In this document: positions 1-60,133 of the stretch, one piece after another
How positions within the stretch are numbered: position 1 is the stretch's first letter
How the letters are laid out: each line of letters begins with the position of its first letter
Origin: an uncultured Traorella sp.
GTDB lineage: Bacteria; Bacillota_I; Bacilli_A; Erysipelotrichales; Erysipelotrichaceae
Length of the DNA stretch: 60,133 nucleotides
Assembly: GCA_944324265.1 (NCBI GenBank)
Contig: CALUVS010000008.1
Location: forward strand, 1 to 60,133
Direction of reading: 5' to 3'
Notes under the pieces: generated by a model
What the model was told of the DNA's origin: nothing
Seen by the model: the letters and a program-made list of their open reading frames with translations, nothing else
Databases searched by the model: none
Made by a program: the position numbers and the translations under genes

Positions 1-2
1 AT

Positions 3-78
3 GCCGACGTAGCACAGTCGGTAGTGCAACGCACTCGTAACGCGTAGGTCGGGGGTTCAAGTCCCTTCGTCGGCACCA
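3..78 (+). tRNA. tRNA-Thr (anticodon CGT)
   Basis: A 76-nt cloverleaf with encoded CCA. The 7-bp acceptor stem pairs 3-9 with 68-74, the D stem pairs GCAC/GTGC, the anticodon loop at 34-40 carries CGT, and the T arm is at 51-67. It reads ACG codons. The closing pair of the anticodon stem (A33, C41) is a mismatch. All other stems pair. Confidence 0.96.
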
Positions 79-87
79 TATGAAAAG

Positions 88-114
88 AAAAGCCTTGAAA
101 TAAGGCTTTTTTTG
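88..114 (+). terminator. Intrinsic terminator after tRNA-Thr
   Basis: Stem AAGCCTT (90-96) pairs with AAGGCTT (102-108), followed by a run of T. Confidence 0.85.
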
Positions 115-350
115 ATGTTTGAATCAGAAATGGTGTAATTTTGGTGAATAATTATATTGATTTCTTTCTGATTGCTGATTTACAGTTGCTTTACGAAAAA
201 GATTCAATGATGTATGATGACCTTGAAAGAGTTAGGTTAAATGGTGAAAAAGAAAATAACCCATTGATTATTGATGATGCATGGAATTTGCATCTCATAT
301 TTTCAAATAAAGAATTGAAAGAGATTATTAATTTACAGAAGGTGAACAAC

Positions 351-1154
351 ATGAAGAAAATACTTATGTGTTTATTGTCTCTAGGTTTAATAGCAGGATG
401 CACTCAGCAAGTACAAGAACGGCCGGAAGAACCACTGACAGTGGAAGAACCTGTAAATGAAGATAATGAACAAGATACAATTGAATATGTGAATAAAATA
501 GATGATACAAAAGATTGGATCTATTCTGATGAAGGATACTCACTCAATGAAAATAAAGATATAGAATCATGGCTTTTCGCATTCCCCAATAGGGATATTT
601 GTCCTTCAGAAAAGGTGTATATCAATATAGATAGTACAGATGCAGATGAATGGAATACTGAGCACAATTCTTATATTGCCGCTGACCTTGATGATTATCC
701 AGCTGGAACTCAAAGTACAACCGGCAGTTTGTGTCAAGATTACGAGTGGTATACTGTCGATGATACTTTGGTGCTTTTTTATCAAGAAGTCTTTAGTATT
801 TCTAAAATGGAAGTATATTTATTCGACTTAAAGAGTGGTAAACAAATCAATGTTGATGAACTGCTGGAGCGATTCGGCTATAATCAAAGCACTGCATCAG
901 AATTTGCAGAAAATACTTTGCTGCAAAAAAATTATGGTATACAAACTGATGATTTAAGAACTGAAGAAATGCAAGGATTTTTCTTCAATACACCGAGCTT
1001 TGAACCATATAAATCTTATTCCACCTTTATTGAAGAGGGATCGGTTTTATTTATTTCTCCATCTGGGAAATTATCATTACTTGTACAAATAACAAAATGG
1101 GATCCAGAAAGTTATAAAGATGTCTATTCTTTTGAAATCATTGAATTTGACTAA
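351..1154 (+). CDS. Putative lipoprotein, DUF3298-like C-terminal half
   Basis: A secreted lipoprotein of about 267 residues. It starts with a lipobox signal peptide (MKKILMCLLSLGLIAGC), then a Glu/Pro-rich linker. The ATG at 351 was chosen because AGAAGGTGA lies just upstream and the signal peptide begins there. The frame stays open upstream to a TTG at 141, but that stretch looks unrelated. The C-terminal half (a Phe-Asp-Leu-x-Ser-Gly-Lys segment followed by an acidic helix) weakly recalls the DUF3298 domain of PdaC/RsiV-type extracellular proteins. The function is unknown. It stands alone, after a tRNA and before a non-coding region. Confidence 0.75.
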   Translation: MKKILMCLLSLGLIAGCTQQVQERPEEPLTVEEPVNEDNEQDTIEYVNKIDDTKDWIYSDEGYSLNENKDIESWLFAFPNRDICPSEKVYINIDSTDADEWNTEHNSYIAADLDDYPAGTQSTTGSLCQDYEWYTVDDTLVLFYQEVFSISKMEVYLFDLKSGKQINVDELLERFGYNQSTASEFAENTLLQKNYGIQTDDLRTEEMQGFFFNTPSFEPYKSYSTFIEEGSVLFISPSGKLSLLVQITKWDPESYKDVYSFEIIEFD

Positions 1155-1460
1155 TATTAGGAGGAAAAATGTTCATTCAAAGCAGAATATGAATCTCTTT
1201 TGCTGAAAATACAGGAGATGCTGAAATGATTGGATATATTAAATTCTCAAGGTACCAAGAAAGTAAAAATAATTATATGATAAAATGTGTTTGAGGCAGA
1301 GAATGTGCTGCTATGCACCGTTAGGTCAAAAGAGATGTGGGATTGGCACTCCCACCAAACACAAAAATCTAATGCACATAATTATCTATCCTGAAATAGC
1401 TTGATTATATGATATAAATGGCATCAAATTATGTGAAATTTATTAGATTCTGTTATTCTG
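1155..1460 (+). other. Non-coding or decayed stretch
   Basis: No intact gene. A good ribosome binding site (AGGAGG, about 1160) and an ATG lead into a reading frame that stops within about seven codons, as in a decayed gene. A perfect 6-bp hairpin GTGGGA/TCCCAC lies at 1337-1355. It resembles the GTGGG/CCCAC hairpin that ends the RNA candidate further downstream. Confidence 0.4.
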
Positions 1461-1488
1461 TTGACAGAATGAGTGTATGGAATATAAT
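1461..1488 (+). promoter_or_regulatory. Promoter of an RNA gene candidate
   Basis: Consensus TTGACA at 1461-1466, a 16-bp spacer and consensus TATAAT at 1483-1488. No open reading frame of useful length follows. The expected start is near 1495. Confidence 0.8.
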
Positions 1489-1494
1489 TAAATT

Positions 1495-1602
1495 ACCGGA
1501 GGAAATTTTCCTCGACAGGTCAACAGAAATGACCGATCACATGGATTAAGCGTACTTGTAAGTACGTCGGATTTCTGGGAGTGGGGATTCCCACTTTTTT
1601 TA
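1495..1602 (+). ncRNA. Structured small RNA candidate, about 105 nt
   Basis: From the predicted start the sequence can form consecutive hairpins: GAGGAAA/TTTCCTC (about 1499-1514), GGTCA/TGACC (about 1518-1534), GTACTT/AAGTAC (about 1550-1563) and a terminal AGTGGG/CCCACT (1580-1595) followed by T residues. A consensus promoter and terminator bracket it, and it has no coding capacity. I do not recognise an Rfam family. It converges on the DUF3800 gene, whose stop codon lies in the terminator T-run. Confidence 0.55.
1580..1602 (+). terminator. Intrinsic terminator
   Basis: AGTGGG (1580-1585), loop GATT, CCCACT (1590-1595), then T6. It ends the small RNA candidate. Confidence 0.8.
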
Positions 1603-2328
1603 TGGAAAAAACTTAATGACCCAATTAAATTTCTGCAGTCTTTGAATGCGCTTGTCTTTTAATTCACTGTAGTACATAATTCTTCTTGTAGTTCCGGCAA
1701 TAATGTCCGCTGCTTGTATTGCAATGCATTTCTTTGAATCGATATAATTCACAGTGACATCAACATCTGATTGAAAGAGCGGAGCATGAAATACACCATA
1801 GTTAAAATTTATAATGCCGTATTTTATATCTTCGTATATGCTGTCTTTCAGATTGTAGTAACCATTTGATTTTGTAGTTTGTTGGTCAATATTAATGCAG
1901 ACTTTTATTTCTTTGCTTGAATCAATGATATTGTCATGAATAAGTGTTTTCAAAACCTCTTTTATTGTTATTTTCTGAACATAATCAATATATCTGCCTT
2001 TGCTTGATTTAGAAGACATAATATTAGAATATACCTTTGCATTCTCTACAACAAGTGAAAATACTTTGTATTTCTTGCATAGATTTATGATTCTTCTTCT
2101 ATCATTGTCATTTATTTTACTGCTTTTTATTTCAACACAATCTTTGCTGCAGAAATTATTTCTTTCTGAACAATAACTGCATCTTATGCTTTTGATTATG
2201 GCACGATATTGATTTGAAAATTTTTGTTTTTCACTTTGAGATGTAAAGATGATTCCGCCATAAACAAGATAGTTCTCTTTGTTCGTTAATTTTCCTGAAT
2301 CATCCATGAACATATATATTTCCTGCAT
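1600..2328 (-). CDS. DUF3800 domain protein
   Basis: A 242-residue protein with both hallmarks of DUF3800: an N-terminal FMDDSGK motif (the usual F-x-D-E/D-S-G) and a C-terminal QAADIIAG motif with acidic residues. The family is predicted to have an RNase H-like nuclease fold and is common in mobile and defence regions. The biochemical role is unproven. An insertion around residues 45-60 carries four cysteines spaced C-x2-C-x6-C-x3-C, which may bind zinc. AAGGAGGAATACAA precedes the ATG. It is transcribed alone, convergent with the small RNA candidate. Confidence 0.8.
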   Translation of the reverse strand: MQEIYMFMDDSGKLTNKENYLVYGGIIFTSQSEKQKFSNQYRAIIKSIRCSYCSERNNFCSKDCVEIKSSKINDNDRRRIINLCKKYKVFSLVVENAKVYSNIMSSKSSKGRYIDYVQKITIKEVLKTLIHDNIIDSSKEIKVCINIDQQTTKSNGYYNLKDSIYEDIKYGIINFNYGVFHAPLFQSDVDVTVNYIDSKKCIAIQAADIIAGTTRRIMYYSELKDKRIQRLQKFNWVIKFFP

Positions 2329-2509
2329 TTGTATTCCTCCTTAAATAAACTTTGTTGTAATCTTATGTATTATGCAATGTTTGGCCCAATTATATATATG
2401 TTCATCTTCTAAGGAATGAACAATGATCTTAGATATTTAAAGTACTGAACGTATATCAATTTAGTTTCTTTTTGAAAATAATTAATGATATAATCATAAA
2501 GGTGATATA

Positions 2510-2905
2510 ATGAAAAACATTAAAGTTGCAGCTGCAATTATTAAAAAAGGAAATGATATTTTAATTGCACAGCGTTTAAAAGGTGAATTTGCAGGTCAGT
2601 GGGAATTCCCGGGCGGTAAGATTGAAGAAAATGAAACAGCTGAACAAGCATTGAAGCGTGAGATCATGGAAGAAATGGAATTGCATATTCATGTAGATGA
2701 ATATTTGATGACTGCAGAATATGATTATGCTGCATTTCATTTATCGATGGATTGTTTTATATGCTCACTTCAAGATGAGAATATACAATTGCATGATCAT
2801 ACTGCAGTACAATGGATTCCGATGGACATAGATATAAATAAGATCAATTGGGTACCGGCAGATGTTCAAGTTATGCATGCCGTACAATCTTGGCATAACA
2901 GATAA
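2510..2905 (+). CDS. NUDIX hydrolase, MutT/NudG-like
   Basis: A 131-residue nucleotide pyrophosphohydrolase, probably cleaning the pool of oxidised or non-canonical (d)NTPs. The NUDIX box runs from GGKIEEN at about residue 37 to REIMEEMEL at about residue 51. The metal-binding REx2EE core is intact, while the consensus glycine after EE-x is replaced by Glu. A conserved WEFPGG segment precedes it. Length is typical of the MutT group. The ribosome binding site is weak (AAAGGTG). Confidence 0.88.
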   Translation: MKNIKVAAAIIKKGNDILIAQRLKGEFAGQWEFPGGKIEENETAEQALKREIMEEMELHIHVDEYLMTAEYDYAAFHLSMDCFICSLQDENIQLHDHTAVQWIPMDIDINKINWVPADVQVMHAVQSWHNR

Positions 2906-3003
2906 TCAAACCAGCAGCAATAGCTGCTTTATCTGTATAATAAAAGATTAGGTTGACACGATATGAAATATAAGGTATAGTGATGATGTAAGGAGGTGAT
3001 CAT

Positions 3004-4548
3004 ATGAATAAAATCACAGGTAATCAAGTCAATGAAGTCATTCAATCATATCAAAACAACCATTCAATTATCGAAACTGCAAAGAAGACCGGTATTTCTA
3101 CTGTTAAGGTACGCAAGATATTAATTACAGAAGGATTGTGGGAAAGCGACACAAGCAATAAGATCGGTGAACTGATTCAAAGAGGGATGAAGACAGAGGA
3201 AATTGCGAATACTTTATGTATGACAGTAAAAAATGTTCAAGCCTATATGCCCTATGAAAGAGGCTTATATGGCGGAGAAGAAGTATCAAAAGAGGCCATA
3301 CGTTCAGATAAATATAGAAATAGAATGAGAAAGGCTGCAGATATGCAGATGATAAAAACAAATCAAAGTATTGATCTATCAGAGAGGAGTGAAAAAATGA
3401 AAGACAATCAAGAAGTAAATAAAGTCATGAAATTGCAATTGGAATTAGATATGGAATTTGTAGAGGAAGAAGAAAAGAAAATTCTTCATAGACACGCTTA
3501 TGTAAATAAATCGATATCCAGGGATATTTTAGTTCCTGCAGATATTACTTTGCATGCTTTGCATTATGCGATTGTAAGAATGTTTGGATGGATGAATAGT
3601 CATCTGCATCATTTTAGTTTGCCGGATAATATCTTTGCGAAATTAACGAAAAACAAATTCATGACATGGTCAAAGATGGCAGGAATTTATTTTCGATTTC
3701 CTTCAGAAGATTTTGAAGATCTTTATTGGGATGATGATTATAAAGAAGGACAAAGTGTTAAATCTTGGATGAGAAAAAAATATACCGGTCCTTATAAATA
3801 TGGTGGTTTTGAAGAACATTATCTCATAAATCAGGAAAAAGTAAAAAATATGATTGAACAAAATGAAGAAATTATAGTTCAGAAGTTTCTCCTTCAATCA
3901 GAAAATCAACCTAAACCTTATAAAGTTAAATTAAAAGAAGCCACCGTAAACGAAGTAAAATATGCTTATATGGATTTTCAGTATTATGAATTGATTGAAA
4001 GATTACCTTTATCAGATATTATGTGTTTGTCTGAAGTTGATTTTTCAGCGATAAGAAATTATATAAAAAATAATACACCAAATGATTTGGATGATGTACT
4101 GGAAGAATATGATCAGCTATTATTTAAAAGTTCAATGAATAGACGCATGTACTTGGAAAGTCATAATATTCTTGCACTCCCTTTAACAAATCGATTGAAT
4201 TATGAATATGACTATGGGGATGGCTGGAAGGTTTCAATCACTTGTGAGGACATATACGAGAAGGATCATGATGGCAATTGGAGCGGAACATCTCAAAAAA
4301 TAGAAGATTCACTGATTGATGTTTGTGAAGAAGTTATAGCGAAACATCGTCCAATTTGCATTAAGAAAGATGGAATTGAACTTGTGGATGATGTAGGGGG
4401 GATTCATGGCTTCTGTGATTTCTTAAAGACAATCTACGAAATAGATATCAATGATGAAGAAGCTATACAAGAAAGAGAAAATATGCTTGATTGGGCTGAT
4501 ATGATGGGATGGACAGGAAGGAGGATTAGTCCGAAGCAGACATTATAA
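3004..4548 (+). CDS. Plasmid pRiA4b ORF-3-like protein with N-terminal HTH
   Basis: A 514-residue protein. Residues 1-90 hold two helix-turn-helix-like segments (SIIETAKKTGISTVKVRKIL and EEIANTLCMTVKNV). From about residue 140 it matches the pRiA4b ORF-3 / IS1096 passenger family, with the signatures LHALHYAIVRMFGW and SHLHHF and a late YEYDYGDGWKVSI. The domain is widespread, often beside mobile elements, and has no established function. The fusion to a DNA-binding head suggests regulation. An AGGAGGTGAT ribosome binding site precedes the ATG. Confidence 0.82.
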   Translation: MNKITGNQVNEVIQSYQNNHSIIETAKKTGISTVKVRKILITEGLWESDTSNKIGELIQRGMKTEEIANTLCMTVKNVQAYMPYERGLYGGEEVSKEAIRSDKYRNRMRKAADMQMIKTNQSIDLSERSEKMKDNQEVNKVMKLQLELDMEFVEEEEKKILHRHAYVNKSISRDILVPADITLHALHYAIVRMFGWMNSHLHHFSLPDNIFAKLTKNKFMTWSKMAGIYFRFPSEDFEDLYWDDDYKEGQSVKSWMRKKYTGPYKYGGFEEHYLINQEKVKNMIEQNEEIIVQKFLLQSENQPKPYKVKLKEATVNEVKYAYMDFQYYELIERLPLSDIMCLSEVDFSAIRNYIKNNTPNDLDDVLEEYDQLLFKSSMNRRMYLESHNILALPLTNRLNYEYDYGDGWKVSITCEDIYEKDHDGNWSGTSQKIEDSLIDVCEEVIAKHRPICIKKDGIELVDDVGGIHGFCDFLKTIYEIDINDEEAIQERENMLDWADMMGWTGRRISPKQTL

Positions 4549-4849
4549 GATTTAAAAGAAATACAATACTGTTAAGTTTTCTGTTATACGAAATATCCCC
4601 TGTGTGTTGCAGGGGATGTTTTATGCTGTGTTATTCATATGAAATTTGAGTTTAATCATTTACTGCAAATTATCGTTTCACACAATTTTATAAATTTACT
4701 GCTTTGAATGTAATAATTGATGTTATAATAATATTGTTTTATAACAGATAAAAAAGAATATATGGGACTTATTATTTATAATAGGCAAGAAATATGAACT
4801 ATAGAGATTAAAAAATCTCTTTAAAATAGAAAAGTGTAAGAGGGAAAAT
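4549..4849 (+). other. Intergenic region before the R-M operon
   Basis: No gene seen. It holds a GC-rich hairpin ATCCCCTG (4595-4602)/CAGGGGAT (4610-4617) that may terminate the upstream gene, TATAAT-like boxes near 4731 and 4778, and a hairpin AGAGATT (4803-4809)/AATCTCT (4814-4820) about 30 nt before the methylase start that could act in the leader. Confidence 0.5.
4595..4622 (+). terminator. Probable terminator
   Basis: Eight-bp stem ATCCCCTG/CAGGGGAT with a short, imperfect T stretch (GTTTTA). Confidence 0.55.
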
Positions 4850-6088
4850 ATGATTAATTATATTGATTTATGTAGTGGAATCGGAGGGTTTCATCAAGCA
4901 GTAGATAGAGTGTGTGAGAGAAGAAATATAAAATCATGCTGTTTATTTGCAGCTGATAATGACATAAGTGCAGCTAAAATTTATGAAAAAAATTATGGGA
5001 TCAATTCGTATTATGATTTAAAAGATGAAACTACCCACGATCTAATAAATAAATCAATACAAAATAAAGAAGTAACTTTTTTGTTTGCAGGGTTTCCGTG
5101 TCAGCCGTTTTCTAAAGCTGGTAACCAAGAAGGGTTTAAAAATGAGACAAAGGGTACTATATTCTTTGAAATAGAGAAAATAATTAGAAAACACAAACCG
5201 AAATTTGTTTTATTAGAAAATGTAAGAAATTTAGAAAAGCATGATAAAGGAAACACATGGGGAACAATTAAAGATAGCTTAATTAGATTAGGTTATATTG
5301 TGGATCATGTAATTCTTAGCCCAAATGAAATTGAAACAGCTTGTATTCCGGCATTACGTGATAGAATCTTTATCATTTGTTATCGACAAGATTTGGACAT
5401 TGTAGATCCAAATTATATATTTGGTGGAAAAAAATTCAAAAAAAAGGAAACGTCCATATATTTAGATAATGATATAGAAAGAGGATTAAATCCAGAATAT
5501 TTTAATATTAATTCTGAATCTGATTTAGATAGTGAAAAAATAGAGACAATAGAAATGTGGAATGATTTATACCACATGCTAAAAGATAATAATAGGAAGA
5601 TAATTAGTCCACTTTGGCCTAGTTATTTTAATTGTGATGTAGAAAGTTTAGATGAAGAAGAATGGAAAAAGAAACTGATTAAGAAGAATGTTGATTTTTA
5701 CCGTGCTAATAAGGACATTTATGATTTATGGTATAGTAAACACAAAAGCCATTTTGATACTTTGTCGAAATCAGATAGAAAATTTGAATGGAATGCGGGG
5801 GACAGTATTGATGATATTTGGCAAGGAATAATCCAATTTCGTCCATCAGGTGTAAGAGTAAAAAAACCAGATTTTATTCCTACTCTTGTAGCCATTAAAC
5901 AGACTCCAATTTTGGGAATTGAGAGAAGATATATGCAACCTGATGAAATGGCACGGATTTATGGTTTTAAATCACTGAATTTTGATGATCAGATATTAAG
6001 TGAAACATATAAACAACTAGGCAATACTGTAAGTGTTGATGTTGTCGAATATTTAATAAATCATATGTTAGAAGCAGTAGAGGGGTAG
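4850..6088 (+). CDS. DNA (cytosine-5) methyltransferase
   Basis: A 412-residue C5 methylase. Motif I is DLCSGIGGFHQA at about residue 6. The catalytic Cys lies in GFPCQPFS near residue 81, the ENV motif (LLENVRN) near residue 122, the target-recognition region fills the middle, and the C-terminal LGNTVSVDVVEYL is motif X. It transfers a methyl group from S-adenosylmethionine to cytosine and should protect host DNA. First gene of a four-gene run with gaps of a few bases at most (5 bp to the next gene). The recognition sequence cannot be read from the protein. AT-rich codon use fits recent acquisition. Confidence 0.93.
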   Translation: MINYIDLCSGIGGFHQAVDRVCERRNIKSCCLFAADNDISAAKIYEKNYGINSYYDLKDETTHDLINKSIQNKEVTFLFAGFPCQPFSKAGNQEGFKNETKGTIFFEIEKIIRKHKPKFVLLENVRNLEKHDKGNTWGTIKDSLIRLGYIVDHVILSPNEIETACIPALRDRIFIICYRQDLDIVDPNYIFGGKKFKKKETSIYLDNDIERGLNPEYFNINSESDLDSEKIETIEMWNDLYHMLKDNNRKIISPLWPSYFNCDVESLDEEEWKKKLIKKNVDFYRANKDIYDLWYSKHKSHFDTLSKSDRKFEWNAGDSIDDIWQGIIQFRPSGVRVKKPDFIPTLVAIKQTPILGIERRYMQPDEMARIYGFKSLNFDDQILSETYKQLGNTVSVDVVEYLINHMLEAVEG

Positions 6089-6093
6089 GATTT

Positions 6094-7638
6094 ATGGGAA
6101 GAAAAATTAATATAAGGCCAACAACAAGTGTTTATGCGACATATAAAAATATCAATTATGAGATTTGGACGGCAATAGCAGAATTTGTTGATAATTCTAC
6201 ACAGAGTTATTATGACAATAAAAAAGCATTACAGCAAAGTAAATATTGGGATAAATGTGTCATCCAAGTCAATTATGGAAAGGATGAAGAAGATAATTAT
6301 TATCTGGAAATAAGAGATAATGCTTTTGGAATGGATTTCAATGATTTTCAAAGAGCAATTATATTAGATAGTCCACCTAGAATTGCTTCAAGAAGTGAGT
6401 TTGGAATGGGATTGAAAACTGCTGCTTGTTGGTTCGGAAGGAAATGGTCTGTTGAATCTGTTGCCTTAGGCAGTGGGGTAAAATATCGTACCGTAGTAGA
6501 TGTTGATTTATTGAGTAAATACAAGTACGAGGAAATAGAGGTTGAAGAAATTAAATGTAATCCAAAAGAACATGGTACAGTTATCAGAATCTGGGATATG
6601 AACCGTAGTATAAGAGGGAGATCAGTAGGCAAAACTAAAGATATGCTGCGAGGAATGTATAGAGTAGATTTAAGAAGTGGTGAAGTAGAATTATATTATA
6701 ATGATGAAAAATTATATTTCAATGATCCAGAAGTTTATGAAGAAATTTCTGAAGATGGTAGTTTGATTCGTTGGGAAAATAAGGATATTAATTTTAGTAT
6801 CGAAAACAATAATAAGATATATCATGTGACTGGAACAATTGCAATTAGGAAAGTTGCATCTGTTGCTGAAGCAGGATTTACATTAATTAGAAGAGGAAGA
6901 GTTATCATTGGAGGATACGAAAACAATTATAGACCTGAAGAAATCTTTGGTAAATCTAATTCTTTTGAATATCAAAGATTATTTGGGGAATTAAACTTAG
7001 ATGATTGGCCTGTTGTTCAAACAAAAGATAATTTTGACTGGAATAATGGCTTAGAAGATTTATTAATAGATAAATTGAAGGAAATTTCGAAAGAGTATAT
7101 TTTAAAGGCCAGAAAAATTAGAAAAAGAAAAGTAATAGATGGGGCTTTAATCATTGATAATATGGTTGCTTCATTTGAAAAAGCTGGTGTTATTTCAAAT
7201 CCTATTGTTGAAAATTATATTGAGCATAATTCAAATAATATTGCTTTCAACGAAAGGAATGAAATATCTGAATTTGGCTCTGACGAAGAAAACCATGTTA
7301 TTATAAATCATAACGAAGCCAGGACGATAACTTTCAAGATTGGGGTTACCGAATATAAATTTAATCTAATTATAGATGATATAAATGTAAATGAAGAATG
7401 GTTAAAAATATTATCAGATCCTGAAAATGATACGTATACAATTAAGTGGAATGTTAAACATCCGTTTTTCAAAACATTGTCAAATGAACCAGAATTTGTT
7501 TCCAAAATGCAATCATTTATATTTGGGTTCGCAATTGCAGAAGTGCAGTCATTAAAGTTTGGACAAGATGGTTTGATCGAACCTAGTGCCATTAGAAAGA
7601 GTATGAATACTATATTAAAAAATATCGGGGGTGAGTAA
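6094..7638 (+). CDS. GHKL (MutL/MORC-like) ATPase of an R-M system
   Basis: A 514-residue protein whose N-terminal third is a GHKL/Hsp90-type ATPase: N-box EFVDNS near residue 30 (catalytic Glu and metal-binding Asn), G1 box DNAFGMD near residue 75, and lid/G2 box FGMGLKTAA near residue 104. The rest has no domain I recognise. Such ATPases next to a C5 methylase and a Z1 protein were predicted by Iyer, Abhiman and Aravind to be part of restriction systems from which eukaryotic MORC proteins derive. It is 5 bp after the methylase and abuts the Z1 gene. Confidence 0.88.
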   Translation: MGRKINIRPTTSVYATYKNINYEIWTAIAEFVDNSTQSYYDNKKALQQSKYWDKCVIQVNYGKDEEDNYYLEIRDNAFGMDFNDFQRAIILDSPPRIASRSEFGMGLKTAACWFGRKWSVESVALGSGVKYRTVVDVDLLSKYKYEEIEVEEIKCNPKEHGTVIRIWDMNRSIRGRSVGKTKDMLRGMYRVDLRSGEVELYYNDEKLYFNDPEVYEEISEDGSLIRWENKDINFSIENNNKIYHVTGTIAIRKVASVAEAGFTLIRRGRVIIGGYENNYRPEEIFGKSNSFEYQRLFGELNLDDWPVVQTKDNFDWNNGLEDLLIDKLKEISKEYILKARKIRKRKVIDGALIIDNMVASFEKAGVISNPIVENYIEHNSNNIAFNERNEISEFGSDEENHVIINHNEARTITFKIGVTEYKFNLIIDDINVNEEWLKILSDPENDTYTIKWNVKHPFFKTLSNEPEFVSKMQSFIFGFAIAEVQSLKFGQDGLIEPSAIRKSMNTILKNIGGE

Positions 7639-7639
7639 A

Positions 7640-9802
7640 TTGTCTAACTCAATTATTACTGCAAATCGAAATTCACAAAAAAAGAACTGGTTGGTTGATT
7701 TATCTGGTGAATATATATCAATAGTTGAAAAATATCTCTTAAATGAAGGTATTTCAAAAGATGGGGTAAACAAGATAATCAGTAATTCCGCTAAGATATT
7801 AGGATATTGTCCAAATCCAAATGATCCCGCAAAACATAGATGCACGGGTTTAGTTATTGGTAAGGTACAAAGCGGAAAAACATCCAACTTTATTGCAGTT
7901 ACTGCAAACGCTTTTGATAATGGTTATAATATTGTAGTAATTTTGGGTGGGACAAAAAAGAATTTATTGAAACAGAATAAGGAAAGAATTCAAGAGTATT
8001 TTGAAGCTACACAAAATGTTGTTGTATTAAATGCGTATGAAGATAGAGAATTAATTTCTGAAGGAAACATTAGAAATTTCATTTCTTTGGGAAAAAAGAT
8101 TATAATTGTTACTTTGAAGCATCAGACTAGCATAAAGTATATTAAAGATAATTTAGTTTCAAAATCATATATTAAAACTCAACCTATTCTTATAATTGAC
8201 GATGAGGGTGATGAATACTCTCTCAATACAAAATTTAAAAAAGATGATGAAAGTGCAAACTACAAAGCAATCAAAAATTTAAGAGATTCATGTGAAAGGT
8301 GTGCATATTTATCTGTCACTGCTACACCTCAAGCCAACATAATTATTCCTAGAATTGATGTTCTTTCTCCAGATTTTGCGATATTAGTAGAGCCTGGTGA
8401 AGGATATTGTGGGCTAGATGTTTTTCATGATGCCAATTCCCAATATTGCATTGAAATAAAAGAAGACGAAAATTTATTAGATGGAAATGTACCGAAATCA
8501 TTCTATGATGCAATAGATATGTTTTTTGTTGGCGCTGCAAATTATCATATTCGTTCAGAAGGAGAATTTGGTAAGAAGAATAATTTATCTATGTTGATTC
8601 ATCCAAGTAGAATTGTTAACGATTTATCGAAAGTTGCTGAAATTACTAAGCAAATTGTAGATAAAATGAGGTCATTTGCTAGTGATCCAAATGATATATC
8701 TTATATTTCTTTTAAAAATAGGTTAGAAAAAGTATACAATAACTACAAAGAATCTGGTGCCAATATGGTCCCTTTTGAATTGATTATGAATAATATATAT
8801 AATGAATTGTTGGATTGTGGGATTCATTTGATAACTGGGCAAAATAAATTTAATGGGCAAGATAGAAATTATTTAAACAACATCTATATCGGTGGTGATA
8901 TGGTTGGAAGAGGATTAACGTTTAAAGGGTTGATGATCACTTATATAATTCGTTCTGCCAAGGGAGTATCAAATGTCGATACTTTGCAGCAGAGAGCAAG
9001 ATGGTTTGGTTATCAAATGTATACAAAGAATTATTTAGATCTTTGTAGAATTTATGCGACAGCAAAAATAATTAGTGATTTTGAAGCAATTAAAGAGCAT
9101 GAAGAAGATCTTTGGAAAATGGTGGAAGAATTTAATTTGAATGGATATAATTTTAAAAATATGAAAAAAATATTTATGTTACCAGATTCATTAAGACCAA
9201 CTAGAACAAGTGTTGGAGAAACAGAAAAATATACTTTCTCTGCTTGGACATGTGAGAATAGGTTCATAGAAAATCAAGAATATCAGAAATATAATTTAGC
9301 TTTAATTGATGAATTAAAAGATGAATTTAAGGATAAAATTCAAATTGATGTCTATGGCCAAAAAGACGGTACTAAGAATTTGACAATTAGAAATTTGTCA
9401 TATGAATATGTAGTTCATAAATACTTGAATCGTTTTCATACACCTATCAACGGTAAGATAGATGTTAATTTTCTTGAACAAATAATAGTATCTGTCAAAA
9501 TGCAAGGACTTGACCCTATATGCGATTTAGTATGGCCGAGATATGATTATTTGGATGGCAAACAAAAAATCAAAATTAATGAAGATGGCATAATAAACAA
9601 CTACATGATTGGTCGAAGACCTAAAGTAATAAAATCAGAAGAAGAAATTGTTTATAAAGGGGATAAATATATTTGTAGAGGTGATGTTATTGAAATTCAG
9701 TTTCATAATATATTAAATGAAGTGACAAATGAAACGAGTCTTTGTATGGCTATATTTGTACCAAATAATTATAGATTGAAAAAGATGATTGTGACTATGT
9801 GA
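7640..9802 (+). CDS. Z1 domain helicase-like ATPase
   Basis: About 720 residues with a superfamily 2-like core: Walker A GKVQSGKTSN near residue 75, Walker B IIDDEGDEYS near residue 188, SVTATPQA as motif III, then VGRGLTFKG and QQRARWFGY as motifs V/VI. This is the Z1 domain, expected to move along or remodel DNA for the nuclease. The TTG at 7640 was chosen because GGGGGTGA lies 5 nt upstream. A GTG at 7631 in the same frame has no ribosome binding site and would overlap the upstream gene by 8 bp. The next gene starts 11 bp after the stop. Confidence 0.9.
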   Translation: MSNSIITANRNSQKKNWLVDLSGEYISIVEKYLLNEGISKDGVNKIISNSAKILGYCPNPNDPAKHRCTGLVIGKVQSGKTSNFIAVTANAFDNGYNIVVILGGTKKNLLKQNKERIQEYFEATQNVVVLNAYEDRELISEGNIRNFISLGKKIIIVTLKHQTSIKYIKDNLVSKSYIKTQPILIIDDEGDEYSLNTKFKKDDESANYKAIKNLRDSCERCAYLSVTATPQANIIIPRIDVLSPDFAILVEPGEGYCGLDVFHDANSQYCIEIKEDENLLDGNVPKSFYDAIDMFFVGAANYHIRSEGEFGKKNNLSMLIHPSRIVNDLSKVAEITKQIVDKMRSFASDPNDISYISFKNRLEKVYNNYKESGANMVPFELIMNNIYNELLDCGIHLITGQNKFNGQDRNYLNNIYIGGDMVGRGLTFKGLMITYIIRSAKGVSNVDTLQQRARWFGYQMYTKNYLDLCRIYATAKIISDFEAIKEHEEDLWKMVEEFNLNGYNFKNMKKIFMLPDSLRPTRTSVGETEKYTFSAWTCENRFIENQEYQKYNLALIDELKDEFKDKIQIDVYGQKDGTKNLTIRNLSYEYVVHKYLNRFHTPINGKIDVNFLEQIIVSVKMQGLDPICDLVWPRYDYLDGKQKIKINEDGIINNYMIGRRPKVIKSEEEIVYKGDKYICRGDVIEIQFHNILNEVTNETSLCMAIFVPNNYRLKKMIVTM

Positions 9803-9813
9803 GGGGTGATACT

Positions 9814-10767
9814 ATGACAATATTAGAAATATTCAACAATAATTTCAATGATTTCAGCGAAGGAAAAGATGAATTTAAATTGATTAGATATAATCAAGAA
9901 CTTCTTGTTGGAAAAGATAACAATAATAATGTTTCGATAGTAATAAAATCCTATGAACCAAATAGAGATAATATAGCTCAAAGAACAAAGTTATTAAGTT
10001 TTGAATGTAACGAAAATATTAGATATGTCGAAAATGGAGTTGAAGAAACGGGTGTGTTTCATATTATTAAATGCTATTCTCGTGATGCTCGAGAAATTGA
10101 GCTGTTTCTAAAACTTATCGACACATACTTTGTTAAAACTAAAGTCAGTATTGATGAGATAGTAAATACTTTTTTAACATTGAATGAATTCTTCAAAAAT
10201 AAAATGCCATTAAGTGGAACTGCAGTCCAAGGTTTATTTACAGAATTGTTTACAATATACCATTTTAGGGATAATTTTAATTTTTCAAAGTATTGGCAAA
10301 GTAAAGATAAAATGAATTTCGACTTTTCAATTTCAGAAAAAATTAAACTAGAAATAAAATCAACACGAGGTAAAACAAGAATACATCATTTTAAACACGA
10401 TCAATTAAATAAAAAATATGGAGAAATCTATATTTTATCTTATATGTTGATGGAAGATGACAATGGAATGAGTTTAAGTGATTTAATTGAGAAATGTTTG
10501 CCACTTTTAACCGATTATCCAACAAAAAAGGCAAGGCTTTTATCAATACAGAATAATCCTGATAATGCTGATATTATTAACAGAACAAGGTATTCGGAGA
10601 ATTATATTATTGATAAAATGAGATTCATTTCTGCTGATGAAGTGCCAAAGGTGGAAAATGATCCATTTAATGTAAGTAAGGTGGAATATGACAGTGATTG
10701 TGAAAGTTGTAAATTTATTGATTGTACAGAAATGATTTCATACTTTTGCAAAGAAATCTATAATTGA
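9814..10767 (+). CDS. PD-(D/E)XK motif protein (DUF4420), probable restriction nuclease
   Basis: About 317 residues. The segment FDFSISEKIKLEIKST near residues 169-184 supplies the Asp and E-x-K of a PD-(D/E)XK nuclease, followed by a conserved R-x-HHF patch typical of DUF4420. It is likely the cleaving subunit of the operon. The ATG at 9814 follows GAGGGGTGAT. A GTG at 9799 overlaps the Z1 stop and lacks a ribosome binding site. Cysteines near the C-terminus (C-ESC-x4-DC) are of unknown role. It closes the operon, and decayed sequence follows. Confidence 0.85.
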   Translation: MTILEIFNNNFNDFSEGKDEFKLIRYNQELLVGKDNNNNVSIVIKSYEPNRDNIAQRTKLLSFECNENIRYVENGVEETGVFHIIKCYSRDAREIELFLKLIDTYFVKTKVSIDEIVNTFLTLNEFFKNKMPLSGTAVQGLFTELFTIYHFRDNFNFSKYWQSKDKMNFDFSISEKIKLEIKSTRGKTRIHHFKHDQLNKKYGEIYILSYMLMEDDNGMSLSDLIEKCLPLLTDYPTKKARLLSIQNNPDNADIINRTRYSENYIIDKMRFISADEVPKVENDPFNVSKVEYDSDCESCKFIDCTEMISYFCKEIYN

Positions 10768-11328
10768 AGATGGACTTAATACTATGATGACAGTTTCACA
10801 CTTTGGTGGCGACACATTAAAAATATAATTATATGCTATAAAATGTTCTCCTGGAATTTAGAATAGAAATGTAGACAGATATCTACAAATTTTAAAGAAT
10901 GGAGGACTTTTTATGTCAAAAGGTAAGAACACTATCTGCCTTAATTATCAGAGAACGCCTTAAAGAAATGATTGTAAGACATTTAAAGTTTCAGAACGGC
11001 GTGTACGAAATACACTAAAAAGTTAAAAATTTAATTTTACCTACAATGATATAAAAGATATAGAATAATTTTTATTTGATGAACTATTTACTAAAAAACA
11101 ATGAAAGTTATATTAAAAGAAAGAACTGATTGCAGGATAGGTGAAAATGAGGAGTGAGTCGATACTGCAATTTCAATCTTTGAAGAGACATTTGCTGATG
11201 TGATAAGAAAACATATTTATTACAAAAAAGTTAACAACTCTAGGTGAAATAGTAACTTTATTAAGCAGATTAAGAGAAACCATCTCCATGTGATATAATT
11301 ATATTGAAATAATACGGAGGTGACATCA
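10768..11328 (+). other. Intergenic region with gene remnants
   Basis: No intact gene. A TGTAGA/TCTACA hairpin (10870-10887) is followed by GGAGGA and an ATG at 10913 that opens only 16 codons before TAA. Reading across frames downstream gives short protein-like pieces (KTFKVSERRVRNTLK, which is HTH-like, and ISIFEETFADVIRKHIYYKK) broken by stops and frameshifts. This looks like a degraded gene or mobile element flanking the defence operon. The family is not recognised. Confidence 0.4.
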
Positions 11329-12318
11329 ATGAAACAGATTCCATATGATGTGAATCAATTAAATGATTTTGATACAGAATGGTTATTACACAAAAAATGC
11401 AGTGAATGGTGGTATGCAACTTCTATTTTAAAAGATGAACATGACCGCTTATATACTTGCCAATTCACTTTTTTAAGAATGAGATTATTGCCTGTTTTAA
11501 AACCATTTATTTTGATGTCCGCAATCACTGATTTCCAAACAAAGAAACATTACTATACGCAAAAATTTACATTGTCCAAGAAAAATATTCAGATTGATCA
11601 AAATAAAGTAGTTTGTGCAGGGGCACAAGTCATAAAAAATAAAGATAATATGATAATAGAAAATGTCAGTGATACATTTTCATATCATCTTACCGCTGAT
11701 TATGGCAAGGAAGCTTATTGGCATTGCGATAAAGGAAAACTATTTATGGGAATTGAAGATGAAAAAGAAACTACATTTTATTACTCATATACCAATATGC
11801 CTACAGCAGGAACAATTGAAATTGAGGGAAAAAAGATAGATGTTAAAGGATCAACTTGGTTTGATAAACAAGGCGGAACTTTTAATTTCATGAATATTCA
11901 TACTCATTGGGAATGGTTTTCTATGAGATTTTATGATGATGAAGAAATCATGTTATTTCATTTTCCTCAACAAAATTATGGGGATGGAACTTATATCAAA
12001 AAGGATCGGACAAGCTGCCGTTTAAATAATTATGTCATGAAACCTATTCGTTTCACCGAGAAAAGCGGATATAAATTCTCTTGCGGCTGGAAATTAGAAA
12101 TGCCGAATATTAAAGATGTTCATTATACAATTATGCCAATAATTGATGGACAACTGAATTTAGCGTATTTTGAACAATTATGTACGATTTGTGATAAAGA
12201 TAATAATGAAGTCGGTCTATGTTTTGTTGAGTTGCTGCCGGGAGTTTACAATAAGAAGATTGATGGCAAACTATTATTGAAAAAAGTTGATAAACATGAG
12301 AATGCTAATGAAATATAG
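11329..12318 (+). CDS. CrtC/AttH-like (lipocalin-fold hydratase family) protein
   Basis: About 329 residues. An N-terminal EWWYATSIL, a central GSTWFDKQGG-x-WEWFSMRF-x-DDEEIMLF and a C-terminal GLCFVELLPG match the AttH/CrtC family, whose members include carotenoid 1,2-hydratases and many uncharacterised proteins. No carotenoid genes are seen nearby, so that substrate is unlikely. The ATG at 11329 is chosen because ACGGAGGTG sits 6 nt upstream; an earlier in-frame GTG lies inside that site. It is followed by an SDR enzyme after 32 bp, probably in the same operon, so together they may act on a lipid or isoprenoid. Confidence 0.78.
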   Translation: MKQIPYDVNQLNDFDTEWLLHKKCSEWWYATSILKDEHDRLYTCQFTFLRMRLLPVLKPFILMSAITDFQTKKHYYTQKFTLSKKNIQIDQNKVVCAGAQVIKNKDNMIIENVSDTFSYHLTADYGKEAYWHCDKGKLFMGIEDEKETTFYYSYTNMPTAGTIEIEGKKIDVKGSTWFDKQGGTFNFMNIHTHWEWFSMRFYDDEEIMLFHFPQQNYGDGTYIKKDRTSCRLNNYVMKPIRFTEKSGYKFSCGWKLEMPNIKDVHYTIMPIIDGQLNLAYFEQLCTICDKDNNEVGLCFVELLPGVYNKKIDGKLLLKKVDKHENANEI

Positions 12319-12350
12319 ATAATGATACTAATAAATTGGGAGATAATAAA

Positions 12351-13340
12351 ATGAAAAAAATATATATTATTACAGGTGCCAGCGGTTTTTTAGGGAATAA
12401 TATCATAAGAAAATTAGAACAAGATCATGAGGATGAAATACGTGCTCTTGTATTACCGAATGATCGAAGTAAATCGCTGAAAGATATGCGCTGTAAAATA
12501 TATTATGGAGATATAACAAAAATAGAAACTCTTCATGAGATTTTTCATGTGCAAGAAGAATCTGATATCATTGTGATTCATTGTGCTGCTCTTGTTTATA
12601 TCAAGAATAAGCCCAATCCTGCCGTTTATGAAGTCAATGTCAAAGGAACAAAGAATATTGTAGAGAAATGCTTGGAAACGAAAGCAAAACTTTTCTATGT
12701 AAATACGGTGCATTCAATTCCCGAACCCAATGATGATCGCCCAATTATCGAAATAAATGAATTCAATAAGGATTTAGTTCATGGTATCTATGCAAAATCG
12801 AAGGCAGAAGCAGCACAATTTGTGCTCAACAGTGTGAAAACAAAAGGTCTCCATGCGGTTATTCTTCAGCCTTCAGGTATCATCGGGCCAAAGGATTATG
12901 GGATGACACATATGACAAGACTAATAGCAGAACTCAGCAAGCAGCATTTACGAGCTATCGTAAACGGCGGATATGATTTTGTGGATGTAAGAGATGTTGC
13001 GGAAGGGATTATCTCTGCCATTGATCATGGAAGAAGTGGTGAATGCTATATTTTATCGAATAGATATGTGACAATACAAGAAATTGCAGAAGAAATATGT
13101 CAATATGAGCATATCAAAGCTCCAATTGTATTGCCTATTTCTTTGGTACAATACATTGCTCCTATTTTTGAAGCATACTATAATATCAAAAAAGAAACTC
13201 CATTATTTACAAAATACTCATTATATACGCTGCAGTCCAAATCAAATTTCAGTCATGAAAAGGCGACGTCAGAATTAGGTTATACGACAAGAGAATTAAG
13301 CAAAACAATTGAAGATACGGTGAAATGGCTGAATAATTAA
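12351..13340 (+). CDS. NAD-dependent epimerase/dehydratase (extended SDR)
   Basis: About 329 residues. The Rossmann motif TGASGFLGNNI is at residues 8-18 and the catalytic YAKSK lies in the middle. The layout resembles dihydroflavonol reductase / 3-beta-hydroxysteroid dehydrogenase-type members of the extended SDR family. The substrate is unknown. The ATG at 12351 follows GGGAGA; an upstream in-frame TTG at 12336 precedes that site. Likely co-transcribed with the CrtC-like gene. Confidence 0.85.
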   Translation: MKKIYIITGASGFLGNNIIRKLEQDHEDEIRALVLPNDRSKSLKDMRCKIYYGDITKIETLHEIFHVQEESDIIVIHCAALVYIKNKPNPAVYEVNVKGTKNIVEKCLETKAKLFYVNTVHSIPEPNDDRPIIEINEFNKDLVHGIYAKSKAEAAQFVLNSVKTKGLHAVILQPSGIIGPKDYGMTHMTRLIAELSKQHLRAIVNGGYDFVDVRDVAEGIISAIDHGRSGECYILSNRYVTIQEIAEEICQYEHIKAPIVLPISLVQYIAPIFEAYYNIKKETPLFTKYSLYTLQSKSNFSHEKATSELGYTTRELSKTIEDTVKWLNN

Positions 13341-13477
13341 GAAATGAATGCAGATTATAAAATTTTGCTTTGCTTATATCGGGATTATATTGAATATAGG
13401 AAAATATCAAATATTTATCATCAATAATCCTCACATTTCATGCTATAATAGGGCTGTTTTATCTGGAGGAATAGATT

Positions 13478-15031
13478 ATGAGTATTTTAACCGTAAAAAA
13501 TGTCTCACATAGCTTTGGCGGCCGTCAGATCTTAGAAAATGTTTCCTTTCGTTTATTGAATGGAGAACATGTCGGACTGGTTGGAGCGAATGGTGAAGGA
13601 AAAAGTACTTTTTTGAATATTATTACTGGAAAGCTTGCTCCTGAAGAAGGAAAAGTAGAATGGTGCAATCGCATCACAACGGGTTATTTGGACCAGCATA
13701 CAGTATTACAGAAAGGAAAAACAATCCGTGAAACCTTGCAGGATGCCTTTTTGCCATTGTATGAACTCGAAAAAGAAATGATGGGCATGTATGAAAAAAT
13801 GTGTGACTGCAGTGAAGAAGAAATGAATGCATTGATGCAGGAAGTCGGGGAGATACAAGATATTTTGGAACATAGCGGTTTTTATATGATTGATACCAAG
13901 ATCAATGAAGTTGCCAGCGGTTTGGGACTATTGGACATTGGCTTAGAGAAAGATGTTTCACAGTTATCCGGAGGACAGCGTTCCAAAGTACTATTGACCA
14001 AATTGCTGTTAGAAAATCCGATGATCTTGATCTTGGATGAACCGACAAACTATTTGGATGAAGGCCACATTGAATGGCTGACAAACTTTTTAAGCAATTA
14101 TGAAAATGCATTTATCTTGGTTTCTCATGACATCCCATTCTTGAATAAAGTAACCAATATTATCTATCATGTGGAAAAATGCGAATTGACACGTTATGTC
14201 GGAGATTATGACCATTTCTTAGAACAATATGCTATCAAAAAACGCCAGCAGGAAGCAGCTTACAATCGTCAGCAAAAAGAAATCAGTGAGCTGGAGGATT
14301 TTATTGCGCGCAATAAAGCTCGTGTAGCGACTCGAAATATGGCCAATTCCCGTCAGAAGAAACTGGATAAGATGGAATTGATTTCTAAACCAAAAGAAAA
14401 GATCAAGCCAATTTTTTCTTTTATGGAAAGCAGAACACCTGGCCGTGTAATTTTTCAGACACATGATTTGGTCTTAGGCTATGATGAGCCTTTGACAAGC
14501 CCATTGAATTTAGTGCTGGAGAGAAATAAAAAAGTGGCGGTGAAAGGGGTCAATGGATTAGGAAAGACAACATTGCTGAAAACATTGATCGGACGATTGG
14601 CGGCACTTGAAGGGAATGTTGAAGTAGATCCCTATGCGGAAATCGGTTTTTTTGAACAAGAAGACAGCGGCAGCGCCAAATCAGCTTTGGATACATTCTG
14701 GGATGAATTCCCAGCCTATACAAACGGTGAAGTGCGTGCAGCTTTAGCGAAATGTTCACTGACCACCGATCACATTGAATCCAGTGTATGTGTCTTAAGC
14801 GGAGGAGAACAAGCCAAAGTGCGTTTATGCATCATCATGAATAAGCCAAGCAATGTATTGGTATTGGATGAACCTACCAATCATTTGGATGTCGATGCCA
14901 AGGAAGAATTAAAAAGAGCATTGAAAGCCTATAAAGGAACCGTGCTTTTGGTTTCACATGAACCTGAATTTTACAGTGATTTTGTCGATGAAGTTTGGAA
15001 TTTGGAAAATTGGTCAAAAAAAATTTTATAA
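13478..15031 (+). CDS. ABC-F family ATPase
   Basis: A soluble 517-residue protein with two ABC ATPase domains and no membrane segments. Walker A motifs are GANGEGKST and GVNGLGKTT, signatures are LSGGQRSK and LSGGEQAK, and Walker B motifs end in LILDEPTNYLD and LVLDEPTNHLD. A charged linker (about residues 250-300) separates the domains. ABC-F proteins act on the ribosome, either as translation factors or as antibiotic protection. The YbiT/EttA-like length suggests housekeeping, but protection cannot be excluded. A TGCTATAAT extended -10 lies at about 13441-13449. Confidence 0.92.
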   Translation: MSILTVKNVSHSFGGRQILENVSFRLLNGEHVGLVGANGEGKSTFLNIITGKLAPEEGKVEWCNRITTGYLDQHTVLQKGKTIRETLQDAFLPLYELEKEMMGMYEKMCDCSEEEMNALMQEVGEIQDILEHSGFYMIDTKINEVASGLGLLDIGLEKDVSQLSGGQRSKVLLTKLLLENPMILILDEPTNYLDEGHIEWLTNFLSNYENAFILVSHDIPFLNKVTNIIYHVEKCELTRYVGDYDHFLEQYAIKKRQQEAAYNRQQKEISELEDFIARNKARVATRNMANSRQKKLDKMELISKPKEKIKPIFSFMESRTPGRVIFQTHDLVLGYDEPLTSPLNLVLERNKKVAVKGVNGLGKTTLLKTLIGRLAALEGNVEVDPYAEIGFFEQEDSGSAKSALDTFWDEFPAYTNGEVRAALAKCSLTTDHIESSVCVLSGGEQAKVRLCIIMNKPSNVLVLDEPTNHLDVDAKEELKRALKAYKGTVLLVSHEPEFYSDFVDEVWNLENWSKKIL

Positions 15032-15110
15032 TAATGAAACTTTTCTATTTATTGGAAAGTGTTATAGGCGAAAGGGCTTATCAAGAGATAAGTGAAAGAG
15101 AGGTTATATT

Positions 15111-15899
15111 ATGAAGAAATTTTTTATGGCATTATGTGCCTGTGCACTGATTGGTGCAAACGTAACTGTACATGCTGCTGAAGAAACTGCACCTGATAAT
15201 GTTTACGTTTGGGGTCAGGTTGAAGAAGTGAGCGAAGATCAGATTCACATTACAAATTCATCTGATACAAATAATGATATTATCTTGAATGTCAGTGATT
15301 CTACAATCATTATGGATGCTGTGAGCGGTGAAGTTGTTGACATTGAAGAAGTAGATGAAAATGAAACAATCTATGGTTATGTAAGTCCAGTGATGACACG
15401 TTCATTGCCGCCAATGACAAATGCATTTGTGATTTTTGTTAACCTGCCTGAAGATGCTCGTGCTCCTAGATATGTTCGTGTCGGAGAAATGCTGGAAGCA
15501 GAAGATGGAACTGTTCGTTTCTTAGATTCTAATGGTTCATTGATTGCAACTTTAGATGAAAATACTGAATTCAGCGGACCTGCAAATGTAAATATGCTGG
15601 CAGATTTAGATATGATTGAAGAAGGAAGAGAATTAGTTCTTTGGTATGATGTAGAATTATTATCTTATCCAGGTCAGGCTTATATTCCTAGAGCAGTATT
15701 ATTGCCGGAAAAACAAGATGGCTGGGTACAGGAAGGTGATGACTGGTATTATTATACAAATGGAACAATGAATACAAACATGTGGGTTTCTTCCACTGCT
15801 ACTAGATGGTACTATGTTGGGGAAGATGGAAAAATGGTTACCAATACAGTAGTTGATGGCTGCCAAATTAATGAAAAAGGAATTTACGAAGCCAAATAA
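15111..15899 (+). CDS. Secreted protein with choline-binding-type cell-wall repeats
   Basis: A 262-residue protein with a cleavable signal peptide (MKKFFMALCACALIGANVTVHAAEE). The middle is a beta-rich domain of unknown type. From about residue 202 it has two tryptophan/tyrosine-rich repeats (GWVQEGDDWYYYTNGTM and WYYVGEDGKMV) of the cell-wall/choline-binding family, which should hold it to the envelope. It has a good AGAGAGG ribosome binding site. It is followed by a bidirectional terminator. Confidence 0.82.
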   Translation: MKKFFMALCACALIGANVTVHAAEETAPDNVYVWGQVEEVSEDQIHITNSSDTNNDIILNVSDSTIIMDAVSGEVVDIEEVDENETIYGYVSPVMTRSLPPMTNAFVIFVNLPEDARAPRYVRVGEMLEAEDGTVRFLDSNGSLIATLDENTEFSGPANVNMLADLDMIEEGRELVLWYDVELLSYPGQAYIPRAVLLPEKQDGWVQEGDDWYYYTNGTMNTNMWVSSTATRWYYVGEDGKMVTNTVVDGCQINEKGIYEAK

Positions 15900-15949
15900 T
15901 AAGTCAATATAGGGAAATTTTGTATCGAGAGAAAGAGTTTTACAAAGAA

Positions 15950-15998
15950 AGGTCGAAAGAATGAAATGATCATTCCTTCGACCTCTTTTATTTTGCCG
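15950..15998. terminator. Bidirectional terminator
   Basis: A long stem of about 15 bp, AGGTCGAA... (15950-15964) with ...TTCGACCT (15970-15984). T-rich on the plus side and A-rich upstream, so it can end both converging transcripts. Confidence 0.8.
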
Positions 15999-16356
15999 GA
16001 ATTGTTTTGACACGGAACATAAAATATAAGACATGTCCCAGCCAGACAAGAATTAAAACAATTCTTCCGACAGGTACTTGATCCATCATGATAAAACCAA
16101 AGGTCAGACCAATTGTCACAATTACCATGATCTTGATTTTGGTTTTTAAGGTCATGCCTTCTTTTTTTACATAGCTTTCCAGATTATTTTTATATAATTT
16201 GCTGGAAATAAACGCTTCATGCAGACGCTTTGAACTTTTGGCATAACAGAAGGCTGCCAGCATCAAAAACGGAAAACTAGGCAATAGAGGAATTGCAGCT
16301 CCTATCGCACCAATTCCTAATGATAAAGTACCGATGACAATATAGACATATCTCAT
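15988..16356 (-). CDS. YbaN-family (DUF454) membrane protein
   Basis: A 122-residue inner-membrane protein. The N-terminal GTLSLGIGAIGAAIPLLPSFPF segment and following FCYAKSSKRLHEAF are characteristic of DUF454/YbaN. It has an N-terminal membrane segment and two further hydrophobic segments near the C-terminus. Function unknown. It begins 2 bp after the YgbA-like gene and is the last gene of the minus-strand exporter operon. Confidence 0.85.
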   Translation of the reverse strand: MRYVYIVIGTLSLGIGAIGAAIPLLPSFPFLMLAAFCYAKSSKRLHEAFISSKLYKNNLESYVKKEGMTLKTKIKIMVIVTIGLTFGFIMMDQVPVGRIVLILVWLGHVLYFMFRVKTIPAK

Positions 16357-16358
16357 AT

Positions 16359-16685
16359 TTACACTTCCTTTCTTTTTGCTTTGATTGTCTCAATTCCATG
16401 CCGTATTGTTAAAACGGGATGATAGAAAAGCATATATTTGCCGCTGAAACGCATCACTTTTTTGATTTCTTCACGCATTTTTGGACTATAGCAATGCACC
16501 TTGCATTGCGAACAGAAGGTCTTTTCAGCCATAAAAGGACATTTTTCTGTACGCTGCTTAGCATATTCAGCCAGCTTGCGGCATTGCGGACATAATTCCT
16601 TTCCATGATGGTTCTTTCTGCAGTAGATTTCGATCATGGCAGAAACAACTTCATTTTCTTGTTTTCTTTTGGTTTCAATATTCAT
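16359..16685 (-). CDS. YgbA-like protein (nitrous oxide-stimulated promoter family)
   Basis: A 108-residue cytosolic protein of the YgbA_NO family: an early IYCRKNHHG, then C-x2-C, C-x8-C-x2-C and HCYSP motifs with seven cysteines likely binding metal, and a late MRFSGKYMLFYHPVLTIRH signature. E. coli YgbA is induced under nitrosative stress. Its start codon overlaps the stop of the upstream exporter subunit (TAATG), so translation is probably coupled. Confidence 0.88.
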   Translation of the reverse strand: MNIETKRKQENEVVSAMIEIYCRKNHHGKELCPQCRKLAEYAKQRTEKCPFMAEKTFCSQCKVHCYSPKMREEIKKVMRFSGKYMLFYHPVLTIRHGIETIKAKRKEV

Positions 16686-18334
16686 TAACTGGCCCTTCCT
16701 GATTCCATATGAATGATTTCATCTGCAATACGTAAGGTAGAAGCACGATGGGAGACAAAGACAACTGTTTTGTGCTCACTTTCTTTTTTTATAGAATGAA
16801 GCAGAATGGCTTCGTTTAAACTATCCAGATTACTGCTCGGCTCATCCAGCAGAATGAAATCCGCATCATGCAGAAAGGCTCTGGCCATACCGATACGCTG
16901 ACGTTCTCCGCCGCTCAATGTTGTTCCTCTTTCACCGACAACACTTTGATAGCCATTTTCCAAACTCATGATAAAATCATGGATTGCTGCCTTTTGACAA
17001 GCCATTTGAATTTCCTTTATCGTAGCATCAGGCTTCGCAATTCTTATATTATTTTCAATGGTATCATGAAATAAATACGTATCCTGAGTCATGTAGCTTT
17101 CCAACTCACGCAGACTGTGTGTATTGATCTGACGGATGTCTTGACTGTTGATTTCAATTTTTCCGGAATTGACATCCCAGAAACGCATCAATAGCTTCAA
17201 TAAAGTACTTTTTCCGCTTCCGCTTTTTCCTTGAATACCGATAATCTTATCTTTCGGAAATTCCAAAGAAATATGATTCAGAATCGGTGTTTCTTCATAA
17301 CTGAAACAAACATCCTGCAAAGAAGCATTTTCAAAAGAAACATTCATTCCATCCGTGACTTCTTCAATCAATGGCTCTTCATCCAACAAATTCAGGACAC
17401 GCTCTCCGGCTGCCAATGTCGGCTGCAGAGAACTTCCTAAATTGGCTAAAGCCATTACTGGACCAAAGGAACTGAATAAAGCAACAAAAGGAATCAGGAC
17501 GGTTTCAAAATCAGATAAACCATGTACATAAAGCATCAAACCGCCGATCAGCATAAGAATACTGAAGCCTTGAACCGCTAGACCGCTTCTGGCACTGTTT
17601 TTAGCTGTTACTTCTTTCAACTGTTTTTCCTTTTTCAGCATCTCTTCACTGAGCGCATCCAACTGAGTCAATCGTTCGGATTGATTTTCAAACTGCAATG
17701 TCACATGAAAACCATACAAGCTTTCCAAGACATGATTGTTTAATTGACTATTGGCTTTACGAAATTCATTGGCACAATTGCCGCTTTGCTTGGAGGCTGC
17801 AAAAGGAAGTAAGACACCCACAGTCAAATAAGCAATCAGAGCGATCATTCCTAAAATAAAATGATAATGACCAATAAACAGCACCATGATCAATGAAACG
17901 ATCAAAGCAATCATGACTGGAGAAATCGTATGAGCAAAGAAAACCTCCAATAATTCAATATCACTTGTAATCAATGATATCAAAGACCCCTTTTCTTTGC
18001 CTTCCAGTTTTGCAGGTGCTAATTTTCTTAAAACACCGAACACTTTATCACGAATGTGTGCCAACAATTTAAAAGCAATATAATGATTGCAGGCCTGTTC
18101 GCCATAACGGAGAATTCCGCGAATAAGTGCACATACAATCATGAAAGCTAAAATCAAAGTCAAATCAAAGGATTGATTTAACAGATTGATCAAACCATAG
18201 CTGCCTAAAACCGTAATGCTGATAGCACTCAAATGTCCAAGTACTCCCAATAAGATGGCAAAAAACATCGGCAATAACATCGGCTTGATAAAAACAATCA
18301 ATCCTTTCATAACATCAAATTTTGTTTTTCTCAT
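16685..18334 (-). CDS. ABC exporter subunit, CydC-like
   Basis: A fused membrane/ATPase half-transporter of about 549 residues, with six predicted membrane segments, then an ATPase domain with Walker A GKSGSGKST, signature LSGGERQR and Walker B FILLDEPSSNLD. With the preceding gene it forms a heterodimer resembling CydDC, which exports cysteine/glutathione for cytochrome bd assembly. No cydAB is visible here, so the substrate is uncertain. The ATG at 18334 overlaps the upstream TGA (ATGA) and follows GGAGGG. A longer frame to 18367 has no ribosome binding site. Confidence 0.88.
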   Translation of the reverse strand: MRKTKFDVMKGLIVFIKPMLLPMFFAILLGVLGHLSAISITVLGSYGLINLLNQSFDLTLILAFMIVCALIRGILRYGEQACNHYIAFKLLAHIRDKVFGVLRKLAPAKLEGKEKGSLISLITSDIELLEVFFAHTISPVMIALIVSLIMVLFIGHYHFILGMIALIAYLTVGVLLPFAASKQSGNCANEFRKANSQLNNHVLESLYGFHVTLQFENQSERLTQLDALSEEMLKKEKQLKEVTAKNSARSGLAVQGFSILMLIGGLMLYVHGLSDFETVLIPFVALFSSFGPVMALANLGSSLQPTLAAGERVLNLLDEEPLIEEVTDGMNVSFENASLQDVCFSYEETPILNHISLEFPKDKIIGIQGKSGSGKSTLLKLLMRFWDVNSGKIEINSQDIRQINTHSLRELESYMTQDTYLFHDTIENNIRIAKPDATIKEIQMACQKAAIHDFIMSLENGYQSVVGERGTTLSGGERQRIGMARAFLHDADFILLDEPSSNLDSLNEAILLHSIKKESEHKTVVFVSHRASTLRIADEIIHMESGRAS

Positions 18335-20052
18335 ATAGTTCCCTCCAATGCAGCCTGTGTCTGCCATAAATGTGCATATTGTTCAGATTGCTTCAAACAC
18401 TGCTCATGTGTTCCCAAGGCATCCAAATAACCATCCTTTAATACAGCAATTTGATCTGCACCAACAGCATTCGCCAAGCGATGAGTAATCAAAAGAATGG
18501 TTTTGGTATGTGCCATTTCACCAATCAAAGACATAATTTCATTTTCACTTTCACTGTCGATATTGCTTGTCGCTTCATCAAAAATATAAATATCGCCGTC
18601 ATGCAGCAATGCTCTGGCTAAACTTAATCGCTGACGCTGACCGCCGGAAAGATTATTCCCGCCTTCCTGTAGAACAGTATCCAAACCATTTTCTTCACAT
18701 AAGAAATCCCATAAACGAACTTTTTTCAGCACTTCAATCATCTTTTCATCTGAATCATGATTCACAAGGACTAAATTGTCTCTTACAGTACCGCTGAACA
18801 GATAAGAATCAAAGCTGACAGTGACAATATTTTGATGCAGTGAAGAAGCCTTGATTTCTGTAATATCTTTTTCTTGAATATAAATCATCTTTTCTTTTGT
18901 TTTTAAAACACCATTGATACAATTGGCTAATGTACTTTTGCCGCTGCCACTCTCCCCGACAATGGCCATAAAAGTATTCGCTTTGATATTCAATGACAGA
19001 TCATGAAGAATCTCTTTTCCGTCATAATCAAAGGTTAAATGATCAATACGTATTCCTTTTTCACCTTTATCTAACTGAACTGTCTTTATTGGCGGTTCCT
19101 CCAGATCTAATAATTTAAAGATCTTATCGCTGGCAGCCATTCCATTCATTGCAATATGGAAATAAGAACCTAAGGTACGCATCGGCAGGAAGAAATCAGC
19201 ACTTAATAAAATGATCGCCATGCATACAAATATTGAGATAGCACCGCTTCGATATTCAAATAAAGCCAATAATATACCTAAAGCAGCTCCTCCATAAGCA
19301 ACCAAATCCATGATCGTGATAGAGTTTAACTGCATGGTCAATACTTTCATCGTAATTTTTCTGAATTTTTCAGCTTCTTCATTCATTTGTTCATGACGCA
19401 AGGCATCACTTTGATAAATTTTTAAAGTGGTCAGACCTTGCAGATTTTCTAGGAAACTATCTCCTAAAGCCGTATATTGACCCCAATATTTAGATAAAAG
19501 CTTTTTCGCAAAGGTCTGGACCAAAGCAATGGAAATCGGAATCAAAGGGACACAGATCAGCAATGCTAAAGCAGGCTTAAAACTGAAAGGGGCAATTATC
19601 ACAAACAAAGTGACAGGCGCCAACATTGCAAAAAAGAATTGCGGCAAATAAGAACCAAAATAAGTTTCTAACTGTTCAATTCCTTCTGTGGATAACTGAA
19701 CCAATTGAGCAGTCGAACTGTTATTCATATAATGGCCTTCCAGCTTGATAAGTTTTTCCATGATCATTCTGCGCAGTCTTTTTTTCACAATATGAGAAGC
19801 TTGGAAAGAAGATCTTACACTTAACTTCATAAAAATAGAGCGTAAAAATATCGCAATAATGAAAACAGGAAGATAAAGTGTAAACAATGCATCTGAAGTT
19901 ACATTGCGGTAATACAGCTCCTGCAATAAATAACAGCTTGCTGTGATTAAACCAATATTGCATATCATCGCCAGCCATTGAACCGTCACCTGCATAGCGA
20001 TGGCCTTTTTTGATTCTGGCACAAGCCCAATCAAACGTTTGTTGATCATCAT
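18331..20052 (-). CDS. ABC exporter subunit, CydD-like
   Basis: About 573 residues, membrane domain followed by an ATPase domain (Walker A GESGSGKST, signature LSGGQRQR, Walker B IYIFDEATSNID). It is the partner of the next gene. The ATG at 20052 follows GGGAGGA by 6 nt; a TTG further upstream lies at the ribosome binding site itself. First gene of a four-gene operon (CydD-like, CydC-like, YgbA-like, YbaN-like). The leader contains a terminator-like hairpin. Confidence 0.88.
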   Translation of the reverse strand: MMINKRLIGLVPESKKAIAMQVTVQWLAMICNIGLITASCYLLQELYYRNVTSDALFTLYLPVFIIAIFLRSIFMKLSVRSSFQASHIVKKRLRRMIMEKLIKLEGHYMNNSSTAQLVQLSTEGIEQLETYFGSYLPQFFFAMLAPVTLFVIIAPFSFKPALALLICVPLIPISIALVQTFAKKLLSKYWGQYTALGDSFLENLQGLTTLKIYQSDALRHEQMNEEAEKFRKITMKVLTMQLNSITIMDLVAYGGAALGILLALFEYRSGAISIFVCMAIILLSADFFLPMRTLGSYFHIAMNGMAASDKIFKLLDLEEPPIKTVQLDKGEKGIRIDHLTFDYDGKEILHDLSLNIKANTFMAIVGESGSGKSTLANCINGVLKTKEKMIYIQEKDITEIKASSLHQNIVTVSFDSYLFSGTVRDNLVLVNHDSDEKMIEVLKKVRLWDFLCEENGLDTVLQEGGNNLSGGQRQRLSLARALLHDGDIYIFDEATSNIDSESENEIMSLIGEMAHTKTILLITHRLANAVGADQIAVLKDGYLDALGTHEQCLKQSEQYAHLWQTQAALEGTI

Positions 20053-20092
20053 AAATATTCCTCCCAAAGTTAGATGGTGCTAACTGTATATT

Positions 20093-20117
20093 CAAAAAAT
20101 AAAGAGGTTCACACCTC
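20093..20117 (-). terminator. Possible leader attenuator of the exporter operon
   Basis: On the minus strand GAGGT (20117-20113), loop GTGA and ACCTC (20108-20104) are followed by TTTATTTTTT, about 20-40 nt after the predicted transcription start and about 40 nt before the ribosome binding site. A second hairpin GTTAG/CTAAC lies between it and the start codon. Confidence 0.45.
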
Positions 20118-20137
20118 AAAAGTTAATCTTCTCTAAC

Positions 20138-20166
20138 ATATTAAATTGTTTTTATGATTTTGTCAA
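20138..20166 (-). promoter_or_regulatory. Promoter of the exporter operon
   Basis: Minus-strand TTGACA (20166-20161), 17-bp spacer, TAATAT (20143-20138). The rest of the 315-bp gap toward the plus-strand HTH gene has only a CAGTTG/CAACTG hairpin near 20274-20292. Confidence 0.75.
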
Positions 20167-20368
20167 TTCAAAAATGAGAATGAAAAAATTCTATAAGTGA
20201 AAAAAATGCCCGAAAATAAATAAAATCATGTAGAATATTCATATACAACTACAAGTTGAGCAAAAACCAACGAACAGTTGTGAAAAGCAACTGAGCATAT
20301 ATGGAGTCTCTTAACTTTTCAAGCTAAAATATCATTGTAGAAAGGCAATGCCTGAAAGGAGAAAGAAT

Positions 20369-20866
20369 ATGAGTACATTAGGAAATAAGATTTCATCCAA
20401 TAGAAAGCAATTAAATATGACACAAGAGGATCTAGCCAATAAATTAAATGTATCAGCACAAGCTGTCAGCAAATGGGAAAATGATTTATCCATTCCTGAT
20501 TTACCGATCTTAATTGAACTAGCTGATATGTTCCATATTACACTGGATGAATTGATTCGTCAGAAAGAAGATTTGTCAGTACCAAGAATTGTGCCGGAGG
20601 AATCACGCAAATCATTGAATGATCTGATTCTCAAAATTATCATTGATGACAGTGATGGGGATAAGGTGCGTGTCAATCTGCCGATGCCGTTAGTAAAAGC
20701 CGGATTAGCTTTGGGAATGATGCCGCAGATCAACGGACACGGCAGTGATACATTTAAAAATATTGATATTGAAGCTTTGCTTTCTATGGTAGAACAAGGA
20801 ATGGTCGGCAAACTGGTTGAAATTGACAGTTCAGATGGCGATCACATTGAAATTGTGGTAGAGTAA
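20369..20866 (+). CDS. XRE-family transcriptional regulator with C-terminal sensor-like domain
   Basis: About 165 residues. The N-terminal HTH_3 domain (LGNKISSNRKQLNMTQEDLA and SAQAVSKWENDLSIPDL) binds DNA. The C-terminal half (VRVNLPMPLVKAGLALGMM and a late GDHIEIVVE) resembles the small beta domain found in YvlB-like and anti-sigma-associated proteins, and shares its IPNA/LPMP-type strand with the next gene. The ATG at 20369 follows AAAGGAG by 7 nt; an earlier ATG at 20348 lacks a site. Gap to the next gene is 1 bp. Confidence 0.82.
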   Translation: MSTLGNKISSNRKQLNMTQEDLANKLNVSAQAVSKWENDLSIPDLPILIELADMFHITLDELIRQKEDLSVPRIVPEESRKSLNDLILKIIIDDSDGDKVRVNLPMPLVKAGLALGMMPQINGHGSDTFKNIDIEALLSMVEQGMVGKLVEIDSSDGDHIEIVVE

Positions 20867-20867
20867 C

Positions 20868-21128
20868 ATGAAAATCCAAATACAAAGTGAAGAAACTAAT
20901 ATGTCGATACGAATTCCCAATGCAGTGATCTTTTCCAAAATTGGGGAGTGGATCATCAACAAAGCAATACGCATGGAAAGCAAAAATAATTCAGAAATTC
21001 AAATACCTTTTGATCAGAAACAACTGCATGCTTTTCTGAAAGCAACCAAAAAAATCGTTAAAAATTACAAAGGCTTAGAAATTGTCTCTGTAGAAAGTAA
21101 AGATGAGAAAATTCATATCTTTTTATGA
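20868..21128 (+). CDS. Small uncharacterised protein linked to the HTH regulator
   Basis: An 86-residue cytosolic protein of unknown function. The motif MSIRIPNAVIFSKIG parallels VRVNLPMPLVKAG in the preceding regulator, suggesting the same small domain without its HTH. It may act as a partner or antagonist. It is translationally linked (1-bp gap) and ends at a terminator. Confidence 0.65.
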   Translation: MKIQIQSEETNMSIRIPNAVIFSKIGEWIINKAIRMESKNNSEIQIPFDQKQLHAFLKATKKIVKNYKGLEIVSVESKDEKIHIFL

Positions 21129-21150
21129 CAGGAAAATCCTGTCTTTTTTT
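21127..21150 (+). terminator. Intrinsic terminator
   Basis: GACAGGA (21127-21133)/TCCTGTC (21137-21143) followed by seven T. Confidence 0.9.
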
Positions 21151-21158
21151 ATAGATAC

Positions 21159-21186
21159 TTGAAAAGTTCAAAGAATATGTTATGAT
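21159..21186 (+). promoter_or_regulatory. Promoter of the DUF2975/HTH/lipoprotein operon
   Basis: TTGAAA (21159-21164), 16-bp spacer, TATGAT (21181-21186). Confidence 0.65.
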
Positions 21187-21198
21187 AAAGATGTAAAT

Positions 21199-21217
21199 AT
21201 TATCGTTTTTCGATAAT
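21199..21217 (+). promoter_or_regulatory. Palindromic operator candidate ATTATCG-N5-CGATAAT
   Basis: A perfect 7-bp inverted repeat (ATTATCG at 21199-21205, CGATAAT at 21211-21217) between the -10 and the ribosome binding site. The small XRE protein encoded two genes downstream is the natural candidate binder. It could equally form an RNA hairpin. Confidence 0.55.
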
Positions 21218-21233
21218 TTTGGAGGTGAAGAAA

Positions 21234-21875
21234 ATGTTTACAGGTATGTTAGGTGCATTTATCTTAATTCCTATCATTGGAATTTTGGTAACAGTTTTGT
21301 TATTTTACTTTATTCTGAAATTTTACCGTAATGAAAATAAGATGACCTTTCCTGAGAAAATACGTTTATTAAGAAAACTTGTCAATATCGTGATCATTAT
21401 CTTTATTGTCAGCACATGTATTGTTGGTTTATTGCTATTGCTTGTCGGAGGAACATTCAGTTTTATGGGCGCCAGTGCAGGGACTCTGGGTATACTGCTG
21501 GGCATTGCTGGAGCTGGTATTCAGATTTATTTCTATTATCTTATTTATAAAGAATATAAGGTTTTGATTAATAATTTTGAACAAGAGAAAATCTTCGAAG
21601 ATGAAAATGTCACAGCGTTTAAAAAAATTGCGAAGGTATCTCTATGGATTTTATTATTCCATTTAGCAATCAGTTTGGTTACTTATGTTATCAATTTGAT
21701 CATGGTAGCGGGATTGTATACCGGAAATATATTTATGTTTAATGGAATTGATATTAACTTTACTTTTGATACTACTGTACTTGTTTATTTCATTATCTGT
21801 GTCATATTGAATATTCTGTCAGTAGTTTTTGCCAGAGCGGTAGAAATTCATAAGGAAAATCAATTAACTATTTAA
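21234..21875 (+). CDS. DUF2975 family membrane protein
   Basis: About 213 residues with four hydrophobic segments and short loops, matching DUF2975 proteins, which are usually encoded directly upstream of a small YozG-like XRE regulator, as here. Function unknown. The ATG at 21234 follows GGAGGTG by 6 nt. The HTH gene starts 1 bp after the stop. Confidence 0.8.
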   Translation: MFTGMLGAFILIPIIGILVTVLLFYFILKFYRNENKMTFPEKIRLLRKLVNIVIIIFIVSTCIVGLLLLLVGGTFSFMGASAGTLGILLGIAGAGIQIYFYYLIYKEYKVLINNFEQEKIFEDENVTAFKKIAKVSLWILLFHLAISLVTYVINLIMVAGLYTGNIFMFNGIDINFTFDTTVLVYFIICVILNILSVVFARAVEIHKENQLTI

Positions 21876-21876
21876 T

Positions 21877-22101
21877 ATGATCCAAGTACATTTGAAGGAA
21901 ATATTAAAGGACAGGAAGATGACAAATAAGGAACTGGCAGAAAAAATTGATATTACCGAAGCAAATTTAAGCATATTATGCAGCGGCAAAGCGAAGGCAG
22001 TGCGCTTTTCTACTTTAGAGAAAATCTGTGAAGTGCTTGAATGTGATGTAGGCGACATATTGAAATATGTCGATGAAAACGGGGAAGAGAAGAATTTATG
22101 A
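21877..22101 (+). CDS. Small Cro/CI-type HTH regulator (YozG-like)
   Basis: A 74-residue protein made almost entirely of an XRE DNA-binding fold (MTNKELAEKIDITEANLSIL, SGKAKAVRFSTLEKIC, CDVGDIL). Members paired with DUF2975 proteins are thought to autoregulate their operon. Its last codons (GEEKNL) recur at the end of the first lipoprotein (EEEKNL), marking the junction of a duplicated DNA segment. The stop overlaps the next start (ATGA). Confidence 0.85.
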   Translation: MIQVHLKEILKDRKMTNKELAEKIDITEANLSILCSGKAKAVRFSTLEKICEVLECDVGDILKYVDENGEEKNL

Positions 22102-22811
22102 AAAAAAGAAATATAATAATCAGCTGCTTATGTTTCTGTTTGTTTGGCTGTGCAGAAGCACAAATCAATGTGAATGAACCAAGTTCTGTCAATATGGCAG
22201 AAGAACAAGATGTATATATTGCGCAGGCAGCTTTAAATGATGAGGAAAAAGATTTATTGGAGCTTGTCAGCGGTGATCGAAAGATTTCTATTTGGGATTA
22301 TCAGACAGATGAAAGCATTCAAACAATGTGGATCACTGCTTTTTATCTCAATGATCAGGGAGGATGGGAAAGGCTGACTGGTTTTGGAGGAACTATAGAC
22401 GAAAAGACTATCCAGGGCAGAATGGCCATACTATTGGATGATTTAGATCAAGAACAGGAAATTGTTTATTCTTATAAATACGAGGATGAAGTTACTGGAG
22501 AAATTATTAGTTCGAAAGCATCGTGGAAAGGAGCTTATTTCGCACAGTTTCCATTTGAAGGCGGGGCACAAGGTTATGCAGTCAACGATACTTTGCTCAC
22601 AGAACAAATCAGTGATCAAGAGATTCCATTAGTTATGTTATATGGTTCAAAAGACGGTGTCTTAGCCACTCCTGATTTCAATGATTTTGAGAACCCGGAA
22701 GAACTGATTGAAATGAATTATGACTATTGCTATGTCATCACGGTTGAGTTTTCGACAATGTCACTTGATGAATATGAGACTGCTCAAAAAGAGGAAGAGA
22801 AGAATTTATGA
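22098..22811 (+). CDS. Lipoprotein, copy 1 of a tandem array
   Basis: A 237-residue secreted lipoprotein. Signal peptide with lipobox LFGC, mature Cys at residue 18. Residues 1-45 are nearly identical to the next two genes (mature start CAEAQINVNEPSSVNMAEEQ). After that the copies diverge but keep landmarks: IWD-x-DES near residue 75, AILLDDLD, GAYF, IPLVMLYGS and DYCYVITVEFS near the end. No known domain is recognised. It overlaps the HTH stop by 4 bp and overlaps copy 2 in the same way, so it is part of a coupled operon. Confidence 0.85.
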   Translation: MKKRNIIISCLCFCLFGCAEAQINVNEPSSVNMAEEQDVYIAQAALNDEEKDLLELVSGDRKISIWDYQTDESIQTMWITAFYLNDQGGWERLTGFGGTIDEKTIQGRMAILLDDLDQEQEIVYSYKYEDEVTGEIISSKASWKGAYFAQFPFEGGAQGYAVNDTLLTEQISDQEIPLVMLYGSKDGVLATPDFNDFENPEELIEMNYDYCYVITVEFSTMSLDEYETAQKEEEKNL

Positions 22812-23491
22812 AAAAAAGAAATATAATAATCAGCAGTTTATGTCTATGCTTGTTTGGCTGTGCAGAAGCACAAATCAATGTGAATGAACCAAGTTCTGTC
22901 AATATGGCAGAAGAACAAGATGTATACATTGCTCAGGCATCTTTAAGCGATACAGAAAAAGATTTGCTGGAGCTTGTCAGCAGCAATCAAAAGATTACTA
23001 TTTGGGATTATCATGTAGATGACAGTGTCAAAACAATTGCCGTCAATATTTTCTCTTTTAATGATCAGGGAGAATGGGAAGAATTGAATGTGTCAGCAGG
23101 AAGTGCAGAGGAAGATAAACAGGGCAGAATGGCAATCCTATTAGATGATTTGGATAAAGAACAGGAAATTGTCTTTTTACATACAGAAATAAATGAAGCT
23201 GCGGGCGAAAAACATAGTTGGAAAACATCTATTAAAGGTGCTTATTTTGCAGATTCGGCATTCGAAGGCGGTCTGCATGGCTATGATGTCAGTGATGCCC
23301 TGACTACAGAGAAAGTAGCTGATCAAGACATACCGTTAATTATGTTATATGGTTCAAAAGAGAATGTTTTAACAAGTCCAAATTTCAGTGATTTTGAGAA
23401 TCCGAAAGAACTGGCCCAAATGAATTATGACTATTGTTATGTTATTACAATTGAATTCTCAACATTGCCTATTGAGGAATATATTAAGTAA
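22808..23491 (+). CDS. Lipoprotein, copy 2 of a tandem array
   Basis: A 227-residue paralogue of the preceding gene, with the same lipobox signal (Cys18) and nearly invariant first 45 residues. It retains IWDYHVDDS, MAILLDDLD, IKGAYF, IPLIMLYGS and DYCYVITIEFS. The 16 bases just before the start repeat those before copy 1, so the duplication unit included the ribosome binding site. ATGA overlap with copy 1. Function unknown. Confidence 0.85.
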   Translation: MKKRNIIISSLCLCLFGCAEAQINVNEPSSVNMAEEQDVYIAQASLSDTEKDLLELVSSNQKITIWDYHVDDSVKTIAVNIFSFNDQGEWEELNVSAGSAEEDKQGRMAILLDDLDKEQEIVFLHTEINEAAGEKHSWKTSIKGAYFADSAFEGGLHGYDVSDALTTEKVADQDIPLIMLYGSKENVLTSPNFSDFENPKELAQMNYDYCYVITIEFSTLPIEEYIK

Positions 23492-23523
23492 TATGTCTGT
23501 TCAAAAAGAAAAGAGAATGAACT

Positions 23524-24159
23524 ATGAAAAGAAAAAAAATAATAATCAGCAGTTTATGTCTATGCTTGTTTGGCTGTGCAGAAGCACAGATCAATGTAAA
23601 TGAACAAAGTTCTGTCAATATGGCAGAAGAACAAGATGTATATATTGCACAGGATGTTTTGAATACGGATGAACAAAAATTATTGGATTTAGTTAAAGGG
23701 AAGAGAAATATTACGATTTGGGATCTTCATGCAGATGAAAGTATTCAAACGATGCGTTTGCTTATTTATGCTTATCAAAATGATGCATGGGAGGAAAGAG
23801 AAATTACTGTGATGGAGAATATTCCTTCAAAAATGGCTGTTTTGTTAGATGATTTCAAAGATGATCAAGAATTTGTCTTTACATTCAATGAGAAAGAAAA
23901 TAGTCAACTTATGATAAGCAGCAAATGTTTTGAAGAGGCTTATATAGAAAATTCTTCTCATGGATATGAAATCAACAATGTTTTATCATTAGAACAAAAA
24001 GTCAATCAGCCAATTCCGCTCATCATGTTATTTGGATCAGATGAAAGTTATATCTCTAATCCGGGTTTTCAAGCCATTTCAGAACCTGAGAGAATAACTG
24101 AAAGAAATTTGGATTATTGTTATGTTATTTCTGTGGAGTTTTTGAATCATGAGGTGTAA
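23524..24159 (+). CDS. Lipoprotein, copy 3 of a tandem array
   Basis: A 211-residue paralogue and the most diverged of the three, yet the first 42 residues again match almost exactly (one Pro to Gln change in the mature start). It keeps IWDLHADES, MAVLLDDF, IPLIMLFGS and LDYCYVISVEF. It follows copy 2 after 32 bp with its own ribosome binding site. Confidence 0.83.
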   Translation: MKRKKIIISSLCLCLFGCAEAQINVNEQSSVNMAEEQDVYIAQDVLNTDEQKLLDLVKGKRNITIWDLHADESIQTMRLLIYAYQNDAWEEREITVMENIPSKMAVLLDDFKDDQEFVFTFNEKENSQLMISSKCFEEAYIENSSHGYEINNVLSLEQKVNQPIPLIMLFGSDESYISNPGFQAISEPERITERNLDYCYVISVEFLNHEV

Positions 24160-24176
24160 TGGTAGAGGGTAAAAAA

Positions 24177-24761
24177 ATGAAGAAAAAAATCATATGGATG
24201 ATTACGATGACTATGCTATTTTGGAGCAGACCTGTCAATGCCTCAGGTAATGTGGAAATAGAATTTCCTTATATGACCATTGATACATTAAATATTGAAA
24301 ATCGCAGTTCTGTCATTTATGAGGAAAATGATAATGAAACTATCGCCTCTATTTATAATGAAGATAATCAATTAACAGAACGCTTTACATTATATGATCA
24401 TGGGAATGTACTTCAGATCATCAATGATAAGTTTATATTGGATGATTTCAGTAAAGAAACTATAAGGTGGACAACTTCAATTAGCTTTCAGTTTGAAAAT
24501 AATCAAATAGGAGAAGTAATCAATAAGCAAATGTCAGTATATGGAAGTGATGGCTTGATTAAAACAGAATCAAATAGAATTTATGATGATTTCATTGAAC
24601 AGCGAATAAATATCTCACTAGGGACCATATTGGTTCATGAACAGAAAGTTTCCTTCCGAATCGGAATGGATAATAACTTTATAAATCTATTCTATCGAAT
24701 CGGCTATACAAATTATTATCGTCAGCCATGTGAGAATATGTTTACGATTCATCTGCTGTGA
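24177..24761 (+). CDS. Secreted protein of unknown function
   Basis: About 194 residues with a signal peptide (MKKKIIWMITMTMLFWSRPVNASG) and no lipobox. The remainder is predicted beta-rich with no recognised domain. The ATG at 24177 is preferred since the signal peptide starts there and AGAGGG lies 7 nt upstream. An ATG at 24159 overlaps the stop of lipoprotein copy 3. Last gene of the array operon. Confidence 0.65.
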   Translation: MKKKIIWMITMTMLFWSRPVNASGNVEIEFPYMTIDTLNIENRSSVIYEENDNETIASIYNEDNQLTERFTLYDHGNVLQIINDKFILDDFSKETIRWTTSISFQFENNQIGEVINKQMSVYGSDGLIKTESNRIYDDFIEQRINISLGTILVHEQKVSFRIGMDNNFINLFYRIGYTNYYRQPCENMFTIHLL

Positions 24762-24797
24762 TAGTAGATGACATAAAAAGTTTGCTGATAAATGAAA

Positions 24798-24828
24798 AAA
24801 GGTCTAGTTTCTGCTAGACCTATCTTTA
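24798..24828. terminator. Bidirectional terminator
   Basis: AGGTCTAG (24800-24807)/CTAGACCT (24814-24821). A six-T run follows on the minus strand and a weaker T stretch on the plus strand. Confidence 0.8.
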
Positions 24829-24875
24829 TATTCAGGATAATATACCAATAAATTGAATCAGCTAATCATCTTAGA

Positions 24876-26279
24876 TTACTCAATCACTTTCTTGCTTTGT
24901 TCATAATCTTTTAAGCTGTCGAGTGCTTTTTTGGACATTGGGAATAACATAAATATATTAAATAAGGTCATTAATCCAACTCCTACATCTCCCAGATCCC
25001 ATACGACTGTATAAGCAGCTAATCCGCCGATAAATAACATGATCAGGGCAATGATCTTATACAGAGTCTGCCAGATCCAAGAATCACCGAATAAATAAGC
25101 AACATTGGAACGAGCATAAAAGAGAATGCCGATGAAAGTTGAAAAACTAAACAGCCATAAAGTAATGGCAATAAATGCGACACCGACAGAACCCATGTGA
25201 TAGTTCATAGCTGTCTGAAGCAGATCCATGCCTGCTAATCCTTCAGTCAAGGAAGCTGGAGTCAAAAGCATGATGAGTGCAGTGCAGGTGCAGATCAAGA
25301 TGGTATCAATAAATACACCTAATGCCTGAATAAGCCCTACTTTTGCAGGCTGATCGCTTTGAGCGGCTGCGGCAGCACATGGGGCAGAACCGGAACCAGC
25401 TTCATTCGAAAACAATCCGCGTTTAACACCATTCATGATGACAGCACCGATTCCTCCGGCAACTGCTTGTCTGAAGCCAAAGGCTTCCATGAAAATACGT
25501 TCAAACACCCCTGGCAATAATTCAATATTCAATAAAATAATTAAAATAGTGATCAGAAAGTAAAAAGCAGCCATGATCGGCACTAAGATATCCAGTACTT
25601 TAACCGTAGCATTTTTGCGCAATACAATTACTGCAACTAAAATAACAAGTGCAATCGTAGAATAAAGCGGCGGAATGTGAAAGGCATTTTCAAAAGAAGA
25701 GGCAACAGAATTGCTGATAACCTGACTGATTCCGCACCAACAGATCAAACCGGAAATCGCAAATAATACCGGCAGAAGATGATGTCTTCTTTTTTTAAGT
25801 CCTTTTTCTTCTAAAAACTTATGAATATAATAAGCCGGTCCTCCGCGATAACCGCCGTATAAGGGATCTTTTTCTTTATAAAGCTGAGCTAAAGTTGCTT
25901 CAATAAAAGCAGTTGAAGAACCGATGAGTGCAGTGATCCACATCCAGAAAACAGCTCCTGCACCGCCAAGAGAGATGGCCGCAACCACCCCAACTAAATT
26001 TCCCATCCCGACACGAGTCGCAGTTGAAACAATCAATGTCTGCACAACAGATAAAGCATTGTTCTGTCCCTGCTCTTTTTCAGTAAGTATCTGAATCATA
26101 TCTTTAAACATACGAATCGGCAAAAAGTTTGTTTTGATTGTAAAATATATGCCTGCCGGAATTAAGATCATCACCAGCAATGACAAAGACAATTCTCCCT
26201 GAGGCAAAGGAATCGTTATCAAATCACCCCATAAGAACTGATAAATGCTTTCAATAAGTCCAGTAATAGAATTGCCCAT
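24876..26279 (-). CDS. Sodium:alanine/glycine symporter (AGCS family)
   Basis: About 467 residues with ten or more membrane segments. AGCS signatures present: TATRVGMGNLVGVVAAISLGG near residue 90, GGYRGGPAYYI, and a GLFSNEAGSGSAPCAAAAAQ segment near residue 290. It imports alanine or glycine with Na+. The ATG at 26279 follows GGAAGG; an in-frame TTG upstream is weaker. Separate transcription unit downstream of the ABC importer. Confidence 0.93.
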   Translation of the reverse strand: MGNSITGLIESIYQFLWGDLITIPLPQGELSLSLLVMILIPAGIYFTIKTNFLPIRMFKDMIQILTEKEQGQNNALSVVQTLIVSTATRVGMGNLVGVVAAISLGGAGAVFWMWITALIGSSTAFIEATLAQLYKEKDPLYGGYRGGPAYYIHKFLEEKGLKKRRHHLLPVLFAISGLICWCGISQVISNSVASSFENAFHIPPLYSTIALVILVAVIVLRKNATVKVLDILVPIMAAFYFLITILIILLNIELLPGVFERIFMEAFGFRQAVAGGIGAVIMNGVKRGLFSNEAGSGSAPCAAAAAQSDQPAKVGLIQALGVFIDTILICTCTALIMLLTPASLTEGLAGMDLLQTAMNYHMGSVGVAFIAITLWLFSFSTFIGILFYARSNVAYLFGDSWIWQTLYKIIALIMLFIGGLAAYTVVWDLGDVGVGLMTLFNIFMLFPMSKKALDSLKDYEQSKKVIE

Positions 26280-26297
26280 ACATATCCTTCCTAACAA

Positions 26298-26335
26298 GAG
26301 AAAAGGATAGAAAGATTTCTTTCATATCCTTTGCA
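26298..26335 (-). terminator. Probable terminator of the ABC importer operon
   Basis: On the minus strand AAAGGATA...GAAAG pairs with CTTTC...TATCCTTT (about 26301-26333), followed by a T-rich stretch. Confidence 0.6.
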
Positions 26336-26383
26336 CGTATTTTTAATTATAGCCTTGATATCTATGCTCCGGCAAGCCCTTTT

Positions 26384-27175
26384 TTATAACAATGCACGAT
26401 CCGCAAACATTTGATCTGTTTTTTGAGAATAAAGCTGTATTAATTTCTCAACACTCATCTTCTTTCTTTCTTCTCCTTCAAGCATAAAACTGATCTTTCC
26501 ATCATTCATGACCAATGTTTTATTGCCGTATTTCAATGCTAAAGCAATATTATGAGTAATCATCAAGGTCGTGATATGATGCGTTTCCACAATCTTCTGT
26601 GTGATATTCATGACCTGTTCACTTGTTTTGGCATCCAATGCTGCCGTATGTTCATCAAGCAATAATAGCTTTGGTGTGACAATTGTTGCCATGCATAAGG
26701 TTAATGCTTGGCGCTGCCCGCCGGATAATAAGCCGACCTGTGTATTCAATCTCTCTTCTAAACCGAGTTCCAAAGGCTTCAAAACTTCTTTGAAAAGCGG
26801 TCTGTCTTTTTTGCGGATAGCTTTAGAGAGTGGATTATATTTTTTGCCTCGGCAAAATGCCAATCCTAAATTTTCTTCCACACTCATGTGCGGAGCTGTG
26901 CCCTTGAGGGGATCCTGAAACAATCGGCCGATGAAATTGGCCCGTTTGTGTTCCGGCATAAATGTGATATCCTTTTGGTCCATGAAAATGCTGCCCTCAT
27001 CAATTTCAAGAGTTCCGGCAATGGCATTCAGCAGCGTACTTTTTCCTGCACCATTGCTTCCGATAATGGTAATGAAATCACCATCTTCAATAGTCAGTGA
27101 GAAATGATCCAAAGCTTTTTTTTCATGAACCGTTGAAGCATTGAAAATTAAAGATACATCCTTGAGTTCAAGCAC
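26384..27175 (-). CDS. ABC importer ATPase, TrpZ-like
   Basis: About 263 residues. Walker A GSNGAGKST, Q-loop FQDPLKGTAPHMSVEENL, signature LLSGGQRQA, Walker B LLLLDEHTAALD, H-loop MITHN. The DEHTAALD in place of DEPTxALD is typical of this PF04392-linked importer group. The GTG at 27175 is chosen because AGAGGTG lies 6 nt upstream; it overlaps the permease gene by 8 bp. Energises uptake by the next two gene products. Confidence 0.88.
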   Translation of the reverse strand: MLELKDVSLIFNASTVHEKKALDHFSLTIEDGDFITIIGSNGAGKSTLLNAIAGTLEIDEGSIFMDQKDITFMPEHKRANFIGRLFQDPLKGTAPHMSVEENLGLAFCRGKKYNPLSKAIRKKDRPLFKEVLKPLELGLEERLNTQVGLLSGGQRQALTLCMATIVTPKLLLLDEHTAALDAKTSEQVMNITQKIVETHHITTLMITHNIALALKYGNKTLVMNDGKISFMLEGEERKKMSVEKLIQLYSQKTDQMFADRALL

Positions 27176-28046
27176 GATGAGCACCTCTTTTCTTATGACG
27201 TTGTCTCATTTCCTGAAGCACAGGAACTGAGATAGCTGCAATGACCAGCAAAGCAGACAATAATTTCAGATCTGTCGGATTGACACCAAACTGCAAAGCC
27301 ATAGTTAAAATAAATCGATATAAAATAGCACCGATGATGACACTGATCAGCTGAATTTTTAAATTGAAGCTGCGGATCAAAGTTTCCCCGATAATAATGG
27401 AAGCTAAAGCAATGATCAAAGTACCGGTTCCGCTGCTGCTGTCCGCAAATACCTGATACTGTGCCATCAAGGCTCCGGCAGTGCTGACCAGTCCATTGGC
27501 GCAAGCCAGACCGATGAACTTCATGACATCTGTATTGATGGAAGAAGCCCGTACCATGACTTCATTATCGCCGCAGGCTCTCAGAGATAGACCAAGCTGT
27601 GTATTCAAGAAAAGATATAAAAACAAAGCAATTACAAGAAGAATGATCAATATCAAAAGGCTTTGCATATTGCGATCCAATGATGAAAAAATAGTTTCTG
27701 CTCCGAATAAGGATAAGGAAGGCGAATTACCTAATATTCTTAAATTGATTGAATATAAGCTGATCATCATCAAGATACCTGAGAGAATCGGCTGTATTTT
27801 CAGCTTTGTCTGCAGGAAAGCACAAAGCAGACCGGCAATGCAGCCACCGATAAAAGCACCAAAAATTCCTAGAATCGGCATTCCCATCAGACTTACCACT
27901 CCGGAAATGGCAGCTCCTAATGTAAAAGATCCATCCACTGTCATATCCGGAATATTCAATACCTTAAATGAAATAAATACGCCTAAAGATAATATGCCAA
28001 ACATACAGCCTAGATCAAAGGCTCCTTGAATAATATACAATGACAT
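27168..28046 (-). CDS. ABC importer permease, TrpY-like
   Basis: About 292 residues with eight to ten membrane segments of the branched-chain-amino-acid/ribose permease family. The NIPDMTVDGSFTLGAA motif near residue 30 is typical of permeases paired with PF04392 binding proteins. It overlaps the ATPase gene and lies 8 bp after the binding protein. Substrate by family: aromatic amino acid or similar. Confidence 0.88.
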   Translation of the reverse strand: MSLYIIQGAFDLGCMFGILSLGVFISFKVLNIPDMTVDGSFTLGAAISGVVSLMGMPILGIFGAFIGGCIAGLLCAFLQTKLKIQPILSGILMMISLYSINLRILGNSPSLSLFGAETIFSSLDRNMQSLLILIILLVIALFLYLFLNTQLGLSLRACGDNEVMVRASSINTDVMKFIGLACANGLVSTAGALMAQYQVFADSSSGTGTLIIALASIIIGETLIRSFNLKIQLISVIIGAILYRFILTMALQFGVNPTDLKLLSALLVIAAISVPVLQEMRQRHKKRGAHRA

Positions 28047-28054
28047 AAATTCAC

Positions 28055-29029
28055 CTACTTCATCAAAACAGTAGTTTCACTGTTTAATATTTCTTCCGGT
28101 ATTTCAATACTCAAAGCATCAGCTGTTGTTTCATTGATATAAGTAAATAGATTTTCATCGAATACTTTGACAGGAATATCGGCAATATCCGTACCTTCCA
28201 AAACAGCTGCAATCATTCTGGCAGTTTCACGTCCCAATTCTTCATAGTTGATGCCTACACTGGCAAATCCACCGTCAGATACCATTGAATCTGCTCCGAC
28301 AAATATCGGACAAGACAAATCAATGCTTACTTTATTCAAGGCATCGATTCCGCTGGCAATCGTATTATCATTCGGTGCAAAGATGGCATCGCACTGCTGT
28401 GCTAAAGCAGAAGCAACGGTCATGATCTCACCGACATTGGCAACGCTCATCTCAATCAATTCAATATCATTTTCTTCGCAATAGGCTCTTGTCTTCGCCA
28501 GATTAGAAACTGAATTGGCTTCAGAAGCATTATAGATAAAGCCCAAGGTATTCAGATCAGGAATTATTTGATTCGCAAGATCTAAAATCTGATCCACCTG
28601 TATTTCATCACTTGTTCCGGTCATATTATGATTTGGATGATCTAAGTCATCCATAAGTCCCGCCTGCACAGGATCTGAGACAGCAGAGAAGATCACCGGT
28701 ACATCTTCGGCATATGGAGCCGCTGCCATGGCGGTCGGAGTAGCAATAGCAACAATCATATCTACTTCATTGCCGACATAGGTCTGCATGATGCTTGTCA
28801 GATTATTGGGTTCATTTTGGGCGTTTTTATAATCAATAGTGATATTCTCACCTTCAACATAGCCTAAAACAGCTAACTCATCAATAATTGCTTCACGAAT
28901 TGTATTCAGAGAAGGATGTTCCACAATTTGTGCCAGACCAATTGTAATCAGTTCATTCTCTTTCGCACATCCGCTTAATGCAGTAAAACACAAACAAATA
29001 CTTAACATAAAACTTCTCATCTTTTTCAT
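28055..29029 (-). CDS. ABC importer substrate-binding lipoprotein, TrpX-like (PF04392)
   Basis: About 324 residues with lipobox LSGC (mature Cys near residue 20). The body matches the PF04392 binding-protein family: IGLAQIVEHPSLNTIREAI, VDMIVAIATPTA, VPVIFSAVSDPVQAGL, FAPNDNTIASG, GIDYEELG-like GINYEELGRETA. Characterised relatives bind tryptophan or tyrosine. The ATG at 29029 follows GGAGGAGAAAG; the frame continues to 29044 through that site. A T-box leader precedes it, so amino-acid supply controls the operon. Confidence 0.88.
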   Translation of the reverse strand: MKKMRSFMLSICLCFTALSGCAKENELITIGLAQIVEHPSLNTIREAIIDELAVLGYVEGENITIDYKNAQNEPNNLTSIMQTYVGNEVDMIVAIATPTAMAAAPYAEDVPVIFSAVSDPVQAGLMDDLDHPNHNMTGTSDEIQVDQILDLANQIIPDLNTLGFIYNASEANSVSNLAKTRAYCEENDIELIEMSVANVGEIMTVASALAQQCDAIFAPNDNTIASGIDALNKVSIDLSCPIFVGADSMVSDGGFASVGINYEELGRETARMIAAVLEGTDIADIPVKVFDENLFTYINETTADALSIEIPEEILNSETTVLMK

Positions 29030-29077
29030 AACTTTCTCCTCCATCAGTTAGAGTTTGCTTTGAATTTGTGTCTTAAT

Positions 29078-29124
29078 AAAAAAACGCTTGCCCCTGAAGA
29101 AAAAATCTTCTCTAAGGACAAGCG
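29078..29124 (-). terminator. T-box terminator
   Basis: CGCTTG...AGAAGA pairs with TCTTC...CAAGCG on the minus strand and is followed by seven T. Confidence 0.88.
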
Positions 29125-29355
29125 ATTGATTCACCTGCGGTACCACCTTAATTGATGTTCTCACATCCACTTTTCAAAATGCAAACACATTTCTGTTCGA
29201 TAACGGGAACTTCCGTACACAGATACTCGGATGACTCCTTTCCCCATGTCCCTTGAAGGGCCATTTACATGTCCGCATTTCCATCAGGGTTCCACCAATC
29301 CCCAACTCTCTTTGAGCGCGCTGCATGCTTGATTTCCTTCGCAACGGTTTAATTT
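29078..29355 (-). promoter_or_regulatory. T-box riboswitch for the amino-acid ABC importer
   Basis: Minus-strand leader with the T-box hallmark GGTGGTACCGC (29146-29136), the distal stem I motif AGAGAGTTGGGGATTGGTGG near 29308-29289, a CCGTTATCG-like stem III region and a strong terminator. Stem I base appears to be GAAGG/CCTTC. Opposite it the loop reads TAAATGGC at about 29267-29260, containing either TGG (Trp) or ATG (Met). The importer family favours Trp. Uncharged tRNA should stabilise the antiterminator and switch the operon on. Confidence 0.9.
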
Positions 29356-29361
29356 AATTCA

Positions 29362-29390
29362 AGGATAATCCTATTTTGAAACAAAGTCAA
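29362..29390 (-). promoter_or_regulatory. Promoter of the T-box operon
   Basis: TTGACT (29390-29385), 17-bp spacer, TATCCT (29367-29362) on the minus strand. Confidence 0.8.
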
Positions 29391-29429
29391 CAGTTTTCAT
29401 ACATTTTCATTTATTTTCACGCGTAAAAT

Positions 29430-29502
29430 CACATAATCTTAAAATACTTCACATAAAGCCACACAAAAGAAACGTATTAAATAGAAACTTTTAGGGTATA
29501 TT
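29430..29502 (+). promoter_or_regulatory. Promoter of sRNA 1 with phased CACATAA boxes
   Basis: CACATAA at 29430 and 29450 and CACACAA at 29460 precede a TATATT -10 at 29497-29502. The last two boxes are 10 bp apart, and exactly 30 bp separate the last box from the -10. The -35 is poor, as expected for an activator-dependent promoter. Confidence 0.6.
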
Positions 29503-29507
29503 ATAGA

Positions 29508-29630
29508 CAAGCAAGATAAGACTTGCTTAGAAACAGATAATCCCTCATTTGTTTCAATTCATATTTTATCCCCTTTATAATAATTAAGTTAAGTTGGTAA
29601 AAGAAGCATGACCCCTGATGCTTCTTTTAC
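29508..29630 (+). ncRNA. Small RNA candidate 1 (C-rich, terminator-ended)
   Basis: Order: 5' hairpin AAGCAAG/CTTGCTT (29509-29528), a mostly unpaired core beginning TAATCCCTCATTTG and containing TATCCCCTTT, then a terminator stem AAGAAGCAT/ATGCTTCTT (29601-29626) whose loop is GACCCCTG. No open reading frame with a ribosome binding site. The core matches the second copy about 215 bp downstream almost base for base. The exposed CCCC motifs suggest pairing with G-rich Shine-Dalgarno sequences. Confidence 0.65.
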
Positions 29631-29663
29631 TTTGTACAGATATAAATAAAAAATATAGACAAT

Positions 29664-29716
29664 CACATAAATCCACATAATCAAAAGATATTCATAACAC
29701 ATCTTTCTTGTATTAT
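29664..29716 (+). promoter_or_regulatory. Promoter of sRNA 2 with phased CACATAA boxes
   Basis: CACATAA at 29664 and 29674 (10 bp apart), 30 bp, then TATTAT at 29711-29716 preceded by TTG. The geometry is identical to the sRNA 1 promoter. Confidence 0.6.
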
Positions 29717-29721
29717 AAAGT

Positions 29722-29836
29722 CAGATAAGGAAAAGACCTTATCTGATGAAAATAATAATCCCTAATTTGTTTTCATTCATATTCTATCCCCTTATAAATA
29801 AGCAAAAAGAGCGTTACCCCTAGACGCTTTTTTTGT
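29722..29836 (+). ncRNA. Small RNA candidate 2 (paralogue of sRNA 1)
   Basis: 5' hairpin CAGATAAGG/CCTTATCTG (29722-29745), core beginning TAATCCCTAATTTG and containing TATCCCCTT, then terminator stem AGCGT/ACGCT extended by A/T pairs (about 29804-29834) with loop TACCCCTAG and a long T-run. The outer hairpins differ in sequence from sRNA 1 while pairing is kept, and the unpaired core and CCCC loops are conserved, which points to selection on RNA structure. Confidence 0.68.
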
Positions 29837-29871
29837 TTATAACAAATCTTTAAAATATTCTCTTTATCTAC

Positions 29872-29899
29872 TTGTAATTTTTTTCACATACAGTATAAT
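29872..29899 (+). promoter_or_regulatory. Promoter of the flavin reductase gene
   Basis: TTGTAA (29872-29877), 16-bp spacer, TATAAT (29894-29899). The start point falls inside the palindrome immediately downstream. Confidence 0.7.
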
Positions 29900-29906
29900 A
29901 AAAATA

Positions 29907-29924
29907 CAGCGAACATGTTCACTG
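29907..29924 (+). promoter_or_regulatory. Operator candidate CAG-c-GAACATGTTC-a-CTG
   Basis: An 18-bp palindrome with a perfect 10-bp core GAACATGTTC, placed at the predicted transcription start. The TetR-type regulator encoded directly after the reductase is the obvious candidate repressor. Confidence 0.6.
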
Positions 29925-29943
29925 AAATAAAGGAGCAATTGAT

Positions 29944-31689
29944 ATGAAAAAAGGAATTATTTTATCACTTTCTGCATTCATGGCGCTTAGTTTGGGTGCC
30001 TGCTCAAATACGCAGACTCCGGCAGCCAGCTATACAGCTGGTACTTATTCAGCAACTGCCAGAGGTATGAATGGTGATGTAGAAGTGGAAGTGACATTCA
30101 GTGAGAATGCCATTGACAGTGTTGTTGTAAAAAATCATTCAGAAACTTATGGTGTCGGCTATGGATTGGATACTTCACCAATTGAAATATTGCCGAACAA
30201 AATTGTAGAAACACAATCATTGGGTGTGGATACAGTGACAGGTGCTACGATTACAAGCAATGCGATTCTGAACGCGGTCAGCGATGCAGTGGAACAAGCT
30301 GGCGGTGATGTTGAGGCATTGAAGGCCGTGGAAGTTGCCAGTGATGAACAAGATCTGACATTGGATACAGATGTTGTCGTTGTCGGTGCGGGAGCTGCCG
30401 GGTTATCTGCAGCTATTGAAGCAAGCAATGCCGGTGCAGATGTTGTTGTATTGGAAAAACAAGGAATTATCGGCGGTTCCACAACTTTGAGCGGAGGTAA
30501 GCTGTTGGCGGCAGGTACAAAATATCAGGAAGCACAAGGATTCAGCGGTGATACACCAGACGCATTATTTGATTATTTAAAGAGTGTCGGCGGTGATTGG
30601 ATCGATGATGAAAAACTGCATGAATTTACAGATAATGCTTTGGAAGATGTTAACTGGCTGGAAGATATGGGTGTACAGATCATCAATGTTGAACCTATTC
30701 ACTCTTCTATTACACCTTGGCGTGTTATGAATACACTGGGAGGCGGCGGCCAGACAAGCGGACATGGCGGGCAGATCTCAGTTCCTCTTTATAATACTTT
30801 CAAGGAAACAGGCTCAGAAATTGTCTACAATGTTTCTGTCAATGAAATTTTAATGAATGAAGGCAAGGCCAGCGGTGTTGTAGGTACTACACCGGAAGGT
30901 CATACCGTGACAGTCAATGCGAAGGCTGTTATTATCGCGACAGGCGGTTATGCACAGAATCGTGAAATGATGGCTCATTTAGGCATTGAAAACTACAATA
31001 CAAGTGTACCGAAAGGAAATGTCGGTGATGGTGTCAAGATGGCGGAAGCAGTCGGAGCTCAAGTATTTGAAGCACCGGGAGCACAGGCAGTCTATGTAAG
31101 CAATACAAGCGGTGTAGGTATCAATGAAGAAAGCGGATTGATCGTCAATGATTGCGGCGTTCGTGTTGTTGATGAATGGACATATCAATCTCATGTTGCC
31201 ACTGCATTAGTCAACGATGGTTCTCAGAAAGCATGGTACATTGCTTCTGCTAATGATCCATACCCAACTGTTCAATATGCCATGACGTTAGATTCTACAC
31301 TGAAAGCTGAAACACCAGAAGAATTAGCTGAATTAATGGGCGTTGATCCTCAGACATTTGCCGATCAGGTAGCTCGCTACAATGAAATGTGTGCGAACGG
31401 TGTAGATACAGAATTCAATAAATCGGCAGAATACATGATTCCTGTGGAAGGAACATTATATGCGATTGAATTATCTCCAGCCTTTACCGTAACATTCGGC
31501 GGCTTAGTTACTGATTTGGATTCTCGTGTATTAGACAATGACAATAATCCAATCCCTGGTTTATATGCAGCAGGTGAAGTAGCATTCACAGGTTTATTTG
31601 GTGATGAATATCCTAGCTGCGGTTTAGCAATTGGTTCTGCAGTACGCTTTGGACGCATTGCCGGGACAAATGCTGCACAGGAACAATAG
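29944..31689 (+). CDS. Secreted FMN/FAD reductase (fumarate reductase flavoprotein-like lipoprotein)
   Basis: 581 residues. Lipobox signal LGAC (Cys about 20), an FMN_bind domain (residues 30-115) with flavinylation motif VTGATITSN, then an FAD_binding_2 domain starting DVVVVGAGAAGLSAAIEA near residue 143. It should sit outside the membrane and pass electrons from covalent FMN through FAD to an organic acceptor. The C-terminal region reads FGDEYPSCGLAIGSAV where fumarate reductases have NRLGGNA, so the substrate may not be fumarate. The neighbouring malic enzyme and fumarase still suggest dicarboxylate metabolism. Good ribosome binding site AAAGGAG. Confidence 0.88.
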   Translation: MKKGIILSLSAFMALSLGACSNTQTPAASYTAGTYSATARGMNGDVEVEVTFSENAIDSVVVKNHSETYGVGYGLDTSPIEILPNKIVETQSLGVDTVTGATITSNAILNAVSDAVEQAGGDVEALKAVEVASDEQDLTLDTDVVVVGAGAAGLSAAIEASNAGADVVVLEKQGIIGGSTTLSGGKLLAAGTKYQEAQGFSGDTPDALFDYLKSVGGDWIDDEKLHEFTDNALEDVNWLEDMGVQIINVEPIHSSITPWRVMNTLGGGGQTSGHGGQISVPLYNTFKETGSEIVYNVSVNEILMNEGKASGVVGTTPEGHTVTVNAKAVIIATGGYAQNREMMAHLGIENYNTSVPKGNVGDGVKMAEAVGAQVFEAPGAQAVYVSNTSGVGINEESGLIVNDCGVRVVDEWTYQSHVATALVNDGSQKAWYIASANDPYPTVQYAMTLDSTLKAETPEELAELMGVDPQTFADQVARYNEMCANGVDTEFNKSAEYMIPVEGTLYAIELSPAFTVTFGGLVTDLDSRVLDNDNNPIPGLYAAGEVAFTGLFGDEYPSCGLAIGSAVRFGRIAGTNAAQEQ

Positions 31690-31718
31690 TTGGAAAATCA
31701 TCAAAATTCATGTAAAAT

Positions 31719-31746
31719 AGAGCTATCAGAGGATAGCTCTTTTTTG
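31719..31746 (+). terminator. Terminator between the reductase and its regulator
   Basis: AGAGCTATC (31719-31727)/GATAGCTCT (31732-31740) followed by six T, directly abutting the GGAGG ribosome binding site of the regulator gene. Read-through may set regulator level. Confidence 0.85.
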
Positions 31747-31755
31747 GAGGTCAAC

Positions 31756-32334
31756 ATGGGAATCAGAGAGGAACAGAAACAGCAGACATACCAAAAAATC
31801 CTGGAAGCCATTCAGGAACTGGTCAATGAAAAAGACTATGAAGCCATTACCATTCGTGAAATTGCCCAGCATGCAGGCATCTCTGTCGGAACCTATTATA
31901 AACATTTTAAATCCAAGGATGATATCATATTCAATCAGATTCATAAAAGCTATTTAAAAACACAGGAAACAATTGCTCCGCAATTAAATAAAAAGACCGG
32001 GATCGAAAACTTAGAAATTTACTTGGAGAAACAATATGATATTTTAGGAGAAATTGAAATCCCATGGCTGCGGGAAGTCTTTCGTGTATATCTCTATCAC
32101 AAAGTCGATGAAATCTTAGATCAAAACAATGTGAACTATCAAGTCATTCTTGACATTATCGAACAAGGACAAAAGGATGGCAGTATCCGTCAGGATGTTA
32201 TCAAAGAAGAATTAGCTTGGAGCACATTAAAATGCATTACTGCTAATTTCTACAGCTATTGCATGCAGGATGGTAATTTTGACTTAAAAAAAGTCATGAA
32301 AAAAGAAGCTATTGATTTAGTAAGAGCAAAATAA
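31756..32334 (+). CDS. TetR/AcrR-family regulator
   Basis: About 192 residues. The N-terminal HTH (ITIREIAQHAGISVGTYYKHFKSKDDIIF) is typical TetR; the C-terminal helices form the ligand pocket and dimer interface. It probably represses the upstream flavin reductase through the GAACATGTTC palindrome. The ATG at 31756 follows GGAGGTCAAC; the open frame to 31690 only crosses the terminator. The next gene starts 2 bp after the stop. Confidence 0.88.
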   Translation: MGIREEQKQQTYQKILEAIQELVNEKDYEAITIREIAQHAGISVGTYYKHFKSKDDIIFNQIHKSYLKTQETIAPQLNKKTGIENLEIYLEKQYDILGEIEIPWLREVFRVYLYHKVDEILDQNNVNYQVILDIIEQGQKDGSIRQDVIKEELAWSTLKCITANFYSYCMQDGNFDLKKVMKKEAIDLVRAK

Positions 32335-32336
32335 CA

Positions 32337-32684
32337 ATGGAAAAAACACAATGCCCCAACTGTTCACACTCTTTGAAAAAAGCCAAAAGACATTTAAAAA
32401 TTCATTGCTTAGGAATTGCCTTTGTGCTGGAATGTCCTGAATGTCATGAAAAATATGAATTGCTTTATAAAAGTGATTTTTATCCATGGGCCATTTCCAT
32501 TATCCTGATGGTCTTGGTCATTGAATTTTTCGGAAGAAACGGAACACCAAAGGTTCGATTGCTTCAGCTGCTGATTATTTTTCTTCCGGATTTATTAAGA
32601 GGGTCTTATACCTTTCTCTTCCCGATGAAAATGGTTGAAAGAGATCATGCCCTCTTAGCCAAATACGATAAAAACAGACTTTAA
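32337..32684 (+). CDS. Zinc-ribbon membrane protein of unknown function
   Basis: A 115-residue protein. The N-terminal cytosolic part has two C-x2-C pairs (CPNC at residues 6-9 and CPEC near residue 36) forming a probable zinc ribbon, then two hydrophobic segments (about 50-65 and 80-95). It lies 2 bp after the TetR gene, so it may work with it or with the reductase. No family recognised. Confidence 0.65.
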   Translation: MEKTQCPNCSHSLKKAKRHLKIHCLGIAFVLECPECHEKYELLYKSDFYPWAISIILMVLVIEFFGRNGTPKVRLLQLLIIFLPDLLRGSYTFLFPMKMVERDHALLAKYDKNRL

Positions 32685-32696
32685 TATTTCATAAAG

Positions 32697-32722
32697 CAAG
32701 GCGGAGCTTCCGCCTTGTTTTA
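32697..32722 (+). terminator. Intrinsic terminator
   Basis: CAAGGCGGA (32697-32705)/TCCGCCTTG (32709-32717) followed by TTTTAT. Confidence 0.82.
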
Positions 32723-32772
32723 TGATTTGCAATTATGGATAAAGATCATTCAGATAGAGTGCCGGAATTCGC

Positions 32773-32801
32773 TTGACAGAAAGAAAAACGAAACGTATAT
32801 T
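32773..32801 (+). promoter_or_regulatory. Promoter of the malic enzyme-fumarase operon
   Basis: Perfect TTGACA (32773-32778), 17-bp spacer, TATATT (32796-32801). Confidence 0.85.
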
Positions 32802-32842
32802 AATCCTTGTTAAGGAATCAAAATGAAGATAAGGAGTTAATT

Positions 32843-34000
32843 ATGAGCAACGTATATGAAGAATCACTGAAATTACATGAAGAACATAAAGGGAAATTAG
32901 AAGTTACCAGTAAGGTCAAAGTGAAAAATATGCAGGATCTCAGTCTTGCTTATACGCCGGGAGTGGCAGAAGCCTGCCGAAAGATTCATGCGAATGGGGA
33001 AGATGTATATAAATATACAACCAAGGGCAATACCGTGGCTGTTGTTACGGATGGATCAGCTGTATTGGGATTAGGCAATATCGGCCCATTGGCCGCAATG
33101 CCGGTCATGGAAGGAAAAGCTATTTTGTTTAAGGAATTTGCCGGAATTGATGCTTTCCCGATTTGCTTGGATACGCAGGACAGTGAAGAAATTATCCGTA
33201 TTGTCAAAGCCTTATCGCCGACATTCGGAGGCATTAATTTGGAAGATATTGCAGCACCTCGCTGTTTTGAAATTGAAAGACGTCTGAAAGAAGAATGTGA
33301 TATTCCGGTTTTTCATGATGATCAGCATGGTACAGCTATTGTTGTCAGTGCCGGTATCATCAATGCATTGAAGTTAGTTAAAAAAGAAATCGAAACAGCT
33401 CGTTTTGTCATCAATGGAGCCGGAAGTGCCGGCATCAGCATTGCTCGTCTTTTGCTTCAGTTAGGTATGAAAAATTGTATTTTAGTCGATAAAAACGGTG
33501 CCTTATGTGAAGGTGAAACCTGGATGAATGAAGCCCAAAAAGAAATGGCTAAGATCACCAATCCAGAAAAAATTCACGGAGATCTGAAAAAGGTAATTGT
33601 CGGCAGTGATGTCTTTATCGGTGTCAGTGCTCCGAATATTCTGACTGCAGAAATGGTCAGCACAATGAACAAAGATGCGATTGTATTTGCCATGGCCAAT
33701 CCAACACCGGAAATTATGCCAAAGGAAGCGAAAAAAGGCGGTGCCCGAGTCATTGCGACAGGAAGAAGTGATTTCCCAAATCAAATCAACAATGTGCTGG
33801 TATTCCCAGGCATTTTCCGCGGAGCACTGGATGCAAGAGCCAAAGATATTACAGAAGCAATGAAATTAGCAGCTGCCAAAGCGATTGCCGGCATTGTCAG
33901 TGATGAAGAATTAAATGAAAATTATATCATTCCGGATGCCTTCAATCCTCAAGTCGTAAAGGCTGTCGCTGAAGCAGTGAAAAAAGAGGCTTTGAAATGA
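32843..34000 (+). CDS. NAD(P)-dependent malic enzyme
   Basis: About 385 residues, the short bacterial form. It decarboxylates malate to pyruvate or runs in reverse. Landmarks: YTPGVAEACR near residue 38, VTDGSAVLGLGNIGP near residue 75, metal-binding LEDIAAP and FHDDQHGTA, and the Rossmann loop INGAGSAGIS near residue 190. The ATG at 32843 follows AAGGAG by 6 nt; the upstream extension to 32807 lacks support. It overlaps the fumarase alpha gene by ATGA, so malate made by fumarase feeds this enzyme directly. Confidence 0.93.
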   Translation: MSNVYEESLKLHEEHKGKLEVTSKVKVKNMQDLSLAYTPGVAEACRKIHANGEDVYKYTTKGNTVAVVTDGSAVLGLGNIGPLAAMPVMEGKAILFKEFAGIDAFPICLDTQDSEEIIRIVKALSPTFGGINLEDIAAPRCFEIERRLKEECDIPVFHDDQHGTAIVVSAGIINALKLVKKEIETARFVINGAGSAGISIARLLLQLGMKNCILVDKNGALCEGETWMNEAQKEMAKITNPEKIHGDLKKVIVGSDVFIGVSAPNILTAEMVSTMNKDAIVFAMANPTPEIMPKEAKKGGARVIATGRSDFPNQINNVLVFPGIFRGALDARAKDITEAMKLAAAKAIAGIVSDEELNENYIIPDAFNPQVVKAVAEAVKKEALK

Positions 34001-34845
34001 AACAAATCAGTGTTTTAAAAATTCAGGATAAAATCAGAGAAATGGTCCAGCAGATCAATTTTCATTATCCCAAGGATATTGAAGATTTGTTGGAGAAGGC
34101 TCGTCAAAATGAAAGCCATTCTTTAGGCAAAGAAATTCTGGATCTGTTAAAAGAAAACAGCCGTATTGCCGCTGAAAAAAGAATTCCGATCTGTCAGGAT
34201 ACCGGCATGGTCATTGTCTTCATTGAAATCGGTCAGCAGGTTCAGCTAGTCGATGGTTCCTTGAATGAAGCTATCCAAAAAGGAGTGGCTTTGGGCTATG
34301 AAGAAGGCTATCTGCGCAAAAGCATCGTCAGTGACCCGCTTTTTCATCGCATCAACACACAAGATAATACGCCTTGTATCATTTATCCTTCCATTGTGGA
34401 TGGAGAACAAATAAAGCTTACTGTCGGCTGCAAGGGCTTTGGAAGTGAAAATATGTCCGTGATTAGAATGTTAAAGCCGGCTCAATCCGTTGCAGGAGTC
34501 AAAGAAACCGTGCTGCAGGCCATTCAGAATGCAGGACCTAATGCCTGCCCTCCGATGGTTGTCGGCGTCGGAATCGGCGGCAGCTTTGACTATGCGGCCG
34601 TGCTTGCGAAAAAAGCCACACTGCGTGATTGCACATTGTCCAATCCTGATCCGGAATATGCTCAGCTTGAACAGGAACTGCTGGAAGAAGCCAATCGGCT
34701 CAACATCGGTCCGCAAGGGCTTGGAGGAGATACCAGTGTATTGAAGATCAATATCGAATCAGCACCGACTCACATTGCCGGTCTGCCGGTAGCTGTGAAT
34801 ATTTCCTGCCATATTACTCGTCATATCAGTGAGGTGATCGAATGA
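33997..34845 (+). CDS. Class I fumarate hydratase, alpha subunit
   Basis: 282 residues, the N-terminal catalytic subunit of the two-subunit [4Fe-4S] fumarase/tartrate dehydratase family. Candidate cluster ligands are the Cys in PICQDTG, VGCKGFGSENMS and NACPPMVVGVGIGG. It interconverts fumarate and malate. Start overlaps the malic enzyme stop (ATGA), and its stop overlaps the beta subunit start (ATGA). L-tartrate dehydratase cannot be excluded from sequence alone, but the malic enzyme favours fumarase. Confidence 0.92.
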   Translation: MKQISVLKIQDKIREMVQQINFHYPKDIEDLLEKARQNESHSLGKEILDLLKENSRIAAEKRIPICQDTGMVIVFIEIGQQVQLVDGSLNEAIQKGVALGYEEGYLRKSIVSDPLFHRINTQDNTPCIIYPSIVDGEQIKLTVGCKGFGSENMSVIRMLKPAQSVAGVKETVLQAIQNAGPNACPPMVVGVGIGGSFDYAAVLAKKATLRDCTLSNPDPEYAQLEQELLEEANRLNIGPQGLGGDTSVLKINIESAPTHIAGLPVAVNISCHITRHISEVIE

Positions 34846-35360
34846 AAATAACATTGCCATTGACAAAAGAAACCTGCATGAAACTTCATGCCGGTGATTC
34901 ATTGCAGCTAAGCGGTGTCATCTATACAGCGCGTGATGCAGCACATAAACGTCTTGCGGAAATGATTGAAAAAAAGGAAAAACTTCCTTTTGATTTAGAA
35001 AATTCCTGTATTTATTATGTAGGGCCTACACCGACTCCGCCAAATGCCATTGTGGGCAGTGCCGGACCAACCACCAGCATGCGCATGGATGCTTATGCTC
35101 CATTGCTTTATGATCTAGGTGTCAGTGCAACCATTGGAAAAGGCTATCGTACCCCGCAGGTCAAAGAAGCTATTATCCGCAATCATGCCTGTTATCTGAT
35201 CTGTATCGGCGGAGCAGGAGCCTTGCTGAGTCAAAGCATCAAAAAAGCAGAATGCATTGCTTTTGAAGATCTGAAAGCAGAAGCTATCTATCGCTATGAA
35301 GTGGAAGATTTTCCCTGCGTTGTAGCTATGGATGCTTATGGGAAAAGTGTTTACGAATAA
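34842..35360 (+). CDS. Class I fumarate hydratase, beta subunit
   Basis: 172 residues. Recognised by DSLQLSGVIYTARDAAHKR near residue 20, YYVGPTPTPP, VGSAGPTTSMRMD and GKGYRTPQVKEAI, all conserved in the C-terminal subunit of two-part fumarases. It completes the active site. Last gene of the operon. Confidence 0.92.
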   Translation: MKITLPLTKETCMKLHAGDSLQLSGVIYTARDAAHKRLAEMIEKKEKLPFDLENSCIYYVGPTPTPPNAIVGSAGPTTSMRMDAYAPLLYDLGVSATIGKGYRTPQVKEAIIRNHACYLICIGGAGALLSQSIKKAECIAFEDLKAEAIYRYEVEDFPCVVAMDAYGKSVYE

Positions 35361-35363
35361 TTA

Positions 35364-35414
35364 AAAAAGGAATTGCCTCAGTCTTTTCTGAAAAGAGGGA
35401 AATTCCTTTTTTGC
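35364..35414 (+). terminator. Terminator of the fumarase operon
   Basis: AAAAGGAATT...CCTC pairs with GAGGGAAATTCCTTTT, then TTT. Confidence 0.75.
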
Positions 35415-35423
35415 TTTATATAA

Positions 35424-35447
35424 CAAAAGAAGCCTTTTGCAAGGCTT
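35424..35447 (-). terminator. Terminator after tRNA-Ala
   Basis: Minus strand AAGCCTT (35447-35441)/AAGGCTT (35436-35430), then CTTTTG. Confidence 0.75.
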
Positions 35448-35458
35448 TATCTGTTTCA

Positions 35459-35534
35459 TGGTGGAGCGTAAGGGATTCGAACCCTTGACCCCCTGCGTGC
35501 AAGGCAGGTGCTCTCCCAGCTGAGCTAACACCCC
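35459..35534 (-). tRNA. tRNA-Ala (anticodon TGC)
   Basis: 76-nt cloverleaf on the minus strand with encoded CCA. The acceptor GGGGTGT pairs with ACGCTCC, allowing two G-U pairs. The D arm is canonical, the anticodon loop CTTGCAC contains TGC, and the T arm has loop TTCGAAT. Confidence 0.97.
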
Positions 35535-35775
35535 ATGTATATAAAATTCGACAATTCGTTACTGTATCCTTGCCGAATGCTTGATTAGTTTATCACAGAA
35601 AAGTAAGAGATGTCAACGAAAAATTAAAAAATATTATTATAAAATTTCTGGTTTATTTTCGTAATCGCTTACATTTTTGAGTGAGTAATTTATTTCTCAA
35701 TAAGCGGCTATGTGAAATTGATTATTTCAATAAAATCTATTAAAATAGGAGCGTATGAAAATAAGGAGGTATGCC
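35535..35775 (+). promoter_or_regulatory. Intergenic region with a cre-like site at 35659-35674
   Basis: TCGTAATCGCTTACAT (35659-35674) fits the CcpA cre consensus at most positions, about 100 bp before the HAD gene. No promoter of consensus quality is seen. Confidence 0.35.
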
Positions 35776-36609
35776 ATGATTCGTTTGTTTGTATCTGATT
35801 TAGACGGAACATTATTAAATGATGATCATATGCTGGATGAGAAAATCAAGCAGGGAATTCAAAATGTATTAGATCATCATGCTTATTTTTCTGTAGCAAC
35901 AGGAAGAAATATGTCCAGCGGCTTATTAGAAGGATTTGAAGATAAAATATATCACATCTGCATGAATGGAGCTGTTACCGTTGATCCGAACGGTAATATA
36001 ATCAGCAAACATGTAATTGATAAAAAGAATTTGATTGAGATGATGAATCAGTTTCCTGATCTTCCGCTGCAGTGGATCAGTAAAAACCATGTATATTTAA
36101 CCGTTTCAAAAGAAGAACACTTTGAGGAAATGAAAAAAGGCAATCGTCGTTTCCGACCAATGGATGAAGAAAAAATGAAAATCTTCATGAAGGGCTTTGT
36201 TTTTGACTGCACACCGGAAGAAATCTTGTCACATGATATCGTGAAGGTCAACTGCATGCCTCATGATCCAGCTCATTATCAAAGATTGGAACAATATTTG
36301 GCAGGTCAGAATGAGCTTGTCAACGCACCATGTGATGAAGGTATGTTTGAAATAACCAATGTGGGAGTCAATAAAGGAGAAGCTGTCATGGCTTTAGCTC
36401 GTTCCTTAGGCATTGATCCAAGTGAAGTAGCGGTCTATGGTGACGGCGGAAATGATTTGGAAATGCTGGAAATGTTTGAAAATTCTTATTCACCTAGCAG
36501 TGCATTAGCTTGTGCGAAAGAAAAAGCACATCACATTATCGGTGCCTGCAAAGATTATGGCGTAATTACCCACATTACTGAAACAATTGAAAGCCAGCAA
36601 AATAAATAG
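35776..36609 (+). CDS. HAD-superfamily Cof-type phosphatase
   Basis: About 277 residues of the HAD IIB (Cof) family. Motif I DLDGTLLND near residue 8 carries the nucleophilic Asp. A cap domain fills the middle, and motif IV GDGGNDLEMLEMF lies near residue 222. These enzymes dephosphorylate sugar phosphates or cofactors such as FMN or PLP; the substrate is not predictable. The ATG at 35776 follows AAGGAGG by 6 nt. Confidence 0.9.
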   Translation: MIRLFVSDLDGTLLNDDHMLDEKIKQGIQNVLDHHAYFSVATGRNMSSGLLEGFEDKIYHICMNGAVTVDPNGNIISKHVIDKKNLIEMMNQFPDLPLQWISKNHVYLTVSKEEHFEEMKKGNRRFRPMDEEKMKIFMKGFVFDCTPEEILSHDIVKVNCMPHDPAHYQRLEQYLAGQNELVNAPCDEGMFEITNVGVNKGEAVMALARSLGIDPSEVAVYGDGGNDLEMLEMFENSYSPSSALACAKEKAHHIIGACKDYGVITHITETIESQQNK

Positions 36610-36630
36610 GTCAGTCATCTGATCTTTTTT
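36608..36630 (+). terminator. Terminator of the HAD gene
   Basis: AGGTCAG/CTGATCT (one G-T pair) followed by six T. Confidence 0.7.
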
Positions 36631-36641
36631 ATTGCATGAAA

Positions 36642-36676
36642 AAAGGAAATTGACGGATGCCAATTTCCTTTTTGTT
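36642..36676. terminator. Bidirectional terminator
   Basis: AAAGGAAATTG (36642-36652)/CAATTTCCTTT (36661-36671), T-rich on both outer sides. Confidence 0.82.
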
Positions 36677-36690
36677 TCGATCAAAGAATT

Positions 36691-38820
36691 TTATTTAGAT
36701 AATCCGTATTCTGCAGCAGCTTTACCTCCCAGATATCCGGAAACGAATGTCCAAGACTGTGCTTGTCCGCCCCAAGGAGTATATGGTTTTCCTTCGATGT
36801 TTTCAACACCCATAGAATCTGTACCTACTGCATATAAGTTTTCAATTGGAGTACCATCTTCTGTCAATACGTTCATGTTGATATCAACGTCAAGACCGCC
36901 GACTGTACCATAAGTGTAACCTTGGCAGATAACAGCATAGTAAGTCGTATCATTGCCGCCTAAAGTTGCAGATAAAGTAGCTTCATCGCAGCCAATCTGT
37001 TCAGCTAAGTCTGCGATAGAATCAGCTTTCAATACGTTGTTGTATTCCATACCAACTTCTAAGATTGTATCGATATCACTGACTGGTGTACCTACTTCAA
37101 AGCTTCCGCCTTGTCCCATGAACATAGAAGTAGCAGTTGCGAAGTTTTCAGGCAATCCATTTTCTTTGAAGCTGTTGATTTCATCTTCGCTGTAAACAAC
37201 ATAGTATTTGTAATCAGGAATCATTGCTTCAGATAATGTAGGATCTAATGCTTCGCCGTCAACTGTAACACTTGTCTGTCCTTTTACTAAAGCTAAAGCA
37301 GATAAGATTGCTTTCTGATCAGCTGTCAGATCATTGTTCTTGATCATATTAGGGATCTGAAGGATGTGGATCATAGGATCTACACCAATCATGTAAGTTG
37401 TTCCGCCGGCAGCAAGACCCATCTTGATACCTGCACCATCATTGATTGTAGCAGCTACTGTATTTGGCATTGCACCCCAGTATTCTTCAACCATTTCAGC
37501 ATCACCGATGTATCCGCCGGTTGCCAGAATTACTGAATCCCCGTAGATTTCATAAGTTGTACCGTCATAAGATACCGCTCTGACACCTTTGACTGCACCA
37601 TCTTCCATGATCAGTTCTTCAGCTGTTAATTCAAGCATGTAATCATTCTTTTCATTCATTGCTTTGGCAGTTTCCATTGCACGGTCAAATTGATAAGTTT
37701 TGTTTGGTCCGAAGATATTTGTCGTACCATCTTCACCGACATATCTTGTCCAGAACTGTGACCATTCAGGTTTGGCAAAGCTCATGATCATACCTTCAAA
37801 TTCAAAACCAAAGTTGTTGATATAGTAATCTAAGTAAGCACCTGAATTGTAAACAGCTTCATGAATGATATCTGCTTTTTCTTCAGATTCTACATATTCG
37901 ATCCAAGTCTGATATACATCATCAGGATTTGCAAATGTCACACCTTCAAATGCAGGTGCAGATGAATTGATGACCATTGGTCCGGTTGTAGTGGCAGACT
38001 GACCGCCTAATTTTGCAGCCTTTTCAATACCGAAAACAGTCGCTCCGGATTCTGCAGCAGCTGCATAAGAAAGAATACCTGAACCGCCCAATCCAACAAC
38101 GATAACATCATATCCTTCTAATGTCACAGTATCTGTTTTCTTTTCAACCGGTGTCATCCATTGAGATGGTTTTCCGCCGGCCTGTTCAATAGCCTGAGAT
38201 ACTAAATCTTTGATGGCATTTGAAGTAGAAGTAGCTCCTGTCACAACATCAGTAGCTAAGCTCTGATTTTCAATAATACGAGGAATCATGTTATCGAAAG
38301 CAGTCTGTGCAATTTCACCTGTTTCGCTTTCATGTTCTTCTGTGATAGTAATATCTGCAATCTTACCGTCAGTGATAGTAACATCACCGCTGATCATTCC
38401 TGTCCAGCTGTAGCCAGTTGTAGTTGCAGAATAAGTACCGTCAGTTAAAGCTGCGATTTCTTCTTCTACACCTTTTGCTTGGTTCAAAGCAGATTCCAAT
38501 GCACTCATAACTGCATTGCTTGTCATAGTTGCACCGCTGACACCATCAATTTCAGTGCTCTGTGCTTCCATGATCTGATTGATCAATTCTTCTAAAGCAG
38601 CACCTCCGACTGTAGGTGTTTCATCTGGTCCTTCAATCGTTACTTCAGTAATCTGGTTGGCATCTGTTGTGATTGTAACAGTCACTGTTCCGCCATATCC
38701 TTGTGCTTCACCTGTGTAAGTCCCTGGTGTATAAGTTCCTGTTTCTTCAGTAGAGGAAGAACAAGCTCCTAAAGAAAGCACCATGGCCAGGCTCATCACT
38801 AAACCTAATAATTTTTTCAT
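36691..38820 (-). CDS. Secreted FAD reductase with two FMN-binding domains
   Basis: 709 residues. Lipobox signal LGAC (Cys about 20). Two FMN_bind domains follow, with flavinylation motifs VSGATMTSN (near residue 99) and VTGATSTSN (near residue 195), then an FAD domain beginning DVIVVGLGGSGILSYAAA near residue 238. Two covalent FMNs would wire the periplasmic-face FAD site to a membrane donor. The C-terminus reads GTDSMGVENIEGKPYTPWGGQAQ, without the NRLGGNA arginine motif of fumarate reductase, so the acceptor is probably another unsaturated acid. It is preceded by a MerR-type promoter and a merR gene. Confidence 0.87.
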   Translation of the reverse strand: MKKLLGLVMSLAMVLSLGACSSSTEETGTYTPGTYTGEAQGYGGTVTVTITTDANQITEVTIEGPDETPTVGGAALEELINQIMEAQSTEIDGVSGATMTSNAVMSALESALNQAKGVEEEIAALTDGTYSATTTGYSWTGMISGDVTITDGKIADITITEEHESETGEIAQTAFDNMIPRIIENQSLATDVVTGATSTSNAIKDLVSQAIEQAGGKPSQWMTPVEKKTDTVTLEGYDVIVVGLGGSGILSYAAAAESGATVFGIEKAAKLGGQSATTTGPMVINSSAPAFEGVTFANPDDVYQTWIEYVESEEKADIIHEAVYNSGAYLDYYINNFGFEFEGMIMSFAKPEWSQFWTRYVGEDGTTNIFGPNKTYQFDRAMETAKAMNEKNDYMLELTAEELIMEDGAVKGVRAVSYDGTTYEIYGDSVILATGGYIGDAEMVEEYWGAMPNTVAATINDGAGIKMGLAAGGTTYMIGVDPMIHILQIPNMIKNNDLTADQKAILSALALVKGQTSVTVDGEALDPTLSEAMIPDYKYYVVYSEDEINSFKENGLPENFATATSMFMGQGGSFEVGTPVSDIDTILEVGMEYNNVLKADSIADLAEQIGCDEATLSATLGGNDTTYYAVICQGYTYGTVGGLDVDINMNVLTEDGTPIENLYAVGTDSMGVENIEGKPYTPWGGQAQSWTFVSGYLGGKAAAEYGLSK

Positions 38821-38844
38821 GGATAAAATCCCTCCTATGACAAT

Positions 38845-38875
38845 ACAGTAAACCTTACAACAGTTTTAAGGTCAA
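38845..38875 (-). promoter_or_regulatory. MerR-type promoter/operator of the FMN/FAD reductase
   Basis: Minus-strand TTGACC (38875-38870), a 19-bp spacer and TACTGT (38850-38845). The spacer holds the dyad ACCTTA (plus 38852-38857)/TAAGGT (38867-38872). Overlong 19-bp spacers with an internal dyad are the signature of MerR-activated promoters. Confidence 0.8.
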
Positions 38876-38892
38876 GTAAAATTGTTAAAAAT

Positions 38893-39699
38893 TTAACATT
38901 CTTTGACCGGCAATAAGAATTCAAAATAATTTAGATCTTCTTCTGTACAATTCATATATACGGCATGTCCGTATATATCGCCATCTGCTTGATATCCCTG
39001 CTGCTGAATATATTGAAAAAAAGAATCGAAGGTACTTTTATCTAAATTTGTACATTTGATGTAAGTATGAGCCAAAGGCCCGTTCAGCTGCACATAATAA
39101 GGAGCAATTTCCTCGGCATCACAGTTTTTTTCAGCCCAATTCTTCTTCATGAATACACCATACTGAAAATCAAATGGCTGATCATTTTGGAACGTATCCA
39201 TGGCAATACGGAATCCTTGACGTATATGCGGCCCCTTTTTCTGATACTTGACTAATTCTTCCATGGCCACATCTAATATCGCAAAACCGCTGCCTTTTTT
39301 CAGCACAGCGTAAAAACTATGGCCAGCCGGATCAATCCAGCATTTTCCTTCTTCCAGCACAGCTTGGTGAATGGCCGAAGCATATTCCTTCAGTTCATTT
39401 TTCAATAACTGAAGCTGTTCAATTTCTTGATCGACTTCCTGAATACGCAATGCAAAGGCTTCCTGTACCTGTGCTTCCGGATATTCCTTAATCAAAGCCC
39501 GTATTTCTTTTAATGAGAAACCCATGGAACGATACAAATTGGTCTGCATGAGAATCTTATTGTCCCGCATTGAATATTCTCGGTATTGATTATGCTCATT
39601 TCGCTCTGACTCAATCAATCCCATTTTTTCATAATGACGCAGTGTCTGAGATGAAACACCCAATGCCTTTGCCATTTGTCCTACTGTATATTTTTTCAT
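38893..39699 (-). CDS. MerR-family regulator with C-terminal GyrI-like ligand domain
   Basis: About 268 residues. The N-terminal MerR HTH is YTVGQMAKALGVSSQTLRHYEKMGLI, followed by a coiled coil (about 85-120) and a C-terminal effector-binding region resembling GyrI/BmrR. It probably activates the reductase through the 19-bp-spacer promoter that begins 17 bp beyond its stop. The ATG at 39699 follows GGAGGG; an upstream ATG at 39711 overlaps that site. Confidence 0.87.
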   Translation of the reverse strand: MKKYTVGQMAKALGVSSQTLRHYEKMGLIESERNEHNQYREYSMRDNKILMQTNLYRSMGFSLKEIRALIKEYPEAQVQEAFALRIQEVDQEIEQLQLLKNELKEYASAIHQAVLEEGKCWIDPAGHSFYAVLKKGSGFAILDVAMEELVKYQKKGPHIRQGFRIAMDTFQNDQPFDFQYGVFMKKNWAEKNCDAEEIAPYYVQLNGPLAHTYIKCTNLDKSTFDSFFQYIQQQGYQADGDIYGHAVYMNCTEEDLNYFEFLLPVKEC

Positions 39700-39744
39700 G
39701 ATGCCCTCCATTCAGATGGATAAAAATCAAACCTGTACTTTCAT

Positions 39745-40296
39745 TTATCTAAAAAAACAGACCATTATTTTGAAATCAGAATAAGTGCCGTCTTTATATT
39801 TAAAAGCATGAGGAATATTCCCTGTTTCTTCAAATCCCATTTTCTTATACAATGCAATGGCTCTTTCATTGTCGGCAGCGACTTCCAGTTCCATCTGTTC
39901 ATAGCCCAATGTTTTGGCCAATTCCTTCGCTTTTTGAAGCAGCAACGTACCAATACCGTTGCCCCAGGCTTTTTTTAATACGGTGATGCCGAAAGAACAG
40001 CGATGTTTCATCTTCAAACGGCTGCTGATACTATGGAGTCCTAAATTTCCGATGATCTCATCATCGATGAAGACAGTTAAAAAGACATCTGTTTCAGATT
40101 CATTTAATTTTTTGATATAAGCAGTTTCATCTTCCAAAGTAATATTCACTTCCTCCGGATAACGGGCCAGATAAGCAGTTTCTGTATAAGCCTGTTTTAA
40201 AAAATGAATCATTTTTTCAGCTTCTTCCACTTCTAAAGAACGAAGGATGCATGTCTGTCCATTTCTTAAACGAATCGTTTCTGACTGCAGTTTCAT
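39745..40296 (-). CDS. GNAT-family N-acetyltransferase
   Basis: 183 residues. The acetyl-CoA-binding motif A is KAWGNGIGTLLLQKAKELA near residue 110, followed by LEVAADNERAIALYKKMGFEETG. The substrate (amine on a small molecule or protein N-terminus) is unknown. It lies 12 bp after the HAD gene and 45 bp before merR on the same strand, possibly one operon. Confidence 0.88.
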   Translation of the reverse strand: MKLQSETIRLRNGQTCILRSLEVEEAEKMIHFLKQAYTETAYLARYPEEVNITLEDETAYIKKLNESETDVFLTVFIDDEIIGNLGLHSISSRLKMKHRCSFGITVLKKAWGNGIGTLLLQKAKELAKTLGYEQMELEVAADNERAIALYKKMGFEETGNIPHAFKYKDGTYSDFKIMVCFFR

Positions 40297-40307
40297 AAAT
40301 GCCCCTC

Positions 40308-41126
40308 CTATATCAAACCATGCTTCTGAAAGCTTTTGTACAACCCATCTTCGCTTACCTTACCGCAAACTTCATCAGCCATTTGCTTGAGCTGTTCAAC
40401 ACCATTGCCCATGGCAATACCCAAATGAGCCGTCTGAATCATTTCCGCATCATTCATACTGTCCCCATATGCAATAGAATCGGCAAGAGAAACACCATAA
40501 TGATCACAGACAATCTGTACAGCTCTTCCTTTATGAATATTTTTTAAACAGCACTCATAACCGATATAACCATTCGGATCTACTTTATGACGAATAAAAT
40601 TGCATTGCTTGTCAAATTGATGAATCAAAGCATGCAGATTTTCATTATCCAAGGCATAAAAAGTAAGCTTGTTGATGGGCTGTGGATCCCTTTGATGATC
40701 CATCAGCGATAAAAATGTTCTTTCTGGCAGCTGAGCTCCGTTTTGAGAGGCTTGATTATCCAGTGTGATAAAATGCTGAACAGCAGCCTCATTATAATAA
40801 TTGTGCTGTCTTCCTTCTAAGACAATGCCGAAATGAGCATTTTCAAGTTCATCGATCAATGCTGAAAGCAATGCAGAATCAAACGCCTTCCATTCAATGA
40901 TCTGTCCTTTTTCTTCAATGTGTGCTCCGGCGGCATAAACTTGGGCATCTGTTTCAAAATCAATGATCTGATCATTGACGCTGCTTTTGGAACGCCCGGT
41001 ACATAGGATGACTTTGTTTCCTTTCGAACGTGTCAAAGCAACTGCCTGTTTTGCGCTAGGCGGCACATCATGCAGTACATCATGATCCAATAAAGTTCCA
41101 TCAATATCTAAGAATATCAGTTTCAT
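40308..41126 (-). CDS. HAD-superfamily Cof-type phosphatase
   Basis: 272 residues. Motif I FLDIDGTLLDH at residues 4-14, motif II CTGRS, and motif IV AYGDSMNDAEMIQTA with GIAMGNG near residue 235. Cof-type cap. Sugar-phosphate or cofactor phosphatase; substrate not predictable. First gene of a probable HAD-GNAT-merR minus-strand unit. Confidence 0.9.
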   Translation of the reverse strand: MKLIFLDIDGTLLDHDVLHDVPPSAKQAVALTRSKGNKVILCTGRSKSSVNDQIIDFETDAQVYAAGAHIEEKGQIIEWKAFDSALLSALIDELENAHFGIVLEGRQHNYYNEAAVQHFITLDNQASQNGAQLPERTFLSLMDHQRDPQPINKLTFYALDNENLHALIHQFDKQCNFIRHKVDPNGYIGYECCLKNIHKGRAVQIVCDHYGVSLADSIAYGDSMNDAEMIQTAHLGIAMGNGVEQLKQMADEVCGKVSEDGLYKSFQKHGLI

Positions 41127-41249
41127 ATCATCATCCTTTTTATTCTTCTATTATACAGGAAAAAACAATGAACTAATGCGAAAAATGCCGAAATTTTTTC
41201 ATTGTTGATGAGTGCTGAAATGATATAATAATACTATAGGAGAACAGTT

Positions 41250-42176
41250 ATGATTTATACGATTACATTGGATCCTTGATTGGATCTGGAAAGGAAAATA
41301 GAGCGAAGCAAAACAGGGACTACCAATCGCTCTGTCAGTGATTCATTGCGTTTGGGAGGAAAGGGAATCAATGTTTCTCAAGTATTGAAAAATCTTGAAA
41401 CAGAATCCTGCATCTTTACTTTTGTAGCCGGATTTGTGGGCGCTGAAATTGAAAAACGTATTGATGAAGCTAATCTAAAAGCAGTTATTTTTCATTTGCC
41501 TGAGGGCAATTCACGCATCAATGTCAAGGTCAAAGGTACTGCTGAGACAGAGCTGAATGGGGCAGGGCCTATCATATCCAGTGATGCCATGAAGGAATTA
41601 TATGAGCAACTGAACTGTCTGAAAGAGGAAGATGTGCTGATCTTAAGCGGCAATATTCCTAATAGCCTTTCCGATAATTTGTATGAAACAATTTTATCTG
41701 TCGTCAGCGAAAAGAAAGTCAAATGTGTGGTCGATGCTTCCAAAGACTTACTGGTGAATTGTTTAAAGCATCATCCATTTTTGATCAAGCCGAATCGTCA
41801 GGAATGCGAAGAAATCTTTCAGCGTTCGATGACTTCGACTCATGAGCTGATTGAAGCCGGCAGACAGCTTCGTGAAATGGGAGCGCTGAATGTTTTGATT
41901 TCTTTAGGAGCGCATGGAGCTATTTTGATTGATGAGAACTATCAGGTACATCAAAGAGATGCGCTGCAGGGAGAAAGCCTTTCTTCGGTAGGTGCCGGAG
42001 ATTCAATGGTTGCAGGCTTTGTAGCGGCCTATGAGAAAACCAAAAATTATGAAGAGGCATTTAAGGTAAGCATGGCCTGCGGCTGTGCAACAGCCTTCTC
42101 TTCTGGTCTGGCGGATTATGATACGATACATGAGTGTTATGATCGCTTAGGAAATGAAAGAATCATCTTGGGTTAG
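41250..42176 (+). pseudogene. 1-Phosphofructokinase-family (PfkB) kinase with nonsense codon 10
   Basis: An AGGAGA site precedes ATG at 41250 and the frame reads MIYTITLDP, then TGA (41277-41279), then LDLERKIERS and a complete PfkB fold: GGKGINVS near residue 40, N-terminal substrate motif, and the catalytic GAGDSMVAGF near residue 255. Relatives read D/N-P-S/A-L-D here, so one base change (TCA to TGA) would explain the stop. The rest is intact, so a short-lived mutation, a sequencing error or reinitiation at TTG 41280 are all possible. It would phosphorylate fructose-1-P, tagatose-6-P or similar. Confidence 0.8.
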
Positions 42177-42190
42177 CCCAAGATTTTTCT
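42167..42190 (+). terminator. Terminator overlapping the kinase stop codon
   Basis: CTTGGG (42167-42172)/CCCAAG (42177-42182), then ATTTTTCTTTT. Confidence 0.75.
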
Positions 42191-42233
42191 TTTAAATAAA
42201 AGATAAACTATGTATAATGATTTTGGTGATAAA

Positions 42234-42986
42234 ATGGATTGCAATAAATTAGCAAAAGCCGTTACCAAAGCAGGAGTTTTGCTTTTGGAAAGCGGTGCAG
42301 AAACATATCGAGTAGAAGATACGATGCGTCGTCTTTGTTATCATTATGGGGCAGAAGTTGTGGATAGCTATGCCACACCGACACTGATCATCATTTCTTT
42401 TTCTATGGGGGATGAATTGGTGCATAATGTCAAGCGTACACAGATGAGAACCATTGATCTGCATAAAGTGGATCAGGTCAATCATTTATCAAGAGCAGCA
42501 GCGAAACAGAAATTGACATTGGATGAATTATTGGAAGAATTAAATCGCATCGAACAGGAAAATACGTATTCGCCATTGATCAAAGTGCTGGCCAGCGGAA
42601 TTTGTACGTTTGGCTTTGCTTTCTTTTTTCATGGTACTCTGCAGGATGCCTGTGTGGCCTTTGTCTGCGGATGTCTTTTGCAGATGCTTTTATATTGGCT
42701 GAGTTATTTAGGATTGGACAATTTCTTTAAAAATGTGACAGGCGGAGCTTTTGTCACTTTATTTTCTTTTTTCTGTATGAAATTAGGCTTATGTCAGTCT
42801 TTGGATACGGCAATCATTTCAGTGCTGATGCTTTTAGTGCCGGGATTAGCGATTACCAATGCGATGCGGGATACTGTTTCCGGAGATTTGATTTCAGGTA
42901 CATCGCGCATCATGGAGGCTTTGATCATTGCTGTAGCCATTGCCGTCGGCAGCGGGCTGATCTTTGCACTGCTGGGAGGAATTTAA
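42234..42986 (+). CDS. Threonine/serine exporter ThrE family, N-terminal part (DUF1212)
   Basis: About 250 residues. The cytosolic N-terminal domain has the ThrE signature AGVLLLESGAETYRVEDTMRR, then YATPTLIIISF, followed by five membrane segments. It works with the next gene, which supplies the second half. The ATG at 42234 is preferred since GGTGA lies 6 nt upstream. The ATG at 42210 overlaps a TATAAT (42213-42218) that may be the promoter -10. Confidence 0.88.
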   Translation: MDCNKLAKAVTKAGVLLLESGAETYRVEDTMRRLCYHYGAEVVDSYATPTLIIISFSMGDELVHNVKRTQMRTIDLHKVDQVNHLSRAAAKQKLTLDELLEELNRIEQENTYSPLIKVLASGICTFGFAFFFHGTLQDACVAFVCGCLLQMLLYWLSYLGLDNFFKNVTGGAFVTLFSFFCMKLGLCQSLDTAIISVLMLLVPGLAITNAMRDTVSGDLISGTSRIMEALIIAVAIAVGSGLIFALLGGI

Positions 42987-42987
42987 T

Positions 42988-43425
42988 ATGTGGAGCGGTT
43001 TTTCAGCCATTTTGGCTTCTTTGGGCTTTGGCATTTTATTCAACATTCGCGGCAAACGTCTGCTTGTTGCGGCACTGGTCGGCGGGGCCGGAGGTATATG
43101 CTACAGTCTTTTGACGGCAATGAATATTTCTGCTATCATGGCACTTTTCTGGGCAGCTTTGATCATCAGCATTCTCTCTGAGATTGCTTCTCGATGGATG
43201 AAAAGTCCGGTGACAACCTTTTTGATCTGTGCTTTGATTCCGTTAGTGCCTGGAGGAGGTATGTATTATACCATGCTGGAAGTTGTTCAGAATAATTATC
43301 AGCAGGCGATGGAAACAGGTTTTGAAACTTTGCTTCAGGCAGGGTCCATTGTTCTTGCCTGTACGCTTGTGGCCAGTGTGACTCGTATTTTAACAAAAAG
43401 AAAAAGAAGAAAGGAAGTTGCATGA
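42988..43425 (+). CDS. Threonine/serine exporter ThrE family, C-terminal part (DUF3815)
   Basis: About 145 residues with four to five membrane segments and the LIPLVPGGGMYYTM motif of the second ThrE half. Split ThrE pairs are common in Firmicutes. It starts 1 bp after the first half with GGAGG upstream, and overlaps the U32 peptidase gene by ATGA. Confidence 0.88.
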   Translation: MWSGFSAILASLGFGILFNIRGKRLLVAALVGGAGGICYSLLTAMNISAIMALFWAALIISILSEIASRWMKSPVTTFLICALIPLVPGGGMYYTMLEVVQNNYQQAMETGFETLLQAGSIVLACTLVASVTRILTKRKRRKEVA

Positions 43426-45707
43426 AAAAAGTTGAATTGCTTGCGCCTGCCGGTAATATGGCATCCTTCAAGGCAGCCATACAGAATGGGGCAGATGCTG
43501 TTTTTTTAGGCGGAAAAATGTTTGGGGCACGAGCCAGTGCCGCTAATTTTACGATGGAAGAAATTCATGAGGCAGTACAGCTGGCTCATTGCTATGGGGT
43601 AAAAGTGCATGTGACACTGAATACACTGATCAAAGAAAATGAATGTGAAGAATGTATGCAGTATGTCGATGAATTAGTTCAAGCCAATGTAGATGCTCTG
43701 ATCATCCAAGATCTTGGAATCATGTCTTTGATACGTCAAAAATATCCCAATCTTGAGCTGCATGCCTCCACACAGATGCATATCCATAATTGTGAAGGAT
43801 TGAAAAATGTGAAGAAATGGTGCTTGAAAAGAGTGGTAGTTGCCAGAGAGACCCCATTGGAATTGATCCGAAAAATGTGTCAGGAAGACATTGAAATTGA
43901 GGTTTTTGTACAAGGGGCTTATTGTGTCAGCTATTCCGGTCAATGTCAGATGAGCCAGAATATCGGCGGACGCAGCGGAAATCGCGGTGAATGTGCCCAG
44001 GCCTGCCGCCTGCCTTATACGCTTATCAAAAAGACACCTCAGGGCAAGATCAAGATTGATACAAAGGGACAGTATTTATTGTCTTTAAAAGATCTCAATG
44101 CATTGAAATTAGTGCCTGAACTGATTGAAGCCGGTGTAGCTTCCTTTAAGATTGAAGGCAGAATGAAACGTCCGGAATATGTGGCGATGATGACTTCCAT
44201 TTATCGTCAGGCCATTGACAGCTATTATGCACATCAGCCTTTTGATGTAAATGCCAAAGTGAAAGAGGAAATGCAGAAAGTATTTAATCGAGGCTTTACA
44301 GAAGGTTATCTGAATCATATCAATGGGCAGGAACTGACCAGTGCTGTACGTCCAAATCATCAAGGCATTGTCATCGGCAAGGTCAAAGCCTTAAGCAAAG
44401 ATAAAATGAGCATTGCACTTCACCATGAACTGAATCAGAAAGATGGTATTCGTATTCTCAATGACAAAGAAGATAAAGGCTTTGTCGTTAACTATATGTA
44501 CCGCAAAGGGCAATTGATCAATCATGCAGAAAATGAAGTCATTGAATTGGATCGCGTCAAAGGAGTTAAGGTCAATGATATTGTTGTCAAGACCAGTGAT
44601 TATCGTCAGCTGGAACGTTTAAAACAAACGATTGAAGAAAATAAGCGCAAAGTTTATCTGACAGGAGAAGTGATCTGTCATCTGAATGAACCGCTGGTCA
44701 TTCGTGTCAGTGATGCGGAGGGCTTTGTTAGCGAATGCATCAGTGAACAGAGGACGGAAAAAGCACAGAAAACACCGCTGGATGCACAAAGAATTGAAAC
44801 CCAAATGAAAAAGACCGGCAATACTCCGTTTTTATTTGAAAAGCTGCACATTGATCTGGATGAAAATGTGATTTTTCCATTATCACTTCTCAATGAATTA
44901 AGAAGAGAAGTATTATCCAAACATGCTTCTCTGCGTTCACATCGTCCAAGAACTACTCCGGCAGTTCCTTTTGAATTGCCGAATATTCAGCCGCCATTGA
45001 CGCACGATTGGCATGTCAGTGTCTCCACTTATGAACAATATCAAGTTGCTAAGCAATATAACTGCAAAATTGATATTCTTTCACGCAAGCTCTATGATCA
45101 GATTCACACTTTGGATGAACAAGCAGAATTCATTTATCCTCGTGTTTATCATCAAGCTTATGATGTAAAAGGCATAGCCAGTGAATTAGGCGGATTGGGC
45201 AAAATGGAACGGCTCAATGCCAGCCTGAATTGCTTCAATGCAGCTTGTGTGCATTTCTTATATGCGTTCAATGCCAAATGCATTACTTTGAATGATGAAC
45301 TCAGTGATGCAGCTATTGAAGATCTCATGAAGTCTTATCAGCGGCAATATCATTCACTGCCGAATGTAGAAAAAATCATTTATGAACGCAAAGAAAATAT
45401 GATCATGGAATATTGCCCAATCAATACATTCATTCACGACACAAAGAAAAAGAATTGTCAGCTGTGTCACACTTCTTCTTATTATCTGAAAGATATCAAA
45501 GGCAAAGAATATCCTTTATTAGGAGATGATGAATGCCGGATGCATGTTTATCACAGTGAAGTCTGCAATGAAATTCAGAAATTGCCTTTCTATCAGAAAA
45601 TGGGCATTACTAATTTCCGATTGATCTTTACTTTTGAAAATGAAGAAGAAACAAGACAAATATGCGAACAGGTATTGAATCATGAAGATCATCATTTCTC
45701 CAGCTAA
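43422..45707 (+). CDS. U32 family peptidase / RlhA-like protein
   Basis: 761 residues. The N-terminal LLAPAGNMASFKAAIQNGADAVFLGG and the U32 signature EVFVQGAYCVSYSGQCQMSQNIGGRSGNRGECAQACRLPY (about residues 160-200) include the cysteines thought to hold an iron-sulfur cluster. A DUF3656-type middle and extra C-terminal domains match RlhA (23S rRNA C2501 hydroxylation) and collagenase-like members. rRNA or tRNA modification is more likely than proteolysis. It overlaps the ThrE part 2 gene by 4 bp and YaaA by 26 bp. Confidence 0.88.
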   Translation: MKKVELLAPAGNMASFKAAIQNGADAVFLGGKMFGARASAANFTMEEIHEAVQLAHCYGVKVHVTLNTLIKENECEECMQYVDELVQANVDALIIQDLGIMSLIRQKYPNLELHASTQMHIHNCEGLKNVKKWCLKRVVVARETPLELIRKMCQEDIEIEVFVQGAYCVSYSGQCQMSQNIGGRSGNRGECAQACRLPYTLIKKTPQGKIKIDTKGQYLLSLKDLNALKLVPELIEAGVASFKIEGRMKRPEYVAMMTSIYRQAIDSYYAHQPFDVNAKVKEEMQKVFNRGFTEGYLNHINGQELTSAVRPNHQGIVIGKVKALSKDKMSIALHHELNQKDGIRILNDKEDKGFVVNYMYRKGQLINHAENEVIELDRVKGVKVNDIVVKTSDYRQLERLKQTIEENKRKVYLTGEVICHLNEPLVIRVSDAEGFVSECISEQRTEKAQKTPLDAQRIETQMKKTGNTPFLFEKLHIDLDENVIFPLSLLNELRREVLSKHASLRSHRPRTTPAVPFELPNIQPPLTHDWHVSVSTYEQYQVAKQYNCKIDILSRKLYDQIHTLDEQAEFIYPRVYHQAYDVKGIASELGGLGKMERLNASLNCFNAACVHFLYAFNAKCITLNDELSDAAIEDLMKSYQRQYHSLPNVEKIIYERKENMIMEYCPINTFIHDTKKKNCQLCHTSSYYLKDIKGKEYPLLGDDECRMHVYHSEVCNEIQKLPFYQKMGITNFRLIFTFENEEETRQICEQVLNHEDHHFSS

Positions 45708-46416
45708 AAGAATTCAGGAAGAGTCAATTTATCTTGAACCGCAAGATCATTGCTTATTTCCGCAGCAGACACAAAAAATCATCGATGAATTAAAAAAGCT
45801 TAATCCTTCAGAACTGCAGAATCTTTTGGGCTGCAGTTTTTCCATTGCCCAAAAAGCATGGAACGACACGCAGAAGCTTGATCTCAGTGAAAAAGGAGTA
45901 CCGGCTCTTTTGGCGTTTGACGGCATTCAGTATCAGAAAATGGCTCCCTCAGTCATGAGTGATGAACAATTGCTTTATTTGCAGAATCATCTTTATATCT
46001 TATCGGCTTTATACGGCATCTTACGTCCGCTGGATGGCATTCAGCCATATCGATTGGAACTAGAGAATAGACTGATCATCGAAAATCAGCTTTTGCCTGC
46101 TTATTGGCAGGAAACATGTGCTTCACTTCTGCAGGGTGAAGAAATCTTGGATCTGACCAGCCGCCAATACAGCAAACTGATTCCGAAGACCAAGCTGATT
46201 CGCTGCTTCTTTATGGAAGAAGAAGCAAATCAACGCAGAGAAAAGGGGGTTTATGTGAAAATGGCCCGCGGTGCCATGGTACGTTTTCTGGCAGAAAATA
46301 AAATCGAAAAAATAGAAGAAGCAAAACAATTCAGTGAAATGGGTTATGTTTTTGATGAAATTGCTTCCGATTCTGCCCATTATGTTTTTGTACGAAAATC
46401 AATGAAAAGAGAGTGA
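45682..46416 (+). CDS. yaaA: Peroxide stress protein YaaA
   Basis: 244 residues matching the DUF328/YaaA family throughout: MKIIISPAKRI start, PALLAFDGIQYQKM near residue 74, LYILSALYGILRPLDGIQPYRLEL near residue 100, VYVKMARGAMVRFLAENKIE and a late GYVFDEIASD. YaaA limits intracellular iron and DNA damage during peroxide stress in E. coli. It starts inside the end of the U32 gene. Confidence 0.93.
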   Translation: MKIIISPAKRIQEESIYLEPQDHCLFPQQTQKIIDELKKLNPSELQNLLGCSFSIAQKAWNDTQKLDLSEKGVPALLAFDGIQYQKMAPSVMSDEQLLYLQNHLYILSALYGILRPLDGIQPYRLELENRLIIENQLLPAYWQETCASLLQGEEILDLTSRQYSKLIPKTKLIRCFFMEEEANQRREKGVYVKMARGAMVRFLAENKIEKIEEAKQFSEMGYVFDEIASDSAHYVFVRKSMKRE

Positions 46417-46462
46417 TATTTCACATAAAATAATGTAAATTATTTTCATTGGATAAATCTAG

Positions 46463-46499
46463 TGGAAACGCTTGCATAATTTTTGAAATAGGTTACAAT
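46463..46499 (+). promoter_or_regulatory. Promoter overlapped by a cre-like site
   Basis: TTGCAT (46472-46477), 16-bp spacer, TACAAT (46494-46499). TGGAAACGCTTGCA (46463-46476) closely fits the CcpA cre consensus and covers the -35, which implies repression in the presence of preferred sugars. Confidence 0.65.
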
Positions 46500-46531
46500 A
46501 GAAGTACAAAAGATGAAAGGATGTGAGGATC

Positions 46532-46612
46532 ATGGATAGAATCAAAAGAAGCAATGAGCTGCAAGTTGTTCATGATGTTGCTCACATTGGGCATGCTTTG
46601 ATGTGGTTTTAA
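46532..46612 (+). CDS. Small ORF encoding a 26-residue peptide
   Basis: ATG at 46532 with GTGAGGAT 4-9 nt upstream encodes MDRIKRSNELQVVHDV followed by AHIGHALMWF and TAA. It begins near 25 nt after the predicted transcript start and ends 1 nt before a terminator stem, so the whole transcript of about 140 nt is one small ORF. No hydrophobic segment, so it is not a membrane peptide. It may be a microprotein, a leader peptide or part of a dual-function RNA. Confidence 0.5.
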   Translation: MDRIKRSNELQVVHDVAHIGHALMWF

Positions 46613-46643
46613 AACGGACGTTATGATTGCGTTCGTTTTTTTT
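46612..46643 (+). terminator. Intrinsic terminator
   Basis: AAACGGACG/CGTTCGTTT (one G-T pair) with an eight-T run. Confidence 0.82.
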
Positions 46644-46711
46644 ACAGCTTTCATCTTGTTTTTCGGAAAATACTACTTTCAGTAGTGATTCATAAAAAGG
46701 AGGAATTTATC

Positions 46712-47380
46712 ATGAATCAATTTAATAAGGTTTTCTGGGATGCTGCAGCAAACGGTGATTTCACTGCAATTTGTGCTGAAATCAAAAAGGGTGCAGATGT
46801 CAATTATCAAAATCCAGAAGGACGTACAGCATTGATGCGCAGTGCAAAACGTGATTACAAGGATATTGTACGTGTTTTGATCGACAATGGTGCAGATGTC
46901 AATTTAGTCGATGCTCGTGGTAAAACAGCCATTATGGGTGCCGCAAAAAAAGGAAACAAGACAATCGTTAAAAAATTAATTGAAGCTGGCGCAGATGTCA
47001 ATGCAAGAGATAATAAAGGAAGAACGGCACTGCAGCGAGCTGCATTCCAGGGAATGGATCGTGTTATCGATGAATTACTTAAAGCTGGCGCTGAAGTCAA
47101 TACTCAGGATAATGAAGGAAGAAGCCCATTGATGGAAGCTTGCTTAGCATTTAAATTTGATGTAATCAAGCAATTAGTAGAAGCTGGTGCAGATGTCAAT
47201 CTGCAGGATAAACGAGGCTGTACAGCTTTGATGAGAGCTGCTTATGGCGGATATGCAGAATTAGTAAACTACCTACTTGAAGCAGGTGCAGACAAAGAAA
47301 TTGAAGACAATGACGGCAATAAAGCAATTCACTATGTACGTGAACACTGTCTGGCTGAATTAAAGCCTATTCTGAAGTAG
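46712..47380 (+). CDS. Ankyrin-repeat protein
   Basis: About 222 residues, almost entirely six ankyrin repeats of 33 residues (for example GRTALMRSAKRDYKDIVRVLIDNGADVNLVD and GRTALQRAAFQGMDRVIDELLKAGAEVNTQD). No signal peptide, so it is a cytosolic protein-binding scaffold. It lies 12 bp before the EF-G paralogue, likely co-transcribed. The ATG at 46712 follows AAGGAGGAATTTATC. Confidence 0.9.
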   Translation: MNQFNKVFWDAAANGDFTAICAEIKKGADVNYQNPEGRTALMRSAKRDYKDIVRVLIDNGADVNLVDARGKTAIMGAAKKGNKTIVKKLIEAGADVNARDNKGRTALQRAAFQGMDRVIDELLKAGAEVNTQDNEGRSPLMEACLAFKFDVIKQLVEAGADVNLQDKRGCTALMRAAYGGYAELVNYLLEAGADKEIEDNDGNKAIHYVREHCLAELKPILK

Positions 47381-47392
47381 GGGGAACATTTT

Positions 47393-49480
47393 ATGAGAGA
47401 CTATTTAGCACATGAAGTAAGAAATGTCACAGTTTTGGGACACAGCGGTTCTGGGAAAACATCTGTTTTGGAAGCAATGCTTCACTTTACCAAAGCAACA
47501 GATCGTTTCGGTAAAACAAGTGAAGGATCTTCTATTATTGACTACGATGCCGAAGAAATTCGACGCGGCTTATCTGTTTATACAACCATTGTACCGATTG
47601 AATGGAAAGATACAAAAATCAATTTCATCGATACACCCGGTTATCTGGACTTTGTCGGTGAAAAAGAAAGTGGCTTAGCTGTCGGAGATAATGCCCTGAT
47701 CATTGTCGGTGCCAAAGAAGGCGTTGAATCAGGTACAGTTCGTGCCTTTGAAGATGCAACAGAAAAAGGAATTCCAACGATTTTCTTTATTAACAAAGTA
47801 GATGAAGAACACGCTTCTTTTGATAAAGCTTATAAAGCATTGCGTGAAGCATTCGGCAAGAGCGTTATTCCATTTGAAGTACCGATCATGGATGGTGAAG
47901 AAGTAATCGGTTCTGTCAATATCCTAAGAGATAAAGCATGGTATTTCAAAGGACCAAAAGCAGACCGTGAAAAAGCTTGTGAAGTTCCGGAAGACATGAA
48001 AGATATTGTCGCAGAATATAAAAATGAAATTGCCGAAGCAATTGCTATGGGCGATGATGAATTGATGGAAAAATTCTTCTCCGGAGAAGAATTCACAGAA
48101 GCTGAATTGACTCGCGGGGTTCGCTTAGGTGTAAGAAGCGGTGAGATCCGTCCGGTATTCTCTGGTTCTGCCATCAACATGGTAGGGATTGAAAGATTGT
48201 TGGATCTTGTCGATAAATACTTCCCAACTTATGGCGAACAAGGAACTATGACGGTAACTGATATTGAAAAAGAAGAACCGGTTGAAATCACAACAGATGA
48301 AAAAGGTGATTTAACAGTTCAGGTATTCAAGACAATTGTCGATCCATTTGTCGGAAGAATCAGCTTTATCAAAGTACGTTCCGGTGTATTGAGTTCTGAC
48401 TCTACCGTTTATAATCCAAAGAAAGATAAAATGGAAAAGATTTCTCAGATCTTTATCATTAAAGGAAAACATCAGACAGCTGTCGGTAAATTATTTACCG
48501 GAGATATCGGTGCTGTTACAAAATTAGCTTATACGCAAACCAATGATACACTTTGTGATAAAGGAAAACACTATGTATTGGATGAAATTCAATTCTCTGA
48601 ACCAATGCTGGGTGTTGCCGTATGGCCAAAATCTAAAAATGATGACGATAAATTATCCAATGCATTGGCTCGTATGAGTGAAGAAGATCAGACAGCTCGT
48701 GTTGTCAATAATCCAGAAACCAAAGAAAATGTCTTATACGGTGTCGGTGATCAGCACATCGATGTATTAGTTTCAAAGATGAAAGCCAAATATAAAGTAG
48801 AAGTAACGCTGACAACACCAAAGATTCCATATCACGAAACAATCAGAAAAACAGTGATCGGTGAAGGACGTCACAAGAAACAATCTGGAGGTCACGGACA
48901 ATTCGGTCATGTATTCGTTGAATTCTCACCTAATCCAGATTCTGAAGATATGGTCTTTGAAGAAACGGTATTCGGAGGTGCTGTCCCTCGCCAATACTTC
49001 CCAGCTGTTGAAACTGGTTTAAGAGAATGTATGGCCAAAGGATATTTAGCCGGCTATCGTATGGTCAATGTCAAAGCCAACCTGAAAGATGGAAAATATC
49101 ACGATGTTGACTCCAATGAAATGGCGTTCAAGATGGCCGCACACTTAGCATTCAAAAATGCTATGCCAAATGCCGGATGTATCCTGCTTGAACCAATTGT
49201 CAGTGCTAAAGTAGTCATTCCGGAAGAATATACCGGTACAATCATCGGTGATTTCAATAAACGCCGCGGATCTATCATGGGTATGGATATGGAAAACCAC
49301 CACCAAGTCATTACAGCCTTAGTTCCATTATCAGAAATGATGAAATATGCAACTGATCTGCGTTCTATGACACAAGGACGAGGCAAATATACACAAGTAT
49401 TTGATCACTATGATCCAGTACCAAACAATATTGCTGAAAAGATCATTGCTGCAGCTGAAAAAGAAGAAGACGAAGATTAA
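47393..49480 (+). CDS. Elongation factor G paralogue (FusA2-like)
   Basis: 695 residues. The GTPase domain has GHSGSGKTS (P-loop, in place of the usual AHIDAGKTT of EF-G), a switch I region ending in RRGLSVYTT, DTPGYLDF and NKVD, followed by domains II-V (HGQFGHVFVEF and a late RGSIMGMD). The altered P-loop and switch I place it in the EF-G-like paralogue group of Firmicutes rather than the essential FusA. Probably a ribosome-associated GTPase of accessory function. Confidence 0.88.
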   Translation: MRDYLAHEVRNVTVLGHSGSGKTSVLEAMLHFTKATDRFGKTSEGSSIIDYDAEEIRRGLSVYTTIVPIEWKDTKINFIDTPGYLDFVGEKESGLAVGDNALIIVGAKEGVESGTVRAFEDATEKGIPTIFFINKVDEEHASFDKAYKALREAFGKSVIPFEVPIMDGEEVIGSVNILRDKAWYFKGPKADREKACEVPEDMKDIVAEYKNEIAEAIAMGDDELMEKFFSGEEFTEAELTRGVRLGVRSGEIRPVFSGSAINMVGIERLLDLVDKYFPTYGEQGTMTVTDIEKEEPVEITTDEKGDLTVQVFKTIVDPFVGRISFIKVRSGVLSSDSTVYNPKKDKMEKISQIFIIKGKHQTAVGKLFTGDIGAVTKLAYTQTNDTLCDKGKHYVLDEIQFSEPMLGVAVWPKSKNDDDKLSNALARMSEEDQTARVVNNPETKENVLYGVGDQHIDVLVSKMKAKYKVEVTLTTPKIPYHETIRKTVIGEGRHKKQSGGHGQFGHVFVEFSPNPDSEDMVFEETVFGGAVPRQYFPAVETGLRECMAKGYLAGYRMVNVKANLKDGKYHDVDSNEMAFKMAAHLAFKNAMPNAGCILLEPIVSAKVVIPEEYTGTIIGDFNKRRGSIMGMDMENHHQVITALVPLSEMMKYATDLRSMTQGRGKYTQVFDHYDPVPNNIAEKIIAAAEKEEDED

Positions 49481-49485
49481 TAAAA

Positions 49486-49514
49486 AAAGGCCTGTTCCAA
49501 GCGAACAGGCTTTA
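49486..49514. terminator. Bidirectional terminator
   Basis: GCCTGTTC (49490-49497)/GAACAGGC (49503-49510) with seven T on the minus side and a short TTTAT on the plus side. Confidence 0.8.
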
Positions 49515-49754
49515 TAAATTGAAACGAAGCTTTTTGATTTTTTCATAAGCTTCTTTTGTTTTGTCCGTTAATATCGATCGATTCTTGGTTTCATAATTCA
49601 TGCATACTTCTTTGAGCTCTTCCACTAACAAAGCCAATCTTTCATCTTCTACATCAAAGATTTCTGCCATCATATCCAAGGAATAATCCATATCATCATA
49701 ACCATTTTCCAAATAAATTTCCATCATCTCTAGGATTGCATCTATCTGATTCAT
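49512..49754 (-). CDS. Small acidic protein of unknown function
   Basis: 80 residues, acidic N-terminal half rich in Met/Asp (DDMDYSLDMMAEIFDVEDE), helical throughout, with a basic C-terminal end. No family recognised. It lies 42 bp downstream of the M32 carboxypeptidase gene on the same strand and ends at a terminator, so it probably shares that transcript. Confidence 0.6.
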   Translation of the reverse strand: MNQIDAILEMMEIYLENGYDDMDYSLDMMAEIFDVEDERLALLVEELKEVCMNYETKNRSILTDKTKEAYEKIKKLRFNL

Positions 49755-49796
49755 ATTTCACTCTTTTCCCTATCAGTATATGAATCAGCGTGCATT

Positions 49797-51293
49797 TTAT
49801 AACTCATAGAGTTTGGAATACTTCTCAATCAAATAATCAATATAATAATTCGGATCAAAAGATTCATGACATACTTTCTGCAAAATCTGATCTGCATTCA
49901 GGTAAGAGCCATACTGGTGAATATTTTCTTTCAGCCACTGTGCGATCTGTCCAAAATCATTCTTGCTTAAAGCCGCATCCACATCAATATCACGTTTCAT
50001 CGCTGCAAAAAACTGCGCTGCATAAGCACTTCCCAAGGCATAAGTAGGAAAATAACCAAAAGATGCATCTGACCAATGAATGTCCTGCAGGATACCTTCA
50101 CTGACTTGCGTCGGGCGTACACCTAAATATTCCTCATATTTATCTGCCCAGATTTCATCCAAATGTTCATAATCAATCGTATCATTGATAAACTGCTTTT
50201 CTAGTTCATAACGAATTAAAATATGAATCGGATAAGTCAGTTCATCTGCTTCAGTACGTATCAAACTTGCCTGAGAACAATTCACCATATCCATAAAGGT
50301 ATCCAAAGATACATCCTTTAATTGTTCAGGAAAAATCTTTTTGACTTCTTCAAAATTATTCACCCAGAAAGATCTGCGTCTGCCGATATAATTTTCTAAT
50401 AAACGAGACTGTGATTCATGCATTCCGCTGGACATATTTCTGCCGATTTCCAATCCTTCATATTTTTCGTTCACCTGAAGCATGTACAAAGCATGTCCAT
50501 ATTCATGGATAATAGAAAAAATAGAAGATACCAATGAATTTTCCAAGTATTTTGTAGTAATACGCACATCCTTCATTGAAAAATCACTGGTAAAAGGATG
50601 TTCGCTCACTCCCATATAACAAACACTCTTATCATAATTCATGTATTCCTTTAAAAGATCCATGACTTTTTCCTGATCCTTTGGTGCATAATACTGATGA
50701 AGAATCTTGTCATTGATTTGTTTTTTGGCACTTTGTACTTGCTTGATAAAAGGCAGAAGCTTTGTCTTGATCAAATGAAAAAACTCATCATAACGCTGAA
50801 TATTCATGCCTTCTTCATATTCATCCAGCATAAAATCATATGGTGTTGCAGGAAGGTCAAAATAACTGACACGCTTTTTGCTCATTTCAATCAATTCTTT
50901 TAATATATCTTTGAATAAATGCCAGTCATTCTTATGCTTTGCTTCTTCCCAAACAACACTGGCTTTGCCTCTGAGTTCTTCCCATTGAATAAAAAAGTCT
51001 CTGGGCAGTTTGACATAATTTTCTACCTTTTTCATATATTGACGAATTTCTTCGTTCATTTCACTGCCAAGATCCATGGTAGATAATTCATACAGCTTAT
51101 TCAGGTTTGTCGGATCACAGATATAATCAAATTCTTCTCCGGATAAAATAGCCGCCATTTTAATGCGATAATCGCTGCCTTTTTTCGGCGCAATCGTAGA
51201 ACTGTCAAACATGATTGTTGTATTTGCCAATTCAAATGCATTGCATTTATCTTTAAATTTTTTATAAAAAGCAATTGCTTCATCTTTATTCAT
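49797..51293 (-). CDS. M32 family metallocarboxypeptidase (Taq type)
   Basis: 498 residues, standard for M32. Zinc site HEYGH (IIHEYGHALY) near residue 260 with the third ligand in GMHESQSRLLENYIGRRRSFW about 30 residues later. It removes C-terminal residues from peptides in the cytosol, excluding proline. An AAGGAG site precedes the ATG. Confidence 0.93.
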   Translation of the reverse strand: MNKDEAIAFYKKFKDKCNAFELANTTIMFDSSTIAPKKGSDYRIKMAAILSGEEFDYICDPTNLNKLYELSTMDLGSEMNEEIRQYMKKVENYVKLPRDFFIQWEELRGKASVVWEEAKHKNDWHLFKDILKELIEMSKKRVSYFDLPATPYDFMLDEYEEGMNIQRYDEFFHLIKTKLLPFIKQVQSAKKQINDKILHQYYAPKDQEKVMDLLKEYMNYDKSVCYMGVSEHPFTSDFSMKDVRITTKYLENSLVSSIFSIIHEYGHALYMLQVNEKYEGLEIGRNMSSGMHESQSRLLENYIGRRRSFWVNNFEEVKKIFPEQLKDVSLDTFMDMVNCSQASLIRTEADELTYPIHILIRYELEKQFINDTIDYEHLDEIWADKYEEYLGVRPTQVSEGILQDIHWSDASFGYFPTYALGSAYAAQFFAAMKRDIDVDAALSKNDFGQIAQWLKENIHQYGSYLNADQILQKVCHESFDPNYYIDYLIEKYSKLYEL

Positions 51294-51400
51294 GATTTCA
51301 ATCTCCTTGAACCTATCTCTTATATTTTACATTGAATGAAAAAAATAAACAATACAAGACATTTCTGTAGTATAATAGAAATAGAAATGAGGCTAGTGAT

Positions 51401-51859
51401 ATGGTTGAAAAATGTATCTCGTTATTAAAACAAAGAGGAGTAACTTTGGAAGATATTGCGGAATGTGTGGTATATCTTCAAAGTAAATATTACAGTGATT
51501 TAACAATGGACATGGCGATGGAATCTGTCATGGCAGTATTAAATAAACGTGAAGTTCAAAATGCTATCTTAACAGGAATTTTTTTGGATATGAGTGCTGA
51601 AAACGGCACTATGGAAGAAGAACTGCGTGATCTATTGATGCGTGATGAAGGACTTTACGGGATTGATGAGGTCATGGCTTACGGCATCTGTAATTTATAT
51701 GGTTCCATTGCTTTGACAAACTATGGCTATATTGATAAAGTAAAGCCTTTGATTATCGGTAAATTGAATACAAAAGGAGCTCAGTGTAATACTTTCCTAG
51801 ATGATATTGTTGGTGCAATCAGCGCATCTGCGGCAGGGAGGTTAGCACACAACAAATAG
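51401..51859 (+). CDS. Phosphatidylglycerophosphatase A / YutG family protein
   Basis: 152 residues. Conserved RGVTLEDIAECVVYLQ, KREVQNAILTGIFLD, DEGLYGIDE, LYGSIALTNYGYIDK and CNTFLDDIVGAISA match the PgpA/YutG family, here in the shorter soluble YutG form without the membrane tail of E. coli PgpA. Probable lipid-phosphate phosphatase or related function. An acetyltransferase gene follows 15 bp later. Confidence 0.9.
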   Translation: MVEKCISLLKQRGVTLEDIAECVVYLQSKYYSDLTMDMAMESVMAVLNKREVQNAILTGIFLDMSAENGTMEEELRDLLMRDEGLYGIDEVMAYGICNLYGSIALTNYGYIDKVKPLIIGKLNTKGAQCNTFLDDIVGAISASAAGRLAHNK

Positions 51860-51874
51860 GAAGGAGGAGCCTGC

Positions 51875-52645
51875 ATGAATGAAGTTCTGACAAAAGAAGA
51901 TATCAAAGATGCTTTAAGACGTTTAGGTGTAAAAAAAGGAATGCTGATTTATGTACAGGCATCTCTGAAACCTTTTCGTTTTATTGCCGGCGGTGCACAG
52001 ACAGTTATTGATGCTTTGATGGAGACAGTCGGATATGAAGGTACGATTGTCATGGCCTCACCGACTCGTCAGATCTGTGATCCAGTCAATTTAAAAAAGG
52101 GTGTCATTCCTCGAGATATGATCGGTGATGTAAGAAAAAGCATCCCGCCTTTTAATAAGAAACTGACAGCACCGACACAAGTAGGAGAAATACCTGTGCA
52201 ATTCATGCGCAATGATGGTGTATTAAGAAGCAATCATCCAATGGTATCTTTCCTTGCATGGGGAAAATATGCCAAGATCATTGTGGATAAACACCCATTG
52301 CATTTCGGATTGAATCAGGAATCACCCTTAGGCAAATTAAAAGAATACAACGGTTATGTAGTTACTTTGGGCATCAATTATGATAAATGTGATATTTTCC
52401 ATTTAGCCCAATATAGTACAATGAAATGCCCAATTCGATTATATTCATGTCCGATTGAAAAAAATGGATCTACCCACTGGATTCAATTGTTGGATCTGGA
52501 ATTAAATAACAAGCATTATAAAGAAATAGGTACTTTGATGGAAGAAAGAGAAGTCGTCAAATCTACCTTCCTCGGCAGCAGTACAGCTCGTTTATTTTCA
52601 GCAAAAGTCGCAGAAGAGACGGCCATTGCCTATTTAAATAAGTAA
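51875..52645 (+). CDS. AAC(3)-family N-acetyltransferase
   Basis: 256 residues of the aminoglycoside N3-acetyltransferase (antibiotic_NAT) family: LGVKKGMLIYVQASLKPF near the N-terminus, GTIVMASPTRQ near residue 55 and the RSNHPMVSFLAWG motif near residue 125 that holds the catalytic His. Many chromosomal members (YokD-like) do not confer resistance. The preceding PgpA-like gene is likely in the same operon. AGGAAGGAGGAG precedes the start. Confidence 0.88.
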   Translation: MNEVLTKEDIKDALRRLGVKKGMLIYVQASLKPFRFIAGGAQTVIDALMETVGYEGTIVMASPTRQICDPVNLKKGVIPRDMIGDVRKSIPPFNKKLTAPTQVGEIPVQFMRNDGVLRSNHPMVSFLAWGKYAKIIVDKHPLHFGLNQESPLGKLKEYNGYVVTLGINYDKCDIFHLAQYSTMKCPIRLYSCPIEKNGSTHWIQLLDLELNNKHYKEIGTLMEEREVVKSTFLGSSTARLFSAKVAEETAIAYLNK

Positions 52646-52647
52646 GC

Positions 52648-52672
52648 AGAGAACCAAGAGTTCTCTTTTTTA
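52648..52672 (+). terminator. Intrinsic terminator
   Basis: AGAGAAC (52648-52654)/GTTCTCT (52660-52666) with a T-run. Confidence 0.85.
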
Positions 52673-52777
52673 TATCAATTCTCAATTAATGCCTGAAAGC
52701 GAGATGATATTGATTCATATTCACTTGATACTATATTGATATAATTGATAACTTATCATATAATGAAAGCGTATAAA

Positions 52778-52797
52778 TAACTACACTTTTATGTATA
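52778..52797 (+). repeat. Left arm of a 20-bp perfect inverted repeat
   Basis: TAACTACACTTTTATGTATA. Exact reverse complement of 52875-52894. The enclosed 77 bp hold a terminator hairpin and a promoter. Confidence 0.9.
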
Positions 52798-52808
52798 CCC
52801 ACCAAAAA

Positions 52809-52842
52809 AGCTAAATCGTATGTGATTTGGCTCTTTTTTTAT
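52809..52842 (+). terminator. Terminator inside the inverted-repeat segment
   Basis: AGCTAAATC pairs with GATTTGGCT (one G-T pair) around loop GTATGT, followed by CTTTTTTT. It would insulate the promoter that follows from upstream transcription. Confidence 0.75.
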
Positions 52843-52846
52843 ATTT

Positions 52847-52875
52847 TTGACACATTTTCTGTAAGAAAATAGTCT
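52847..52875 (+). promoter_or_regulatory. Promoter candidate inside the inverted-repeat segment
   Basis: Perfect TTGACA (52847-52852), 17-bp spacer, TAGTCT (52870-52875, weak -10). It points toward the small gene and surface protein in the present orientation. Only its last base lies in the repeat arm, so inversion of the segment would turn it the other way. Confidence 0.5.
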
Positions 52876-52894
52876 ATACATAAAAGTGTAGTTA
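52875..52894 (+). repeat. Right arm of a 20-bp perfect inverted repeat
   Basis: TATACATAAAAGTGTAGTTA. It ends 26 bp before the start of the small ORF. Confidence 0.9.
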
Positions 52895-52920
52895 AATGAA
52901 TACTTTTATGAGGGCGGTGT

Positions 52921-53193
52921 ATGAAAGAAAAGGATCGGTTACTAGAAAAAATCAGTACACAGATAGGATGTATGTATATCTCTGATCTGCATCAGCTTGA
53001 CTTTCTGCCACATATTTTGCATGCAGTTCGCAAAATTTCGATTCAGGAAAAATTTGATGTAGAAGAATGGAATGATGCCATTAGTTACATTGTCGGGGAA
53101 AAGTGTACTTTTCAGAGTCAGGAGGAAGTAATTTCTTATCTGCAGGATCGCATGATTGATAATGAATTAGAGGGGAGCATGGTTAAAGAATAA
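52921..53193 (+). CDS. Small uncharacterised protein, paralogue A
   Basis: 90 residues, no signal peptide. It shares CMYISDL, a spaced hydrophobic core, EWNDA-x-SYI-x-G and a final F-x-SQ-E pattern with the gene at 56371. No known family recognised. It lies directly after the invertible-type segment, with GAGGGCGG just upstream, and 80 bp before the surface-protein gene. Cytosolic adaptor or regulator is a guess. Confidence 0.7.
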   Translation: MKEKDRLLEKISTQIGCMYISDLHQLDFLPHILHAVRKISIQEKFDVEEWNDAISYIVGEKCTFQSQEEVISYLQDRMIDNELEGSMVKE

Positions 53194-53273
53194 ACTACGT
53201 ATTTGATATGAAGAATTAAACATCTGACTATATGCGAACAGCAATTGAATTTTTGAATTTGGAGGATTAAAAA

Positions 53274-56261
53274 ATGAAGTTGAAAAGATTAACTGCACTT
53301 TTGTTAGCAGGATGCTTAATTACGCCGAATATAGGGAGAGTTATTGCAGTAGAAAATACGGGTAATCAAGCAGAAATAGGAAACGAAGACACAAATGATG
53401 GAATAAAAGGTGATTCAAATCCGGAAGATGAAAACAATAATTCAGGAAATGAAGGAGAAGAAGGAAATAATCCTGGAACAGGAAATGAAGGAACTGGTGA
53501 TGGATCAGAAGATAATTCAAATCCAGAAGATGGTAATGGGAGTGAAAACTCCGGAACTGAAGGTGAAGATGAAACCGATGCTGAGGGAAACGGTGAAACA
53601 GAAAATCCAGGTGAAGGAGAAGATAATACAGGCGGTGAAGTCACAGAACCTGAAGATCCAAATCAAACTTTTCAAGAACCCTTAAATAATGAAAATATTG
53701 GAGGAGTAATAGAAGTCCCTGAAGAAGGGTTAGCTATAAATAGTGGAATATTTTATGGAATATCAAAATCATGGTTTGAACAGGTCAATCCAGAGAAAAA
53801 AACACTTTCACTTTCTATCAAAATACCATCTCATCTTAATACAATAGCTGCGAATGGTTTTCGTGATAACTATACAAGTGAAAAAAAGAATAATGGAGCA
53901 GTTACATCCAATGATGATTTAGGAAGGTTCAATATAGTTGCTATTGATTTCAGTGAAGCTACTAACTTGACTGAGATTAAAAGTCAAGCGGCTTTCGGAT
54001 GCACACTGCTTACAGGCATTCTTGATCTATCACATACAAATATTAAAACTATTGAAAAAAGTGCGTTTAACGGATGTACTGGATTAACTGGTGTGATTCT
54101 TCCAAATTCATTAGAGGTATTAGGTACATCTGATGGTTCAAGTGGTTCAGTATTTAATGGATGCTCAAAATTAAAATTTATTCGTACTGTCAGCAGTGAT
54201 GAAAATACTCGTTTTGAACTCCCAGAATCATTAAATGTCATTGGAAAACATACATTCAGGAATACATTTCCAAAAGGATCAGATTTGAAAATCAAAATTC
54301 CTGCAAGCGTAGAAATCATTGGATCAGAAGCATTTTACAGTAATAGTTGTTTTTCGCAAATCTATATTTTGCGTAGTGAAGGGTTAGATGGATATAATTC
54401 TGGGGCATTTAAGGCAAGTTCAACTACAGATAGTTTATTGATTTTCCCAAATTCAAAGACATATAATAGTACGGGTAATTTTACTAGAATCACAAAGACT
54501 TACCCAGTAGAATTGAAATTTCAATATGAGCCTGATAATACAATAACGCAGAAAAAACTTTTTGGTCAAAGTATTCAATATTCATATAATGAAGTGGAAC
54601 AACTTTGGTATATTGATGAAAATTATACACTTCCTGAATTGAATGATGTAAATGCAATTCCAGGTTATGATGCTGGCTGGAAAATAGAGGGTGCAACTTC
54701 TGTACTTACAAATTCTTCTAAAGTGAATGGCTGGCCAGATGATACATTAATAGTTGAAATTGATAATGATAAAGTTGTCTCACAGCCAATTGTTCAATTT
54801 ACAGTCAATGGAGAAATCGTGCCAGATGAAACCAGTGTGGCACAACTTGAAGTAACGCTAGATGGTACATCTTCAGGAACTGTTGGCGTCGATGTTTCTC
54901 ATCCGCTTGCTACGGAAGATGCTAAAGCAAAAGGTACGTATGTTTACTTTCAATATGCATGGTGGGATGAAAAAGGAGGAGTTAATGGACCTCGAAGTCA
55001 AGAACCAGGCAGCATTTTCTCATCTTCGATTAATTCAAATACTCATAACCGCATTTTTACTGATCCTACAATTGAAATCAGAAATAATAAAGATGAGAGA
55101 ATTGGGGGAAATTATTATCTAGTTGAAATCTTTGGTTATTATGTGAAGAACGGAATAGATCAAGGAATGTTCTATAAATCAAGGCATAATTTTTTAGCTG
55201 CAGGTGATAATGCAACACCTGGCAGCATTGCATATTTAATGAATGTTCATGTCACAGAAGATACTCCGGTCATTCCAGAAAAATTTACGGTGATTGTTGA
55301 AAATGGCTCAGGAGGTGGTGAGTATGAAACCGGTGCAACTGTACATATTAGTGCAGATTCAGCACCATCTGGACAAGTATTTGATCGTTGGGAAGTTGTA
55401 TTAGGAGGTGTAGCACTAGTTGATGCGACTAATCCAACAACTTCATTCACTATGCCATCAAATGATGTCACAGTGAGGGCTACATATAAAGATGATGGAA
55501 ATGGCGGTGATATCGATCCGCCTGTCACAGATCATTATCATGTTGATGTAGTGAGTGGCTCAGGAGATGGTGAGTATGAAGTTGATGCAACTGTACAGAT
55601 TGTTGCAGATCCAGCACCATCCGGGCAAGTATTTGATCGTTGGGTAGTTGAATCAGGAAATGTAACATTAGATGATGCAGCTGATCCGACAACTTCATTC
55701 ACCATGCCATCAAATGATGTTACAGTGAGAGCAACATACAAGGATGATGGAAATGGCGGAGGAACTGATCCGGATCCAATCTTTGATTATCGTGTAGATG
55801 TAGAAAATGGTACTTTGGAAAATGGCAGAGATTATGGTTACTTTGAATCAGGTGAAACAGTAGAAATCTTTGCAGATGAAATTGAGGGACAAAGATTTGT
55901 CAGATGGGAAACTGAAACAAGAGGAGTTACTTTTGAAGATGAAACAGACCCAACGACTTCATTTATCATGCCAAGAAGAAATGTAAAGGTCGTTGCAGTA
56001 TATGAAAGCATTGATCCAAGTGAGCCTACAGATCCATCAGAACCAACTGAACCAGGCGAACCTACCGATCCTCAAGAGCCGACTGAACCAAGCGAACCTA
56101 TCGATCCTGTTGAACCGACAGAGCCAAGTGAGCCTGAAATCGATGAAACACCGGATACAGGTGCAAGACAGAGCATTGCCTTGTGGTTGATGTTGGGAAT
56201 TTCATTGATGGGAGTTGTGGCTGCATTTGTGTTGATGAAAAAGGAAAAACTGAATAAATAA
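53274..56261 (+). CDS. Cell-wall-anchored BspA/InlB-repeat surface protein
   Basis: 995 residues. Signal peptide, then a Gly/Glu/Asn-rich low-complexity stalk (about 30-135). BspA-type leucine-rich segments follow (about 220-400, for example AFNGCTGLTGVILPNSLEVL). A middle domain of unknown type comes next. Three InlB B-repeat-like modules occupy about 670-910 (each with GEYE, FDRWE and PTTSFTMPSNDV-x-VRATY). A Pro/Ser/Glu/Thr repeat spacer precedes the anchor ETPDTGARQ, a membrane helix and KKEK. The PDTG motif is a sortase-type signal. Likely adhesin. GGAGG lies 8 nt before the ATG. Confidence 0.9.
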   Translation: MKLKRLTALLLAGCLITPNIGRVIAVENTGNQAEIGNEDTNDGIKGDSNPEDENNNSGNEGEEGNNPGTGNEGTGDGSEDNSNPEDGNGSENSGTEGEDETDAEGNGETENPGEGEDNTGGEVTEPEDPNQTFQEPLNNENIGGVIEVPEEGLAINSGIFYGISKSWFEQVNPEKKTLSLSIKIPSHLNTIAANGFRDNYTSEKKNNGAVTSNDDLGRFNIVAIDFSEATNLTEIKSQAAFGCTLLTGILDLSHTNIKTIEKSAFNGCTGLTGVILPNSLEVLGTSDGSSGSVFNGCSKLKFIRTVSSDENTRFELPESLNVIGKHTFRNTFPKGSDLKIKIPASVEIIGSEAFYSNSCFSQIYILRSEGLDGYNSGAFKASSTTDSLLIFPNSKTYNSTGNFTRITKTYPVELKFQYEPDNTITQKKLFGQSIQYSYNEVEQLWYIDENYTLPELNDVNAIPGYDAGWKIEGATSVLTNSSKVNGWPDDTLIVEIDNDKVVSQPIVQFTVNGEIVPDETSVAQLEVTLDGTSSGTVGVDVSHPLATEDAKAKGTYVYFQYAWWDEKGGVNGPRSQEPGSIFSSSINSNTHNRIFTDPTIEIRNNKDERIGGNYYLVEIFGYYVKNGIDQGMFYKSRHNFLAAGDNATPGSIAYLMNVHVTEDTPVIPEKFTVIVENGSGGGEYETGATVHISADSAPSGQVFDRWEVVLGGVALVDATNPTTSFTMPSNDVTVRATYKDDGNGGDIDPPVTDHYHVDVVSGSGDGEYEVDATVQIVADPAPSGQVFDRWVVESGNVTLDDAADPTTSFTMPSNDVTVRATYKDDGNGGGTDPDPIFDYRVDVENGTLENGRDYGYFESGETVEIFADEIEGQRFVRWETETRGVTFEDETDPTTSFIMPRRNVKVVAVYESIDPSEPTDPSEPTEPGEPTDPQEPTEPSEPIDPVEPTEPSEPEIDETPDTGARQSIALWLMLGISLMGVVAAFVLMKKEKLNK
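55283..56010 (+). repeat. Three tandem InlB-like B-repeat modules
   Basis: Units begin near 55283, 55535 and 55780. The first two are the most alike (shared SAPSGQVFDRW / PAPSGQVFDRW and the same Asp-Asp-Gly-Asn-Gly-Gly linker) and the third is diverged. Candidates for slippage or recombination. Confidence 0.8.
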
Positions 56262-56266
56262 CGATA

Positions 56267-56301
56267 AAGGTTAAGAGAAAAAGCATCTCTTAACCTTTTT
56301 G
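56267..56301 (+). terminator. Terminator after the surface-protein gene
   Basis: AAGGTTAAGAG (56267-56277)/CTCTTAACCTT (56287-56297) followed by T. Confidence 0.88.
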
Positions 56302-56370
56302 TTGGTTTAAAAATGAAGATAGGTTATATATGTATTGAATTAAAAATTTTTTGATGTAAAATAGTTGTAA

Positions 56371-56670
56371 ATGAAGAAAGAAGGCTTGACAGAAATGACA
56401 AGTGGACTTAGCTTTGCAAAACATGGAGAAACAAAACTGCCACACGATGAACTGCTGGAAGAAATCAGCAGAAAAGTAGACTGCATGTATATCTCTGACT
56501 TACAGCATTCCAATTTACTTCCTTTGATACGGACTGCTGTCAAAAAGTTATCGATTGATCGCTACAGCTTGCGGGAATGGAATGATGCAGTAAGTTACAT
56601 TACTGGTAAAGACTGCGAATTCAAGAGTCAGAAGGAAGCAGCGGACTATCTGATGAAGTACAGGTTCTGA
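56371..56670 (+). CDS. Small uncharacterised protein, paralogue B
   Basis: 99 residues, paralogue of the gene at 52921: CMYISDL near residue 38, EWNDAVSYITG and a late F-x-SQKEAADYL. The start is uncertain; ATG 56371 has no clear ribosome binding site and ATG 56395 is an alternative. The pair flank the surface-protein gene, separated from it by terminators. Confidence 0.65.
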   Translation: MKKEGLTEMTSGLSFAKHGETKLPHDELLEEISRKVDCMYISDLQHSNLLPLIRTAVKKLSIDRYSLREWNDAVSYITGKDCEFKSQKEAADYLMKYRF

Positions 56671-56694
56671 TTAAACAACATAATTTTCGATCCT

Positions 56695-56720
56695 ATACCG
56701 TAAATATACGGTATTTTTTA
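56695..56720 (+). terminator. Intrinsic terminator
   Basis: ATACCGTA (56695-56702)/TACGGTAT (56707-56714) with six T. Confidence 0.82.
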
Positions 56721-56808
56721 TTGCATGCACTATTTTTTACATATTTTTCAAATTCATCTTTTATAAATCATGATATAATATAAAAAAAGAAATAAAGAGG
56801 GAGCGCTT

Positions 56809-57519
56809 ATGTTAAAAAAATTAATTTGTCTAGCATCTCTAGTCTTGTTAGCAGGGTGCGGTGCTCAATATGAATCTGTACCGGTAACCTATTACAATGC
56901 CAACCACGATACCATTGCGGATAGTGTATTGGGAGATCGATTAAGTGATGAAGAAATTGAAAATCAATTCAATAACAATGTCATTGAACTTTATTATAAT
57001 GAATTAAGTGATGGTGCTTATGATATTCAGGTATGGAATGAGTCTGACTATTATTACAGCGGAGAGGTAGCTCTTCCTGAATGTGAAAAATCCATTCAAG
57101 TAAAAGCAGTTCCGCCTCACTCTGGCATTGTGACAACTTTGGTATGCCCAGAATTTGATGTGGAAGCTGACTTTGAATACAGCGGTGATCTGTATGAAAG
57201 AAAAGCAGATAAGCAATTAAGCTATGCTTATGAAATGTATTATTATGAAGACGTTGCAGATACCTATGATGCGGTCTTAGATGTAACGGAACTGAATGAA
57301 GATACAATCAAACAATTCGCTGAATATTTATATGAAGAATTTGTATTGAAGAATGTTGAAAGCAGTACTACAGTGCATCTATTTACAAGTGAAAGTTATA
57401 TGCTGGATACGTATGAAGAAGCTTGTAAAGGTTATATCTGGATTGATCAGGCCAATGATTTTGTGGAAATCATGGACATTGACGGCAATTTGATAGAGCG
57501 AGTTAATTACCGTGCGTAA
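56809..57519 (+). CDS. Putative lipoprotein of unknown function
   Basis: 236 residues. Lipobox LLAGC, mature Cys at residue 17. Acidic, tyrosine-rich body without a recognised domain, with segments suggestive of beta-sandwich structure. Good ribosome binding site (GAGGGAGCGCTT) and a TGATATAATAT -10-like box just upstream. It is a separate unit ended by a terminator. Confidence 0.75.
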   Translation: MLKKLICLASLVLLAGCGAQYESVPVTYYNANHDTIADSVLGDRLSDEEIENQFNNNVIELYYNELSDGAYDIQVWNESDYYYSGEVALPECEKSIQVKAVPPHSGIVTTLVCPEFDVEADFEYSGDLYERKADKQLSYAYEMYYYEDVADTYDAVLDVTELNEDTIKQFAEYLYEEFVLKNVESSTTVHLFTSESYMLDTYEEACKGYIWIDQANDFVEIMDIDGNLIERVNYRA

Positions 57520-57535
57520 TATGTTTTAATTCGGG

Positions 57536-57562
57536 AAACTGTGTTCAAAACACAGTTTTTAT
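57536..57562 (+). terminator. Intrinsic terminator
   Basis: AAACTGTGTT/AACACAGTTT with loop CAA, then TTATT. Confidence 0.82.
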
Positions 57563-57601
57563 TTATACTTTAAAAAAGTCATGAAATGGGAGGTGTTATC
57601 T

Positions 57602-57805
57602 ATGACTGATCAGGAAAGTATGATGAATATTCTAAATGAAACCCAAAACAAAGGTCATGAAAAAGGCTATGAGGAAGGAGTTCGAGATGGCCTGTATCAA
57701 GGCAGAAAAGAAGCCTTGCACTATCTGCTTCAGAAAATGGATTTACCTCGAGCTATGCAATATCTGCATTTAAGCAAGGAAGAAGCGGAACAGTTGCTGA
57801 AATGA
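57602..57805 (+). CDS. Small protein resembling the C-terminal tail of Rpn/PDDEXK transposase-like proteins
   Basis: 67 residues. It consists of a Gly/Glu/Lys-rich helix (KGHEKGYEEGVRDGLYQGRKEALHYLL) and a final L-x-LSKEEAEQLLK helix, which is how many Rpn-type recombination-promoting nucleases end. No catalytic domain is present, and no remnant of one is obvious upstream. It has a strong GGGAGGTG site and own terminator, so it may be expressed. Possibly an internal-start-like regulator or a relic. Confidence 0.55.
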   Translation: MTDQESMMNILNETQNKGHEKGYEEGVRDGLYQGRKEALHYLLQKMDLPRAMQYLHLSKEEAEQLLK

Positions 57806-57811
57806 CAAAGT

Positions 57812-57840
57812 AAAAACGCACCGGCGTGCGTTTTTCTTTT
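57812..57840. terminator. Bidirectional terminator
   Basis: AAAAACGCAC (57812-57821)/GTGCGTTTTT (57826-57835). It serves the small gene and the converging fRMsr gene. Confidence 0.88.
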
Positions 57841-57844
57841 GAAA

Positions 57845-58294
57845 TCATAAATAGTTTTCTATGACTTGAACAATTTCCGATAATCCCTGTTCATCCTCTT
57901 CACTGAAACGATCTATATAAGGTGAATCAATATCTAAGACACCAAATATTTCATTGTTCTTAAACAGAGGCAGCACAATTTCAGAACGGCTTGCTTCATC
58001 ACAGGCAATATGTCCTGGGAAATAATGAACATCCTTCACTCTTTGTACCTTTTTTTCACGCACACAGGCACCGCAGACACCTCTTTCAAAGCTGATGCGT
58101 ACACAGGCACTTTTCCCTTGGAAAGGACCTAAGATCAATTCATTGTTTTTGACAAGATAAAAACCGACCCAATTGATTCGTTCTAATCCTTCATTCAGAA
58201 TGGCGGATGTATTGGCTAAATTAGCAATCAGATCATCAACATCGCTTGTGATAGCTTCAATTTTATTTTTCATTTCTTCATAATTTGTTTTCAT
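57845..58294 (-). CDS. Free methionine-(R)-sulfoxide reductase (GAF domain)
   Basis: 149 residues, a stand-alone GAF domain. Three conserved cysteines of fRMsr are present in GKSACVRI, GVCGACV and GHIACDEASRSEIVLP. It reduces free Met-R-sulfoxide, taking electrons from thioredoxin, as part of oxidative-stress defence. Length typical. Confidence 0.92.
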   Translation of the reverse strand: MKTNYEEMKNKIEAITSDVDDLIANLANTSAILNEGLERINWVGFYLVKNNELILGPFQGKSACVRISFERGVCGACVREKKVQRVKDVHYFPGHIACDEASRSEIVLPLFKNNEIFGVLDIDSPYIDRFSEEDEQGLSEIVQVIENYL

Positions 58295-58340
58295 GTTTCT
58301 TATTATAACGAATTTTCTGACAAAGAAAAAGACTGATTTC

Positions 58341-58616
58341 TCAGTCTAGTTCAATACTGTCAGCCAATGTTCTTAACTGCTTGGCTGCTTTATCAATAGC
58401 ACTCGCTGTTTGTGCAGAAACACTCAGCCATTTTTCTTGAATCATAAAATCATAAGTTTCTCTCTGCAGTGTGCTGATTTCGTCATAAATTTCTTCTGCT
58501 TTTTCAAATAATTCAGGTGTTCCTGCTTCTTGAGCAAGATTATTCAATAATAAACGCAAATGCTTTAATGAAATCAAAGCACAATTGACGATTTCTTTCT
58601 CCGGAAACTGACTCAT
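58341..58616 (-). CDS. CotF-like spore-coat-family protein, second member
   Basis: About 91 residues, helical. EKEIVNCALISLKHLRLLLNN near the N-terminus and LQRETYDFMIQEKWLSV near residue 58 parallel the CotF/COG5577 pattern (Lys-His near the start, Q-x2-x-F-x-x-M-x-x-x-x-W). The family is linked to spore coats but also occurs in non-sporulating relatives. The ATG at 58616 follows AAGGAAGTG and overlaps the stop of the upstream gene (ATGA). Confidence 0.5.
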   Translation of the reverse strand: MSQFPEKEIVNCALISLKHLRLLLNNLAQEAGTPELFEKAEEIYDEISTLQRETYDFMIQEKWLSVSAQTASAIDKAAKQLRTLADSIELD

Positions 58617-58819
58617 GATGCACTTCCTTCCATAATAGAAACTAAGGTTTCTATCTGCGTATTGATACGAGAACATAGATCATTCAGATGCTGGTCTACT
58701 TTTTTATCTTCGACTAAATCACATTCGTGCTGAGTTTTTTTGATGGCGATTGCCATAGCAGTTACAATGTCTTCGATATATAAACAGTCTTTGGGAGTAA
58801 GCGTTATTTTCTTTGGCAT
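58613..58819 (-). CDS. CotF-like spore-coat-family protein, first member
   Basis: About 68 residues. LTPKDCLYIEDIVTAMAIAIKKTQHECDLVED resembles the other half of the COG5577 spore-coat pair (a short four-helix-type ferritin-like fragment). The ATG at 58819 follows AAGGAGGCCTTT. Translationally coupled to the next gene. Assignment is moderate because both proteins are short. Confidence 0.5.
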   Translation of the reverse strand: MPKKITLTPKDCLYIEDIVTAMAIAIKKTQHECDLVEDKKVDQHLNDLCSRINTQIETLVSIMEGSAS

Positions 58820-58888
58820 AAAGGCCTCCTTGTCATATTTAATATGCATGGATTTGAAAAAAATATACAAACATTTTGCTTGTAGTGC

Positions 58889-58894
58889 TATAAT
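58889..58894 (+). promoter_or_regulatory. Extended -10 element
   Basis: TATAAT at 58889-58894, preceded by TGC at 58886-58888, 22 bp before the phosphatase start. No convincing -35. Confidence 0.5.
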
Positions 58895-58916
58895 AACTAA
58901 GTCAAGGAGAAGAATC

Positions 58917-59447
58917 ATGTTGCCAGGATTAAAAGAATCGATTTATATTCAGAGTTTCAAACATGATGGTTCTCTTCATAGAACATGGGCGAAAGGCTAT
59001 GTTATGGAAGCCAATGAGAAAAGAATTGTTGCTGTTACCAATAAAACATGGGTGACGGAAGCTGACGGCAGAAAATGGATCACACGTGAACCGGCTATCT
59101 GCTTCTTCTATCCAGACAAGTGGTACAACATCATTTGCATGATTCGCAAGGCGGGTATTTTCTATTATTGCAATTTAGCTTCTCCCAGTATTTACGATGG
59201 GGAAGCATTAAAGAATATTGATTATGATCTCGATGTAAAAGTTAATCAATATGGCGAATGTACAATTTTGGATGAAGATGAATATGAGGAACATGGAATC
59301 CAGATGGGATATTCCAGTGACCTGAAGCGGGCCATAGAAACGAGCATGGAACGTCTGCTCATTGAAATTCAAAGTGGGAAATCACCTTTTGACCATGATG
59401 AAATTATGCAGATTTATGAACGCTATCTGCAAGAAACTCAACATTAG
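58917..59447 (+). CDS. DUF402 nucleoside tri-/diphosphate phosphatase (YgaC/Ntdp-like)
   Basis: About 176 residues, the usual length of Ntdp. YIQSFKHDGSLHRTW near the N-terminus, AICFFYPDKWYNIICMIR near residue 60, FYYCNLASPSIYDG and IDYDLDVKVNQYGECTILDEDEYEEH carry the conserved acidic metal-binding residues of the DUF402 fold. It hydrolyses nucleoside tri- and diphosphates. The ATG at 58917 follows AAGGAGA. Confidence 0.9.
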   Translation: MLPGLKESIYIQSFKHDGSLHRTWAKGYVMEANEKRIVAVTNKTWVTEADGRKWITREPAICFFYPDKWYNIICMIRKAGIFYYCNLASPSIYDGEALKNIDYDLDVKVNQYGECTILDEDEYEEHGIQMGYSSDLKRAIETSMERLLIEIQSGKSPFDHDEIMQIYERYLQETQH

Positions 59448-59468
59448 AAGCATTGTGCTTCTTTTTGT
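59446..59468 (+). terminator. Intrinsic terminator
   Basis: AGAAGCA (59446-59452)/TGCTTCT (59456-59462), then TTTT. Confidence 0.82.
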
Positions 59469-59502
59469 TTGCATAAATCTTCACCAAACTTTCACATAAA
59501 AA

Positions 59503-59529
59503 TTAGCACTCTCTACTTGACAGTGCTAA
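59503..59529 (+). promoter_or_regulatory. CIRCE element (HrcA operator)
   Basis: TTAGCACTC (59503-59511), nine bases, CAGTGCTAA (59521-59529), one mismatch from the canonical TTAGCACTC-N9-GAGTGCTAA. It covers the -35 of the hsp20 promoter, so HrcA should repress it until heat shock. Confidence 0.92.
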
Positions 59530-59544
59530 AAATGTGGCTATAAT
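59517..59544 (+). promoter_or_regulatory. Promoter of the small heat-shock gene
   Basis: TTGACA (59517-59522), 16-bp spacer, TATAAT (59539-59544). Confidence 0.88.
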
Positions 59545-59619
59545 AATAAATGTAATCAAGGAAGATTACATAAAACATACGATGAAAAATAAGCGTATGC
59601 TTAAAAGGAGGAATGATTT

Positions 59620-60042
59620 ATGTTACTGCCTAGATTATTTGATGATGATTTATTTGATGATTTCTTTGAAATGGATAGAAGACCAATGTTTGGCAAACAC
59701 GAAAGAAATTGGATGAAGACCGATATCAAGGAAACCGACAATGGTTATGAATTGGATATGGACTTGCCTGGATTCAAGAAGGATGAAGTAAAGATCGAAC
59801 TTGAAAATGGCTATCTGACCATCAGTGCTGCCAAAGGACATGATGTGGATGATAAAGACAAGGAAGGCAATTATATCCGTAAGGAAAGGGTATATGGCAG
59901 CTGTTCAAGAAGCTTCTATGTCGGAGAAGATATCAAGCATGAAGATATCAAAGCAAGCTTCAGTGATGGTATCTTACGATTGAGCATTCCGAAAGTTGAC
60001 CAGCCAAAATTGGACAATAAGAAATATATTGCAATTGAATAG
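59620..60042 (+). CDS. Hsp20/alpha-crystallin small heat-shock protein
   Basis: 140 residues. The alpha-crystallin domain runs from about residue 32 (TDIKETDNGYELDMDLPGFKKDEVKIELENGYLTISA) to GILRLSIPK near residue 125, with a short C-terminal tail. An ATP-independent holdase that binds unfolding proteins. Strong AAAAGGAGG site. Controlled by CIRCE. Confidence 0.95.
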   Translation: MLLPRLFDDDLFDDFFEMDRRPMFGKHERNWMKTDIKETDNGYELDMDLPGFKKDEVKIELENGYLTISAAKGHDVDDKDKEGNYIRKERVYGSCSRSFYVGEDIKHEDIKASFSDGILRLSIPKVDQPKLDNKKYIAIE

Positions 60043-60066
60043 ATCGAAAGATCTATTCTTTTTTTA
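60037..60066 (+). terminator. Terminator overlapping the hsp20 stop codon
   Basis: GAATAGATC (60037-60045)/GATCTATTC (60050-60058) with a long T-run. The TAG stop lies in the stem. Confidence 0.88.
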
Positions 60067-60133
60067 TTTAATAGGAAATTTCATTTTACAAAAAAATGTT
60101 TTAAAATACCCCATTAAACAGACTGGTTGTTAA

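Follow-up and report, generated by a model that had tools for sequence, protein, structure and literature searches.

Predicted tandem C-rich small RNAs of Traorella belong to a multicopy family of Erysipelotrichaceae with a shared, putative regulator box

What is the function of two adjacent genes for short RNAs with exposed C-rich stretches in the gut bacterium Traorella (Erysipelotrichaceae), and what switches them on? The pair is located in a window of 60,133 nucleotides (the whole stretch of DNA that was analysed), where it is flanked by a set of ABC-transporter genes (minus strand) and by a flavoprotein gene (plus strand). The twin units with C-rich loops noticed in a preliminary description are both present: unit 1 has a minimum free energy (MFE) of -33.7 kcal/mol and unit 2 of -36.7 kcal/mol, and 0 of 200 shuffles folded as well in either case (z-scores in Table 1). 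Both follow one plan: a first hairpin (hairpin 1), a second (hairpin 2) whose loop contains UCCC(U), an unpaired linker with ATTCATATTYTATCCCCTT, and a terminator hairpin that carries ACCCCU in the loop. The same description had placed four motifs in one unpaired core. This holds for the ATTCATATTYTATCCCCTT stretch, but not for TAATCCCT and ATTTGTTT, which form the loop and 3' arm of hairpin 2. Neither unit reaches the gathering score of any Rfam 15 model. We read the pair as tandem paralogues, probably trans-acting sRNAs of ~120 nt, from a family missing from Rfam 15 at that score.

Table 1. Features of the sRNA pair and its promoters in the Traorella window.
Feature	Coordinates	Strand	Basis or remark
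Extra CACATAA, 20 bp before first half-site	29430..29436	+	read directly
Unit 1 regulator box TCACATAAAGCCACACA, two half-sites 10 bp apart	29449..29465	+	start 48 bp before -10 start
-10 of unit 1, TATATT, poor -35	29497..29502	+	read directly
sRNA unit 1	29508..29635	+	fold z -5.5; R1 match 105 bits, copy itself part of R1 model
Unit 1 hairpin 1	29509..29528	+	fold and alignments
Unit 1 hairpin 2, loop with UCCC	29530..29555	+	fold and alignments
Unit 1 linker, unpaired, contains ATTCATATTTTATCCCCTT (complement of SD plus AUG)	29556..29595	+	sequence, fold
Unit 1 terminator hairpin, ACCCCU in loop, T-run after	29596..29635	+	fold and alignments
Unit 2 regulator box TCACATAAATCCACATA	29663..29679	+	start 48 bp before -10 start
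-10 of unit 2, TATTAT	29711..29716	+	read directly
sRNA unit 2	29720..29838	+	fold z -8.4; R1 match 113 bits, copy itself part of R1 model
Unit 2 hairpin 1	29720..29747	+	fold, 57-copy alignment
Unit 2 hairpin 2, loop with UCCCU	29748..29774	+	fold, 57-copy alignment
Unit 2 unpaired linker ATTCATATTCTATCCCCTT	29775..29799	+	fold
Unit 2 terminator hairpin, ACCCCU in loop	29800..29838	+	fold, 57-copy alignment

Tandem relatives were detected by DNA similarity search in Traorella species and in Dielma. A covariance search over relatives, proposed earlier, was conducted with a model (R1) built from ten Traorella/Dielma copies and matched 140 of 245 genomes of the order at E 0.1 or better, nearly all of them Erysipelotrichaceae. 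Many of the matching genomes carry 2–5 copies, arranged in tandem in Traorella, Dielma, Anaerorhabdus, and others, and the R1 search recovered a third copy in the same genome as the pair (G000:C3:5961-6084). The gene neighbours of the copies differ between genera and often point in the opposite direction; such unrelated neighbours argue for action in trans. The hairpin arms had been described as differing in sequence while pairing is kept, and the alignments bear this out. Across 57 copies, each of the 32 base pairs shows changes on both of its sides (548 cells versus 148 in shuffles) and the covariation score is 0.729 versus 0.07–0.12 for slid structures, in an alignment fitted to the model that therefore leans towards the tested structure. 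In a MAFFT alignment of 10 copies that was not structure-fitted, compensatory changes were found in 16 of 32 pairs.

A second model, R2, searched over 395 genomes of the class, recovered the family plus a few weak matches elsewhere. Those outside the family (f2, f4, and f17) lack the promoter box described below and were set aside as look-alikes or distant cousins. A conserved RNA beside an apparent rsmD gene, also outside the family and without the box, was observed at five loci (L170-L174, in G263, G284, G423, G482, and G441). It comprises a hairpin with AGAATCCCC(C)TATTCT, a linker CTTCTCCTCTCCCTTTCACA, and a terminator, and may represent a separate family of C-rich sRNAs.

Each unit is preceded by a box whose end lies 31 bp before the -10. 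The best box across 58 copies, TCACATAATTTCACATA, is a direct repeat with a 10-bp period; a weaker third repeat follows ~21 bp after its start, and all 57 tabulated sites have C at positions 4 and 14 of the 17-mer. The distance from box start to -10 start is exactly 48 bp in 45 of the 58 copies; in several of the other 13 the script chose an alternative -10, and the spacing partly reflects that choice. The fixed distance first read from the two Traorella promoters is kept over many genera.

A genome scan for phased boxes, likewise proposed at the outset, indicates that they are not random. The composite pattern (box, N31, and -10, with up to 3 mismatches allowed) occurs at 244 sites in 146 family genomes, versus 13 for a reversed control (sums of per-genome counts), and is present in 111 of the 146. 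Forty composite sites absent from the R1 listing were fetched for inspection. The majority precede short RNAs comprising a 5' hairpin, an unpaired stretch rich in pyrimidines, and a terminator, and some closely resemble R1 members (e.g., L268); four (L275, L277, L299, and L306) run into protein genes instead. Under a fixed rule that 55 of 57 known copies pass, an intrinsic terminator follows 28 of 39 non-R1 composite promoters versus 65 of 827 control -10 sites. Outside the sRNAs, box-only matches with 2 mismatches appeared randomly placed; a few preceded PTS genes. Since box, spacing, and -10 recur together and most such promoters head short, terminator-ended RNAs, it is probable that a single regulator controls a regulon of anti-Shine-Dalgarno sRNAs throughout the family. 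Several genera have a distinct subtype under the same box (L286-L289, L296, L298, L300, L301, and L304), whose CATAATCAAA(A)TTCCCTTTCTTAAAA core follows a hairpin with GAGCC or GACC.

The C-rich segments point to how these RNAs may act. CCC runs number 2.67 per copy among 57 copies, versus 0.84 in base shuffles, and GGG runs 0.07 per copy; 34 of the 57 copies have exactly three CCC runs. In the predicted folds, 141 of 152 CCC runs (93%) are unpaired versus 45% of all bases. The reverse complement of the linker, AAGGGGATAGAATATG, corresponds to a ribosome site with its start codon. We infer that the linker is an anti-Shine-Dalgarno (anti-SD)/anti-start sequence and that the sRNAs repress translation initiation by pairing with SD and start codon. 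Candidate targets with AAGGGGAT before ATG, from a pattern search that is weak and unreplicated, include two PTS components, and the genes flanking the units are not conspicuous as targets by duplex energy.

The preliminary description had likened the pair to sRNAs of the csRNA and RsaE type while recognising no family, and the Rfam results agree on both counts: csRNA (29–35 bits) and RsaE (23 bits) are the best sub-threshold matches of the units over the full model length. The csRNAs of streptococci are multicopy, are controlled by one response regulator (CiaRH) through a direct repeat, and carry an unpaired anti-SD/anti-start sequence and a terminator hairpin (PMC3091779); the Traorella units share this plan, with a single response regulator as the probable driver. 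The Traorella-family sRNAs differ in an extra 5' hairpin and a C-run in the terminator loop. LhrC of Listeria is likewise multicopy, responds to envelope stress via LisRK, and has three UCCC sites in loops and linker, with a promoter element upstream of -53 and no known LisR consensus (PMC4132741). By description, its three UCCC-type sites in loops and a single-stranded linker are matched by the Traorella-family sRNAs, but the Listeria lineage differs from Erysipelotrichaceae. RoxS/RsaE combines a C-rich loop with a C-rich linker, UUCUCCCAUCCCCUU, that blocks SD sites, under two-component activation by ResD/SrrA (PMC4409812); several C-rich regions in loop and linker are shared here, but the Traorella-family sRNAs are multicopy and often in tandem. 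The family can be viewed as analogous to CiaR/csRNAs or LisR/LhrC, and membership of either is not claimed.

Descent from csRNA or RsaE/RoxS would account for those sub-threshold matches and for the shared plan of C-rich loop, C-rich linker, and terminator, but it is improbable. The gathering score of csRNA (RF02379, 57 bits) was not reached by the best copy (35.4 bits) and was exceeded in 0 of 60 genomes; that of RsaE/RoxS (RF01820, 79 bits) was not reached by unit 1 (22.9 bits) and was exceeded in 0 of 60 relatives and 0 of 198 class genomes, in a search for which the B. subtilis control was positive. Moreover, chance csRNA and RsaE matches elsewhere in the same genomes score as high. The csRNA promoter also differs: the CiaR box TTTAAG-N5-TTTAAG (NTTAAG-N5-TTTAAG) lies ~10 bp before the -10, whereas in Traorella the repeat TCACATA-N3-TCACATA stops 31 bp short of it. 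Given sub-threshold scores for both families and a promoter unlike that of the csRNAs, we do not assign the units to csRNA or RsaE.

Two other readings would deny the units a role as sRNAs in trans, and both are very unlikely. In Traorella and Dielma, the linker complement reads as a good ribosome site with an ATG, such that AAGGGG-ATAGAAT-ATG on the minus strand might start a small protein; however, the frame in unit 1 stops at codon 3, 21 of 57 copies lack such an ATG and the rest have mostly unrelated frames of 2–41 codons, and promoter, box, and terminator are all oriented along the plus strand. A small open reading frame on either strand was rejected, since none is conserved among the 57 copies. 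The flavoprotein gene at 29944, adjacent and on the same strand, could be served by a cis-acting leader or attenuator, but each unit has its own promoter and its own terminator, and the differing, often opposed neighbours in other genera speak against it. Tandem trans-acting sRNAs remain the preferred reading of the pair.

Which protein binds the box? Direct repeats spaced by one helical turn point to a regulator of the OmpR type. The box was not found at any of the 10 OmpR-type regulator loci scanned in the same genome as the pair. Only two OmpR-type regulators are encoded in a small genome that bears the sRNAs (G072), and two genomes (G020 and G073) have neither an OmpR-type regulator nor the box, which may reflect base composition. 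The CssR-like regulator of G072 has a 61–78% identical orthologue in every examined genome with any OmpR-type regulator. Its DNA-binding domain scores 105 bits to CssR of B. subtilis (next best 62), with the recognition segment DRVVDDTLRRLRKK versus DRVVDDLVRRLRRK in CssR. In most genomes examined (L378-L390, order read from sequences), this response regulator and its kinase follow genes that we take to be cdaR (YbbR-like) and glmM, presumably in an envelope-related operon. The published CssR box, TTTTCACA, occurs as half-sites upstream of -35 in Bacillus subtilis CssRS (PMC6749698), possibly akin to the arrangement here. It agrees with the consensus half-site at 7 of 8 positions, and the copies average 5.8–5.9 of 8 versus 2.6 at random, a fit that sites of other regulators also attain. 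In the literature CssR activates htrA, htrB, and its own operon, whereas the box described here precedes sRNAs and the regulator is encoded after cdaR-glmM. Against this candidate, the cdaR-glmM-regulator stretches that were read show no box before its own operon, and genomes without a detectable box (G007, G134, G022, G170, G067, and G598) encode it as well. CiaRH and LisRK are also reported to control htrA in their hosts (PMC12826053), and a CssR-like activator would therefore be a parallel design.

Collectively, box spacing over many genera, composite promoters, and a conserved CssR-like candidate are consistent with the common response-regulator-like activator first postulated from two promoters, and we slightly favour the CssR-like regulator as that activator on these sequence comparisons. 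It is quite conceivable, and we hold it as a tentative alternative, that the same sRNAs answer to another activator: an OmpR-type regulator encoded beside dnaE, a ResD/SrrA-type regulator, or a member of another protein family. The ResD site, TTTGTGAAT, agrees with the sRNA box at 8 of 9 positions, as good a fit as that of the CssR site. RoxS/RsaE is itself under ResD/SrrA control (PMC4409812), and G007 and G134, which lack the box, also lack a close orthologue of the dnaE-neighbour regulator. However, the DNA-binding domain of the latter is nearest to RegX3/GlnR-type proteins and scores only 51 bits to CssR, the protein is less conserved (~44–57% identity where an orthologue is likely), and it is present in G022 and G170, both without the box.

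With a probability of about 0.75, we read the pair as tandem ~120-nt trans-acting sRNAs that are switched on by a response regulator, most likely the CssR-like one, and that block translation initiation at SD and start codon. Envelope or secretion stress would activate the response regulator, most likely the CssR-like one encoded after cdaR-glmM, which would bind the box upstream of -35 and switch on the whole sRNA set. Through their exposed CCCC stretches, the sRNAs would then base-pair at the Shine-Dalgarno sequence and start codon of each target mRNA and prevent translation from initiating, and the several copies and subtypes could jointly provide dose and target diversity. A wider and more speculative possibility is that a two-component system beside a c-di-AMP regulator and a peptidoglycan-precursor gene (cdaR-glmM) controls a family-wide regulon made up chiefly of several diverged anti-SD sRNA subtypes that share only promoter and plan, such that envelope stress would be answered largely by translational repression.

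No papers on these sRNAs were found in the open-licence literature searched, and the analysis provides an sRNA family and a putative family-wide regulon for gut bacteria from which that literature reports none of this kind. Erysipelotrichaceae would join streptococci and Listeria as lineages where a two-component system seems to act through multicopy anti-SD sRNAs. With the fixed promoter pattern, all members can be listed at once, and which stress system drives them can be tested directly by way of the conserved box.

Several other features were observed in the window. A T-box-like leader (AAGGTGGTACCGCAGGTGAATCA and stem), without an Rfam match at gathering score, lies at 29070-29350 on the minus strand, before a substrate-binding protein gene (28055-29044). 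A pair of lipoprotein-like paralogues (22098-22808 and 23524-24159) have nearly identical starts (...CLFGCAEAQINVNE...SSVNMAEEQDVY). At 1286-1607 on the plus strand, a skipping-rope RNA and a DUF3800-I RNA adjoin (Rfam matches); downstream of them lie the gene of a DNA-methyltransferase-like protein (4850) and further genes resembling a defence or restriction island.
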